A stretch of DNA of 50,624 nucleotides from Aestuariivivens sediminicola (GTDB lineage Bacteria > Bacteroidota > Bacteroidia > Flavobacteriales > Flavobacteriaceae). Made by a program: the position numbers and the translations under genes. Below, piece after piece: positions 1 through 50,624 of this stretch (position 1 is the first letter of the stretch; each line of letters opens with the position of its first letter). The stretch spans positions 1 through 50,624 of the forward strand of contig NZ_JAKMCM010000009.1 of NCBI RefSeq assembly GCF_022662015.1, written 5' to 3'. The notes under the pieces are model-generated. The model saw only the letters and a list, made by a program, of their open reading frames with translations. It ran no database searches and was not told where the DNA came from.

Positions 1-242
1 ATAACTTATCCGCTTTTGAGCCTGCAAACATAATACTCTTTTAGCTTTACACAACACCTTTTTAAACCTTTTTTTTAACAATACAATATCCACCTCACTA
101 ACTGCCTATCTATGCGGTGGTTATACCTAAAAAAATCCCACAGGCTCATATAGCTCAACTAAAATTGAACCCTATTTGATACAACCCTTCATATTTAGAG
201 TATCATATCCTTTGATTAAATGTTACATATATATATTATATA

Positions 243-273
243 TTGTATGTGTTTGGTTATACTCTTATCTTTG
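243..273 (+). promoter_or_regulatory. Bacteroidota-type promoter of thrS
   Basis: TATCTTTG at 266-273 matches the Bacteroidota -7 element TAnnTTTG exactly. A TTG at 243-245 lies 20 bp upstream and could be the -33 element. Transcription would start near 280, giving a leader of about 17 nt before the thrS ATG at 297. The rest of 1-242 shows no gene I can support. Confidence 0.5.
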
Positions 274-296
274 CTGCCAAATTTTAATTTCATTTA

Positions 297-2231
297 ATGA
301 TAAACATAACTTTACCCGATGGAAGTGTAAAATCCTTTGATACAGGCGTTACACCAATGGATGTTGCAAAAAGCATTAGCGAAGGGCTTGCAAGAAATGT
401 GATATCAGCAAGTTTTAACGGTACAAAAGTAGAAACGGTTACTCCATTGTCCGAAGACGGCGCATTGGTTCTGTTTACTTGGAGAGATGATGAAGGTAAA
501 CAGGCCTTTTGGCATTCCTCAGCTCACGTTATGGCGCAGGCCATTGAAGAATTGTATCCCGGGGTAAATCTCACGATTGGACCCGCCATTGAAAATGGGT
601 TTTATTATGATGTGGATTTCGGTGATCATTCAATATCCGAAAAAGATTTCAAGACGCTTGAAATGAAAATGCTTGAGATTGCACGTGGTAAACACAATTT
701 TAAAATGCATCCTGTACCCAAGGCCGAAGCTTTAGATTTCTATAAGGACAATCCTTTTAAAACGGAACTTATAGAAAATCTTGAAGATGGCACGATTACA
801 TTTTGCGATCACTCGACATTTACAGATTTGTGTCGTGGAGGCCATATTCCCAATACAGGCCTCATTAAAGCGGTTAAAATTTTAAGTGTTGCCGGTGCCT
901 ATTGGAGAGGAGACGAGAACAATCCTCAGCTCACACGTGTATATGGCATTTCGTTTCCTAAGCAAAAGGAACTTACTGCTTATCTGGAACTTCTTGAAGA
1001 AGCGAAAAAAAGGGATCACAGAAAATTAGGTAAAGAACTGGAACTTTTTACCTTTTCTCAAAAGGTTGGTCAGGGTCTGCCACTTTGGCTGCCCAAAGGT
1101 GCCGCCTTACGGGAACGCTTGGAAAACTTCCTAAAGGCTGCTCAGAAAAAAGCAGGGTACGAAATGGTGGTTACACCACATATTGGTCAGAAAGAATTGT
1201 ATATCACATCCGGGCATTATGCAAAATATGGTGAAGACAGTTTTCAACCCATACATACGCCCAAAGAAGATGAAGCCTTTTTATTAAAACCCATGAACTG
1301 CCCGCACCACTGTGAAATTTATAAATCGTCACAATGGAGTTACAAGGATTTACCCAAACGCTTTGCCGAATTTGGCACCGTTTACAGATACGAACAGAGT
1401 GGTGAGTTACATGGTTTAACTCGTGTTAGAGGATTTACTCAAGATGACGCCCATTTGTTCTGTACTCCGGAACAATTGGACAAAGAATTTAAGGATGTCA
1501 TTGATCTGGTCCTCTATGTCTTTGGTTCCTTAGGTTTCGATAACTTTACGGCACAGGTTTCTGTAAGGGATCCAGAGAATCCCGACAAATATATTGGTGA
1601 TGTCGCTAATTGGGAAAAAGCGGAGCAAGCTATTATTAACGCTGCGAATGACAAAGGATTAGATTATGTCATCGAAACCGGAGAGGCGGCATTTTATGGC
1701 CCCAAACTGGACTTTATGGTCAAGGATGCCCTCGGAAGACGCTGGCAATTAGGAACCATACAGGTGGATTATAACCTTCCTGAACGATTCGATCTAACCT
1801 ACAAGGGCAGTGATAATGAGTTGCACCGACCGGTCATGATTCATCGCGCCCCTTTTGGCAGCATGGAACGCTTTGTAGCCCTGCTCTTAGAGCATACCGG
1901 GGGGAATTTCCCAATTTGGCTGATGCCGACACAGGCTAAAATACTCTCACTGAGCGAGAAATATGAAAAATACTCTGAAAAAGTTTTAAATTTGTTAGAA
2001 AATCACGAAATTCGCGCCCTCGTAGATCACAGAAATGAAACTATAGGGAAGAAAATCCGTGAAGCGGAAATGCAGAAATATCCCTATATGCTCATTATTG
2101 GCGAACAGGAAGCGCATGAAAACAAGGTAACCGTCCGTAAACACGGTGGTGAGGATCTGGGAATGATGGGTCTTGAAGATTTTGCTGAGATCATAAAAGA
2201 TGACATTACTAAAACGTTAAAATCGTTTTGA
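297..2231 (+). CDS. thrS: Threonyl-tRNA synthetase
   Basis: Class II aminoacyl-tRNA synthetase that charges tRNA-Thr and edits Ser-tRNA-Thr. At 644 residues it has the usual full length. In order it shows a TGS domain (about 1-62), the second additional (editing) domain with HSSAH at 73-77 and CRGGH at 179-183, the catalytic core with MNCPHH (Cys335 is the expected zinc ligand), motif 2 around [17 protein letters not shown], motif 3 in the [11 protein letters not shown] segment, and a C-terminal anticodon-binding domain. It heads the translation operon thrS-infC-rpmI-rplT, an order common in bacteria. The ATG follows a consensus flavobacterial promoter closely, which supports this start. Confidence 0.98.
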
Positions 2232-2261
2232 TAACAGAAGTTTAATTAAAAATTATAAGCC

Positions 2262-2807
2262 ATAGCAATTAGAAGAAGAAGACAACCCCAGAGGGTTTCA
2301 CAAGAGGATAAGCATCGAATTAACTCTAAAATCACTGCACCCAAGGTGAGAGTCGTGGGTGATAATGTTGAAGTAGGTATCTACAGTATTAGAGAAGCAC
2401 TGAGTATAGCCGATGACCAAGGCTTAGACTTAGTTGAGATTTCACCAAAGGCAGATCCTCCTGTATGTAAAGTTATGGATTATAAAAAGTTTCTTTATGA
2501 GCAAAAGAAACGAGAGAAGGCGCTCAAGGCAAAAGCGAGTAAAGTAGTTATCAAGGAAATTCGATTTGGACCTCAAACGGATGACCATGATTATGAATTT
2601 AAAAAGAAACATGCCGAAAAATTCCTCAAAGAAGGAGCCAAGCTTAAGGCGTTCGTATTTTTTAAAGGACGTTCAATTATATTTAAGGAACAAGGACAGA
2701 TCTTGTTATTACGACTGGCACAGGATTTAGAGGAATATGGCAAGGTGGAGCAAATGCCTAAATTGGAGGGTAAGCGAATGACCATGTTTATAGCCCCCAA
2801 AAAATAA
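2262..2807 (+). CDS. infC: Translation initiation factor IF-3 (apparent AUA start)
   Basis: IF-3 binds the 30S subunit, prevents 50S joining and proofreads start codons. Homology of the frame runs upstream of the first GTG (2346): codons from 2262 read [11 protein letters not shown], matching the usual flavobacterial IF-3 N-terminus MAIR. An in-frame TAA sits at 2256, so no ATG is possible. The start must be ATA (2262) or ATT (2268), and I choose ATA because it preserves the MAIR beginning. This gives 181 residues with N- and C-domains ([14 protein letters not shown] linker region, [10 protein letters not shown] end). IF-3 genes elsewhere use AUU-type starts for autoregulation, so a rare start fits the family. 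Start-codon choice is inferred; the gene identity is certain. Confidence 0.93.
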
Positions 2808-2959
2808 AGCTGCGGAGCACGATATTCCCAGACTGAAATATGGTTCTGGACCTGTTAGCGAAGCCATTGGATGTAAAAAATAACTATTTGATCCCGAAAC
2901 AATTTGGGACCATAGTTTAAAAATAATTAAGCGAAGTAATTAAAAACTAGGAGAAGACA
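2808..2959 (+). other. Intergenic leader before rpmI, possible r-protein autoregulatory site
   Basis: This 152-nt spacer is unusually long inside an otherwise compact operon. It contains a short hairpin candidate (TCCC near 2893 with GGGA near 2908) and ends in AGGAG about 8 nt before the rpmI ATG, one of the few good Shine-Dalgarno sites in the window. L20 represses its operon through leader RNA in other phyla. Whether that happens here cannot be told from the sequence alone. Confidence 0.25.
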
Positions 2960-3157
2960 ATGCCTAAAATGAAAACAAAATCTAGTGCCAAAAAACGTTT
3001 TAAGTTAACGGGTACTGGTAAGATTAAAAGGAAGCACGCTTTTAAGAGTCACATCTTAACCAAGAAGTCTAAAAAGCGTAAGCTCGCGTTGACTCATGCC
3101 ACTACGGTTGATGAGGCCGACGAGAACAATGTTAAATTAATGTTGCGCTTAAAGTAA
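2960..3157 (+). CDS. rpmI: 50S ribosomal protein L35
   Basis: A 65-residue, strongly basic protein beginning [20 protein letters not shown], the canonical L35 N-terminus, with the typical [15 protein letters not shown] segment. It is a component of the large ribosomal subunit. It lies between infC and rplT as in most bacteria. The start is well supported by AGGAG upstream and by the family N-terminus. Confidence 0.98.
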
Positions 3158-3256
3158 CAGTATTTAACCGGTTAAATTAATTTATAAACCCTGGAGTTGG
3201 GCCAAAAAGTGTTATCAGATTAAAATAACCGCCCACTACAAAAAACAATTAAAATT

Positions 3257-3601
3257 ATGCCAAGATCAGTAAATTCTGTAGCAAAGAGAGCCAGAAGAAA
3301 AAAGGTTCTCAAGCAAGCAAAAGGTTACTTTGGAAGACGTAAAAATGTTTGGACAGTAGCCAAAAATGCGGTTGAGAAGGCGATGCAATATTCGTACAGA
3401 GACCGCAGAAACAAAAAAAGAACATTTCGTGCCTTATGGATTCAGCGTATCAACGCAGGAGCCAGAGAGCACGGTTTATCTTATTCGCAATTCATGGGGA
3501 AATTAAAGGCGAACCATATCGAACTCAACCGTAAGGTTTTGGCCGATCTCGCCATGAATAACCCTGAGGCTTTCAAAGCCATTGTAGATAAGGTTAAATA
3601 A
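3257..3601 (+). CDS. rplT: 50S ribosomal protein L20
   Basis: A 114-residue basic protein with the canonical L20 start [20 protein letters not shown] and the conserved [20 protein letters not shown] segment. L20 binds 23S rRNA early in 50S assembly and in several bacteria also represses its own operon. The 99-nt gap from rpmI contains a perfect palindrome TTTAACCGGTTAAA near 3165-3178 of unknown role. It is the last gene of the operon and is followed by a strong hairpin terminator. Confidence 0.98.
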
Positions 3602-3642
3602 GGCGTATCGCCTCAATGTAAAAATATACTATTCGCTTAAGT

Positions 3643-3676
3643 AAAAATCCGATCTTCTTTGAGATCGGATTTTTTT
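3643..3676. terminator. Bidirectional intrinsic terminator after rplT
   Basis: A perfect 13-bp stem pairs 3643-3655 with 3662-3674 around a 6-nt loop. It is flanked by an A-run on the left and a T-run on the right, so it can terminate both the rplT operon (+) and yjbQ (-). Confidence 0.9.
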
Positions 3677-3685
3677 ATGTCTTAA

Positions 3686-4108
3686 CTAAACACCAAAGGC
3701 AGTGATTACAAGATGTCTGCCTCGTGCATGGTCTCGGTGTTCACACAAATAAATACCCTGCCAGATCCCTAAATTTAATTGTCCGTTGGTAATTGGTATT
3801 TGGACGGAGGCGCCTAACAAGGAGGATTTAATATGAGCCGGCATATCGTCAGAACCCTCGTACGTATGCTCATAATGCGGTTCGTTCTCAGGGACCATGA
3901 CATTAAAATGACTTTCAAAATCGGATCTCACGCTGTGGTCTGCATTTTCATTGATGGTTAAACTGGCTGAGGTATGATTAATAAATACTTGTAACTGCCC
4001 AATTTTTATCGTCTTGATCTCCGGGAGCGCCGCTCTAACACTATCTGTGATAATGTGAAATCCTCTTGGATAGGCCCTTAACTGTATTTTCTTCTGGAAA
4101 AAATGCAT
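3686..4108 (-). CDS. YjbQ/UPF0047 family protein
   Basis: A 140-residue single-domain protein of the YjbQ (UPF0047) family, sometimes named secondary thiamine-phosphate synthase because some members complement thiamine auxotrophs. The true physiological role is unsettled. Diagnostic segments are INHTSASLTINENAD, the acidic and histidine-rich middle region around residues 70-90, and the C-terminal WQGIYLCEHRDHARGRH with the conserved histidines expected at the active site. It starts 1 bp after the sulfatase stop codon, so the two genes are cotranscribed and probably translationally coupled. No functional link between the two is evident. Confidence 0.9.
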   Translation of the reverse strand: MHFFQKKIQLRAYPRGFHIITDSVRAALPEIKTIKIGQLQVFINHTSASLTINENADHSVRSDFESHFNVMVPENEPHYEHTYEGSDDMPAHIKSSLLGASVQIPITNGQLNLGIWQGIYLCEHRDHARGRHLVITAFGV

Positions 4109-4109
4109 A

Positions 4110-5648
4110 TTAAAAATCTAAATCCGGGACCTCATATTGCTCCTGTAATGGCTTTATGGCCCCTTTCATTTGCTTTATAATTTCAGCATTTAAAGAATCA
4201 TTAATCGCATTTTTGAGTTCCTTAGGGTCTTTTTCCAAATCGTAAAACTCCCAGGTGGGTGGCGTATCTTCTTTAGAGGCACCATGCATATCTAAACCTT
4301 TTCCATAAAAATAGGCTAATTTATACCTGTGATTTCGTATTCCAAAATGCGCCGGCCTATTGGGATGATGCAACCAGTATTGATAATACATCTGTTGTCT
4401 CCAATCATCCGGTGTATTGCCCTTAAGGTTCTCCCTGAAACTTTCCCCCTGCATATACTGCGGTTTTTCAATTCCGGCAAAATCGGCCAACAGCGCGGGG
4501 AAATCAATATTTAAAATAATATCATCTATCCGCGTCCCCCCTTTTAGTTCTTTAGGATATCGGATCACGAAGGGCATTCTTAGGGATTCTTCATATATTA
4601 ACCGCTTGTCAAAAAATCCATGCTCACCCAAAAAATAGCCCTGGTCTGCTGTATAGATAACAATTGTATTCTCTGCTATTCCAGATTCTTCCAGATAATC
4701 GAGCAACTTCCCGATATTATCATTGATCGCCGCACCACAACGCATAAAATCCTTAACAAATTTCTGATATATTTTTTTCCTCAAGGCAATACTGTCCAAG
4801 CCTTCCTTAATAAATGGCAACCCCGGGTAACTCGTCCAAAATTCATCCGGATGTAAATAGGCCTTCTCCCATCTTATCGCCATGTTTTCAAGTTTCTGCC
4901 CCAAAAAGGTACGTCCCCCATTTCCCAGTCCAAAATCAAGAAGAGATTCGGGTTCAGGAATGTCGACGCCTTCATACAAGGTCTTAAAGCGTTCGGGATA
5001 CTCAAAGGGTTCATGCGTCGCTTTGAAGTTACACATCATGAAAAATGGTGCAGAGGTATCGCGTTGTTTTAAGTGCGCAATAGTCAAATCGGTGATGACA
5101 TCTGTAGAGAAACCGTCATAAACCTTTCCCATTGTACCATCAGGCCCGTCTTGCCAGTTCGCTTTGTTTTTCAATATCGGATTCCAATACCGTCCCTGTC
5201 CTGGAAGCACATTAAAATACTGAAATCCTTCAGGTTGCTCAACCAAGTGCCATTTGCCAATAAGTGCGGTCTGATAGCCATGTTCTCCCAGGGTTTTAGC
5301 AATGTTTGGATGCCCCTTGGGTAAGGGTTCACTTAGGGTATAGACCTGATTTTTATGACTGTATTGTCCTGTTAACATACTGGCTCGACTGGGTGAGCAA
5401 ATCGAATTGGTGCAAAACGCATTATTCAATACGACACCTTCGCCTGCCAATCGCTTTAAATTATCATTCTGGACGTATTCCTGTAATATTCCACCGTATA
5501 TACCCCATGCCTGTGATGTGTGATCATCAGAGAGTATAAAAAGAATATTGGGTTTTTCGTCTGAATCCTTTCTGTTGTCATACTGCTTGCAGTTTAAGAG
5601 CAGTAAGATAAATAGGTAACATCCTAATCTTATCATTATATTTGCCAT
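4110..5648 (-). CDS. Type I sulfatase, probable lipoprotein
   Basis: Formylglycine-dependent sulfatase (alkaline-phosphatase superfamily, S1 type) of 512 residues that would hydrolyse sulfate esters, probably of marine polysaccharides or glycosaminoglycans. The Cys-type signature CSPSR begins at Cys84, the residue converted to formylglycine, followed by ASMLTGQ. Metal ligands are seen as the D41-D42 pair after NILFILS and in the later TADQGYFLGEHG segment. The hydrophobic N-terminus ends in LLNC20, a plausible but imperfect lipobox (Asn at -1), so the enzyme is likely membrane-anchored in periplasm or outer membrane. Met5 is an alternative start. Exact substrate and SulfAtlas subfamily cannot be read here. 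No SusC/SusD pair lies nearby. Confidence 0.9.
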   Translation of the reverse strand: MANIMIRLGCYLFILLLLNCKQYDNRKDSDEKPNILFILSDDHTSQAWGIYGGILQEYVQNDNLKRLAGEGVVLNNAFCTNSICSPSRASMLTGQYSHKNQVYTLSEPLPKGHPNIAKTLGEHGYQTALIGKWHLVEQPEGFQYFNVLPGQGRYWNPILKNKANWQDGPDGTMGKVYDGFSTDVITDLTIAHLKQRDTSAPFFMMCNFKATHEPFEYPERFKTLYEGVDIPEPESLLDFGLGNGGRTFLGQKLENMAIRWEKAYLHPDEFWTSYPGLPFIKEGLDSIALRKKIYQKFVKDFMRCGAAINDNIGKLLDYLEESGIAENTIVIYTADQGYFLGEHGFFDKRLIYEESLRMPFVIRYPKELKGGTRIDDIILNIDFPALLADFAGIEKPQYMQGESFRENLKGNTPDDWRQQMYYQYWLHHPNRPAHFGIRNHRYKLAYFYGKGLDMHGASKEDTPPTWEFYDLEKDPKELKNAINDSLNAEIIKQMKGAIKPLQEQYEVPDLDF

Positions 5649-5764
5649 ATGATTGTAGTAATTTCTAAATGTACAATTTTAGTCATACATTTTGTCATTG
5701 TTTTTGCAATTTAAAGCGCAACCATTTAACACATTTTTCATCCTAATAAAAAACACAGAATAAA

Positions 5765-6202
5765 ATGAAGTATCATATTATTTATTTTTTATGTCTCGCC
5801 TTATGTCTGTCAAGTTGCTCATTGGATACTGATACGAATAACAATCAGCAATCCTATAAAAGCCTCTGGCACCTTGTAAATGTCGCCGGAGGGATTTCCG
5901 GTGTAGATGATGATTTCGATCTCGAAACCATAATTTGGTCATTCAACGACGAGGATGGCATCCTCACTGTAGAGAACAATAATACGGATATCACAAAAGC
6001 AGATGGACTGGACTCAGGAACCTACAGTTATTTGATCAGTGTGGTTGATTCTGAAAATTTTATTCGTATTGATGATGCAGAAATGGGACAATTATATTTC
6101 GAATCCCAGAATGTTCTTGTTATCGATGAAAATGAAACCTCTACAGGTCCCGCTGCCGATGGATTCATTTATACCTTCGAGCGTGAATTGGTAGCCGATT
6201 AA
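5765..6202 (+). CDS. Small hypothetical lipoprotein
   Basis: A 145-residue protein with a signal peptide ending in the lipobox LSSC18, followed by an Asp/Asn-rich linker and a probable all-beta domain (SLWHLVNVAGG, IIWSFNDEDGILTVENN, GTYSYLISVVD). The layout resembles lipocalin-like lipoproteins common in Flavobacteriaceae, but no catalytic motif is visible and I do not recognise a named family. It is transcribed divergently from the sulfatase and convergently with the next gene, so it appears monocistronic. Confidence 0.75.
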   Translation: MKYHIIYFLCLALCLSSCSLDTDTNNNQQSYKSLWHLVNVAGGISGVDDDFDLETIIWSFNDEDGILTVENNNTDITKADGLDSGTYSYLISVVDSENFIRIDDAEMGQLYFESQNVLVIDENETSTGPAADGFIYTFERELVAD

Positions 6203-6208
6203 ACCTTA

Positions 6209-7471
6209 TCAGGTTTTTTGTTTTTTCTTTCGTGCCGCAGGAAATAACACATTATTTAATATGAGGCGATATCCCGGGGATGTAGGGTGTAAATCTAACT
6301 CTGTTTTGGAATCCCCTACTCTATGCTGATAATCTTCGGGATCGTGCCCGCCATAAAAAGTAAAGAAGCCTTTTCCTCTTATGCCATGTATATATTTGGC
6401 TTCTCCATTGGCCTTGTTTTCACCCAACACCAGAACATTTGGTTTTATTTCATCTCTTGTAAATGAAGTCGTTTGCCCCATAAATCCTTTTACCAATGCT
6501 GTATGGTTCTGACATAACATCGTTGGTATAGGATCCCATTTAGCCGAAAACTCCATCAGGGAAAAATAATCTGTGGCTTTTGGAATTAATCGCTTACGCG
6601 TCATATCTATGGAAGAGAATTCGTAGATTAACGGGTTTTGTTCCAAAATAAAATTGGTAAAAGCAAAGGATTTACTATAATCTATTTTGTTTTGATAGGC
6701 CGGATCGCTCCCATCACCATCAAACATAGGCTCACATATATCGACACCTTCCGCTGCCAGGGCAATGTCGAAACTGTCCGTGGCACTGCACATGGCAAAC
6801 ATAAAACCACCTCCAATGACGTAATCGCGAATTTTTTTTGCAACCTCTAATTTTTCATTAGAAACTTTACTAAAACCCAACTTTAAAGCCAAGGCCTCTG
6901 CAGTTCTTTTTTCTTCAATATACCATGAGTGTGCGCGGTAGGCTCCATAAAATTTTCCATACTGCCCCGTAAAGTCCTCGTGATGCAGATGTAACCAATC
7001 GAATACGAGTAGTCCATCATTAAGGACTTCTTCATCATAAATAGTTTCGTAGGGAATCTCGGCATAGGACAATACCATGGTCACAGCGTCATCCCAGGGT
7101 TGATTTGAGGGTGGTGAATACACAGCTATTTTAGGTGCTTTTTCCAGGACAACAGCTTCCATATTCTGACTGGGACTATCGATCTCCGTTAATATCTGTT
7201 CCGCCTGTGCATTGGATATCACCTCAAAGGATATGCCCCTAATCTGACATTCCTTCTGAATGACTTCAGTATCTGGTAATAGAAATGAACCTCCCCTGTA
7301 ATTAAGGAGCCATTTTACCTTCAATTGTTTACTGAGTGTCCAATAGGTAATGCCATATGCCTTTAGATGATTTTTTTGACTTTCGGCATCCATAGGTATG
7401 AGAATATAGGACGCGAAGGACTTTATGGAAATACTCAAAACTAAAATGAAAACACCAATTGTTTTTAACAT
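6209..7471 (-). CDS. Secreted Bacteroidota protein with glutamine-amidotransferase-like elbow
   Basis: A 420-residue protein with a Sec signal peptide (cleavage near SFA20). It belongs to a conserved Bacteroidota family that I recall being auto-annotated as asparagine synthetase B, but I see neither an N-terminal Ntn cysteine nor an ATP-pyrophosphatase loop, so that name is unsafe. The middle contains a GGGFMFAMCSATDS segment (Cys228) that looks like the nucleophile elbow of class I amidotransferase-like folds. A conserved YRGGSFLLPD lies at 58-67 and a GKGFFTFYGGHDPED segment near the C-terminus. Periplasmic location is inferred. Reaction and substrate are unknown. Confidence 0.7.
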   Translation of the reverse strand: MLKTIGVFILVLSISIKSFASYILIPMDAESQKNHLKAYGITYWTLSKQLKVKWLLNYRGGSFLLPDTEVIQKECQIRGISFEVISNAQAEQILTEIDSPSQNMEAVVLEKAPKIAVYSPPSNQPWDDAVTMVLSYAEIPYETIYDEEVLNDGLLVFDWLHLHHEDFTGQYGKFYGAYRAHSWYIEEKRTAEALALKLGFSKVSNEKLEVAKKIRDYVIGGGFMFAMCSATDSFDIALAAEGVDICEPMFDGDGSDPAYQNKIDYSKSFAFTNFILEQNPLIYEFSSIDMTRKRLIPKATDYFSLMEFSAKWDPIPTMLCQNHTALVKGFMGQTTSFTRDEIKPNVLVLGENKANGEAKYIHGIRGKGFFTFYGGHDPEDYQHRVGDSKTELDLHPTSPGYRLILNNVLFPAARKKKQKT

Positions 7472-7592
7472 GGATACTCGTCTATACGGTATTTAATTCC
7501 CTGTTTTCAGGGATAAAAATGACACTTAATTCTTGTGGAAAGATACTCAAAAATTATTCCGAGTAGACCTATTTAAGAACATTTATTGCATT

Positions 7593-9131
7593 TTAGAATG
7601 GCACATCGTCCTCGTCGTCATTAGCCGAACTTCCAAATGCCTGATCCGGATTTGTTCGGAAATCGTCCGGTCTGAAGGTATCATCGTTCGCCGCCGCATT
7701 CATCTTACTGTGAAATTCGAATGGGGAGTCAAAAGTATCCAAATTATCGAACTTACCTAAATGACCAATGAATTTTAATCGGATGCTGTCCAAACCTCCG
7801 TTTCGGTGCTTGGCCACAATAAATTCGGCCTGTCCTTCTGTTGGCGATCGCTCTTCATCATCCCATTCATCAATTTTATAATATTCCGGCCGGTAAATAA
7901 AACTAACAATGTCGGCATCCTGCTCAATGGCCCCAGATTCACGTAAATCGGATAGTAAAGGTCGCTTACTTCCTCCACGCGTCTCAACAGCTCGGGACAA
8001 TTGGGATAAGGCTATTACAGGAACATCCAGCTCTTTGGCCAGGGCCTTCAGGTTTCTTGAGATCATTGAAATTTCCTGCTCCCTGTTACCCGAGTTATTC
8101 CCACCAGCCGTCATTAATTGCAAATAGTCAATCATAATGAGTTTTACGCCATATTGTGAAGACAGTCGTCGTGCCTTGGCACGTAAATCGAAAATGGACA
8201 AGGAAGGCGTATCATCGATATACAAAGGCGCTTTTTCAAGTCCCTTTACCTTTACATTAAGTTGCTCCCACTCATGCTTTTCTAATTTACCTGTTCTCAA
8301 TTTCTCCGATGACAAACCCGTTTCACTTGAAATTAAGCGGGTTATAAGCTGAACCGAAGCCATCTCCAGGGAAAAAAATGCTACGGGAATGTTTTGGTTA
8401 ACTGCAATATTTCTGGCCATGGACAAGGTAAGGGCCGTTTTACCCATACCCGGACGTGCTGCAACAATAATTAAATCGGACGGCTGCCAACCGGAAGTCA
8501 ATTTATCCACTTTCGTAAAGCCTGAAGGAATACCACTTAAGCCTTCTTTATTTGAAATCTCCTCAATTTTCTTTTTTGCCTGAATAACGAGGTCCAGGGC
8601 AGATTCACTTGATTTCTTTATATTCCCCTGAGTTACTTCATATAACCTGGCCTCAGCTTTATCTAACAGATCAAAAACATCCTTGGTTTCATCGTAAGCA
8701 TCCTCAATAATTTCACTGGAAATCTTGATTAAGCTCCTTTGGATAAACTTTTGTAAAATGATTCGTGCATGAAACTCGATATGAGCTGAAGATGACACCT
8801 TTTGCGTAAGAGAAATCAGATAAAAATCACCACCACACAATTCCAATTTCGAATTTTTCTTTAACTGACTCGATACGGTTAATAAGTCAATAGGTTCACT
8901 GTTTTCGAATAATTGAAATATGGCCTCAAAAATATGCTGATGCGCTTCTTTATAAAATGCCTCAGGACTAAGAATATCGATAACTTCATCGACTCCTTTT
9001 TTATCGATCATCATAGCCCCTAACACAACTTCCTCTAAATCAAGGGCTTGAGGGGGTAATTTCCCCTTTTCTAAATTGATAAGTGTTCCCTTATCGACCT
9101 TATAGCCTTGAATTTGATTTGGTTGTTTCAT
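7593..9131 (-). CDS. dnaB: Replicative DNA helicase DnaB
   Basis: Hexameric helicase that unwinds DNA at the replication fork. An N-terminal primase-interacting domain (about 25-125) leads into a RecA-like motor with Walker A in AARPGMGKTALTL, Walker B DYLQLM, the LSQLSRAVE segment, and a C-terminal acidic tail ending DDEDDVPF. The open frame extends to 9194, but I place the start at the ATG at 9131 (MKQPNQIQGYKVDKG). The extension is unlike the family, and a -7-like element TACTTTCG (9144-9137, minus strand) lies 5 nt before this ATG, suggesting a very short or leaderless transcript. Length from there is 512 residues, typical for the phylum. Confidence 0.95.
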   Translation of the reverse strand: MKQPNQIQGYKVDKGTLINLEKGKLPPQALDLEEVVLGAMMIDKKGVDEVIDILSPEAFYKEAHQHIFEAIFQLFENSEPIDLLTVSSQLKKNSKLELCGGDFYLISLTQKVSSSAHIEFHARIILQKFIQRSLIKISSEIIEDAYDETKDVFDLLDKAEARLYEVTQGNIKKSSESALDLVIQAKKKIEEISNKEGLSGIPSGFTKVDKLTSGWQPSDLIIVAARPGMGKTALTLSMARNIAVNQNIPVAFFSLEMASVQLITRLISSETGLSSEKLRTGKLEKHEWEQLNVKVKGLEKAPLYIDDTPSLSIFDLRAKARRLSSQYGVKLIMIDYLQLMTAGGNNSGNREQEISMISRNLKALAKELDVPVIALSQLSRAVETRGGSKRPLLSDLRESGAIEQDADIVSFIYRPEYYKIDEWDDEERSPTEGQAEFIVAKHRNGGLDSIRLKFIGHLGKFDNLDTFDSPFEFHSKMNAAANDDTFRPDDFRTNPDQAFGSSANDDEDDVPF

Positions 9132-9243
9132 AAATGCGAAAGTAATTAAAAAGAAAGAGTCCTGCCGATTTTCAACTTTTCTGTTGTTAACCACTAATTA
9201 ACAATTGAACTGTTGACAATTCAAAATTATTGTGAATAAGCAT

Positions 9244-9278
9244 AAAAAAAACTGAAGCTATAACTTCAGATTTTTTTT
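9244..9278 (-). terminator. Intrinsic terminator after accA
   Basis: A 6-bp stem (9252-9257 with 9264-9269, CTGAAG/CTTCAG) sits between an A-run and a T-run. On the minus strand the U-tract follows the hairpin, so it would end accA transcription before dnaB. The sequence is nearly symmetric. Confidence 0.7.
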
Positions 9279-9298
9279 AAAGTATGATTTTAAATGGG

Positions 9299-10252
9299 TT
9301 ATCCTTTAAAGACACCCATGTTAGAATATTTTTCCATACGCTGTGCAACCAATTCTTTTGGTGATAAGTTTTTAAACTCATCGTATGATTTGACAATGGC
9401 GTTGCTCACCAATTTAAAGGTCTTTTCTCGATCTCTATGAGCTCCTCCTAAAGGTTCTTTTATAATGTCATCCACTAACTTCAGTTTTTTCATATCAGAT
9501 GCCGTGAGTTTGAGTGCTGCCGCCGCCTGTTCCTTATATTCCCAACTGCGCCATAAAATAGATGAGCATGACTCCGGTGATATTACGGAGTACCAGGTAT
9601 TTTCCAACATCAGAACCTTATCTCCCACACCTATACCCAATGCCCCTCCGGAGGCTCCTTCTCCAATTATAACAGTGATAATTGGCACCTTCAATCGGGT
9701 CATCTCCAATATATTTCTCGCGATAGCCTCTCCTTGCCCACGCTCTTCAGCTTCCAGTCCGGGATAGGCCCCCGGTGTATCCAAAATGGTCACTACGGGA
9801 ATACCAAATTTTTCAGCCGACTTCATTAAACGTAAGGCTTTACGATACCCTTCAGGATTGGCCATACCAAAGTTCCTGTATTGCCTTGTTTTGGTATTAT
9901 ACCCTTTTTGTTGTCCGATAAACATGAAACTCTGATCCCCAATTTTTCCTAAACCTCCAATCATGGCCTTGTCGTCCTTAAAACTTCTATCGCCATGCAA
10001 CTCTAAAAAAGTACTTCCGCAAATGGCCCTTATGTAATCTAAAGTATATGGCCTATCCGGGTGACGTGACAATTGAACGCGTTGCCATGGGGTTAGTTTT
10101 TTATAAATATCTTTTCTTGCCTGCTGTAACTTTTTTTCTATTTGTTTGCAGGTTTCTGTAACATCCACTTCACTTTCTTCTCCAATGATCTTACATTTCT
10201 GCAGTTGCTCCTCTAGCTCTTTTATGGGAAGTTCAAACTCTAAATATTCCAT
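9299..10252 (-). CDS. accA: Acetyl-CoA carboxylase carboxyltransferase subunit alpha
   Basis: The alpha half of the carboxyltransferase, which with AccD moves the carboxyl group from biotin (AccB) to acetyl-CoA to make malonyl-CoA for fatty-acid synthesis. It is a cytoplasmic protein of 317 residues, close to the E. coli length of 319. The family N-terminal helix ([17 protein letters not shown]) is followed by [44 protein letters not shown]-type and [12 protein letters not shown] crotonase-fold segments. It belongs to a minus-strand lineage block (tgt, lptG, EamA, accA, dnaB) but has its own promoter candidate and terminator. Confidence 0.97.
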
Positions 10253-10277
10253 GAAAATTTTAGTTTTAGTTAGCCTA

Positions 10278-10312
10278 CAAATATAAAAACTTTAATTGTC
10301 TTAAATCGTCAA
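10278..10312 (-). promoter_or_regulatory. Promoter candidate for accA
   Basis: On the minus strand TATATTTG (10285-10278) matches TAnnTTTG exactly. A TTG about 24 bp upstream, at the 3' end of the EamA gene, is a rather distant -33 candidate. Transcription would start about 19 nt before the accA ATG. Confidence 0.4.
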
Positions 10313-11205
10313 GTCGCTTTTCTTTTTAAGCGCTTTGAATTTTTAATAATACCATTTAACAGGACGGTGGCAATTATTATTGCTGCTCCAAAATAAAAGG
10401 AATTACTCATTTTTTCCTTTTCAGGAAACAGAATAACCGCCATTATTATTCCGTATACGGGTTCTAAATTATAGGTCAAAACTACGGTAAACGGACTAAT
10501 AAGTTTCATCACATGAACAGCGGCAATAAAGGCATATGCCGTACATATTGACGCCAAAATAAACAAATACCAAAAATCCGAACTACTCAATGAAAAGAAA
10601 CTTGAGGTAAATCCTCCCTTAAAGATCAGGATAAATACGCTAATAAATAATACCCCACTAACGAATTCATAAAACGAGATAACGGTGGCTGTGTGTTGTT
10701 GCAGAAACTTGCCATTTAAAACAGCGAATAATGAGGACAGAAACGCAGATATAATACCGAGAACAATGCCCGACAGATAGCGCATCTCACTTTGCGTAAT
10801 GATGTATACCCCAATGACTACGGAAATGCCAAACAGGATTTCATACCATATGACCTTACGCTTGTATATGATGGGTTCTATGAATGATGCAAAGAAGGCC
10901 CCTGTTGAAAACATGGCTAAAGCAATAGACACATTGGCTACATCTATGGCACCAAAAAATGTAATCCAATGCAAGGCAATAATGATTCCGGCAATGGACA
11001 ATCTCAACATGGCTTTTGGCCGTATTTTAAGTCGTATTCGTGCCAGCTTTACATAGGCCAATATCAAAATGGAAGCCATTACCATTCGATACCAAACCAA
11101 TGGTATGGCAGTGATTGAAATTACCTCACCTAATATCGCTGTGAATCCGGCGACAAAAACTAAAAAATGAAGATGTAAATAATTTTTTAATTTATCGCTT
11201 GGCAT
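10309..11205 (-). CDS. EamA/DMT-family transporter
   Basis: A 298-residue integral membrane protein with about ten hydrophobic helices arranged as two EamA repeats, the pattern of drug/metabolite transporters. Recognisable features are the LVWYRMVMASILILAY segment of repeat one and the TYNLEPVYGIIMAVILFPEK segment of repeat two, where a conserved Glu-Pro is typical. The C-terminus is basic (KNSKRLKRKAT) and presumably cytoplasmic. Substrate cannot be predicted. The gene overlaps the end of lptG by 14 bp, so the two are cotranscribed and coupled. Confidence 0.88.
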   Translation of the reverse strand: MPSDKLKNYLHLHFLVFVAGFTAILGEVISITAIPLVWYRMVMASILILAYVKLARIRLKIRPKAMLRLSIAGIIIALHWITFFGAIDVANVSIALAMFSTGAFFASFIEPIIYKRKVIWYEILFGISVVIGVYIITQSEMRYLSGIVLGIISAFLSSLFAVLNGKFLQQHTATVISFYEFVSGVLFISVFILIFKGGFTSSFFSLSSSDFWYLFILASICTAYAFIAAVHVMKLISPFTVVLTYNLEPVYGIIMAVILFPEKEKMSNSFYFGAAIIIATVLLNGIIKNSKRLKRKAT

Positions 11206-12268
11206 TTTTTAAGAGATATAAGGCTAAAATACCAAAAATGACATTAGGAAACCATACTGCAATGACCGGAGGAAAATCTGATTGTTCGGCCATGACACCG
11301 AAGATCTTATCAAAAAATACAAATACCATGGCAATACAAATACCTACGGCCAAATTAACCCCCATACCTCCCCGACGCTTTATGGAAGATACCGCCACGG
11401 CAATTATAGTTAGAATAAATACCGAAACAGGAAGACTCCATTTTCTATATTTAACCAATTTATAACGTCCGATATTGGAAGAGCCTCTTAACTCTTCCTT
11501 TCTAATAAATTCATTCAGTTCAGGATAACTCAGGGTTTCCGCTATATAAATTACGGGAGTAAGATCATCGACATCGAAAGAAAAAACGGTATCCTTACGT
11601 CTCACATCCTCTATAATGTCTTCAACTTCACCCACTTTTCGTTTCACATAATTCGTGAGCCTGTAAACAGAGTCTTTTTCAAGGTATTTAATACTACTGG
11701 CATTAATCTTATAGACCAACTTGTTGTTTTCGAAGTGTTCGAATGTGAAATCGTAACCCTGTTTGTTCTTAACATCAAAACGGCTTACGTATATAATATC
11801 GTTGTCATTAATCTGTCTGAACACATTGGTATTAACGACCGCGCTTCTTCCCTTTTTTAAGTATTTATAACTAAAATCATTGAATCCCTCACTCGCCTTT
11901 GGTGCAAGGTATAATCCAAGAACAATGGCCAATATGGCCACGATAAAGGCTCCAATTAAATAGGGTCTTAGAAATCGGGTAAACGAAACCCCGGAGCTCA
12001 AAAAGGCAATAACCTCGGTGTTATTGGCTAATTTCGAGGTAAACCAAATGACTGATAGAAATAAAAATAACGGAAATAATAGATGTGCAAAATAAATGGT
12101 AAAATCCAAAAAGTAAAGCATGACCTCACCAAAAGGGACCTCATTTTCCAGTATTCGGCCAATCTTTTCCGCAAGATGCACTGTAATTCCAATTGGAATG
12201 AACAACAAGAGCATCATGAAAAATGTGAACAGATAGCGTTTTAATATGTACCAGTCGAGTATCTTCAT
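11192..12268 (-). CDS. LptF/LptG (YjgP/YjgQ) family permease
   Basis: Inner-membrane permease of the LPS export ABC transporter, 358 residues. Three N-terminal helices (start MKILDWYILKRYLFTFFMMLL, typical of the family) precede a periplasmic beta-jellyroll region (about 120-260) and three C-terminal helices. The segments FLRPYLIGAFIVAIL and KRRGGMGVNLAVGICIAMVFVFF are family hallmarks. It would work with LptB and a second permease encoded elsewhere. Which of LptF or LptG it represents is not certain, although the tgt-adjacent copy in flavobacteria is usually called LptG. A GGAGG motif lies shortly upstream of the ATG. Confidence 0.9.
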   Translation of the reverse strand: MKILDWYILKRYLFTFFMMLLLFIPIGITVHLAEKIGRILENEVPFGEVMLYFLDFTIYFAHLLFPLFLFLSVIWFTSKLANNTEVIAFLSSGVSFTRFLRPYLIGAFIVAILAIVLGLYLAPKASEGFNDFSYKYLKKGRSAVVNTNVFRQINDNDIIYVSRFDVKNKQGYDFTFEHFENNKLVYKINASSIKYLEKDSVYRLTNYVKRKVGEVEDIIEDVRRKDTVFSFDVDDLTPVIYIAETLSYPELNEFIRKEELRGSSNIGRYKLVKYRKWSLPVSVFILTIIAVAVSSIKRRGGMGVNLAVGICIAMVFVFFDKIFGVMAEQSDFPPVIAVWFPNVIFGILALYLLKNAKR

Positions 12269-12354
12269 ACTAATCCTCCAGAGGAGAGAGGCAACTTTAG
12301 GTCTTCAAATTTCTTTAAAATATACTACAATATTAAGGCCTGCGGGTGGTGTTG

Positions 12355-13485
12355 CTACAATCGTTTATCCATTTGCTTCACCATTTTATCTTTCCACACC
12401 CTAAAATCTCCAGCTAATATATGTTTTCTAGCTTCTCTAACCAACCACAAATAAAAACCTAAATTATGAATTGTGGCAATTTGTTTTCCCAATAATTCAT
12501 TTACCGAAAAGAGGTGTTTCAAATAAGCCTTGCTGTATTCGGTATCTACAAAGGTCATGCCCATATCGTCAATTAGGCTAAAATCTGACTCCCACTTTTT
12601 ATTTTTTATATTGATCGTGCCATGTGCTGTGAATAACATCCCGTTCCTGCCATTTCTGGTCGGCATCACACAGTCAAACATATCGATACCCAAAGCAATA
12701 TTCTCTAAAATATTAATTGGTGTACCTACACCCATGAGATATCGTGGCTTGTCTTCAGGTAAAATAGCGCATACCACATCGGTCATGGCATACATCTCTT
12801 CCGCAGGCTCACCAACCGATAATCCACCAATGGCATTACCAAAAGCATCTGTATTCGCAATGTACTCGGCGGATTGTTGCCTTAAATCACTATAGGTACT
12901 TCCCTGAACGATTGGAAAAAAGGCTTGATCATAATCGTACTTTAATGGGGTTTTCTCTAAATGGGCCAAACATCTGTCCAACCAACGATGCGTCATGAGC
13001 ATGGACCCCTTCGCATACCGGTAATCGCAGGGATATGGCGTACATTCATCGAAAGCCATTATAATATCGGCTCCAATACTGCGCTGAATTTCCATAACAT
13101 TTTCGGGCGTAAACACATGATAACTCCCGTCGATGTGAGACTTGAATTTTACACCTTCTTCCTTGATCTTTCGGTTAGCAGATAAAGAGTACACCTGATA
13201 CCCTCCAGAATCGGTCAATATGCTCCTGTCCCAGTTCATGAATTTATGGAGTCCACCGGCCTTTTCTAAAATATCGATTTGGGGTCTTAAATAAAGATGG
13301 TAGGTATTGCCTAAAATAATATCCGGATTAATATCGTCTCTCAGCTCCCTTTGATGCACCCCTTTTACGGAACCTACGGTACCAACAGGCATAAAAATTG
13401 GTGTTTCAATTCTCCCGTGATCCGTTATAATCGTACCCGCTCTTGCCTTACTCTTAGGATCTGTAGTATGTAATTCAAATTTCAT
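12355..13485 (-). CDS. tgt: tRNA-guanine transglycosylase lacking canonical zinc cysteines
   Basis: Exchanges guanine-34 for preQ1 in queuosine tRNAs. The 376-residue protein has TIM-barrel motifs TDSGGYQVYSL with general acid Asp92, VQGSTYSDLR, GGLSVGEP, and FDCVMPTRNGRNG with nucleophile Asp271. The usual C-terminal zinc site (CxCxxC plus His) is altered: the stretch at 302-318 contains no cysteine, and only the later His340 (TIHNLGF) is kept. I recall the same in other Bacteroidota, so it is probably still an active enzyme. I choose the ATG at 13485 (MKFELHTTDP); a GTG two codons upstream is less likely. A TAGGTTTG promoter element lies 23 nt upstream. Confidence 0.95.
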   Translation of the reverse strand: MKFELHTTDPKSKARAGTIITDHGRIETPIFMPVGTVGSVKGVHQRELRDDINPDIILGNTYHLYLRPQIDILEKAGGLHKFMNWDRSILTDSGGYQVYSLSANRKIKEEGVKFKSHIDGSYHVFTPENVMEIQRSIGADIIMAFDECTPYPCDYRYAKGSMLMTHRWLDRCLAHLEKTPLKYDYDQAFFPIVQGSTYSDLRQQSAEYIANTDAFGNAIGGLSVGEPAEEMYAMTDVVCAILPEDKPRYLMGVGTPINILENIALGIDMFDCVMPTRNGRNGMLFTAHGTINIKNKKWESDFSLIDDMGMTFVDTEYSKAYLKHLFSVNELLGKQIATIHNLGFYLWLVREARKHILAGDFRVWKDKMVKQMDKRL

Positions 13486-13507
13486 ATGCACCGTTCTACC
13501 AGGTCGA

Positions 13508-13515
13508 CAAACCTA
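13508..13515 (-). promoter_or_regulatory. -7 element of a tgt promoter
   Basis: The minus strand reads TAGGTTTG, an exact TAnnTTTG match, with transcription expected to start about 16 nt before the tgt ATG at 13485. No good TTTG -33 element lies at 19 bp (TTTA only), so confidence is moderate. Confidence 0.4.
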
Positions 13516-13586
13516 CATATTTTATCCCGAAAAAAATAAACATATTCGCACTACTTAAAACTTATGGTAAAATAGGGTATAATTAC

Positions 13587-13617
13587 TTTGCAAAACATTG
13601 ATAATACTCTATTTTTG
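13587..13617 (+). promoter_or_regulatory. Consensus flavobacterial promoter of the transketolase operon
   Basis: TTTG at 13587-13590 and TATTTTTG at 13610-13617 are separated by exactly 19 bp, a full match to the Bacteroidota sigma-A consensus. The start site would be near 13624, leaving a leader of about 14 nt before the ATG at 13638. This is the best promoter in the window. Confidence 0.75.
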
Positions 13618-13629
13618 TCCGGACAAAAA
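13612..13629. promoter_or_regulatory. 18-bp palindrome over the transketolase start site
   Basis: TTTTTGTCCGGACAAAAA is a perfect palindrome that overlaps most of the -7 element and the expected transcription start. A protein bound here would block initiation, so it is a plausible operator. The regulator is unknown. Confidence 0.45.
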
Positions 13630-13637
13630 ATTAAAAC

Positions 13638-14483
13638 ATGCCAAACACACAAGATTTAGAGAATATCTGTACACAGGTACGAAGGGATATTTTAAGAATG
13701 GTTCATAAGGTAAATTCCGGTCATCCCGGAGGATCCCTAGGATGCACGGAATTTTTAGTTGCTTTGTATTACACTATTATGGAGCGAAAAGACCAATTTG
13801 ACATGGATGGCTTGGGTGAAGATATTTTCTTTTTATCCAATGGTCATATTTCACCATTATTCTATAGTGTATTGGCAAGAAACGGCTATTTCCCCATAGA
13901 AGAATTGAACACTTTTAGATTAATCGATTCCCGATTGCAAGGTCATCCAACAACCCATGAAGGTTTACCGGGTGTGCGAATTGCGTCAGGCTCGTTGGGT
14001 CAGGGCATGTCTGTCGCCATTGGAGCAGCTCAAGCGAAAAAATTGAATAATGATCCGCATTTAATCTACTCACTTCACGGTGATGGTGAATTACAAGAGG
14101 GGCAGAATTGGGAAGCCATGATGTATGCTGCCGCGAACCAGGTAGATAATTTAATTGCGACAGTAGATTTAAACGGGCAGCAAATTGATGGCGCCACAGA
14201 TGACGTCTTACCTATGGGTAACCTTAAAGATAAATTTGAAGCCTTTGGATGGTCTGTTACAGTTATTGAAGAAGGAAATTCAATCGAAGCCATATTAGAA
14301 GGCATGGCCGAGGCCAAAAGTAAAACAGGCGAGGGCAAACCTGTGTGTGTCTTGTTGAAAACCGTTATGGGTCATGGTGTCGATTTCATGATGCATACCC
14401 ATGCCTGGCATGGTAAGGCCCCCAACGATGAACAGTTGGCCATCGGATTGGCTCAGAACCCGGAAACTTTAGGCGATTACTAA
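13638..14483 (+). CDS. Transketolase, N-terminal subunit
   Basis: Thiamine-diphosphate-binding half of a split transketolase, 281 residues. Transketolase moves two-carbon ketol units between sugar phosphates in the non-oxidative pentose phosphate pathway. The N-terminal VNSGHPGGSLGCTEFLVALY, the pyrophosphate and Mg-binding segment LHGDGELQEGQNWEAM through DLNGQQIDG, and the HAWHGKAP end are all typical. It is followed 19 bp later by the C-terminal half, and the pair replaces the single approximately 650-residue protein of other bacteria. Split transketolases are well known in Bacteroidota and other phyla, so this is not a frameshift: each half has its own start and stop with a spacer. Confidence 0.95.
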   Translation: MPNTQDLENICTQVRRDILRMVHKVNSGHPGGSLGCTEFLVALYYTIMERKDQFDMDGLGEDIFFLSNGHISPLFYSVLARNGYFPIEELNTFRLIDSRLQGHPTTHEGLPGVRIASGSLGQGMSVAIGAAQAKKLNNDPHLIYSLHGDGELQEGQNWEAMMYAAANQVDNLIATVDLNGQQIDGATDDVLPMGNLKDKFEAFGWSVTVIEEGNSIEAILEGMAEAKSKTGEGKPVCVLLKTVMGHGVDFMMHTHAWHGKAPNDEQLAIGLAQNPETLGDY

Positions 14484-14502
14484 ACCAGCAATATTAGAGA
14501 AC

Positions 14503-15456
14503 ATGAAAACCTATACCTATACCGAGAAAAAAGATACAAGAAGCGGATTTGGAGCTGGTCTGGCTGAATTGGGACGAACACATCCCAATGTGGTAGCGCT
14601 TTGTGCGGATTTAGTAGGATCCTTAAAAATGAATACCTTCATTAATGAAAACCCAAAACGCTTTTTTCAAGTTGGCGTTGCAGAGGCTAATATGATGGGG
14701 ATAGCAGCTGGTTTGACCATTGGGGGTAAAATTCCGTTTACAGGTACTTTTGCCAATTTCTCGACAGGGCGCGTTTACGATCAAATCCGTCAGTCCATTG
14801 CATATTCGGGTAAAAATGTGAAGATATGTGCTTCACATGCCGGGTTAACCTTAGGTGAAGATGGTGCGACACATCAGATTCTTGAAGATATTGGTCTTAT
14901 GAAAATGCTACCGGGCATGGTCGTTATTAACCCATGCGATTATAATCAGACCAAAGCAGCCACCATTGCCATTGCCGATCATGTAGGACCTGTCTATTTG
15001 CGTTTTGGAAGACCCTCAGTTCCTATTTTCACACCTGCCGATCAGAAATTCGAAATTGGCAAGGCCATTCGGTTTACTGAAGGAAACGACGTGACCATCG
15101 TCGCGACGGGGCATTTGGTCTGGGAGGCTTTGGAAGCTTCAAAAGTATTACACGAAAAGGGTATTTCTGCCGAGGTTATAAATATTCATACCATTAAACC
15201 TCTGGATGAACAAGCCATTTTAGATTCTGTTCGCAAAACGGGTTGTATTGTGACATGTGAGGAACATAACATTTTGGGCGGATTGGGTGAAAGTGTTGCG
15301 AGGACACTGGCGCTTTCGCATCCTACGCCCCAAGAATTCGTCGCTACCAATGACACTTTTGGTGAATCAGGAACGCCTGCACAACTCATGAAAAAATATG
15401 GGTTAGATAGTGAGGCGATCATCTCAAAAGTGGAAACCGTCATAAAAAGAAAATAG
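14503..15456 (+). CDS. Transketolase, C-terminal subunit
   Basis: Pyrimidine-binding and C-terminal domains of the split transketolase, 317 residues. Seen are the FQVGVAEANMMGIAAGL segment with the catalytic Glu that activates the thiamine N1', FTGTFANFSTGRVYDQIRQS, CASHAGLTLGEDGATHQILEDI, and the C-terminal domain VTCEEHNILGGLGESVARTL. It forms the active enzyme with the upstream subunit. It is cotranscribed (19-bp gap) from the consensus promoter at 13587 and ends before a hairpin terminator. Confidence 0.95.
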   Translation: MKTYTYTEKKDTRSGFGAGLAELGRTHPNVVALCADLVGSLKMNTFINENPKRFFQVGVAEANMMGIAAGLTIGGKIPFTGTFANFSTGRVYDQIRQSIAYSGKNVKICASHAGLTLGEDGATHQILEDIGLMKMLPGMVVINPCDYNQTKAATIAIADHVGPVYLRFGRPSVPIFTPADQKFEIGKAIRFTEGNDVTIVATGHLVWEALEASKVLHEKGISAEVINIHTIKPLDEQAILDSVRKTGCIVTCEEHNILGGLGESVARTLALSHPTPQEFVATNDTFGESGTPAQLMKKYGLDSEAIISKVETVIKRK

Positions 15457-15487
15457 CCCGAGCATTCAGAGGCTAACAATTTAATGG

Positions 15488-15529
15488 AAACGCTGTTAAA
15501 AGAAATAAATCATCTTTGGCAGCGTTTTT
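15488..15529 (+). terminator. Terminator after transketolase
   Basis: An 8-bp stem (AAACGCTG at 15488-15495 with CAGCGTTT at 15520-15527) with a long 24-nt loop, followed by a T-run. It lies 31 nt after the transketolase stop. The large loop lowers confidence. Confidence 0.55.
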
Positions 15530-15565
15530 GATTGTATACAACCTCAATCTAAAAAACTTTTTATT

Positions 15566-16153
15566 ATGAACAGATTATTTTTAATTCCTTTACTAACCAT
15601 ACTCTTTACGGTAGGACTAACTGCTCAAACTTCAACAGGTTTTGGATTTAAAGGGGGTTTGAACTATAATGCCAACGGCAAATATTTTGAATCCATCAGC
15701 ACCAATGCAAAAAACCCGGACAGGAACATTGGCTACCATTTAGGCATATTCGGAAAAATAGGTAATAAGGTTTATTTTAAACCGGAGTTGATGTATACGA
15801 GCACCAAAAGTGATTATGACAACGACACCTTTAAAATGGAAAAGTTGGATGCCCCCCTATTGGTTGGTATTAAGGTACTGGGTCCAATTAGCGTCTTTGG
15901 AGGACCTGCATTTCAATATATATTAGATACGGAATACGACGGTATTTCCATTAAGGACATTGAAAACGATTTCACTTTGGGCCTTAATTTTGGTATCGGA
16001 TTTAACATTAAGAGAGTTGGTATTGACCTGCGCTATGAAAGAGGGTTTAACAACAATGAAGCTCAATTTTTTATTGATGAACTTTCTACAGATCCGGGTC
16101 GTTTGGATACACGGCCAGACCAGCTGATATTGAGTCTATCTTTTATTCTTTAA
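15566..16153 (+). CDS. Outer-membrane beta-barrel protein (PorT-like)
   Basis: A 195-residue protein with a signal peptide (cleavage near TAQ, residue 21) and alternating amphipathic strands ending with LDTRPDQLILSLSFIL, the aromatic or aliphatic last strand expected of an outer-membrane barrel. The GFGFKGGLNYNANG start and GYHLGIFGKIGNKVYFKPELMY segment match the small outer-membrane-protein beta-barrel family (PF13568-like) abundant in Bacteroidota. Specific function is unknown. It is probably monocistronic, between two hairpin terminators. Confidence 0.85.
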   Translation: MNRLFLIPLLTILFTVGLTAQTSTGFGFKGGLNYNANGKYFESISTNAKNPDRNIGYHLGIFGKIGNKVYFKPELMYTSTKSDYDNDTFKMEKLDAPLLVGIKVLGPISVFGGPAFQYILDTEYDGISIKDIENDFTLGLNFGIGFNIKRVGIDLRYERGFNNNEAQFFIDELSTDPGRLDTRPDQLILSLSFIL

Positions 16154-16189
16154 AATCAAATACGTACGATTCCGTAATCGTTCATTTAA

Positions 16190-16217
16190 AAAAAGCCATG
16201 GCGTACCATGGCTTTTT
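16190..16217. terminator. Bidirectional intrinsic terminator
   Basis: A perfect 12-bp stem (16190-16201 with 16206-16217) with a CGTA tetraloop, an A-run on the left and a T-run on the right. It serves the convergent barrel gene (+) and symporter large subunit (-). Confidence 0.92.
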
Positions 16218-16240
16218 AGATATTAAGTAAGTGCAAAGCA

Positions 16241-17968
16241 TTAATGCCCTGTAGCTTTTCCAGCGCCGCTGGGTATTCTTATTTTTTCCACAATATTCTG
16301 TACGCGCCTGGGTGGTTTTGGCGTAAATTTCATTATGGCTACAGACACGACAAAATTAAGCACCATAGCCACCGTACCAAATCCTTCCGGAGAAATACCA
16401 AACCACCATTCACTTTTATCCGGTAGGGTCTCATCGAACCAACCCAACTTGTATTTGATCATATATAAAAGCATGGTAACGATACCTACCACCATACCCG
16501 CAATAGCGCCCTCTTTATTCATACGTTTATAAAAGATGCCTAAAATAATAGCGGGGAAAAAAGAAGCTGCGGCCAGGCCAAAAGCCAAGGCAACCACAGC
16601 AGCAACGAATCCGGGAGGATTAATGCCAAAATACCCTGCTACACAGACAGCACCTACGGCCGAGAGACGCGCCGCAATTAATTCGCCTTTTTCTGAAATT
16701 TTAGGATTGATTATTTTTTTAACAAGATCATGGGACACAGAGGCCGAGATAACTAATAATAACCCTGCCGCTGTCGATAAAGCTGCGGCTAAGCCTCCTG
16801 CGGCCACAAGGGCAATAACCCAGTTTGGTAGGTTTGCAATTTCGGGATTGGCCAAAACCATGATATCCCGATCTACGACCAGTTCATTGGCATCATTATT
16901 TGCTACGTATTGAATACGACCGTCGTTATTCTTGTCAGTAAAGGTTATTAATCCCGTTGTTTCCCATTTTTTAAACCAATCAGGAACAGAGGTAATGGGT
17001 TTATTGGATACCGTTTCAATCATATTGGTTCTGGCAAAAACAGCCACCGCAGGTGCTGTTGTATAGAGAATGACGATTAATAAGAGGGCAATCCCCGCCG
17101 ATTTACGAGCATCCCGAACCCGTTTTACCGTAAAAAATCTCACGATCACATGCGGTAAACCTGCAGTACCCACCATTAGAGCCAAAGTAATGGCAAATAC
17201 ATCTATCATGGCTTTCGAGCCCTCGGTATACTCAGCAAAACCCAGTTCCGTACTTAAACCATCCAGCTTATCCAAAAGATAGGTTCCCGAACCATCCGCC
17301 AGCTCGCTTCCAAATCCAAATTGGGGTATCGGATTCCCGGTCATTTGAATAGATATAAAGATAGCAGGCACCATAAAGGCAAAAATTAAAACACAATATT
17401 GGGCGACCTGCGTATAGGTGATCCCCTTCATACCACCCAAAACAGCATAAAAAAGAACGATGAACATACCAATAATAACCCCAGTGTTGATATCTACCTC
17501 AAGAAATCTGGAAAATACGATCCCCACGCCTCGCATCTGTCCTGCAACGTAGGTAAAGGATACCAATAGGGCACAAAAAACAGCCACCAAGCGAGCCGTT
17601 TTGGAGTAATACCGATCGCCAATAAAATCCGGTACGGTAAATTTCCCGAACTTTCTTAAATAAGGTGCCAGCAAAAGTGCCAGAAGTACATAGCCACCGG
17701 TCCAGCCCATAAGATATACGGCACCATCATACCCCGCGAATGAAATAATCCCTGCCATGGAAATGAATGAGGCCGCACTCATCCAATCGGCTGCAGTAGC
17801 CATCCCGTTGGCCAAGGGCGAAACCCCGCCACCGGCAACATAAAAATCCTTTGTAGAGTTGGCCCTTGACCATATGGCAATGCCAATGTACAAGGCAAAC
17901 GTCAGGCCTACCAAAATATAGGTCCATTGCTGAACATCAACACCTGCCAATACCATCATATTACTCAT
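16241..17968 (-). CDS. Sodium:solute symporter, large subunit (ActP-like)
   Basis: A sodium/solute symporter (SSS) family member of about 575 residues with some 13 membrane helices. The conserved start region WTYILVGLTFALYIGIAIWSR, DFYVAGGGVSPLANGMATAADWMSAASF, and the Na+-site helices are clear. It belongs with the two-subunit type that pairs with a small DUF4212 protein, related to acetate permeases, so an organic acid is a reasonable but unproven substrate. The open frame extends to 17995, but the small-subunit gene upstream ends at 17961, so I place the start at one of the clustered ATGs there (17971, 17968 or 17959). Overlap indicates translational coupling. Confidence 0.9.
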   Translation of the reverse strand: MSNMMVLAGVDVQQWTYILVGLTFALYIGIAIWSRANSTKDFYVAGGGVSPLANGMATAADWMSAASFISMAGIISFAGYDGAVYLMGWTGGYVLLALLLAPYLRKFGKFTVPDFIGDRYYSKTARLVAVFCALLVSFTYVAGQMRGVGIVFSRFLEVDINTGVIIGMFIVLFYAVLGGMKGITYTQVAQYCVLIFAFMVPAIFISIQMTGNPIPQFGFGSELADGSGTYLLDKLDGLSTELGFAEYTEGSKAMIDVFAITLALMVGTAGLPHVIVRFFTVKRVRDARKSAGIALLLIVILYTTAPAVAVFARTNMIETVSNKPITSVPDWFKKWETTGLITFTDKNNDGRIQYVANNDANELVVDRDIMVLANPEIANLPNWVIALVAAGGLAAALSTAAGLLLVISASVSHDLVKKIINPKISEKGELIAARLSAVGAVCVAGYFGINPPGFVAAVVALAFGLAAASFFPAIILGIFYKRMNKEGAIAGMVVGIVTMLLYMIKYKLGWFDETLPDKSEWWFGISPEGFGTVAMVLNFVVSVAIMKFTPKPPRRVQNIVEKIRIPSGAGKATGH

Positions 17969-18224
17969 CATAGCCATACTTTTTATCCAATGCATTCATC
18001 AGACGAACATAAACAAAGATGAGTATGACAAAAACATACATGGAACCCTGTTGAGCAAACCAAAACCCAAGTTTAAAACCTGCTATTTTAAATTGATTGA
18101 GTTCATCCTTAAACAGGATACCTGCACCATAGGAAACAAGAAACCATATGGTTAACAATATGAGCACATACTTAATGTTTTCGTGCCAGTAGGCCTTTGC
18201 TTTAATTTTTTCTTTTTTATTCAT
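17961..18224 (-). CDS. DUF4212 small subunit of sodium:solute symporter
   Basis: An 87-residue protein with a charged N-terminus (MNKKEKIKAKAYWHENIKYV) and two membrane helices (about 20-38 and 55-75), matching the DUF4212 family whose members sit directly before an SSS-family large subunit. It presumably forms or stabilises a two-component symporter. Its stop overlaps the start region of the large subunit. Confidence 0.88.
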   Translation of the reverse strand: MNKKEKIKAKAYWHENIKYVLILLTIWFLVSYGAGILFKDELNQFKIAGFKLGFWFAQQGSMYVFVILIFVYVRLMNALDKKYGYDE

Positions 18225-18293
18225 TATTCTTGGTTTTCATTATCATCGGTTCATGTGATGTCGGTATAGCTCTAATAACAGGCTTTAAATACA

Positions 18294-18321
18294 TTTTGGA
18301 TGAGAAATTATCTCATCAAAA
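18294..18321. repeat. Stem-loop upstream of the symporter genes
   Basis: TTTTGGATGAGA and TCTCATCAAAA form an 11-bp stem with one bulged G around a 5-nt loop. It lies between the AGCS symporter end and the DUF4212 start (both minus). There is no clear U-tract, so it may be an attenuating or processing hairpin rather than a terminator. Confidence 0.35.
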
Positions 18322-18369
18322 CCATCAAATATAGAATTTTGTAAATAATTCAGTCTTAAAAGCGCGCTA

Positions 18370-19746
18370 TTATTCCATAGTCTGTTTCTGATTTATTTTG
18401 TTTATATAAATTCTAATTTCCTTTACAACACGAGGGGCCAGAATTATAGTCGCTGTCATTGTTGGAATAGCCATTAATGCGAAAAAACCATCGATCAAGT
18501 TAATCATCATGGTCAGGGTTGTCGTTGCCCCTATGAGTATACTGACAATGTAAACATAGTTGTAGTAATGCTTATAGCGGTCTCCGAACAAAAAGGACAT
18601 GCATTTGCTCCCATAATAAGAATAGGAGAACAAGGAGGATACACTAAAAACAAGAATACATAATAACAGGACATAATTCCCTATATCTGGCATGGCATTG
18701 GCAAATGCAGAAGCTGTCAGGGACACCCCGTTTGCATCGGTAGTCTGCCAAACACCGGTTACCAAAATAGCAAGAGCCGTTAGTGTGCACACGACAAGGG
18801 TATCTATAGCCGGACCTAACATAGCCACTAAACCTTCACGTATCGGTTCATTAGTTTTGGCAGCACCATGTGCCATTGGAGCTGTTCCAATTCCCGCTTC
18901 GTTGGAGAACGCTCCCCGACGAATACCTAATAAGATGAGCCCCCCTACAAGACCTCCCAAAAAAGCATCACCTGCAAAATTATTGGCTGTAAAAGCGTCC
19001 GTAAAAATCATTAAAACATACTTCGGGACCACATCTGCATTGAGGATTAATATCACCAGAACTGAAATGAAATAGAGCAACACCATTGACGGCACCAATT
19101 TTGACGCCGTTTTGCTGATTCTTTTTAAGCCACCCAGAATAACCACTGAGGTTATTACAACCAAAATCAAACCGATAATACTGTTGGACCAAAGCCCCAC
19201 TTCAACGCCATTAGGGATTAATAAAATATCGTTAACCGCCTGCGTTAATTGATTTACATTAAAGACGGGCAGCGCCCCGACCAATCCACTAATACTGAAC
19301 ATAACGGCCAAGGGTTTCCATGATTTCCCAAGGCCTTCCGTAATAAAATACATTGGCCCTCCTTGTAAAACACCGATGCTATCTCTCCCGCGATACATAA
19401 TGGCCAATGCCGATGTAAAAAACTTGGTAGACATTCCAATAATGGCACTTACCCACATCCAAAATATCGCACCCGGTCCGCCAATTGCTATGGCCACAGC
19501 CACGCCAGCAATGTTCCCCATACCCACAGTAGCAGACAATGCGGTGGTTAAAGCTTGAAAATGACTAATATGTCCACTATCGTTAGGATTGTCATATTTT
19601 CCACCCAAGACCTGAATAGCATGTCCTAAATATCGAAATGGCAAAAATCTGGATAAAATCAAAAGGTATAAGCCACCGCCAACTAAAAGAATTAACAACG
19701 GCAGACCCCATACGAAGGATGAAAAATCACTGAGGAATTGCTCCAT
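18370..19746 (-). CDS. Alanine/glycine:cation symporter (AGCS family)
   Basis: A 458-residue membrane protein of the AGCS family, which imports alanine or glycine with Na+ or H+. Family hallmarks are TALSATVGMGNIAGVAVAIAIGGPGAIFWMW near residue 70 and GGLILLGIRRGAFSNEAGIGTAPMAHGAA in the middle, plus about 11 helices. Length is normal. It lies upstream of the symporter pair on the same strand but separated by about 145 bp with a stem-loop, so it may be independently transcribed. Confidence 0.93.
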   Translation of the reverse strand: MEQFLSDFSSFVWGLPLLILLVGGGLYLLILSRFLPFRYLGHAIQVLGGKYDNPNDSGHISHFQALTTALSATVGMGNIAGVAVAIAIGGPGAIFWMWVSAIIGMSTKFFTSALAIMYRGRDSIGVLQGGPMYFITEGLGKSWKPLAVMFSISGLVGALPVFNVNQLTQAVNDILLIPNGVEVGLWSNSIIGLILVVITSVVILGGLKRISKTASKLVPSMVLLYFISVLVILILNADVVPKYVLMIFTDAFTANNFAGDAFLGGLVGGLILLGIRRGAFSNEAGIGTAPMAHGAAKTNEPIREGLVAMLGPAIDTLVVCTLTALAILVTGVWQTTDANGVSLTASAFANAMPDIGNYVLLLCILVFSVSSLFSYSYYGSKCMSFLFGDRYKHYYNYVYIVSILIGATTTLTMMINLIDGFFALMAIPTMTATIILAPRVVKEIRIYINKINQKQTME

Positions 19747-19846
19747 AAAGCGTCATTGGTCCGAAAATATTTTATAAATATATCATTTTAGCGGAGCAAA
19801 TGTTAAAATTATTCGAAGTATATTTAGCCTGACCAAACCTAATATT

Positions 19847-20956
19847 TTGCAAACCATTCGTTTGTATTTTATAGATACCGTTAGAGCATTTGCAATTTTA
19901 ATGATGCTCCAGGGGCATTTTATCGACACACTTATCGACCCCATTTTTAGAGATCCTTCGAATACCATGTATTCCATTTGGGTGTATTTTAGGGGTATAA
20001 CGGCCCCTACTTTCTTTACTATTTCCGGTTTGGTTTTTATGTATTTGTTATTAAGGGCCTACGCCAAAGGCGACGACGCACCCAGAATACGAAAAGGTCT
20101 TAACAGGGGGTTCTTACTGATTGCCATTGGTTACAGTTTGCGCATTAACCTTGTTGGATGGTTGACCGGGCATTTTAATTACAATTTTTTGGCAGTGGAT
20201 GTATTGCAATGTATTGGTGTTTCACTCATTATGCTTGTTGGATTGCACATCCTTCTCAAAAAGTACAGTTATACACTTTCAACGGTGTTGGCCATTTTTG
20301 GCACGACCTGTTTCTTAACAGAACCCCTTTATAGAAACCTGGTATTGCCCTGGTTACCACTATTTCTTGAGAATTATCTCAGTAAGTCACATGGTTCAGT
20401 ATTTACCCTTTTACCCTGGTTAGGATATACGGCCTACGGTGCCTGGTTGGCCACCGTGTTTTTCAGGCATGTGAATAAATCCAGATTTAAGCTTCTCACC
20501 ATAATCACTTTCCTTAGTGTGGGACTTTTACTCATTTATTATTCCTCATGGTTTTTAATTAAATTGTATCATATAACCGGATTTGAACTTTTACAAGCCT
20601 CAGCGAACTACAATTATTTGTTTACCCGTTTTGGTAATGTGCTTATTCTGTTTGCCTGTTTTTACACCTTTGAACGCTTCTTGAAACAGTCTTTAATAAC
20701 CAAAATAGGACAAAAGACCTTATCCATTTATGTCATTCACTTTATCCTAATTTATGGTAGCTATACAGGTTATGGTTTAAAACGTTATCTTAGTAAGTCA
20801 TTGACCCCTACAGAGGCCATATTAGGTGCCCTTGGTTTTATTGTACTGGTGTGTTTCATTTCATTTCACTATGCCAAAACCAATGCATTTCTATACGGTT
20901 TTTTTGGAAGACTATTTGAAAAACTTAAGCATTTGTTCAAACTCATTCGCCACTAG
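19847..20956 (+). CDS. HGSNAT-like membrane acyltransferase (DUF1624 type)
   Basis: A 369-residue polytopic membrane protein beginning RLYFIDTVRAFAILMMLQGHFIDTL, the pattern of the heparan-alpha-glucosaminide N-acetyltransferase catalytic family (DUF1624/YeiB-like). About ten helices are visible, with His in the QGHF motif near residue 23 and FRGITAPTFFTISGLVF after it. The family transfers acetyl groups across a membrane to amino-sugar acceptors; the substrate here is unknown. No ATG precedes the conserved region. TTG at 19847 (or TTG at 19862) is the likely start. It heads an operon with a TfoX-N protein and a GH18 chitinase. Confidence 0.82.
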   Translation: MQTIRLYFIDTVRAFAILMMLQGHFIDTLIDPIFRDPSNTMYSIWVYFRGITAPTFFTISGLVFMYLLLRAYAKGDDAPRIRKGLNRGFLLIAIGYSLRINLVGWLTGHFNYNFLAVDVLQCIGVSLIMLVGLHILLKKYSYTLSTVLAIFGTTCFLTEPLYRNLVLPWLPLFLENYLSKSHGSVFTLLPWLGYTAYGAWLATVFFRHVNKSRFKLLTIITFLSVGLLLIYYSSWFLIKLYHITGFELLQASANYNYLFTRFGNVLILFACFYTFERFLKQSLITKIGQKTLSIYVIHFILIYGSYTGYGLKRYLSKSLTPTEAILGALGFIVLVCFISFHYAKTNAFLYGFFGRLFEKLKHLFKLIRH

Positions 20957-20987
20957 ATCTCATAATGAAAAACATAAACAATTAGGT

Positions 20988-21356
20988 ATGGCATATGACG
21001 AATATCTGGCCGATCGTATTCGCCGGCATTTACATGACAGACATGTTAGCTTTAAGGAACTCAAAATGATGGGTGGTTTATGCTTTACGGTGGATGGAAA
21101 AATGTTATGTGGGATTCATATTGATAAATCCTATGGTGATAGCTTGCTTATGGCCCGCATTGGACAATCCATTTATGAAAGGGAACTGAATAAACCTGAA
21201 TGCCTCCCTATGGATTTTACCGGTCGTCCCATGAGAGGTTATATTTTTGTAACGCCCCAGGGATTCGATACCGATACCGAATTAAGCTATTGGCTCAATC
21301 TGTGCCTGGATTTCAATCCATTGGCTAAAACCAGTAAACGAAAAAGCAAAACATAA
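20988..21356 (+). CDS. TfoX N-terminal domain protein
   Basis: A 122-residue protein starting at the ATG at 20988 (MAYDEYLADRIRRHL). It matches the TfoX/Sxy N-terminal domain: the VSFKELKMMGGLCFTVDGKMLCGI segment is diagnostic, as is MRGYIFV near the end. It lacks the C-terminal helix-hairpin-helix domain of competence regulator Sxy, and the stand-alone N-domain has no firm function. The frame is open upstream into the preceding gene, but the family start is at 20988. Gaps of 31 bp and 4 bp to its neighbours place it in the middle of a three-gene operon. The C-terminus is basic (KTSKRKSKT). Confidence 0.85.
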   Translation: MAYDEYLADRIRRHLHDRHVSFKELKMMGGLCFTVDGKMLCGIHIDKSYGDSLLMARIGQSIYERELNKPECLPMDFTGRPMRGYIFVTPQGFDTDTELSYWLNLCLDFNPLAKTSKRKSKT

Positions 21357-21360
21357 TATC

Positions 21361-22494
21361 ATGACATTTTTAAGAAAAAACATTGTACTATTTTTTTTAG
21401 CAACAAGCCTTTTAATAGGTTGTCAATCCGACCCGGAAAAATCGTCTTTTACCATTATGGCCTATTATGTGCCATCTGATGAATATACTGTAGATGATAT
21501 CCCATTTGAAAAATTAACCCATATTATTTATTCATTCACACGGGTCATTGATAATAAAATGCAATTTAGAAATGAGCGCCATGATGCTGCCCTCAAAAAA
21601 CTTGTCGCCAATAAAAAAGAGCATCCTCATATAAAGGTTATGATAGCCTGTGGGGGTTGGGGCGGAAGCGGCGGTTTTTCAGATATGGCGAACGACCCGG
21701 ATAGACGGCGTGAATTCGTCAGTAGTACGATGGACTTCGTAAACAAATATGATTTAGATGGAGTTGATATCGACTGGGAATATCCCGGCCTTAGAGGTGC
21801 GGGTAACGTTCATAGACCTGAAGACAAAGAAAATTTTACGGCTCTCATGAAAGAACTCAGGGAAGGGTTAGATAAATTAGACCGCCCGATGACCCTCACT
21901 TTTGCCTCAGCCGGATGGGAACGCTATTATGAGCATGTCGAAACCCTTGAAGTTATGAAGTACGCCAATTATATGAATATCATGACCTATGATTTTGCCG
22001 GTGGAAATTCACCAATTACCAACCATCATACCAATTTAGGTTCCTACGAATCGGTTCAACCCGAACGAAATCCAAGATCAGCTGAAGCCATTGTTGATTA
22101 TTGCCTGTCCCTTGGTGTCCAACCTGAACAAATTGTAATAGGAGCCGCATTTTATGGTCGGGGTTGGGAAGGTGTGCCCCCTGAAAATAATGGTTTATTC
22201 CAACCGAATAAAGGGGTTTGGAAAGGTTGGGCTAATTTCCGAGGTCTACAGGCCAATCAGGAAAACAAAAATGGTTTTGTAAAATACTGGGATGCCAAGG
22301 CTAAGGCACCTTATCTTTACAATGCCAAGGACAGCATCTTCATTTCTTACGATGATACCACCTCAGTACGTTTAAAAACCAAATATGCCAGATCCAAGCA
22401 ATTGGGTGGCATCATGTTTTGGCAATTGACATTAGACAGTACATCAGATGGCTTGTTGGATGCCATTTATGATGAGGTTAATATGAAATACTAA
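21361..22494 (+). CDS. GH18 chitinase-like lipoprotein
   Basis: Glycoside hydrolase family 18 enzyme, 377 residues. The catalytic DxxDxDxE motif appears as DGVDIDWEYPG with Glu140 as proton donor. The SxGG-type strand is ACGGWGGSGGF at 97-106, and the MTYDFAGG and GGIMFWQLTLD segments complete the TIM barrel. The signal peptide ends in LLIGC21, so it is a lipoprotein, likely on the cell surface or in the periplasm. Expected activity is hydrolysis of chitin or other beta-1,4-GlcNAc chains by substrate assistance. It is the last gene of the acyltransferase-TfoX-chitinase operon, with a 4-bp gap. Confidence 0.93.
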   Translation: MTFLRKNIVLFFLATSLLIGCQSDPEKSSFTIMAYYVPSDEYTVDDIPFEKLTHIIYSFTRVIDNKMQFRNERHDAALKKLVANKKEHPHIKVMIACGGWGGSGGFSDMANDPDRRREFVSSTMDFVNKYDLDGVDIDWEYPGLRGAGNVHRPEDKENFTALMKELREGLDKLDRPMTLTFASAGWERYYEHVETLEVMKYANYMNIMTYDFAGGNSPITNHHTNLGSYESVQPERNPRSAEAIVDYCLSLGVQPEQIVIGAAFYGRGWEGVPPENNGLFQPNKGVWKGWANFRGLQANQENKNGFVKYWDAKAKAPYLYNAKDSIFISYDDTTSVRLKTKYARSKQLGGIMFWQLTLDSTSDGLLDAIYDEVNMKY

Positions 22495-22699
22495 TTTTCG
22501 GTTCGTCTATGCATTGAAGATTGGGTCAGTTTTAGAACAACTGATAGTTTAAAAAAAGTAGGAGCTCTATGCCATGCCTAAGTTGGAAACATTCAGTTTA
22601 TCTTGCGTATTTATGAGCATAGTGCCCATTATGATAAAATTTTATTTTTACTAATCTGTACCCTAAGTCAAATTTAATATTAGAAAATCACTAAACATT

Positions 22700-23101
22700 A
22701 TGAGACAAATACTTTTCCTGGTTGTTTTTAGCATGAGTGCTCTAAGCTATGGTCAACTGGATGATAAAATGACTACTATTGATTTTGTGCAAATACTGAA
22801 TAACAACAAAGATGAAGCAGTATACTACTACAGCAACAACTGGAAAGTCCTAAGAGAAATGGCTCAGGAACGAAACTACATAGCCTCCTTTCAAATCTTG
22901 GATACCCCTTTCAGTGAAGTGTCTCCCTTTCATTTTATGCTCATTACGACTTATGCCAATTCCTATCAATATGAATCAAGAGAAGCGCACTTCGGGGAAC
23001 TGATAAAAGAAAAAGGGGCCTTACGATTAATGAATGAAAAGCAACCTAATGAATTTAGGAAAACCCTATTCAGTAAAGAAGGGATCCGCCATTGGAAATG
23101 A
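22700..23101 (+). CDS. Hypothetical exported protein
   Basis: A 133-residue protein with a clear Sec signal peptide (MRQILFLVVFSMSALSYG, cleavage before QLDD) and no lipobox. The mature part contains YYYSNNWKVLREMAQERNYIASFQIL and FMLITTYANSYQYESRE segments that suggest a small alpha/beta domain, perhaps ferredoxin-like. I do not recognise a family. It stands alone between two spacers (205 bp and 150 bp) where I see no other gene. Confidence 0.7.
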   Translation: MRQILFLVVFSMSALSYGQLDDKMTTIDFVQILNNNKDEAVYYYSNNWKVLREMAQERNYIASFQILDTPFSEVSPFHFMLITTYANSYQYESREAHFGELIKEKGALRLMNEKQPNEFRKTLFSKEGIRHWK

Positions 23102-23251
23102 AACTAAGCATTCATCCTTAATACGAGACCATCAGCTATGAAATTTACTGATAAGGTTGATCTTCCATAATTTTTAATTACCTTAGAAGCATTGGCATTC
23201 ATGTCACCATGTCCTAAACCCTTTGCTTGACCCAAGTTAATACACTATCAT

Positions 23252-23818
23252 ATGGGACATCAACAAGCATGGTCCAGAAGGCGATTCAGTAAAGCAATTT
23301 TTTATGCTCAGTGCCTTATGGCCTCTGGCACATTAACCCTTCCCCTCGCGTGTACCACCACAAAAAAATCCAACAGCGATATCCTTTTAAATGATGCTCA
23401 ACAGGAGACCTTAACATGGGCCATGGATGAACTTATTCCATCCAATGGCATCATGCCTTCAGCTTCCGAAATAGGTGGTGTAGCCTACATCCTGTCCATT
23501 ATGAAAGCGCTTCCGGACCTCAGCCCTTTGTTCGAGGGCCTCATTGCTCATATAGATGAGCAGTGCCAATATCAATTTTCAAAAATCAAATCAGCGGAAC
23601 GCATTGCCGTATTGAAGCACATCGAGAAACATCAACCACATTTTTTTAAGGTGCTGAAAGAGTTTACCTATGAAAGCTACTACACCAACGAAACCGTATT
23701 CCCATTAATTGGCTATGAGCCTTATCCAACAGGGTCTAAGGGTCCTGAAATGGAACCATTCGACGACACTTTATTGGATCGCGTGAGGGCACTAAAACCA
23801 ACCTATATAAAAATTTAA
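23252..23818 (+). CDS. Gluconate 2-dehydrogenase subunit 3-like protein, Tat-exported
   Basis: A 188-residue small subunit of a membrane-linked GMC dehydrogenase. The N-terminus has a twin-arginine motif (WSRRRFSKAIF) and a hydrophobic stretch ending PLAC34, suggesting a Tat-exported lipoprotein. The body has the family pattern (TLTWAMDELIPSNGIMPSASEIGGVAYI, then the C-terminal FPLIGYEPYPTGSKGPEMEPF). Such subunits accompany the FAD subunit during export and electron transfer. It sits 4 bp before the GMC gene, its expected partner. No cytochrome c subunit follows, so the electron acceptor is unclear. Confidence 0.87.
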   Translation: MGHQQAWSRRRFSKAIFYAQCLMASGTLTLPLACTTTKKSNSDILLNDAQQETLTWAMDELIPSNGIMPSASEIGGVAYILSIMKALPDLSPLFEGLIAHIDEQCQYQFSKIKSAERIAVLKHIEKHQPHFFKVLKEFTYESYYTNETVFPLIGYEPYPTGSKGPEMEPFDDTLLDRVRALKPTYIKI

Positions 23819-23822
23819 GCTA

Positions 23823-25412
23823 ATGAAGGATGAGGCTATTGATGTTTTGGTTATCGGAGCTGGCGCTGCCGGAGCATCCCTTTCGTGGCGCCTGACCGAA
23901 AAAGGCGCAAAAGTGGTGTGCCTGGAGCAAGGGGGCTGGATCGACCCGTCAACCTTTCCTTCGCTGAAAACCAATTATGAGACGCACCTCATGCGGGACC
24001 GCGATTTTAGTCTGAGTCCTAATATGAGGAAACTGCCGGAGGACTATCCCGTAACCAGCCATGGTGATAATCCCCCATTTATAATGATGTTTAATGCTGT
24101 TGGCGGATCGACCATTCACTGGCAGGGCATTTTCCCTAGATTCCATCCTTCCGATTTTAAAGTGAGAACCCTGGATGGCATTGCCGATGACTGGCCTATT
24201 TCTTACCAGGAATTGGAGCCCTACTATAATTTTAATGATGCCATGATCGGGGTTTCGGGACTATCGGGTGATCCCGCGAATCCACCGCGCCCACAACGGC
24301 AAACCCCACCCCTACCCATAGGGAAAATGGGACGTACCTTGGTTAAGGGTTTCGAAAAACTGAACTGGCATTGGTGGGTAAATGATCAGGGGATTATATC
24401 CAAAGCCTATAAGAACAGGTCTCCCTGTATGCTTCATGGAAAATGCATGTTTGGCTGCCCTATGGGAGCGAAAGCGACCACAGATAGAACCTACTGGCCA
24501 TTGGCCATAGAAAAAGGGGCAGAAATCAGGACCTGGTCCCGTGTCAAGGAAATTACGATAAATAGAAAGGGAAGGGCCACAGGTGCCATTTATTTTGATA
24601 AAGAAGGACAGATTCATGAAATAAAAGCCAAAGTAGTGGTTATCTGTTGTAACGGTATTGGGAGTCCCCGACTGCTGTTGAATTCGAAATCCAATTTATT
24701 CCCGGATGGTTTAGGCAATTCCAATGGCTTGGTAGGAACACATTTTATGGTGCATCCTAACCTATTCGTTAATGGCATTTTCGAAGAAGACATGGATAGC
24801 CATATAGGCCCAATGGGTAGTCCATTATACAGTCATGAATTTTATGAAACTGACGAGCGACGTGGCTTTAAAAGGGGATATATGCTATACGGTGAACGCA
24901 GCTTCGGTCCACTGAGTCAGTCCTCTGATATACCCTGGGGTGCAGGGCATCACCAGGCATTTGGCGAACAATTTCCACATCAGGTAGGGCTCACCGTCCT
25001 GATTGATGATATACCGGAACCTACTAACACTGTTGAACTGGACGACAACATCGTCGATTCCAACGGTATTGCTGCAGCAAAAGTGACGTATTCGTTATCA
25101 GAGAATTCCAAACGCATGTTAGAACACGCTGCCGAAAGTGCAACACAATTACTTGAAGCTACCGAAGCAAAAAAGATAACTGTTCCCGATCCTTCAAACA
25201 TGGCACATTTGATGGGCACTGTGAGAATGGGAACTTCGGAAGGCAATTCGGTGGTTAACAAAGACCATCAGGTGCATAGTGTGCCCAATTTGTTTGTAGT
25301 CGATGGCAGTTCCTTTACAACCGGAGCGGGGGTTAATCCAACTTCGACCATCATGGCCCTGGCATTACGCGCCGCAGATCGAATTTGGGAACGACGCCTC
25401 GAGTGGCATTAA
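23823..25412 (+). CDS. GMC-family FAD oxidoreductase
   Basis: A 529-residue flavoprotein of the glucose-methanol-choline family, gluconate 2-dehydrogenase large-subunit type. The dinucleotide fold VLVIGAGAAGAS has its glycines at 12, 14 and 17. NAVGGSTIHWQG is the FAD-contacting segment. A cysteine-rich region (CMLHGKCMFGCPMGAK) is typical of membrane sugar/alcohol dehydrogenases. The C-terminus carries HLMGTVRMG and VDGSSFTTGAGVNPTSTIMAL, with the catalytic His/Asn pair expected there. It lacks a signal peptide and would be exported with the Tat small subunit encoded upstream. Substrate is probably a sugar, alcohol or sugar acid, not determinable here. Confidence 0.92.
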   Translation: MKDEAIDVLVIGAGAAGASLSWRLTEKGAKVVCLEQGGWIDPSTFPSLKTNYETHLMRDRDFSLSPNMRKLPEDYPVTSHGDNPPFIMMFNAVGGSTIHWQGIFPRFHPSDFKVRTLDGIADDWPISYQELEPYYNFNDAMIGVSGLSGDPANPPRPQRQTPPLPIGKMGRTLVKGFEKLNWHWWVNDQGIISKAYKNRSPCMLHGKCMFGCPMGAKATTDRTYWPLAIEKGAEIRTWSRVKEITINRKGRATGAIYFDKEGQIHEIKAKVVVICCNGIGSPRLLLNSKSNLFPDGLGNSNGLVGTHFMVHPNLFVNGIFEEDMDSHIGPMGSPLYSHEFYETDERRGFKRGYMLYGERSFGPLSQSSDIPWGAGHHQAFGEQFPHQVGLTVLIDDIPEPTNTVELDDNIVDSNGIAAAKVTYSLSENSKRMLEHAAESATQLLEATEAKKITVPDPSNMAHLMGTVRMGTSEGNSVVNKDHQVHSVPNLFVVDGSSFTTGAGVNPTSTIMALALRAADRIWERRLEWH

Positions 25413-25433
25413 TTATTATTTCATCGAAATAAA

Positions 25434-25464
25434 ACGGAGCAGCCGAAAACCGAACAGAGTAGGC
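25434..25464 (+). repeat. 31-bp leader repeat, copy 1
   Basis: Identical to 25861-25891 except for one base. It lies 21 bp before the EthD ATG. The core begins CAGCCGAAAACCGAACAGAG. The position in front of a start codon in both copies suggests a duplicated 5' leader or a regulatory target. Confidence 0.8.
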
Positions 25465-25484
25465 ATCATATAAACAACTACATC

Positions 25485-25808
25485 ATGAAAAAAGGAAGTA
25501 TTAAAGTGAGTCTGTTTTATCCTGCCAGTCAGGAAAAACCATTTGATATGGATTACTATCTTAATAAACATGTTCCAATGGTCGTTGGTCTCCTGGGCGA
25601 TGCCATACTTGGTGCCACTATAGAAAAGGGTATTTCCGGTGCTGATTCCGGTTCTGCAGCACCTTATGAAGCAATGGGAAATATCTATTTTGAATCTCTG
25701 GATAGTTTCCAGAATTCATTTGGGGCAAACGCCAATACAATTTTGGCAGACATTCCTAATTACACAAGTGCTGAACCGGTAGTACAGATCAGTGAAGTCT
25801 TAGTTTAA
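25485..25808 (+). CDS. EthD family protein
   Basis: A 107-residue dimeric alpha/beta-barrel (ferredoxin-like) protein of the EthD family: KVSLFYPASQEKPFDMDYYLNKHVPMVVGLLG is the family signature (Tyr-Leu-x-x-His-Val-Pro). Members are associated with degradation pathways but usually have no assigned reaction. It follows the GMC gene by 72 bp and carries its own copy of the repeated leader, so it may be separately regulated or expressed from a processed transcript. Confidence 0.88.
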   Translation: MKKGSIKVSLFYPASQEKPFDMDYYLNKHVPMVVGLLGDAILGATIEKGISGADSGSAAPYEAMGNIYFESLDSFQNSFGANANTILADIPNYTSAEPVVQISEVLV

Positions 25809-25860
25809 TCTTCTCCCTTACTACGATGTAAGAAACCCTACTCCATTTTTGTTAAGAACC

Positions 25861-25891
25861 ACGGGGCAGCCGAAAACCGAACAGAGTAGGC
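25861..25891 (+). repeat. 31-bp leader repeat, copy 2
   Basis: Second copy of the element at 25434-25464 (30 of 31 identical), 21 bp before the ATG of the DUF4440 gene. A CCTACTC at about 25838 is inverted relative to the GAGTAGG inside the repeat, allowing a hairpin in this copy only. Confidence 0.8.
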
Positions 25892-25912
25892 GTTACATAA
25901 AACTCTATAACA

Positions 25913-26422
25913 ATGAAAACACACGTCGATCTGAAAACCATAGTTCTACTGTTGGTCTTTTCTATCAGCTTCATTACGGGCTGTAAGAACCAAACGGAGG
26001 AAACCCCAGAAATCACTTCAGAACCTGCATTTGACTTAACCGTGGCAAAAGCAGAGATTGAAGCTGTAAATAAAATTTTTGAAGAACGTTTTATGGCAAA
26101 AGATTCTACAGGTGTATCCAATTTATACACCTCTGATGCAAAGTTCATGATGACTGGGAGCCCTGCCATAATTGGAAAAAAGAACATCGAATCAGTCATG
26201 TCCGGTTTTATTAAATCGGGTGTCACAGGTCTTGAACTAAAGACTATAGATGTTTGGGGTACGGAGAACTGGATTACCGAGGAAGGAGAATATACCTTAT
26301 TCGCTAATGAAAATCAGATAGATCAAGGCAAATACCTGATACTCTGGAAAAATGTAGATGGACAATGGCTGTTTTTCAGGGATATTTTCAACTCAAGCGT
26401 GGCAGCACCCGCTGCGGAGTAA
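25913..26422 (+). CDS. DUF4440/SnoaL-like (NTF2 fold) lipoprotein
   Basis: A 169-residue lipoprotein with lipobox FITGC24 and an NTF2-like domain from about residue 45: EIEAVNKIFEERFMAKDSTGVSNLYTSDAKFM, then a GKKNIESVMSGFIKSGV helix and the closing WKNVDGQWLFFRDIFNSS strand. This pattern is typical of DUF4440 proteins, for which ligand or enzymatic roles vary. It shares a duplicated leader with the EthD gene and ends at a terminator. Confidence 0.87.
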   Translation: MKTHVDLKTIVLLLVFSISFITGCKNQTEETPEITSEPAFDLTVAKAEIEAVNKIFEERFMAKDSTGVSNLYTSDAKFMMTGSPAIIGKKNIESVMSGFIKSGVTGLELKTIDVWGTENWITEEGEYTLFANENQIDQGKYLILWKNVDGQWLFFRDIFNSSVAAPAAE

Positions 26423-26459
26423 TACGAAGTCTGTTTCTTGTTTAAGGGCACTTCAGGTT

Positions 26460-26498
26460 ATCCCGGTCCTATATATGTTAGGATCGGGATTCATTTTT
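26460..26498 (+). terminator. Intrinsic terminator after the DUF4440 gene
   Basis: A 12-bp stem (26460-26471 with 26479-26490, one G-U pair) and a 7-nt loop, followed by TCATTTTT. It lies between the convergent DUF4440 and purC genes. Confidence 0.8.
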
Positions 26499-26500
26499 AA

Positions 26501-27454
26501 TTATCCTTGTGATTCTAAAAAAGCGAGTACGTTGGCCTCAATGCGCTCCTGAATATTGGAAACATCCGCCTTAATGAAGGGTTCACCTGTAATGTTCTCG
26601 TAAAGCTCTATGTAACGCTCGCTAACTGTTTCAATATAGTCATCGCTCATAAATGGGACCTCCTGCCCTTCTAATCCCTGAAATCCGTTACGTATTAACC
26701 ACTGACGCACAAATTCCTTACTTAGTTGCTTTTGGGGTTCCCCTTTGGATTGCCGTTCCTCATAACCATCCGCATAAAAATAACGCGATGAATCCGGGGT
26801 ATGAATTTCATCAATTAATAAGATCTGACCGTTCTTGGTTTTTCCAAATTCGTATTTCGTATCTACCAAAATCAACCCTCGTTCCGCAGCTATTTCAGAT
26901 CCTCGCTTGAAGAGCTTTCGCGTGTAGTCCTCGAGAATCAGATAATCGTCTTCGCTTACAATACCTCGTTTTAAAATATCCTCACGAGAAATATCCTCGT
27001 CATGATTCCCCTTTACGGCCTTTGTTGCCGGAGTTATTATCGGTTCTGGAAATGCATCATTTTCTTTCATTCCTTCCGGCATAGGCACACCACACAACAT
27101 GCGTTTACCAGCTTTGTATTCGCGTGCCGCATGACCTGACATATATCCACGAATAACCATTTCTACTTTAAAGGGTTCGCACATATGTCCTACTGCTACA
27201 TTCGGATCGGGTGTTGCGGTCAACCAATTCGGGACTAAATCTTGAGTGGCAGCCATCATTTTTGTCGCAATCTGGTTAAGTATCTGACCTTTATAGGGTA
27301 TCCCTTTGGGCATAACTACATCGAAAGCCGAAAGTCGGTCGGTAGCAATCATGATCAATTGCTCATCATTTATATTGTAAACTTCACGCACTTTACCTTT
27401 GTAAATGCTTTTTTGCCCGGGAAAATTGAAGTTGGTATCTGTTATCGTATTCAT
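26501..27454 (-). CDS. purC: Phosphoribosylaminoimidazole-succinocarboxamide (SAICAR) synthase
   Basis: Catalyses ATP-dependent condensation of CAIR with aspartate in de novo purine synthesis; cytoplasmic. The 317-residue protein has the SAICAR synthase signatures [56 protein letters not shown] and [14 protein letters not shown]. The first ATG (27454, [13 protein letters not shown]) is the likely start; a GTG at 27466 also opens the frame. It is the longer eukaryote-like type usual in Bacteroidota. A structured-RNA candidate lies 56 bp upstream, between phoH and purC. Confidence 0.96.
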
Positions 27455-27509
27455 TGCATTAGTCACAATACGTACTATTTAAGTTAAAATTCACTAACTA
27501 CTATTTTTT

Positions 27510-27610
27510 AGCCCAGATTGCAGCGGCATCCTTTTATTTGATGATTATTTGGATATGATCTCAGGGTCTTAACATCAAATAAAAGATACAGCGTAAAGCT
27601 GGTTAAAGCT
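27510..27610. ncRNA. Structured RNA candidate between phoH and purC
   Basis: Nested complementarity: AGC 27510-27512 with GCT 27608-27610, CCAG 27513-27516 with CTGG 27599-27602, and a perfect 13-bp stem 27531-27543 with 27573-27585. Between the outer and inner stems lies an asymmetric internal loop (GCAGCGGCATC opposite ATACAGCGTAAAG). I recall closely similar sequences recurring between genes in flavobacterial genomes, possibly the Rfam Flavo-1 motif. Neither the name nor the transcribed strand can be settled here. Confidence 0.55.
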
Positions 27611-27620
27611 CCTAAACAAA

Positions 27621-28577
27621 TCAAGACTCTCTATTTTCAATACTGTTATAGGCCTCGATTACCTTTTTCACAAGTTTGTGTCGTATGACATCCTTATCGT
27701 CTAAAAATACCATGCCCACACCTTCAACATTTTTTAAGATGAGTAAGGCTTCCTTAAGTCCTGAAATGGTTCGGCGAGGTAAATCGATCTGACCTGGATC
27801 TCCGGTTAACAGAAATTTGGCGTTTTTCCCCATACGCGTTAAAAACATTTTCATTTGAGCATGGGTTGTATTCTGACCCTCGTCTAAAATAACGAAGGCA
27901 TTGTCTAATGTTCGACCACGCATAAATGCCAATGGCGCTATTTGAATGGTCCCATTTTCGAGATAATGTGCTAATTTTTCGGGAGCGATCATGTCCCTGA
28001 GGGCATCATATAGCGGTTGCATATAAGGATCTAACTTCTCTTTTAGATCGCCTGGTAAAAAACCAAGATTTTCGCCCGCTTCAACTGCGGGTCGTGTTAA
28101 AATGATACGCTTTACCGATTTGTTTTTTAAAGCCTGAACGGCCAATGCTATTCCCGTATAGGTCTTTCCTGTTCCGGCAGGCCCTATGGCAAAAACCATA
28201 TCGTTTTTACGCATACTTTCAACCAGTTTTCTCTGATTGGTCGTCTGGGCCTTGATCACACGGCCACTCACACCGTGTACAATTGCTTCACCGCTGTTAT
28301 TCGATGTTTTATAGTCGTCGCTATTCCTACTGGTAAGCACACGTTCGATGGTATTTTCATCCAATTTATTATAATTGGCAAAATGCTTCAACAACATGGT
28401 AATACGATGGTCGAATTCTTCTAATAATTCCTCATCGCCGTATGCTTTAATTTTATTTCCTCGGGCTACGATTTTTAGTTTTGGGAAGTAATTTTTTAAA
28501 AGTTCGATGTTTACGTTATGGTCTCCAAAAAATTCTTTGGGTGTGATTTGTTCAAGTTCGATAATAATTTCGTTCAA
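27621..28577 (-). CDS. PhoH family ATPase
   Basis: A cytoplasmic PhoH-like P-loop ATPase of 318 residues. Walker A is AIGPAGTGKTYTGIALAV, Walker B and partner motifs are NAFVILDEGQNTTHAQMKMFLTR, and LTGDPGQIDLPR is diagnostic. An N-terminal region before residue 110 resembles the KH-like part seen in PhoH/YbeZ proteins. YbeZ relatives act in RNA metabolism with the RNase YbeY. The start appears to be TTG at 28577 (NEIIIELEQITPKEFFG), as family members begin at the same point and no ATG lies nearby upstream in frame. Divergent from the DUF62 gene. Confidence 0.92.
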   Translation of the reverse strand: MNEIIIELEQITPKEFFGDHNVNIELLKNYFPKLKIVARGNKIKAYGDEELLEEFDHRITMLLKHFANYNKLDENTIERVLTSRNSDDYKTSNNSGEAIVHGVSGRVIKAQTTNQRKLVESMRKNDMVFAIGPAGTGKTYTGIALAVQALKNKSVKRIILTRPAVEAGENLGFLPGDLKEKLDPYMQPLYDALRDMIAPEKLAHYLENGTIQIAPLAFMRGRTLDNAFVILDEGQNTTHAQMKMFLTRMGKNAKFLLTGDPGQIDLPRRTISGLKEALLILKNVEGVGMVFLDDKDVIRHKLVKKVIEAYNSIENRES

Positions 28578-28753
28578 AGGCTCGTTTTTTGTTTATAACT
28601 TCATAAGGATATAAATGAATTACCGTATAAATCCTATTGAATGTTTTGTTAGTTTTTCAGGTATTTCTTATTTTACAACAAGGACCTTAAATCCTTACTT
28701 TTTGTTGTTAATACAAATCATGAAAACAAAAATTTATGTAGGTTTGTATTTAA

Positions 28754-28782
28754 TTTGTAAAACTCAAAAATACATAAATTTG
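28754..28782 (+). promoter_or_regulatory. Promoter of the DUF62-ABM pair
   Basis: TTTG at 28754-28757 and TAAATTTG at 28775-28782 are separated by 17 bp, matching the flavobacterial consensus with a short spacer. Transcription would begin about 32 nt before the ATG at 28821. Confidence 0.55.
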
Positions 28783-28820
28783 AGTGACCTAATTAGAAAA
28801 AAATATCAACAATTTTGCCA

Positions 28821-29711
28821 ATGGCGATAATAACATTAACCACCGATTTTGGTGAAAAAGATCACTTTGCTGGCGCTACCAAAGGGGCAATATATAGTGA
28901 ACTGCCCCATGTTAGAATTGTTGATATCTCCCACAGTGTTTCTCCATTTAACATTCCCGAAGCTGCCTATATTATCCAGAACGCTTACAATAGTTTTCCA
29001 AAAGGGACCATTCACATTATCGGCATTGATTCTGAAATCAATCCTGACAACAAACACATTGCTCTAAAACTGGACGATCATTTTTTTATATGTGCCAATA
29101 ATGGTATCATGAGCATGATTTGTTCAGAAATAGCGCCCGAAAAAATTGTTGAAATTAACATTCATGATAAAATACAGACCAGCTTTCCTGTTCTTGACGT
29201 CTTTGTAAAGGTGGCTTGTCATATTGCCAGGGGAGGCACCTTAGAAGTGATAGGAAAACCTATTAGTGCCATTAAGCCCATTAAAAATGTGATGCCTTAT
29301 GTTAATGATGACAAAACTCAAATTATTGGGAGTGTCATATATATTGACAATTATGGGAATGTGGTTACCAATATCAAGCGATCGTTTTTTGAAAATATTC
29401 AAAAAGGACGGGCATTTGAGATTTCTGCGCGAAATCATAAATTCAAAAAAGTCTATAATAAATATAGTGACATTGTAAATTTTGACATACCTGAGGACAA
29501 ACGTCATGATGAAGGTCGGGGTCTTGTTGTATTTAATTCCGGACAGTTTTTAGAAATTGCTGTTTACAAGAGCAATCCCAATACTGTTGGTAGTGCCTCG
29601 ACACTAATGGGATTGAAATTAATGGATACCGTTAGTGTGAATTTTATTAAAAAAAGTGTTGAGAATATTCCGGAACGTCCCCTAAAGGCCGAATTAAATG
29701 AGGATATATGA
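28821..29711 (+). CDS. DUF62 / SAM hydroxide adenosyltransferase-like protein without the catalytic triad
   Basis: A 296-residue member of the family containing SAM hydroxide adenosyltransferases, fluorinases and chlorinases, which attack S-adenosylmethionine with water or a halide. The N-terminal TLTTDFG (Asp9), DISHSVSPFNI and CANNGI segments match. In archaeal and bacterial hydroxide enzymes an Asp-Arg-His triad activates water. Here Asp70 remains, but the Arg position reads Asn77 and the His position reads Pro123 (TSFPVLDVF), so canonical water activation looks lost. I recall the same variant in other Flavobacteriia. SAM or nucleoside binding may persist. The ATG at 28821 is preferred over TTG at 28815. 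The stop overlaps the next start (ATGA). Confidence 0.88.
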   Translation: MAIITLTTDFGEKDHFAGATKGAIYSELPHVRIVDISHSVSPFNIPEAAYIIQNAYNSFPKGTIHIIGIDSEINPDNKHIALKLDDHFFICANNGIMSMICSEIAPEKIVEINIHDKIQTSFPVLDVFVKVACHIARGGTLEVIGKPISAIKPIKNVMPYVNDDKTQIIGSVIYIDNYGNVVTNIKRSFFENIQKGRAFEISARNHKFKKVYNKYSDIVNFDIPEDKRHDEGRGLVVFNSGQFLEIAVYKSNPNTVGSASTLMGLKLMDTVSVNFIKKSVENIPERPLKAELNEDI

Positions 29712-30001
29712 TTGTTCGAATTGTAAAAATGGGCATTTGCCCGGAGCACATCGACACCTTTGTTAAACAGTTTATGACAAACAAAGCAGATATCAGGAAT
29801 TTTAAGGGCTGTGATTTTCTTGAATTATATAAGGACATCAATGACCCAACGCTCTATTTTACGTATAGCTTTTGGAAGAGTGAATCGGCCTTGGAGCATT
29901 ACAGAAAATCGGAATTATTCAAGACCATTTGGGCTAAAACAAAGCCTTTATTTAATAAAAAGCCTGAAGCTTGGAGCCTGAATAGAATTGAAACCATTTA
30001 G
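29708..30001 (+). CDS. Antibiotic biosynthesis monooxygenase (ABM) domain protein
   Basis: A 97-residue single ABM-type ferredoxin-like domain: IVRIVKMGICPEHIDTFVKQFMTN, GCDFLELYKDINDPTLYFTYSFWKSESALEHYRKSELFKTIW. The family covers small dimeric monooxygenases and haem-degrading proteins, and many members are uncharacterised. Its start codon overlaps the DUF62 stop (ATGA), so the two are translationally coupled. Confidence 0.88.
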   Translation: MIVRIVKMGICPEHIDTFVKQFMTNKADIRNFKGCDFLELYKDINDPTLYFTYSFWKSESALEHYRKSELFKTIWAKTKPLFNKKPEAWSLNRIETI

Positions 30002-30140
30002 TAAAATAACCAACTGTTCCGGTAAACTGTAAAATGTTATATATTCGTGCATTGATTTTTTGTTCAGAGGTGATATCTAGGTTATTTATTGTAGTCTGTA
30101 AATCCAACCTAAAAACTAGTCCTAAAGTTAAACAACGCTA

Positions 30141-30860
30141 ATGTTCGCCATACTTAAAAAAGAAATAAATTCGTTCTTTGGATCACCTATCGGTTATTTG
30201 GCCATTGCGATCTTTTTAGTTATCAATGGATTATTTTTATGGTTGTTCAAAGGTGATTTCAACATTTTAGATTATGGGTTTGCCGACCTCTCTGCTTTCT
30301 TTTTACTAGCACCCTGGATTTTAATTTTTTTAATTCCCGCAGTGACCATGCGCAGTTTTTCGGATGAGAAAAAACAGGGCACTTTAGAGTTGATACTAAC
30401 AAAACCCATTTCACCTTTAAATATTGTTTTGGGTAAATATTTTGGAGCCTTTGTCTTAATTGGGATAGCACTTTTGCCCACATTACTTTATGTCTATTCG
30501 ATCTATGAATTGGGTAATCCAAAAGGAAATTTGGATATAGGGAGCACCTTAGGCTCCTATTTCGGACTTCTGTTCGTAGTGTCTTCCTACACTGCCATTG
30601 GAATTTTTTCCTCCTCCTTAACGAATAATCAGATAGTGGCATTTATTACAGCGGTTTTTTTGTGTTTTATATTCTATATCGGTTTTGAAGGTATCGCCGA
30701 TTTTATGTCCATTAACGGTATAGAGCAGTTGGGAATGAGTTACCATTTTAAAAGTATGAGCAGAGGGGTTATAGATACGCGAGATATTATCTATTTTATA
30801 AGTGTATCTGCTTTTTTTATTGTATTGACCAAAGGCATCCTATCAAAAATTAAATCATGA
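30141..30860 (+). CDS. gldF: Gliding motility ABC transporter permease GldF
   Basis: A 239-residue ABC-2-type permease with six helices, starting MFAILKKEINSFFGSPIGYLAIAIF, which with GldA and GldG forms a transporter linked to gliding motility in Bacteroidota. Conserved segments include PAVTMRSFSDEKKQGTLELILTKPISPLNIVLGKY. Here, unusually, the stop overlaps the start of a BamE-like gene (ATGA at 30857) rather than leading directly into gldG. The 139 bp upstream of the start shows no clear promoter. Confidence 0.95.
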   Translation: MFAILKKEINSFFGSPIGYLAIAIFLVINGLFLWLFKGDFNILDYGFADLSAFFLLAPWILIFLIPAVTMRSFSDEKKQGTLELILTKPISPLNIVLGKYFGAFVLIGIALLPTLLYVYSIYELGNPKGNLDIGSTLGSYFGLLFVVSSYTAIGIFSSSLTNNQIVAFITAVFLCFIFYIGFEGIADFMSINGIEQLGMSYHFKSMSRGVIDTRDIIYFISVSAFFIVLTKGILSKIKS

Positions 30861-31342
30861 TCCTTACAGCACCCTTTGTAATATTGATGATTTTGGTTTT
30901 TGTATTGATGTATCTTTTTGCGAAAACCATAGACCATCGAAAATGGGTCATCTTGGTAATTGCTCTGGTATTAACCCCCCTTATTTATTTTTACGTAGTG
31001 TATCCTCTTTTAAATATTTTCAGCAGCTACCACCATGAAAAATATTTCGATAAAATGGCCTGGAAGGAAAAACCTGCTGTGCGATATGAAATGAGTGGGG
31101 ATATCATTGACAAAAAATTACTTAAGGACAGAAGTAAGACCGAGGTCGAGCATTTGTTGGGTACGTGCGACTGGTACAGCTGGGATGATTCTTTAAAATT
31201 CAATTCTCCGGACCACTGGAATTATAATCTTGGTGTGAAACCCGGGGCTTTTAATCGTGCCAATGAGTATTTGGAAATTAGTTTCGAAAACAACAGGGCC
31301 AAGCACATTAAACAATATCAAATAGAAAAAACATTTGAATAA
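30857..31342 (+). CDS. Membrane protein with BamE-like domain between gldF and gldG
   Basis: A 161-residue protein with two membrane helices (about 5-22 and 29-50), then a domain from about residue 80 resembling the BamE/SmpA fold: DKKLLKDRSKTEVEHLLGTCDW, WNYNLG, YLEISFENNRAKHIKQYQ. The helix-x5-hLG-turn-WxYxLG-strand pattern matches that family. It overlaps gldF by 4 bp and gldG by 8 bp, so the three are cotranslated. In the gliding bacteria I know, gldF and gldG are adjacent, so this insertion is noteworthy. A role as accessory subunit of the Gld transporter is inferred only from position. Confidence 0.75.
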   Translation: MILTAPFVILMILVFVLMYLFAKTIDHRKWVILVIALVLTPLIYFYVVYPLLNIFSSYHHEKYFDKMAWKEKPAVRYEMSGDIIDKKLLKDRSKTEVEHLLGTCDWYSWDDSLKFNSPDHWNYNLGVKPGAFNRANEYLEISFENNRAKHIKQYQIEKTFE

Positions 31343-33002
31343 ATTCATAAAACATAGCGTGGTGATGCTTATTGCCATTTTGGTTGTTAATGTCATAAGC
31401 AATGGATATTATAAGCGTTTCGATTTAACAGAAGATTCTCGATATACTTTAAGTGATGCCACCTTAAGTATCCTGAATAATATAGCAACGCCTATGGAAA
31501 TTGATATCTTTTTAAAAGGTGATGATTTCCCGTCAGAATTCAGACGTCTACAGAATGAAACGCGCCAGTTATTAGAAGAATTCACAGCCAAAAACAAGGC
31601 GATTACCTTCAAATTTATAGATCCTCTGGAAAATGAAAATCTCAAGGAGCAAAACATTCAATCGTTAAGCCAACGCGGTTTAGATCCGATGCAATTAAGT
31701 GTTCAGGAAAACGGTAAAGCCTCTCAAGCAGTGATATTCCCTTGGGCCTTGGCGAGTTACAATGAATTAACCGTGAGTATTCCTCTGATAAAAAACAAAA
31801 TAGGGAGCACACAACAGGAGTTGGTAACCAATTCGGTTCAACATTTAGAATATGCCTTTGCAGATGGATTTAATAAATTGACGCACCCCAAGCGCAATAA
31901 GATAGCCATCCTGAAGGGTAATGGACAATTAAAGGATCTGTATATCGCTGACTTTTTAAAAAAATTGGGAGAGTACTATTATATTGCACCTTTTACCCTT
32001 GATAGCGTTACCACCAATCCTCAAAAAACACTTGATGATTTAGCACATTTTGACCTCCTTATCAATGCCAAACCCACTGAGGCATTTACGGAGGATGAAA
32101 AACTAGTATTGGACCAATATATCATGAACGGTGGTAAAAGTTTGTGGCTTATAGATGTAATTGCCATGGATAAGGACAGTTTAATGAATGATGCCGGTAC
32201 CAATTTTGCCGTTCCGAAAACCTTAAATCTTACTGATTTTTTCTTTAAGTATGGTGCAAGGATAAATCCTTTATTGGTTGGCGACCTCTATTCAGCACCT
32301 ATAATGCTGGCCACGGGAAGCGGCAATGACACCCGGTTTATGCGATTGCAGTGGCCTTATTCTCCATTGGCCTCTGGCAATGCCAACCACCCTATTAGTA
32401 CCAATTTGAATTTGGTAAAGTTCGACTTCGCTAATCAGATAGACACACTGAAGAACGACATAAAAAAAACAATCCTGCTCCAAAGTTCTGAATTAACCAA
32501 ACTGGAGGGGACGCCGAAGGAAATACAACTGGAAAAAGCTACCGAAAAGCCAGATCCATCGCTATACAATAAGGGCCGCCAAAATCTCGCTGTATTGTTG
32601 GAAGGCGAATTTACTTCGGTTTATAACAATCGAATTAAACCTTTCAAACTATCGGAAACGAAAAACAAAAGTCATCCTACGAAATTAATTATTGTAGCCG
32701 ATGGCGATGTTATTAAGAATGAAGTAGACAGGAACCGTCCCCTGCCCTTGGATTTTGATCGTTCAAGTAACCAACCGGTTGGAAATAAAGAATTTTTACT
32801 AAATGCTGTGAATTATTTATTGGATGATGACGGACTTATAAACATTCGCAGCAAAGAAATTGCTCTAGCCTTCTTGAATCCTCAAAAAATAGCGGATGAA
32901 AAATCGAAATGGCAGTTTATAAATATTGGATTACCACTGGTCTTATTAACAATCTTTGGATTCACTTTCAATTACTTTAGAAGGAAAAAATACAGGTTGT
33001 AA
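31335..33002 (+). CDS. gldG: Gliding motility ABC transporter auxiliary protein GldG
   Basis: A 555-residue protein of the GldG/ABC-transporter auxiliary family: one N-terminal helix, then YKRFDLTEDSRYTLSDATLSIL and a large periplasmic-facing domain, with a C-terminal helix (WQFINIGLPLVLLTIFGFTFNYFRRKK). It works with GldF and GldA. The start is probably TTG at 31335, as the frame closes with TAG 12 nt upstream and the first ATG (residue 11) would cut the membrane helix. It overlaps the BamE-like gene by 8 bp. dnaN follows after 185 bp, the order usual in Flavobacteriaceae. Confidence 0.94.
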   Translation: MNKFIKHSVVMLIAILVVNVISNGYYKRFDLTEDSRYTLSDATLSILNNIATPMEIDIFLKGDDFPSEFRRLQNETRQLLEEFTAKNKAITFKFIDPLENENLKEQNIQSLSQRGLDPMQLSVQENGKASQAVIFPWALASYNELTVSIPLIKNKIGSTQQELVTNSVQHLEYAFADGFNKLTHPKRNKIAILKGNGQLKDLYIADFLKKLGEYYYIAPFTLDSVTTNPQKTLDDLAHFDLLINAKPTEAFTEDEKLVLDQYIMNGGKSLWLIDVIAMDKDSLMNDAGTNFAVPKTLNLTDFFFKYGARINPLLVGDLYSAPIMLATGSGNDTRFMRLQWPYSPLASGNANHPISTNLNLVKFDFANQIDTLKNDIKKTILLQSSELTKLEGTPKEIQLEKATEKPDPSLYNKGRQNLAVLLEGEFTSVYNNRIKPFKLSETKNKSHPTKLIIVADGDVIKNEVDRNRPLPLDFDRSSNQPVGNKEFLLNAVNYLLDDDGLINIRSKEIALAFLNPQKIADEKSKWQFINIGLPLVLLTIFGFTFNYFRRKKYRL

Positions 33003-33013
33003 ATGTTAATAAG

Positions 33014-33049
33014 TTTGTTTCCAATATTAGACTGTATCGAATATATTTG
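33014..33049 (+). promoter_or_regulatory. Promoter candidate for dnaN
   Basis: TATATTTG at 33042-33049 is an exact -7 element. TTTG at 33014-33017 lies 24 bp upstream, longer than ideal. It would give a leader of about 130 nt before the dnaN ATG. Confidence 0.4.
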
Positions 33050-33187
33050 TAGGATAGCTTTTATAAAATTGAAACGTCAAAATTATTGATATAATCATCG
33101 TGTTCCTGTGGGTATAGCATTACAAACGATACCTCTTTAAAATCGTGATGGTTTAGATCTACCTTAAAAAAATATAAAGATTAACTA

Positions 33188-34306
33188 ATGAAATTTATAG
33201 TATCTAGCACTTATTTATTAAAACAATTACAAACTCTGGGTGGTGTTATCAACACATCAAACACCCTACCTATTTTAGATAATTTTCTTTTTGAATTAGA
33301 GCGGTCGAAACTTACTATTTCAGCGAGTGACTTGGAAACTACAATGTCATCAACCTTAAATGTGGAAAGTGAGAGTGAAGGCAATATTGCTATTCCTGCA
33401 CGTTTGCTTTTAGATACTTTAAAAACTTTTCCGGAGCAACCCCTCACCTTTGTTGTTGAAGATAACAATACCATAGAAATTAGCTCGAATCACGGTAAAT
33501 ATGCCTTGGCATACGCCAATGCTGATGAATTTCCAAAGGCTGTTTCTTTGGAGGATCCGAGTCAAACGGTCGTTATGGGTGATGTTCTGGCAACAGCCAT
33601 AAGTAAAACGATTTTTGCAGCGGGAAATGATGATTTAAGACCAGTAATGAGCGGTGTGTTCTTTCAGTTTTCTTCTCAGGGCCTAACGTTTGTTGCTACC
33701 GATGCTCATAAATTGGTAAAATATACACGTGAAGATATAAAGGCGAATCAGGTAGCCGAATTCATCATGCCAAAGAAGCCGCTAAACCTATTAAAAGGGA
33801 TATTAGCCGGTAGTGAAGAGGAAGTGACGATTGAATACAACGATTCTAACGCAAAGTTTACATTTGACAATTCTGAACTTATTTGCCGTTTGATAGATGG
33901 AAAATACCCTAATTATGAAGCTGTTATTCCACGTGAAAACCCAAATAAACTCACCATTGGCAGAACTCAGTTTTTAAATTCTGTAAGACGGGTAAGTATA
34001 TTTTCCAATAAAACAACGCATCAGATCCGTTTAAAAATTGCAGGGGCGGAACTCAATATATCCGCTGAAGATATTGATTACAGCAATAAAGCAGAAGAAC
34101 GATTGACCTGCGACTATCAGGGTGATGACATGCAGATTGGATTTAACTCACGTTTTTTAACGGAGATGCTCAGTAATTTGGGCTCGGAGGATGTTCAGTT
34201 GGAAATGAGTCTGCCAAACCGAGCTGGAATTCTTACTCCGGTTGACGGCCTGGATGAGGGTGAACAGATTACCATGTTGGTCATGCCCGTCATGCTTAAT
34301 TCCTAA
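33188..34306 (+). CDS. dnaN: DNA polymerase III sliding clamp (beta subunit)
   Basis: A 372-residue beta clamp, usual length, that tethers the replicative polymerase to DNA. It begins MKFIVSSTYLLKQLQTLGGVI and shows three related domains. FVATDAHKLVKYTRE and LICRLIDGKYPNYEAVIPREN are diagnostic, and the C-terminus ITMLVMPVML ends in the expected hydrophobic cleft strand. Another replication gene, dnaB, lies 24 kb away, but no dnaA or convincing origin is in the window. Confidence 0.98.
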   Translation: MKFIVSSTYLLKQLQTLGGVINTSNTLPILDNFLFELERSKLTISASDLETTMSSTLNVESESEGNIAIPARLLLDTLKTFPEQPLTFVVEDNNTIEISSNHGKYALAYANADEFPKAVSLEDPSQTVVMGDVLATAISKTIFAAGNDDLRPVMSGVFFQFSSQGLTFVATDAHKLVKYTREDIKANQVAEFIMPKKPLNLLKGILAGSEEEVTIEYNDSNAKFTFDNSELICRLIDGKYPNYEAVIPRENPNKLTIGRTQFLNSVRRVSIFSNKTTHQIRLKIAGAELNISAEDIDYSNKAEERLTCDYQGDDMQIGFNSRFLTEMLSNLGSEDVQLEMSLPNRAGILTPVDGLDEGEQITMLVMPVMLNS

Positions 34307-34339
34307 TGGAAGACCTGTTTTAAATTTTATTATCAAGTA

Positions 34340-34367
34340 AAAACGCTCACCACAAGGTGAGCGTTTT
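34340..34367. terminator. Bidirectional terminator between dnaN and the DUF4870 gene
   Basis: A perfect 12-bp stem (34340-34351 with 34356-34367) with loop ACAA, an A-run before and TTTT at the end of the stem. It is placed between convergent genes. Confidence 0.88.
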
Positions 34368-34389
34368 GCTTATCTCATTCTAACTATAA

Positions 34390-34728
34390 CTAACTAATAA
34401 ACTTAAGAGATAAAGGGTATTTAGGAATCTCTCCCTTACTTGCTTTGATGGCATTGATAATAGGAAAAATTATGGATACAATTCCGAGTATTAAAAATCC
34501 GAGTAAACCCAGACCAAAAAGTAAAATTAATGGAATACACAAAATGCAGTATATGATTAAACTTAATTGAAAGTTAAGAATGTTTTTTCCATGTGCATCC
34601 ATTTGATATACCCTTTCCTTTTGGGTTAACCACAATATTAATGGTAACAAGAGGCTTCCAAAACCTAGAATGAGTATAATTAGCTGACTTAAATGGGTTA
34701 CAACAAGTAATTGATTATCTTCTCTCAT
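34390..34728 (-). CDS. DUF4870 membrane protein
   Basis: A 112-residue membrane protein of the DUF4870 (Tic20-like) type: MREDNQLLVVTHLSQLIILILGFGSLLLPLILW, then KERVYQMDAHGKNILNFQLSLIIY, then a hydrophobic pair and IINAIKASKGEIPKYPLSLKFI. Three to four helices are present. Function is unknown. The frame is open to 34854, but the family N-terminus and an AT-rich regulatory-looking region upstream favour the ATG at 34728. Confidence 0.85.
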   Translation of the reverse strand: MREDNQLLVVTHLSQLIILILGFGSLLLPLILWLTQKERVYQMDAHGKNILNFQLSLIIYCILCIPLILLFGLGLLGFLILGIVSIIFPIINAIKASKGEIPKYPLSLKFIS

Positions 34729-34747
34729 GATGTTATTCGAATTTTGA

Positions 34748-34766
34748 TTGACGCTTATTTGACGCT
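34748..34766. promoter_or_regulatory. Direct repeat TTGACGCT, 11-bp period
   Basis: TTGACGCT occurs at 34748-34755 and again at 34759-34766, one helical turn apart and 20 bp upstream of the DUF4870 start (minus). The spacing is typical of paired binding sites for a response-regulator type protein. No factor can be named. Confidence 0.35.
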
Positions 34767-34772
34767 GGGGAA

Positions 34773-34813
34773 TTAAAAATGTTACATCTTGATCATTACG
34801 GATGAATGTAACA
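34773..34813 (-). terminator. Candidate terminator after the TPR-cyclase gene
   Basis: TGTTACAT (34780-34787) and ATGTAACA (34806-34813) form an 8-bp stem with an 18-nt loop. On the minus strand the stem is followed by a T-rich run, so it could terminate the cyclase transcript. The stem is AT-rich and weak. Confidence 0.4.
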
Positions 34814-34911
34814 GGAAAATTGGTGGCTTTATGATTGATAAACCAAGAGGACATTCAAATACTGTTCATTATAAGTTAACAGATTAGATCCTAATAACAA
34901 AAGAACAACAT

Positions 34912-36948
34912 CTAAGGTACTTTTTCCAATAAGGCCTTGAATCTTGGTTCATCTCTCAGTGAGGCAAATTTAATATCCTGGCCCAAACCCCAAAAGAAGA
35001 GCCCTTGCCCTCCAACTTCATAATCCTTTTCTAACCATTTCAAGGTATTCTCGACATCGCCCAAACCCATATAAATAGTAGCTATCATATAAGGTGGCAC
35101 ATAGACCAATTCATTTTTATTTAATTGGTATTCCAATATTTTTTTTGCCTTCTCACGCTCTCCCACCATGCCATAGCAATATCCTAACATCCAGTTGGTA
35201 TGAGAGGCTACACTTCTTGATGTATATAATTTTATAGCTTCATCATATTTTCCAAGACCAGACAAATTTGAAGCTTTCATCCATAATAACATATTATCAT
35301 CTGGGAACCGTTTTAAACCATCATCTATCAAATCTATAGCCTTTTGAAATTCTCTCATATAGTAGTAGGCCTGTCCCATATCGCCAATGTATTTAGTGGA
35401 TAAAGGATCTAATTTTAATACCTTATTGAAATTCGCTTCCATTAACTCCAAATTACCTTCAAATGTATAGATCCATGCTAATTTATTGTAAGCACCAACA
35501 TAACTCGGGTTAATTTCAATAGCCTTTTTAAGGTAAAGAATGGCGGTTTCCTTTTCGTATTTGTAATAGCTAATAGCACCCAGTGCTCCAAATGTTCCTC
35601 CATCGTTAGAATTAATGGCTAAGGCTTTCAATGCAGGTGTTGAAGCCTGTTCCAGCATTTTTTTGGGGGACTCCCTTCCCCAAAAAATATATTCAAGATA
35701 CGTTTCGGCGACACCTACATAAGCGCGACAAAACTGAGGATCCAAATCTATTGCCCTTTGAAATAAGGCCTCGGCCTTTTTTAACTCCTCAACCTTTCCC
35801 CCACCTCTATGCAGGAACATTTGGGCTTCCTTAAACGCCGTGTACGCCTCTGGATTATTAGTTGGCTCGTTACTTAATCGTGACTCTTCAGTGTCACTCA
35901 ATGTTATTTTCAGGGCATTTGCAATAGCCTTCGAGACATTGCTTTGTATTTTAAATATTTGAACCAAAGTATTATCATAAGTATCAGCCCATAAATTTTT
36001 ATTACTGGCCGCATCAACCAAATTGGCATTTATGCGGACCTGATTCTTGTCCAGGCGAACACTTCCCTCCAAAATATAATTCACTCCTAACTCTTCTGCA
36101 ATGTCTTTTATGGGTTTATCGGTTCCTTTATAATGCATGGCAGAGGCCCTGGAAATGACTTGAATATGCTGAATTTTTGAAAGATGGGTAATGATATCTT
36201 CAGTTATACCATCGGTAAAAATATTGGATTCACTACTGTTATTCATATCAGCAAAAGGAAGTACGGCCAATGTTGGTTCCTTCAATTCAAAATCCTCACT
36301 TGGTCTTTTCATGATGAAATACATAAGAACGAGGATAATCAATGATAGAAAGATGAGCGAGTAAATGCTCTTCTTACGATAACTTTTATAAACTTCGGAA
36401 TCCTTGGGTTTTGTTTTCCCCTTTAAAGAATTTTTTTCAGGTATTACAAGGCTTTCGTTACTTACGGCAAAAATTGGAATCACCTTGTTCACATTTTTAA
36501 ATTCAACTGAATCGATAAAACGTGTCGTTATATCCCTCTGATTTCTAATTTGGTCATTCACCTTATCCGAAATCAAGATACTCCCTGCAACTGCCAAAGA
36601 CTCTATTCGGGAAGCAATATTAACGGCATCTCCAATGATATCTGAATCTGTTCTTATAATATCACCGACATGCACACCAATTCTAATAGGAACAGCGGGT
36701 TCTTCGTTGAAAGCCCTTTGCATTTCAATACCACATTTTATGGCTTCGACAGAACTTCTAAAAATACTTAAAGTACCATCACCAAAATATTGTATAAGTT
36801 CCCCATTATACTTACTTGTAACCGTATCAAAAATTTCTCGATGCTTGGCTCTAATAAGCATAGCTTGCTTTTCGTCGTCCTGCATTAAAGAGGTATACCC
36901 TTCAATATCCGTAAACATAATCGCAACAAGTTGTCTATGCTGTGCCAT
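34912..36948 (-). CDS. Class III nucleotide cyclase with TolB-like domain and TPRs
   Basis: A 678-residue protein from the ATG at 36948 (MAQHRQLVAIMFTDIEGYT). An N-terminal class III cyclase domain (1-165) has metal ligands Asp14 and Asp57 (GDG), and Asn110 and Arg114 for transition-state contacts. The position that is Lys in adenylate cyclases is Gln53, so base specificity is uncertain. One membrane helix (about 205-222) follows, then a TolB/FlgO-like domain (TLAVLPFADMNN through DIAEELGVNYILEGSVR) and C-terminal TPRs (about 360-665). It is divergent from a sigma54 activator that has a cyclic-nucleotide-binding domain, the likely receiver of its product. The same architecture is frequent in Bacteroidota and proteobacteria. 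Confidence 0.9.
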   Translation of the reverse strand: MAQHRQLVAIMFTDIEGYTSLMQDDEKQAMLIRAKHREIFDTVTSKYNGELIQYFGDGTLSIFRSSVEAIKCGIEMQRAFNEEPAVPIRIGVHVGDIIRTDSDIIGDAVNIASRIESLAVAGSILISDKVNDQIRNQRDITTRFIDSVEFKNVNKVIPIFAVSNESLVIPEKNSLKGKTKPKDSEVYKSYRKKSIYSLIFLSLIILVLMYFIMKRPSEDFELKEPTLAVLPFADMNNSSESNIFTDGITEDIITHLSKIQHIQVISRASAMHYKGTDKPIKDIAEELGVNYILEGSVRLDKNQVRINANLVDAASNKNLWADTYDNTLVQIFKIQSNVSKAIANALKITLSDTEESRLSNEPTNNPEAYTAFKEAQMFLHRGGGKVEELKKAEALFQRAIDLDPQFCRAYVGVAETYLEYIFWGRESPKKMLEQASTPALKALAINSNDGGTFGALGAISYYKYEKETAILYLKKAIEINPSYVGAYNKLAWIYTFEGNLELMEANFNKVLKLDPLSTKYIGDMGQAYYYMREFQKAIDLIDDGLKRFPDDNMLLWMKASNLSGLGKYDEAIKLYTSRSVASHTNWMLGYCYGMVGEREKAKKILEYQLNKNELVYVPPYMIATIYMGLGDVENTLKWLEKDYEVGGQGLFFWGLGQDIKFASLRDEPRFKALLEKVP

Positions 36949-37069
36949 AATTATCTCAATGATTCTCAACTAATTTAAATAAATATCTTCAAAAAATGCT
37001 TCTTTTAAAATACCAATATTAAATACCTCTGTAATAATTTTTATCTTTAGCCTTACAATACACAGGATA

Positions 37070-38914
37070 ATGTCCAATATGGTATCGATAGAACGCGCAG
37101 AATTTTTATCTAAAATCCCCTTTTTTTCAGAAGTATCAAAAGCCTCTTTAGTAAAACTAAGCGATCACATTTCTGAAGAGACCTATGTGAAAAATGAAAC
37201 CGTTTTTAAAAAGGGGGATGAGGGACATGCCATGTATGTTATTGCAAACGGAGCTGTTAAAGTTCATGACAAGGAACATATTTATCATACTTTCGAATCC
37301 GGTCATTGTTTTGGTGAATATGCCTTAATAGATAATGACACACGCTCGGCATCCATAACAGCTTTAGAACATACAAGAGTACTGAAAATTGAGCGTGCTC
37401 ATTTTATGGAATTAATGAAATCCGACAGTGGTTTTGCACAGGGTATTTTAGCAGTAATGATTAAGCGTCATCGCGAACTGGATGCCATTCAGGAACGATT
37501 GGCTTCTTCTAAACAAGCTGTTGAAATGGCAAATAGTCAATTAAATGGTCTTATAAATGGTGCTATGGATGCCATTATCATGTTTGATAGCCAGTATAAA
37601 ATAGTCCTGACCAATGCATCTGCCAACAAACTCCTGGAAAATGAGGACACTAAGCATAGAAACCTACTCTTTTTTTTGGCTGAAGAAAGTGCGCGTATGT
37701 TGCAGGATATTGTGAGCTCGGAAACTTCGAAAGGATCAACCAACACCTATCTTCCCAATATTATTAAAGTCATTGGGTCAAATGAGACAGAAACCATTAA
37801 TGAAGGCACCATCAGTACCTATGGCAATGATGATCATACCTATTATACACTCATTTTAAGAAATATTGAGGATCGGATTAATGCGGAGGAAACCATTACA
37901 TTACTTACTAAAAAGACAGAATACTTAGAGGAAGAAATTCAAGAATTAACAAGTAGTTACGGTATTATTGCCGAGGATCAAAGTATGAAATCTGTTTTAA
38001 ACCTGATCCATCAGGTTGCAAAAACAGATGCTACTGTATTGATTCAAGGTGAAACCGGAACCGGAAAGGAACTGGTTGCCAGAGCGATTCATAAGGAGAG
38101 TAAACGAAATGATAAACCACTGATTCGTATAAACTGTGGTGCCATACCCGCTAACCTTATTGAAAGTGAACTATTTGGACATGAGAAAGGTGCTTTCACC
38201 GGAGCCACCGCAAGTAGAAAAGGACGCTTTTTACTGGCTGACAAAGGCACCATATTTCTCGATGAAATTGGAGAATTGCCCCTAGATCTTCAGCCAAAAT
38301 TATTGAGAATTATACAAGAGGGTGAATTCGACCCTGTAGGAAGTTCGGAAACTCTGAAAGTTGACGTTCGCATTATTGCAGCCACCCATAGAAATCTTTT
38401 GGAGTTTTCTAAAGCCGGGAAGTTTAGAGAAGATTTGTATTACCGTCTGAATGTGTTTCCTATTGAAGTCCCTCCTTTAAGACATAGAGGAAATGACATT
38501 CATTACATTGCAGAAGAAATGATAAATCAGTTTTCAAAAAAACTGAATAAACCACAGATTACCCTGAGTGATAACGATAAAACAATTTTAAAATCCTATC
38601 ATTGGCCCGGTAATGTACGTGAGCTTCAGAATTTAATTGAACGCGCAGTGATCGTTTCTCAAAATGGAATAATTAACTGGCAGTCCATTATACCGAATGA
38701 GCGCTCTGAAACAAAGCTGTCCAGTGAAACTGCGACGGACCAAATTCTAAGCGCAAAGCAATTAATTGCACTGGAGAAAGAAAACATTTTAAAGGCCCTA
38801 AAACAAACGCGATGGAAAATTTCGGGAAAAAACGGTGCAGCCGAACTTTTACAAATCCCTCCTACAACATTGGCATCAAAAATAAAGGCATTACAGATTG
38901 AAAGGCCTGTATAA
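37070..38914 (+). CDS. Sigma54 activator with cyclic-nucleotide-binding domain
   Basis: A 614-residue NtrC-class enhancer-binding protein. In order: a cNMP-binding domain (about 14-125) with the phosphate-binding cassette [15 protein letters not shown] containing Glu83 and Arg92, both needed for cAMP or cGMP; a PAS-like segment (about 158-270); a coiled linker; a sigma54 AAA+ domain with Walker A GETGTGKE (327-334) and the GAFTGA loop (374-379); and a Fis-type helix-turn-helix at the end ([20 protein letters not shown]). There is no receiver domain, so cyclic nucleotide is the probable signal. It is divergent from a class III cyclase (101 bp from its annotated frame). Downstream lie paired palindromes and a -24/-12 promoter. 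Confidence 0.93.
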
Positions 38915-38954
38915 AATTTTTTATATCCATTTTAGCGTACCACCACGAAGAATC

Positions 38955-38990
38955 TCACGATATTTCGTGAATTACAAACGAAACTTCGTT
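38955..38990. promoter_or_regulatory. Paired palindromes, putative enhancer sites for the sigma54 activator
   Basis: TCACGA-N4-TCGTGA (38955-38970) and AACGAA-N2-TTCGTT (38977-38990) share ACGA/TCGT half-sites. Their centres are 21 bp apart, two helical turns, and they lie about 80-110 bp upstream of the -24/-12 promoter. A further ACGAA half-site occurs at 38945. This is the layout expected for enhancer binding by the neighbouring Fis-type HTH. Confidence 0.6.
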
Positions 38991-39066
38991 AAATCATGAT
39001 TTCTCGGAGGTAAACTTTATTCTTCTTTAGGATCTAAGCATCTGGTTTTTAATTATTTAAAATTAA

Positions 39067-39082
39067 TGGCACGGCACATGCT
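39067..39082 (+). promoter_or_regulatory. Sigma54 (-24/-12) promoter of the osmC-like gene
   Basis: TGGCACGGCACATGCT matches TGGCACG-N4-TTGC(A/T) at every consensus position but one (A for the first T of TTGC), with GG and GC at correct spacing. The start site would be about 39093, giving a leader of about 41 nt. It stands directly downstream of a sigma54 activator gene. Confidence 0.72.
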
Positions 39083-39133
39083 AATATAATGTCAAACATT
39101 TAAAAATCATTTAACAGTTAAAAATTTAAACAC

Positions 39134-39688
39134 ATGATTCCAACAGCAAACGTAAAAAATGGAGTAAACGTAGATCAATTAGTTGATACTATTGGTGCCG
39201 TACAACAGGATCCAGAATTGGCCAAGTTTGAGTTTAGGGCAAAAAACAATTGGATAGACGGCGGTCACTGCGTATCCAGCATTAAAAGTTTTTATGGTGT
39301 GGGCGCAGAAGACAGTTCAAGAGAGGAGCCTTTCACTATGGAATGCAGTCATCCCCAGGTCCTGTTGGGAAATGATGAAGCAGCCACTCCTCCGGAAGTT
39401 GTGTTACATTCCCTGGCATCCTGTCTAACCGGTGCAATGGTATATCACGCAGCCGCGAATGGTATCACTATCGAAGGAGCAGAGTCCTCCATTAGTGGAG
39501 GGATGGACTTACAAGGGTTTTTAGGACTAAAACCAGAAATACGTAAAGGTTTTAACGGAATTAAATTTACCTTAAAAGTAAAGTCTGATGCCACAACAGA
39601 GCAACTTGATTATTTGGCCAGGTTTTCACCTGTATTCGATATGATCAGAAATCCCACTCCCGTTTCAATTGAAATTGAAAAGGTTTAG
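39134..39688 (+). CDS. OsmC family protein with a single family cysteine
   Basis: A 184-residue OsmC/Ohr-like protein, a family that reduces organic hydroperoxides through two cysteines. SLASCLTGAMVYHAAANGI carries the first family cysteine (Cys97), but the second position, normally Cys in a C-P-V-type motif, reads Ser165 (FSPVFDM). Two other cysteines (46 and 71) lie outside the family positions. Classical two-cysteine peroxidase chemistry is therefore doubtful; redox sensing or thiol transfer is possible. The gene has a near-consensus sigma54 promoter and upstream palindromes, and appears to be the target of the cNMP-binding activator next door. Confidence 0.9.
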   Translation: MIPTANVKNGVNVDQLVDTIGAVQQDPELAKFEFRAKNNWIDGGHCVSSIKSFYGVGAEDSSREEPFTMECSHPQVLLGNDEAATPPEVVLHSLASCLTGAMVYHAAANGITIEGAESSISGGMDLQGFLGLKPEIRKGFNGIKFTLKVKSDATTEQLDYLARFSPVFDMIRNPTPVSIEIEKV

Positions 39689-39875
39689 ATAAGGTTTGAT
39701 ACACGGCAACTTACTTTTAAGAGCTTATTTTTATTGATCATTAAAATCTGTATATCAGGTATCAAATAGACTGAAATCGTGGGAAGCGAAAGAATTCGAA
39801 TTACTCAAGAGAGGTAAAAGTAACATTGATACTTTAAAAATCATTTAGACAACATTGTATAGCCAGTCCATTTTT

Positions 39876-39906
39876 TTTGTAATTTAATGTTATACAAGTA
39901 TCTTTA
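39876..39906 (+). promoter_or_regulatory. Promoter of the cytochrome-DsrE operon
   Basis: TTTG at 39876-39879 and TATCTTTA at 39899-39906 are 19 bp apart, one mismatch from the flavobacterial consensus. Transcription would begin near 39913, leaving a leader of over 100 nt. Otherwise the 360-bp gap 39689-40050 shows no gene. Confidence 0.5.
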
Positions 39907-40050
39907 AGCATAGATTTTACCTGAATATTGAAATTCTAGCCTTCGGAATTGTAATCATACCCCAGATTTATAACAAACTAAACAAGCTGTTGTTTCCTCA
40001 AATCATTAAAGGATTCAATGTTATGCATGTATTTCATAGCGTATTATCAG

Positions 40051-41082
40051 ATGGAACTATTTCATTCTTATAAAAAAATAATAAAACCGATACTCATCTA
40101 TTTTGGAGCCTTAATGGTTCTGGCCATTGGTGTTGCCCTGTATTGCTACGGGGCCATACCGAGGGACCTGTTCAAAAGCAAATATGCCCCTTCCAAAATA
40201 TATTACATGAATTATGATATCGCTGTTCTGAACGACACAAAAGATAATGATCTGTTAAAATACGGATATGAACTTTTTTCGAATACACCGCAGTATATTG
40301 GTCCGGACAATGGCAATGAAAACATGGTCTATCAAGGCAATCGCCTGGCCTGTAAAAATTGTCATTTAGGTTTGGGTACTAAACCTTATTCGGCTCCTCT
40401 AATTGGAATTATTCAACGTTTTCCGCAATATCGGGGCAGGGAAAACAAAATAGGTACTATTGAAGAGCGTGTAAACGGTTGTATGGAGCGGAGTATGAAT
40501 GGCAAGATGCTACCCGAAGACAGTAAAGAAATGAGAGGTATCATTGCCTATCTCGAATGGCTTAGTCGCTATGCGCCGGATGACGGTAAAATAAAGGGAA
40601 CCGGTTTCTTGAAAATTAAAATTCCTGAAAGAGCGGTAGATTTAAATCATGGAAGATCAGTTTTTGAAAAACATTGTATAGTTTGTCACGGAAAAGATGG
40701 ACAAGGATTAATGCGTGAAGATGGATCTGCTTATGAATATCCCCCGCTATGGGGCGATAACTCATACAACAACGGTGCGGGGATGACAAGAGTTATAACT
40801 GCAGCTCAATTTATAAAAGGTAATATGCCTTTTGGAACAACTTATGATGCCCCTATATTAACAGATGAAGAGGCGTATGATGTGGCTGGATTTATTAATT
40901 CACAAAACCGTCCAAAAAAGGCCAATCCGGAAAAAGATTTCCCTGACTTAAAGAAGAAACCGGTTTCCACACCTTATCCTCCATTTGCGGATAACTTCCC
41001 TATTGAACAACACAAAATGGGGCCATTTCAACCCATTATGAATTATTATAAACAAAAATTTAAAATCACTAAAACCAAGTAA
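40051..41082 (+). CDS. TsdA-like dihaem cytochrome c
   Basis: A membrane-anchored dihaem cytochrome c, 343 residues from the ATG at 40051. One N-terminal helix (about 12-32) anchors it facing the periplasm. Haem sites are CKNCH at 101-105 and CIVCH at 209-213. The region FPQYRGRENKIGTIEERVNGCMERSMNG closely resembles thiosulfate dehydrogenase TsdA, and Cys144 corresponds to the unusual cysteine haem ligand of that enzyme; Met259 (KGNMPFG) is a candidate ligand of haem 2. TsdA links thiosulfate and tetrathionate. Two exported DsrE-like genes follow, supporting sulfur chemistry. An ATG at 40018 is an alternative start. Confidence 0.87.
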   Translation: MELFHSYKKIIKPILIYFGALMVLAIGVALYCYGAIPRDLFKSKYAPSKIYYMNYDIAVLNDTKDNDLLKYGYELFSNTPQYIGPDNGNENMVYQGNRLACKNCHLGLGTKPYSAPLIGIIQRFPQYRGRENKIGTIEERVNGCMERSMNGKMLPEDSKEMRGIIAYLEWLSRYAPDDGKIKGTGFLKIKIPERAVDLNHGRSVFEKHCIVCHGKDGQGLMREDGSAYEYPPLWGDNSYNNGAGMTRVITAAQFIKGNMPFGTTYDAPILTDEEAYDVAGFINSQNRPKKANPEKDFPDLKKKPVSTPYPPFADNFPIEQHKMGPFQPIMNYYKQKFKITKTK

Positions 41083-41084
41083 TT

Positions 41085-41762
41085 ATGAAAACAATGAAGA
41101 ACAATTCAAGACGACAATTTTTAGGAGCTCTAGCACTTGGAGCAACTGCCAGCACCATTTCATTGCTGTCCAATCCGATGTATGCCGAGACCACCATCTT
41201 TAACGACTCCAAAATGAAGGAAGCGGAAGATTGGTTTGATAAAATTAAGGGCTCCCAAAGGGTTGTTTTTGACGGCTCTACACCACATATGGGACTTCCA
41301 ATTCTTTGGAACTGGGCATTTTACCTTTCTAACAATGGGACAGATGTACCCGATAGCGATATGACCGCGATGTCGGTATTGCGTCATACAGGCTTATGTA
41401 TCGCGTTTAAAGATGAGTTATGGGCAAAGTATAAGCTGGGGGAAGTTTTTGGTGTAAAAGATTACACAGGTGAATTTGCTGTACGGAATCCGTATTACGA
41501 ACCAAAAGATGGCGATTACCCTATTAACGGTCCGGGAGGATTAAAAAGCCAGGCCGAAAGGGGTGCTATGTTCTGTGCCTGCGATTTGGCTACCAAAGTA
41601 TATAGTAACAAAGTTGCTGAAAGCATGGGTCTAAATCCTGAGGAAGTATATGAAGAATGGGTGAATGGCGTCCTAGATGAAGTTAAACTGGTTCCGTCGG
41701 GTGTTTGGGCACTTGCCAGAGCTCAAGCAAAAGGATGTGGCTATATATTTGCCGGTGAATAA
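41085..41762 (+). CDS. Tat-exported DsrE-like protein
   Basis: A 225-residue protein with a twin-arginine signal (NNSRRQFLGALALGATAS). The mature part contains FDGSTPHMGLPILWNWAFYLSNNG and RHTGLCIAFKDELWAKY. The C-terminal GAMFCACDLATKVYSNKVAE to LVPSGVWALARAQAKGCGYIFAGE resembles the end of DsrE-fold proteins. Cysteines in LCIAF, FCAC and GCGY are candidates for carrying sulfur, although Tat export would also suit a cofactor-bearing protein. It starts 2 bp after the cytochrome stop and ends 16 bp before the second DsrE-like gene, so all three form one operon. Confidence 0.75.
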   Translation: MKTMKNNSRRQFLGALALGATASTISLLSNPMYAETTIFNDSKMKEAEDWFDKIKGSQRVVFDGSTPHMGLPILWNWAFYLSNNGTDVPDSDMTAMSVLRHTGLCIAFKDELWAKYKLGEVFGVKDYTGEFAVRNPYYEPKDGDYPINGPGGLKSQAERGAMFCACDLATKVYSNKVAESMGLNPEEVYEEWVNGVLDEVKLVPSGVWALARAQAKGCGYIFAGE

Positions 41763-41778
41763 TATAATTCTCAAAACG

Positions 41779-42192
41779 ATGAAATTCATATCAAACATAG
41801 TGTGGGCTTTACTATTTTCTACAATTTGCCTAGCCCAGGAAAAGCCGGTTAAAATCGTTTTCGATGTGACCAGCTCAAATACTAAAGTTCATGAATCGAC
41901 CATAAGGCACGTAAAAGCAATGTCCAATGCCTATCCGGATTCGAAATTCGAGGTGGTCATGTACAGTGGCGCCATGGATATGGTTTTAAAAGACAAATCG
42001 GTTGTCGCGGAGGACTTAGAGATGCTTGCCAATAAAGACAATATCGATTTTGTAATATGCCAGGGCACCATGAAACGACATGATGTCGATTCTGACGACT
42101 TAATATCGGGGGTTAGAAGTGTCCCTGATGGTATTCTTGAAATTATTGAAAAACAAAAAGAAGGCTGGGGTTATATAAAAGAAAGCCAGTAA
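41779..42192 (+). CDS. Exported DsrE family protein
   Basis: A 137-residue protein with a Sec signal peptide (MKFISNIVWALLFSTICLAQ) and a DsrE/DsrF-like alpha/beta domain: KPVKIVFDVTSSNTKVHESTIRHVKAM, FEVVMYSGAMDMVLKDK, IDFVICQGTMKRHDV, ISGVRSVPDGILEIIEKQKEGWGYIKES. A cysteine in FVICQGT sits where DsrE proteins carry their sulfur-transfer cysteine. The true start is the ATG at 41779. Third gene of the TsdA-like operon; periplasmic. Confidence 0.82.
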   Translation: MKFISNIVWALLFSTICLAQEKPVKIVFDVTSSNTKVHESTIRHVKAMSNAYPDSKFEVVMYSGAMDMVLKDKSVVAEDLEMLANKDNIDFVICQGTMKRHDVDSDDLISGVRSVPDGILEIIEKQKEGWGYIKESQ

Positions 42193-42230
42193 TAATTTCA
42201 TGAACCGAATGTGACCTTGAGGTCATTTGT

Positions 42231-42323
42231 ATGTCATATTGAGCGCAGTTCATATGTTCTGTAATGGGAATATATAAGATTTCACCTGCAACTGTTAGGT
42301 GGGCACTGCGTTCTAAATGACAT
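42231..42323. repeat. Imperfect inverted-repeat element
   Basis: ATGTCATATTGAGCGCAGT (42231-42249) is the imperfect reverse complement of 42305-42323 (about 16 of 19 match), enclosing 55 bp that contains a CACCT/AGGTG hairpin. It resembles the short TGTCA-ended repeats often seen between flavobacterial genes. A decayed miniature element is possible. The 164-bp gap holds nothing else. Confidence 0.4.
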
Positions 42324-42356
42324 AATTTAGTTTTGTGATATTTTTATCCTTGAATG

Positions 42357-45300
42357 TTATTTTTTATCCAAGGTATTAACCATATCCCAATCCACTGGTG
42401 TTCCTGAAATAGTATATTCAGCAGATTTTGTGATAAAGTATTTAGCAACCAGGTCTTTAGGATTTTTACTGAGGACTTTATCGAATGCAGCTGAAGCTTT
42501 CGGAAAAGCCTTATTAAAAAAATGATCTAATCCTTTTTGAAAATCCTTAATGGTCTTTTTTTTCAAATCGATACTTTCATCATCGTCACCATCAAAGCAT
42601 TCGTAAACTCCTAGTGCTTCATGCTTTCCTTTTACCTTGACCTTACCTAAATAACGAAAATTAAAATCATCCTTATTATCAATCGTTGACATGCTGCTCT
42701 CGCTGATAACTATATTGGCGCCATAAAATTTCGAGGTCCCCTCAACACGTGAGGCTGTATTCACCGTATCCGCTATAATAGCAGTATCATTTCTATAACT
42801 ATCGCCTATAATACCCATAACCAAGGATCCCGTATGCATTCCCATACCCACCGAAATTGGCTCATAACCCTCTTTTTCCCTTCTTATATTGTAATCTATA
42901 ATTGTTTTCTGCATGGCAATTGCAGCCTGTAATGCATGACTTGCCTGCTCCGGAAAAAGGGCCATAATGCCATCTCCTAAATATTGATTTACAAAACCCT
43001 TATGCTGTTGGATCAAAGGTCCCATACGCCCAACATAGGCATTAACAAACTTAAAATTTTGCGTCGGTGTCATGGATTCCGACAATGTCGTGTAATCCCT
43101 GACATCCGTGAATAGGACAGTAACCTCTTTTTGAATATGATCGCCAAGAATAACATCGGTAATTGCTTCCCGTCCAACGGATTTTAAGAATTCAGATGGC
43201 ACAAACCTGCTTGTCGCCCTGTGGATACCATATAAATTTAAATGGGTTTTTATTCTGCTCAACAATTCATTTTTAGAAAATGGCTTTGTCAAATAATCAT
43301 TTGCTCCAACATTAAACCCTGTAACCAAATCACTTACCCTGTTTTTAGCCGTAAGTAAAACTATGGGAAGTTCACTACTAGAATACGTTTTTCGAATGGT
43401 CTCACACACTTCGTAACCCGACATATGCGGCATCATGATATCCAAAAGAATTAAATCGAAATCATGACCATTTTGAATACGTTCTAATGCCTCTTTTCCA
43501 CTTCCAACTTCAACTACATTATAACCGGCCACTGTTAAATGGTTTTCAAGTACCCTCCGATTAATCGGTTCGTCATCAACAATTAAAATCGTTAATTCGG
43601 AGGTTTTAACATCCAAGGCTAAAATATCTTCATTTTTACTTTCGACTGCATCCGTTCTAACACCTTGTACTACATCCTCCTCTTTTTGTTCCAAAGAATC
43701 ACGTGACTCCTGACTCAAAGGTAGTGTGAAACTAAATTCTGAACCCTGTCCCAAAGTAGATTCCACGTTAATTTCACCACCGTGAAGCTCCACCAATTGC
43801 TTCGTCACGGTTAATCCCAGGCCTGTACCTCCATAGGTTCTGGAAATGGATCCATCCCCTTGCTCAAAAGATTTAAAAATGGAATGAAACTGTTCTTTTG
43901 GAATTCCAATACCAGTATCAGAAACAGTAATTCTTAAATAGGCACCTTTCTTTACCGCATTAATCTCGACCGTACCCTTTTCCGTAAATTTAATGGCGTT
44001 GCCGACTAAATTATACAGGATCTGCTGGAGCCTATTCTCATCAGCAAGCACCAATGGAATCGTTTTACTAATAGCATTGATTAATTTAAGATTCTTATCT
44101 TTTGCCAGACCGCTCGAAACCTTCAGAACCAGCTCAGCAATAGGGAAAATATCTATGGACTGAATATTAAGAGATAAATCTTCATTCTTTAACTTAGAAA
44201 AGTCAAGAATATCGTTAACCAAATTAGAAAGGCGTTTTCCACTATTCGTGATCATATCCAGATTCTCTATGGCCTTTGGAGACATTTTACCCGCTACACC
44301 ATCCATTAATGATTCAGATAGACCAATAATACCATTTAATGGTGTTTTTAATTCGTGAGAGGTGTTTGCTAAAAACTGATCCTTAAGACGATCAACTTGT
44401 TTTAATCGGCCGATGATTTCGCGTTCCTGCCTTAATTTAATACTCTTCTGTCTAGACCGCCAATACAAACCTCCAACGAGTAATAATCCTATCGTCCCGA
44501 ATATCAAAAGGTTAACCTTATTACGTTGTTGACTAATATCTTTTGCGTAGCGTAATTCCTGTTCCGCCTTTTCTTTGTTAAACGCAATACTATCGGCAAG
44601 CTGTTGTTTCTCGAACTGATACTGCATTTCCTGACGTGTAATTTCTTGGGTTTTATCCTTATTGAACAGGGAGTCTTTTGCCTGTACGGATTGTTTAAAG
44701 TACTTTAAAGATTTGTTATAGTTCCCTAATTTTTCCCATACGATACTTAAACACTCACAAGCTTCTTTTTGAGCTATAAGTACACCCGATTCTTGAGCTA
44801 GTGCTAAACTCTTCTCACAGTCTTTTTTTGCTAGTTCATATTTGCCGAGCATTAAATAAGTCCCCCCTCCTCTATATAAATACGCTGAGATCAGTCCTTC
44901 CTTATCCCCAATCTCATTCTTAATGATTATGCCTTTATTCAAATAGTCCAGTGCCTTATCGTACATGCCTTGCTTATTGTATATTTCACCAATATTGTTA
45001 TAGGCACGGGTAATTCCTCTTTTATCACCTACCTCTTCAGCCAATGCTGCCGACTTCAATAAATTTTCGAGGGCCGCATCAAACTCATTCATATCGGAAT
45101 GAACAAGAGCAACATTGTTGTATGCATGCACCAAAGTGCGCTTATTGCCAATCTCCTGCTTCAATTTTAAGCTGTAACTGAGGTACTCCAATGCTTTAGT
45201 CTGGTTTTTCTGTCTTATATAGACATTACCGAGATTGTTAGTAAGTCTTGCTAAATTTTCCTTGTCATTTATCTCCTCTGAAATCTTTAATCCTTGAAGC

Positions 45301-45731
45301 AAATAATCCAGGGCCTTCGTAAAATTGCCCAATTCATAATAAACCGTTCCAATGTTGTTAAAAGTGGTTGCCAATGCTTTGGTATCCGATAACTGTGCAT
45401 GTAATTCATGGCTTTTTAGAAAATAATCTAAAGCTTCATTAAATTGTCCCTGAACCGCATATGTATTTCCAATAAATCGGAAAACCGTTGCTTTCCATTT
45501 TCTATTGTTCTTTTCTTCCGAAAACTTGAGCACACGATGACCAAATACGCGCGCGGAGTCGAGGTTTTGCCTAAACAAGAGCATAAAGGCATCTAATCCG
45601 GCTTCAAATCTCAAAGAATCTATTTTCTTCTGGTCCTCAAATGCAATTTTAAGGCTGTCTAAAGTTGACGATTGTCCGAACGAAACACTTATTAAACCAA
45701 TACATAGAAGTAATGAAAGTTTGTATTTCAT
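42357..45731 (-). CDS. TPR-histidine kinase-receiver-class III cyclase fusion
   Basis: An 1124-residue hybrid signalling protein: signal peptide (1-20), about seven TPRs (60-355) outside the cytoplasm, coiled coil, membrane helix (404-426), HisKA with phospho-acceptor His459 (SHELKTPLNG), HATPase (DENRLQQILYNLVGNAIKF through GGTGLGLTVTKQL), receiver with Asp764 (LLDIMMPHMSGYE), and a class III cyclase (about 865-1015) with metal Asp876 and Asp920 and catalytic Asn991 and Arg995. The adenine-contacting Lys position is Gln917. A short TPR-like helical tail follows. Phosphorelay from kinase to receiver probably gates cyclase output. An inverted repeat TTAAGT-N6-ACTTAA lies about 40 bp upstream of the start. 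Confidence 0.94.
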   Translation of the reverse strand: MKYKLSLLLCIGLISVSFGQSSTLDSLKIAFEDQKKIDSLRFEAGLDAFMLLFRQNLDSARVFGHRVLKFSEEKNNRKWKATVFRFIGNTYAVQGQFNEALDYFLKSHELHAQLSDTKALATTFNNIGTVYYELGNFTKALDYLLQGLKISEEINDKENLARLTNNLGNVYIRQKNQTKALEYLSYSLKLKQEIGNKRTLVHAYNNVALVHSDMNEFDAALENLLKSAALAEEVGDKRGITRAYNNIGEIYNKQGMYDKALDYLNKGIIIKNEIGDKEGLISAYLYRGGGTYLMLGKYELAKKDCEKSLALAQESGVLIAQKEACECLSIVWEKLGNYNKSLKYFKQSVQAKDSLFNKDKTQEITRQEMQYQFEKQQLADSIAFNKEKAEQELRYAKDISQQRNKVNLLIFGTIGLLLVGGLYWRSRQKSIKLRQEREIIGRLKQVDRLKDQFLANTSHELKTPLNGIIGLSESLMDGVAGKMSPKAIENLDMITNSGKRLSNLVNDILDFSKLKNEDLSLNIQSIDIFPIAELVLKVSSGLAKDKNLKLINAISKTIPLVLADENRLQQILYNLVGNAIKFTEKGTVEINAVKKGAYLRITVSDTGIGIPKEQFHSIFKSFEQGDGSISRTYGGTGLGLTVTKQLVELHGGEINVESTLGQGSEFSFTLPLSQESRDSLEQKEEDVVQGVRTDAVESKNEDILALDVKTSELTILIVDDEPINRRVLENHLTVAGYNVVEVGSGKEALERIQNGHDFDLILLDIMMPHMSGYEVCETIRKTYSSSELPIVLLTAKNRVSDLVTGFNVGANDYLTKPFSKNELLSRIKTHLNLYGIHRATSRFVPSEFLKSVGREAITDVILGDHIQKEVTVLFTDVRDYTTLSESMTPTQNFKFVNAYVGRMGPLIQQHKGFVNQYLGDGIMALFPEQASHALQAAIAMQKTIIDYNIRREKEGYEPISVGMGMHTGSLVMGIIGDSYRNDTAIIADTVNTASRVEGTSKFYGANIVISESSMSTIDNKDDFNFRYLGKVKVKGKHEALGVYECFDGDDDESIDLKKKTIKDFQKGLDHFFNKAFPKASAAFDKVLSKNPKDLVAKYFITKSAEYTISGTPVDWDMVNTLDKK

Positions 45732-45896
45732 TTATATTTTTATTGCCGTATTGTTATGAATTGCTAAAGTTAAGTGTTAATACTTAATTTTTAAAGTATG
45801 ATAAACAAAAAAGGAGTAGCTGCGTTAGGAAGAAAATCTGTATTCGCTTTTTATATTCTTAAACGCATTTAACTACTGTAATGAAGGAGCATAAAA

Positions 45897-46742
45897 CTAA
45901 GCCTGATTGCAAGGCAGCACAAAGAAAGGAATGTCAATTTTGAATGCCAGGGTTTCCAAACCACTTTGAGCAAACAAACGTTTTATAAAGGAATGTTTTT
46001 TATTCTTTATAACGAGCATCTTAATCTTATTAACATGAATATAGTCGTAGATTTCTTTCAGCATATCTTTATTTGAAGTATCGATATAATCATGTTTAAG
46101 ATCCTTAAAATTAGTATTAAAAAACTCATGGTTATCGTAAGATTCATAGGCTAAATGGTTCTGATCCGCAATATGTAAAATGGCCAATTCCGAATTAAAA
46201 TTATACACCCACTCTTTTAAAAGTTCCACATCATCATTATCGAATGGCTCAAGATTAGTAGTTGCTAAAACTACTTTCGACAAATTTGAAAATTTGAAGT
46301 CATTTGGTATCACTAAAACAGGCGTTGTACATCTTTGAATGACATGAATAGTATTACTTCCAAAGAATACCTTCTCCAAACCTGAAGCACCCTTAGTCCC
46401 CATTAAGATCAAATCGATTTGTTGTGTTTCACAAACTTGATTAATGGCATCAGTAAAGTTATCATAATCCACAATAGAATGAAATTCATGTTTATCGTTT
46501 CGATACCGCTTCTTGATTCCAGTGATAATATTATTAATGGATTTCTTGGCAGCATCAACAATGGTATTGTATATAGTGGCGGAGGAGGACACTACCAACA
46601 TATCATCGGAAATAAATGATGATGCTTTTTGTACATTCATCAGATAAAATCTACATTCTTCATCCTTGAAAAATTTCATACCAAAATCAATAGCATTCAA
46701 TGAATTCTTCGAAAAGTCCGTGGGTAAGAGTATAAATTTCAT
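45897..46742 (-). CDS. Universal stress protein, tandem UspA domains
   Basis: A 281-residue cytoplasmic protein with two Usp domains. The first keeps the nucleotide-binding signature (LMGTKGASGLEKVFFGSNTIHVIQ, the G-2x-G-9x-G-S/T pattern) and FILLPTDFSKNSLNAIDF. The second (about 155-281) has a degenerate loop (VIKNKKHSFIKRLFAQSGLETLAF) and probably does not bind ATP the same way. Such tandem forms are common in Bacteroidota. It neighbours the cyclase fusion on the same strand, separated by 165 bp without a clear terminator, and is divergent from the DUF3108-like gene. Confidence 0.92.
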   Translation of the reverse strand: MKFILLPTDFSKNSLNAIDFGMKFFKDEECRFYLMNVQKASSFISDDMLVVSSSATIYNTIVDAAKKSINNIITGIKKRYRNDKHEFHSIVDYDNFTDAINQVCETQQIDLILMGTKGASGLEKVFFGSNTIHVIQRCTTPVLVIPNDFKFSNLSKVVLATTNLEPFDNDDVELLKEWVYNFNSELAILHIADQNHLAYESYDNHEFFNTNFKDLKHDYIDTSNKDMLKEIYDYIHVNKIKMLVIKNKKHSFIKRLFAQSGLETLAFKIDIPFFVLPCNQA

Positions 46743-46916
46743 GGTGCTTGATATTAGTTTTTAAATATAGTAAGTGAGGTGATTTAAAAATATGATAAAT
46801 ATCAGTCGTTACCATCTCTATATTGCAGACAAAAATTAGTTTAATAAATTTATCCATTGTACTTTCGGCACAATAAATGAGACCTGTTACGTTATAATTC
46901 AAATAAAAATAACTTA

Positions 46917-47678
46917 ATGCGAATTTCCCTAATTCTTATTGTTCTGGCTAACATGATTGTCCATGCACAAAATTCGGCTATCGGAATTTCAGAAAAGCTC
47001 ACCTACACAGCTTCATATAATATGTCAGGCATTTTAAACGATATTGCAGAGGTAACCCTGGAAACTAGCCCTGTTAAAACGTCTAAAGCTACGTTGATGA
47101 GGTTAAAGTGCACCGCCGTAACCTTCAGTAAATGGGATAACTTTTTTAAAATAAGAGATCTTTATGAAAGTTATGTGAATCCGCAAACCCTCACTCCATA
47201 TTTATATAATCGCGACATCAACGAGGGAACCTACTATAAGGCAATGAAATATACCTATAGTCATAAAACAAATACGGTGAAGACCGTTCAAACGAAAAAA
47301 AACAATAATATTGAAAACAAAACCGTGTCCATTGGCAAGGGCACAAGGGATATTGTTTCGACATTGTACACAATGCGACTCTTCGATTATGATACCATGA
47401 ACAAAGGAGAACGTAAAACACTTACCCTTATTTTTGATCGAAAAGAAATTAAAGCACAGATCACCTATTTAGGTAAAGAAGAGATCAGCACGGCCATAGG
47501 CAAAAAGGAATGTTATAAATTAGCCATAGGTTCATCTACAGAAATATTAAAAGGAAATAACAATAATCTATTATGGCTTACAGCAGATAAAAATAAAATC
47601 ATTGTTTACGGAAAATTTAAAATTCCAGTTGGTAATGGTGAACTAAAAATTAAATCAGCTTCGGGTCTGAAGCAATAA
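46917..47678 (+). CDS. DUF3108-like exported protein
   Basis: A 253-residue protein with a signal peptide (cleavage near VHAQ) and an all-beta domain: EKLTYTASYNMSGILNDIAEVTLE, DLYESYVNPQTLTPYLYNRDINEGTYYKAMKYTYSHKTN, and KTLTLIFDRKEIKAQITYLGKEEIST. These match the DUF3108 pattern, which may bind lipids or act in the envelope. A -7-like element TACTTTCG lies at 46860-46867. The next gene begins 3 bp after its stop. Confidence 0.8.
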   Translation: MRISLILIVLANMIVHAQNSAIGISEKLTYTASYNMSGILNDIAEVTLETSPVKTSKATLMRLKCTAVTFSKWDNFFKIRDLYESYVNPQTLTPYLYNRDINEGTYYKAMKYTYSHKTNTVKTVQTKKNNNIENKTVSIGKGTRDIVSTLYTMRLFDYDTMNKGERKTLTLIFDRKEIKAQITYLGKEEISTAIGKKECYKLAIGSSTEILKGNNNNLLWLTADKNKIIVYGKFKIPVGNGELKIKSASGLKQ

Positions 47679-47681
47679 ACT

Positions 47682-48041
47682 ATGAAGACATTATTCATCA
47701 TTTTAGCGGTTATTACTTCTATTCTTTCAGCCATTTTTGCAGTTTTACCAATTTCAAATTTGGCCGTGATTCCGGCCATATTAGCATTTGCCTTTGCCTT
47801 TGCCGCTCATTATATGTCCAAAAAAGAAGGTGAGGTAAGGAAAATTATTCCATTCACCTTTTTTCTAACAACAATTGCTCTGATGCTTTCACTGTATAAG
47901 GCTGTATTTATCGCTTCAGAAGTCACTCAAACAGAATCTTTAGAGGCCAAGGAAATCCAACTTGAAGAAGAAGCAATTGACGAATTGGAAGAACTTGATC
48001 TTGAGATCGAAGAAATTGAAGATATCACCATTGATGAGTGA
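47682..48041 (+). CDS. Small membrane protein with acidic tail
   Basis: A 119-residue protein with three predicted helices (about 3-22, 26-44, 57-78) and a highly acidic C-terminal tail of about 35 residues rich in Glu, Asp, Ile and Leu (for example EEEAIDELEELDLEIEEIED), probably helical or coiled-coil. I do not recognise a family. It is 3 bp downstream of the DUF3108-like gene and likely coupled to it. Confidence 0.72.
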   Translation: MKTLFIILAVITSILSAIFAVLPISNLAVIPAILAFAFAFAAHYMSKKEGEVRKIIPFTFFLTTIALMLSLYKAVFIASEVTQTESLEAKEIQLEEEAIDELEELDLEIEEIEDITIDE

Positions 48042-48160
48042 GTAATTACCTCTATTATATGTATATTAGCATTATCAAAATAATTAAATTAAACATAGGA
48101 TTATAATCTTAATTCAAAGACTATAATAAATGTAATTTGCTTGGGATAAACCCTATTAAT

Positions 48161-49219
48161 ATGCTTGTTAAAACCTTTGTCTCTCTCTCTCTACTGACAT
48201 TATTAGGTACTTGTGCAACCGAAAAGTACAGCACTAAAATCAAAAACATTAAAAATAGTATTAAGTTGGTTGATAGCTCTCTTGTAGTGAAGTATGCCAA
48301 CACCATAACACCAGAAGAATTGAGCACCCATTTATATGCCTTTGCATCGGACGAATTCAGAGGACGTAAGGTTGGTGAAGAAGGCCAAAAATTGGCTGCG
48401 AAATTCTTAAAAGATTATTACAATTCAAATGGTATTCCTTCTCCGTTAGGTAAAAATAATTATTATCAAACGATCCCGGCCTCATTTTTTCCTAAGGACA
48501 CTAAATCATCCGAGAATGTCATGGCCTATATTGAGGGATCAGAGAAACCCGAAGAAGTCATCATCATTTCCGCACATTTAGATCATCTGGGAATTAATGA
48601 AAACGGAGCTATTTACTATGGTGCCGACGATGATGGTTCCGGAACTGTTGCGATAATGGAAATTGCTGAAGCATTTCTTTTGGCCAAAAATGCTGGTCAT
48701 GGTCCAAAACGGAGTATTTTATTTCTCCATTTAACTGCAGAAGAAATTGGCAAACGCGGATCTGAATATTATACGACTTACCCAACTTACCCTATCACCA
48801 GTTCCATTGCGAACCTTAATATAGATATGATAGGAAGGGTAGATGGTTTTCATAAGGACAATAACAACTATGTTTATTTAATAGGTTCGAACAGATTAAG
48901 TAAAGAATTGCACTATATCTCAGAAAAAGTAAACCGTGCTTATTGTAATCTTGATTTGGATTACAGGTACAATGCAGAAAATGATCGTAATAAATATTAT
49001 ATGAGATCAGATCATTACAATTTTGCCAAACACGGTGTACCGGTCATATTTTACTTCAACGGGGAGCATGAAGATTATCATAAGCCCAGTGATACACCGG
49101 ATAAAATACAATATAATCTATTAAAAAAAAGAGCACAACTTATTTTTGCTACGGCCTGGCAATTAGCTAACCAACCGCATCGATTGGCTTTGGACACCAA
49201 CCATGAACTGTTAAATTAG
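48161..49219 (+). CDS. M28 family zinc peptidase, lipoprotein
   Basis: A 352-residue metallopeptidase of family M28 (aminopeptidase-like). Two-zinc ligands are visible in ISAHLDHLG (His), YGADDDGSGT (bridging Asp), LTAEEIG (catalytic Glu plus ligand Glu), NIDMIGR (Asp) and DYHKPSDTPDK (His). The N-terminus from the ATG at 48161 has a lipobox LLGTC18, so it is probably a surface or periplasmic lipoprotein. A TTG at 48137 opens the frame earlier but gives an atypical signal. It is a tandem paralogue of the next gene, with different membrane attachment. Confidence 0.92.
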   Translation: MLVKTFVSLSLLTLLGTCATEKYSTKIKNIKNSIKLVDSSLVVKYANTITPEELSTHLYAFASDEFRGRKVGEEGQKLAAKFLKDYYNSNGIPSPLGKNNYYQTIPASFFPKDTKSSENVMAYIEGSEKPEEVIIISAHLDHLGINENGAIYYGADDDGSGTVAIMEIAEAFLLAKNAGHGPKRSILFLHLTAEEIGKRGSEYYTTYPTYPITSSIANLNIDMIGRVDGFHKDNNNYVYLIGSNRLSKELHYISEKVNRAYCNLDLDYRYNAENDRNKYYMRSDHYNFAKHGVPVIFYFNGEHEDYHKPSDTPDKIQYNLLKKRAQLIFATAWQLANQPHRLALDTNHELLN

Positions 49220-49341
49220 ATGCGGATTGACCAAAGCTTAGTTTAGAATTTCGTATTATAGCGGTTTTAATTCTCACATAAGAATGTTTATACTAGTTTA
49301 AAGGATTCGTCCTTATTCCATTCATAGATTAATTTAAAATT

Positions 49342-50361
49342 ATGATTTGTAAAAACGTATTTCCCCTATTAATTACCACCTGTTTCATGGTGGCCTTTGG
49401 CACCTCACAGACACATACCTTAGAATCAGTAAAAAATACATTAGTTACCACATATGCTGAAACGATAACTTCAGGTGAACTAAAAGAGATGCTTTACACC
49501 TATGCTTCCGATGATTTTGAAGGAAGACAAACAGGCGAACCTGGACAAAAAAAAGCTGTAAACTTTTTAAAAGACTACTATACAGCCATCGAAGTGCCTT
49601 CTCCATTGAAAGATAACACTTACTTTCAAAAGATTCCATCGTCGTTTTTCAATAACATGGCTCAGGATTCTGAAAATGTGATAGCGTATATCAGAGGTTC
49701 AGAAAAACCGGAAGAAGTCATTGTTATTTCTGCACATTTAGATCATATCGGCACAACCAAAAATGGTGATATCAATAATGGCGCGGATGATGATGGTTCC
49801 GGAACGGTGGCGATTCTAGAGATAGCTGAAGCCTTTAAAACTGCTGAAAAAGCAGGTCAGGCTCCCAAACGGTCAGTTTTATTTTTACATGTTACGGGTG
49901 AAGAAATTGGGTTATATGGTTCAAGATATTATACCGATGTGGACCCCGTATTCCCTATAGAACAAACAGTAGCAAATTTAAATATTGATATGATCGGTCG
50001 TATTGACCCAAAGCATGAAGGAAGAAGTAATTACTTGTACCTTATTGGGTCCGATAAACTAAGTGCAGAATTACACGAGCTTTCCGAAACCATAAACAAC
50101 ACTTACTTTAAATTAGAATTTGATTACACTTACAATGATGATGATGATCCGAACCGATTTTATTATCGTTCAGACCATTATAATTTTGCAAAACATAATG
50201 TACCGGTTATCTTCTACTTCAATGGCACACACGCCGATTACCATAAACCTAGCGATACACCGGATAAAATTTCATATCCCTATTTAGAGACTCGTGCCCG
50301 TTTAATATTCCATATGGCCTGGGAATTGGCAAACCGTGAGCACCGTATTACGTTGGATTAA
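49342..50361 (+). CDS. M28 family zinc peptidase, secreted
   Basis: A 339-residue M28 metallopeptidase, close paralogue of the upstream protein: ISAHLDHIG, NNGADDDGSGTVAI, HVTGEEIGLYGS, NLNIDMIGRID and DYHKPSDTPDK provide the zinc and catalytic residues. It has a cleavable signal peptide (AFGTSQ) but no lipobox cysteine, so it is soluble in the periplasm or secreted. The 122-bp gap has no obvious terminator. The pair arose by tandem duplication. Confidence 0.92.
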   Translation: MICKNVFPLLITTCFMVAFGTSQTHTLESVKNTLVTTYAETITSGELKEMLYTYASDDFEGRQTGEPGQKKAVNFLKDYYTAIEVPSPLKDNTYFQKIPSSFFNNMAQDSENVIAYIRGSEKPEEVIVISAHLDHIGTTKNGDINNGADDDGSGTVAILEIAEAFKTAEKAGQAPKRSVLFLHVTGEEIGLYGSRYYTDVDPVFPIEQTVANLNIDMIGRIDPKHEGRSNYLYLIGSDKLSAELHELSETINNTYFKLEFDYTYNDDDDPNRFYYRSDHYNFAKHNVPVIFYFNGTHADYHKPSDTPDKISYPYLETRARLIFHMAWELANREHRITLD

Positions 50362-50425
50362 CGCTCTATAAATTGAATTTTATTATAAAATCGTTCTCGT
50401 AACAATGACTTTAATCAGGCGGAAA

Positions 50426-50624
50426 GATCGGTCTCACTTCGACGACCTCACTTAAGTGAGGTGCTCAGCATAAACTTCTCGACCGATTACTTTATAAAAA
50501 AAAGTCCCTTGACAAGCAAGAGACTTTGTAAGGGGTGGAAGATCGGTCTCACTTCGACTACCTCACTTAAGTGAGGTGCTCAGCATAAACTTCTCGACCG
50601 ATTACTTTATAATGAAAAAAGTCC
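50426..50624. repeat. 115-bp tandem repeat with cruciform potential, truncated by window end
   Basis: Two units start at 50426 and 50541 (period 115 bp) and are nearly identical over about 80 bp. Each has an outer inverted repeat ATCGGTC/GACCGAT (50427-50433 with 50481-50487 in unit 1) enclosing a perfect 18-bp palindrome ACCTCACTTAAGTGAGGT (50445-50462 and 50560-50577). Between units a hairpin (AAAGTC-CTTG with CAAG-GACTTT, 50501-50527) is present. The second unit continues past the window, so the copy number is unknown. Confidence 0.88.

Follow-up and report, generated by a model that had tools for sequence, protein, structure and literature searches.

The 50,624-nucleotide stretch of DNA analysed here (the window) appears to hold a complete sigma54 enhancer circuit, in which a cyclase would make a cyclic nucleotide (cNMP), the cNMP would act on a sigma54 activator, and the activator would control redox or low-oxygen genes; we put the probability of this reading at roughly 70%. 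Its promoter part, comprising the activator, an operator array, a -24/-12 element and osmC, is well supported at the level of sequence. Read 5' to 3' on the + strand, the activator gene is followed by three operator dyads, the -24/-12 element and the OsmC-family gene. The features of the locus are:

34912..36969, strand -: class III nucleotide cyclase with a FlgO-like domain and TPRs (Pfam, PF00211)
37070..38914, strand +: sigma54 activator, 614 aa (Pfam, 21-sequence alignment, N-terminal model and fold matches)
38957..38968, no strand: operator dyad 1, ACGATATTTCGT
38978..38989, no strand: operator dyad 2, ACGAAACTTCGT
38996..39007, no strand: operator dyad 3, degenerate, ATGATTTCTCGG, in the register of the third dyad of most relatives
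39067..39082, strand +: predicted -24/-12 sigma54 promoter, TGGCACGGCACATGCT
39134..39688, strand +: OsmC-family gene, 184 aa (Pfam, NCBIfam, alignment)
40018..41082, strand +: c-type cytochrome, SoxA/TsdA-like (Pfam, synteny); a neighbour whose operon membership is putative
41085..41762, strand +: Tat-signal-like protein (by eye) with a weak TetH match (NCBIfam, synteny); a neighbour
41677..42192, strand +: DsrE-family protein (Pfam, synteny); a neighbour
42357..45731, strand -: TPR - histidine kinase - receiver - class III cyclase protein (Pfam, PF00211)

The genes flanking the intergenic region are those named in a first-pass annotation of this DNA: the ORF at 37070-38914 matches Sigma54_activat, AAA_lid and HTH_8 and also, at the domain level, cNMP_binding, as expected of the cNMP-binding type of sigma54 activator that had been claimed, and the ORF at 39134-39688 matches Pfam OsmC. 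The element between them had been placed one base from a sigma54 consensus, and on the + strand TGGCACGGCACATGCT does show a single change, an A replacing the first T of TTGCT, relative to the consensus that we take to be TGGCACG-N4-TTGCT. We predict that 39067-39082 is the sigma54-dependent promoter of osmC, the first gene of the predicted transcript. Sigma54 itself is represented in the window's genome (G000) by a single DNA-binding domain match (PF04552, 176.5 bits, G000:C14:111780-112256). For comparison we drew on the best 80 of 87 relatives encoding the activator, whose titles name Flavobacteriaceae genera or Flavobacteriaceae, Flavobacteriales or Bacteroidia bacteria. All 75 of these loci that have osmC carry a -24/-12 element at fixed spacing (TGGCA[CT]N7G[CT], 40-110 bp 5' of the osmC start), a count that is independent of the array model, and the CA of the -24 and the G of the -12 element are present in 76/76 scored loci from the same best 80 of 87, in a search that itself demanded TGG.

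Upstream of this promoter, two palindromes 21 bp apart had been described. Both dyads, ACGATATTTCGT and ACGAAACTTCGT, and the 21 bp between their centres are right, but a third, degenerate dyad (38996-39007) was overlooked. ATGATTTCTCGG keeps 6/8 arm bases and lies 71 bp upstream of the -24 T, where the third dyad sits in most relatives; a reading with only two dyads is ruled out by this conserved position. The spacings are 21 and 18 bp in the window and mostly 22 and 18 bp in relatives, and an alignment of 20 intergenic regions (all carriers of the activator except G059) places three dyads, ACGAWATWTCGT, and TGGCAC-N5-WTGC, or near variants of these, in one register. Among the 77 array-bearing loci found in the best 80 of 87, the best-fit spacing, sought within 20-24 and 16-20 bp, is 22/18 in 67, and the distance to the -24 element is 71 bp in 69. 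Mean pairwise identity over 61 loci is 0.77-0.85 in the dyads, 0.75 in the -24/-12 element, 0.55-0.61 in the linkers and 0.43-0.58 in the spacer, the dyad values being inflated since these 61 of 75 loci were picked for dyads in exact register.

Taken singly, the words of which this array is made are what an accident of palindromes and a promoter-like word in an AT-rich intergenic region might produce. The dyad word with one mismatch occurs 113 times in the genome and its reversed control 164 times; for TGGCACN5WTGC the counts are 14 and, reversed, 9, so that neither a single dyad word nor the -24/-12 word alone is remarkable. The weight of evidence lies in the combination of words and its conservation. 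A weight matrix of four blocks, built from 61 loci with the window and three Aestuariivivens loci excluded, scores the window site at 54.3 bits; nowhere else in the window does the score exceed -39.7, and 40 Markov-1 resamplings of the window reach -18.5 at most. Together with a register kept in the great majority of the 77 array loci and the split between carriers and non-carriers, these scores exclude chance palindromes, and we regard coincidence as extremely improbable.

That split emerges from a search of 199 Flavobacteriaceae genomes, 21 of which, each from another genus and including the window's, encode the full-length activator; in a phylum-wide sample it was found in 2/395 genomes, both Flavobacteriaceae. 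OsmC is the next same-strand gene after the activator in 19/21 carriers (within 1.5 kb). Of the other two, G059 has two ORFs between the genes, and in G011 the activator is followed by an array close to the end of its contig, with osmC-PFOR on another contig and preceded there by an array of its own. The array model, R1, was trained on 20 sequences, the window's among them, so that 20 of the 21 carrier matches arise by construction and the independent cases are G059 and 63 other loci. Scores are at least 68.8 bits in 21/21 carriers (20 by construction, G059 not) and at most 20.7 bits in the 21 non-carriers scored. In the best 80 of 87 relatives the array was found at 77/80 activator loci; of these, 17 probably belong to the genomes on which the model was trained, and 60 of the remaining 63 match. 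In two of the three loci without an array (L212 and L215) the sequence breaks off within the activator, and in the third (L200) the downstream region differs. L200 comes from a Bacteroidia genome assembled from a metagenome; it retains the activator with only a dyad trace (10820-10880) and has no osmC or PFOR, a state attributable to rearrangement or an assembly chimera. An alignment of orthologous intergenic regions had been proposed as a check, and loss of the -24/-12 site and palindromes in relatives with both genes had been named as a refutation; both are in fact kept in such relatives (75/75 for the promoter, 77/80 for the array).

Activator and array thus co-occur in the family sample. 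The dyads might be bound by another regulator, with the adjoining activator serving other promoters, and the window's genome does offer candidates, its four strong sigma54 activator domain matches comprising this activator and three others, all full-length. However, among the 178 family genomes without the activator, 175 gave no array match at E 1e-4 and three gave weak ones of 24.3-27.8 bits (under stricter filters, by which weak matches may be lost), even though related sigma54 activators match at E 1e-60 in 198/199 family genomes and so are present in nearly all of those lacking this one. In most loci, moreover, the array stands directly 3' of this activator. We therefore find control by another protein quite improbable and take the adjoining activator as the probable ligand of the dyads. 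The weak matches themselves (G130, G132 and G176) span most of the model, have dyads that are degenerate at most, precede other genes and were rejected as arrays. Autoregulation was likewise set aside: the array is 3' of the activator gene and oriented toward osmC, it stays near osmC in the eight loci of the best 80 of 87 where more than 500 bp separate activator and array, and no such dyad was seen by eye in the cyclase-activator intergenic region of the window. In three Aestuariivivens loci (L149-L151) a 354-aa lipoprotein-like ORF is inserted between activator and array, and a 352-aa ORF of similar sequence follows the activator in G059 (L018/L124). At 1293-1423 of L035, next to the gene of a related sigma54 activator, other paired dyads (GTGATATTTCAC) stand before a -24/-12 site, which suggests that the operator sequences of paralogous activators have drifted apart.

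The activator combines a cyclic-nucleotide-binding domain, a middle segment with a predicted PAS-like fold, an AAA+ domain with GAFTGA and a Fis-type HTH, in that order. Pfam assigns cNMP_binding (residues 37-119; PF00027, 72.3 bits), Sigma54_activat (PF00158, 248.9 bits), the AAA+ lid and HTH_8 (PF02954, 25.1 bits at a cut-off of 22), the last being the C-terminal DNA-binding domain, and both GETGTGKE and GAFTGA are invariant in 21/21 orthologues. The NCBIfam NorR model reaches 355.8 bits, below its cut-off of 476, and covers residues 276-574 only; Pfam finds no GAF domain in the protein, giving cNMP_binding instead. In a model of a 280-residue piece (pTM 0.50; block pLDDT 92-95 over residues 11-120, except 81 for residues 81-90) the predicted N-terminal fold superposes on cyclic-nucleotide domains, and the segment that follows, which has no Pfam name, shows a PAS-like strand order. 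In the phylum-wide sample, one genome outside the family but within the class has an activator relative (L139) that matches from residue 139 onward; Pfam finds no cyclic-nucleotide domain in this protein and has no name for its N-terminus, and the gene has a truncated globin gene immediately after it and degenerate dyads upstream. Either a gain of the cyclic-nucleotide domain in the Flavobacteriaceae lineage or its loss elsewhere may account for this difference.

A candidate source of the ligand lies next to the activator. The cyclase gene at 34912..36969, divergent from it, and that of the hybrid protein at 42357..45731 give the only PF00211 matches in the window's genome, and both are within 6 kb of the activator. 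A class III cyclase is found within 2 kb of the activator in 11/21 carriers and within 12 kb in 18/21, where a naive count expects 0.10 and 0.45, respectively; these counts come from related genomes and are hence non-independent. By tblastn against the best 80 of 87 loci, the TPR cyclase is divergent and adjacent in 33/80 and arranged otherwise in 47/80, and some cyclase, of two architectures overall, lies within the flank of 72/80. Three loci with full flanks (L153, L200 and L206) gave no cyclase by tblastn. Strict co-occurrence of cyclase and activator was not found, because cyclase domains are also present in 16/21 genomes without the activator. The two metal-binding Asp and the transition-state Asn and Arg of class III cyclases are invariant in 34/34 adjacent cyclases (the window's and 33 others), and Gln occupies the usual adenine-binding Lys position in all 34. 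The divergent cyclase is a likely source of the activator's ligand, which on sequence grounds could be either cAMP or cGMP, the change from Lys to Gln making its specificity ambiguous.

Some CRP-family sensors bind haem or other ligands, and the same sigma54 circuit might be run by an N-terminal domain that is insensitive to cNMP, binds haem or another ligand or serves dimerisation only, with the cyclases as bystanders of synteny. We consider this unlikely, since the cassette FGEY...D...RSA, Glu83 and Arg92 included, does not vary among the 21 orthologues, the nearest PDB sequences to the domain are PKG and PKA regulatory domains, and cyclases of two architectures recur near the activator as counted above. 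We infer instead that the activator is gated by a cNMP, and hold at somewhat better than even odds the more specific proposal that a class III cyclase product, from a gene beside the activator, directly gates this sigma54 enhancer-binding protein, so that cAMP or cGMP would switch a small Flavobacteriaceae sigma54 regulon (OsmC, PFOR, TauE and TlpA-like genes) by a route other than a sigma70-type CRP.

The likely workings of the promoter have a parallel in NorR, whose gene likewise lies beside its target. NorR has a GAF domain that senses nitric oxide, whereas the window's activator has a cyclic-nucleotide-binding domain at its N-terminus, and the targets and operator sequences are also unlike. 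The norVW system of E. coli has, like the window, three sites upstream of a sigma54 promoter, and these enhancer sites are essential and scaffold a higher-order oligomer (PMC2941729). By analogy, three dyads could hold three activator dimers, or six subunits. IHF-assisted looping is described for bEBPs in the covered part of PMC7175178. Turning to the spacer between the array and promoter of each locus, the relatives and the window differ in detail. An exact match to the IHF consensus, which we take to be WATCAANNNNTTR, occurs in the spacers of 47/75 relatives (mean of shuffled spacers, 1.2), and the window spacer has two mismatches to it, so that another protein or intrinsic curvature may do the bending there.

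Under the proposed mechanism, the divergent TPR cyclase, the nearby hybrid kinase-cyclase or both would make the cyclic nucleotide, whose binding to the N-terminal domain would free the AAA+ ring. An AAA+ ring consists of six subunits, which three dimers on the three dyads would supply. With the spacer bent, at an IHF-type site in relatives, the ring would contact the sigma54-RNA polymerase bound 71 bp downstream, at the -24/-12 element, and open the promoter of osmC, or of osmC-PFOR in relatives; the same activator would drive a TauE/SafE permease and, separately, a TlpA-like thioredoxin operon. Given the oxygen sensitivity of PFOR and the links of the other targets to thiols, sulfur or peroxide, the output may be a redox, sulfur or low-oxygen adjustment.

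The activator resembles bEBP groups 1-5 in its AAA+ domain with GAFTGA, C-terminal HTH and N-terminal regulatory domain. It differs in what that regulatory domain is: the table in the covered part of PMC7175178 names response regulator, PRD, PAS, V4R, ACT, GAF or none, without a cyclic-nucleotide-binding domain, and the switches described there are phosphorylation, PAS/GAF/V4R/ACT ligands or partner proteins. A 2011 survey, which then counted about 136 Pfam architectures, has no cyclic-nucleotide domain in the covered part of its section on activator architectures (PMC3162934). The tie to sulfur and redox genes recalls the FisR-type sulfane-sulfur activators, from which the cyclic-nucleotide-binding domain would set the window's activator apart. 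The binding fold and cassette are shared with CRP/FNR regulators and with PKA/PKG regulatory domains. CRP-family proteins act at sigma70-type promoters through their own HTH, whereas the window's protein joins the domain to a sigma54 AAA+ activator. A CRP-type protein without an HTH is described in the covered part of a paper on the flavobacterium Riemerella anatipestifer (PMC13277301).

The claim that such a circuit is undescribed in flavobacteria is borne out as far as the open PubMed Central library goes: no description of this circuit was found there by title or abstract start, nor, among the papers listed, any cyclase-receptor pathway in Bacteroidota, and a search of it for papers joining PFOR and OsmC in flavobacteria returned none. 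The covered part of PMC12316311 mentions sigma54 targets in flavobacteria without the term OsmC, a term search of the accessible text of PMC4641369 returned nothing relevant, and PMC8316039, as far as its covered part goes, is unrelated to the circuit. Cyclic-nucleotide signalling in Bacteroidota seems, from these partial sources, to be little explored; the architecture itself may well figure in Pfam ahead of any study of it. What would be new is the cyclic-nucleotide input, as we infer it, to an otherwise known type of sigma54 activator system. If true, the cyclic-nucleotide domain would be a second-messenger input of a kind not commonly known for sigma54. The locus supplies candidate cyclases, receptor, operators, promoter and targets in cultured genera, making the proposal directly testable, and gives a sequence model for such promoters.

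Turning to the targets, OsmC/Ohr peroxidases typically carry two redox Cys at classical positions. Cys46 and Cys97 (the latter in SLASC) are invariant in 76/76 OsmC sequences, and the second classical position is Ser (in SPVF) in all 76, a departure from the two-Cys OsmC/Ohr pattern. The window's OsmC also shows a weak match, under the cut-off, to an OsmC-related (seleno)protein family. A PFOR-like gene (like the G034 gene identified by Pfam) comes after osmC in 20/21 carriers, with one ORF between in G148 and on a separate contig in G011, and the one exception is the window; 74/75 osmC loci from the best 80 of 87 also carry PFOR. Aestuariivivens insulae (L151) lacks PFOR at the same place, two other Aestuariivivens loci keep it, and the gap between osmC and the cytochrome gene of the window (39689-40017) holds no significant PFOR remnants. 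A diverged PFOR-like gene (45-51% identity) lies at G000:C10:614003-617494, and no array was found before this other PFOR-like gene of the window's genome (L229).

The cytochrome, Tat-type and DsrE genes follow osmC in the window and PFOR in G034, G006, G162, G169 and G115. The thiosulfate dehydrogenase (TetH) match of 41085..41762 is far under its cut-off, and the listed DsrE ORF overlaps the preceding gene and probably begins 5' of the true start. We suspect that this trio (40018-42192) serves thiosulfate or other sulfur chemistry.

The first-pass annotation saw a local, self-contained circuit, and it proposed a genome scan that contradicts this view: the same array precedes at least two further promoters of the window's genome, those of a TauE/SafE permease and a TlpA-like thioredoxin, which points to a small regulon rather than a closed local circuit. 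With the array model trained on activator-adjacent regions only and at most 150 candidates scored per genome, a scope within which more targets may exist, the TauE/SafE promoter scores 61.2 bits in G000 and 50.9 in G169, and the TlpA-like promoter 48.8 in G000, 73.5 in G148 (where a methyltransferase gene comes first) and 32.0 in G154. With a matrix from other genera the two extra promoters of G000 are confirmed, at 58.9 (TauE) and 43.9 (TlpA). Their -12 elements are poor (TTGGC and TTGGA), so their strength is uncertain. Weak matches to the promoter model (L137 5276-6179, L233 and L235) also precede genes for small secreted-type proteins in G148, G132 and G130; these proteins share a similar start, MKK...LLFA/LSA...TSATA, and are possibly a separate class of sigma54 target that carriers share with non-carriers.
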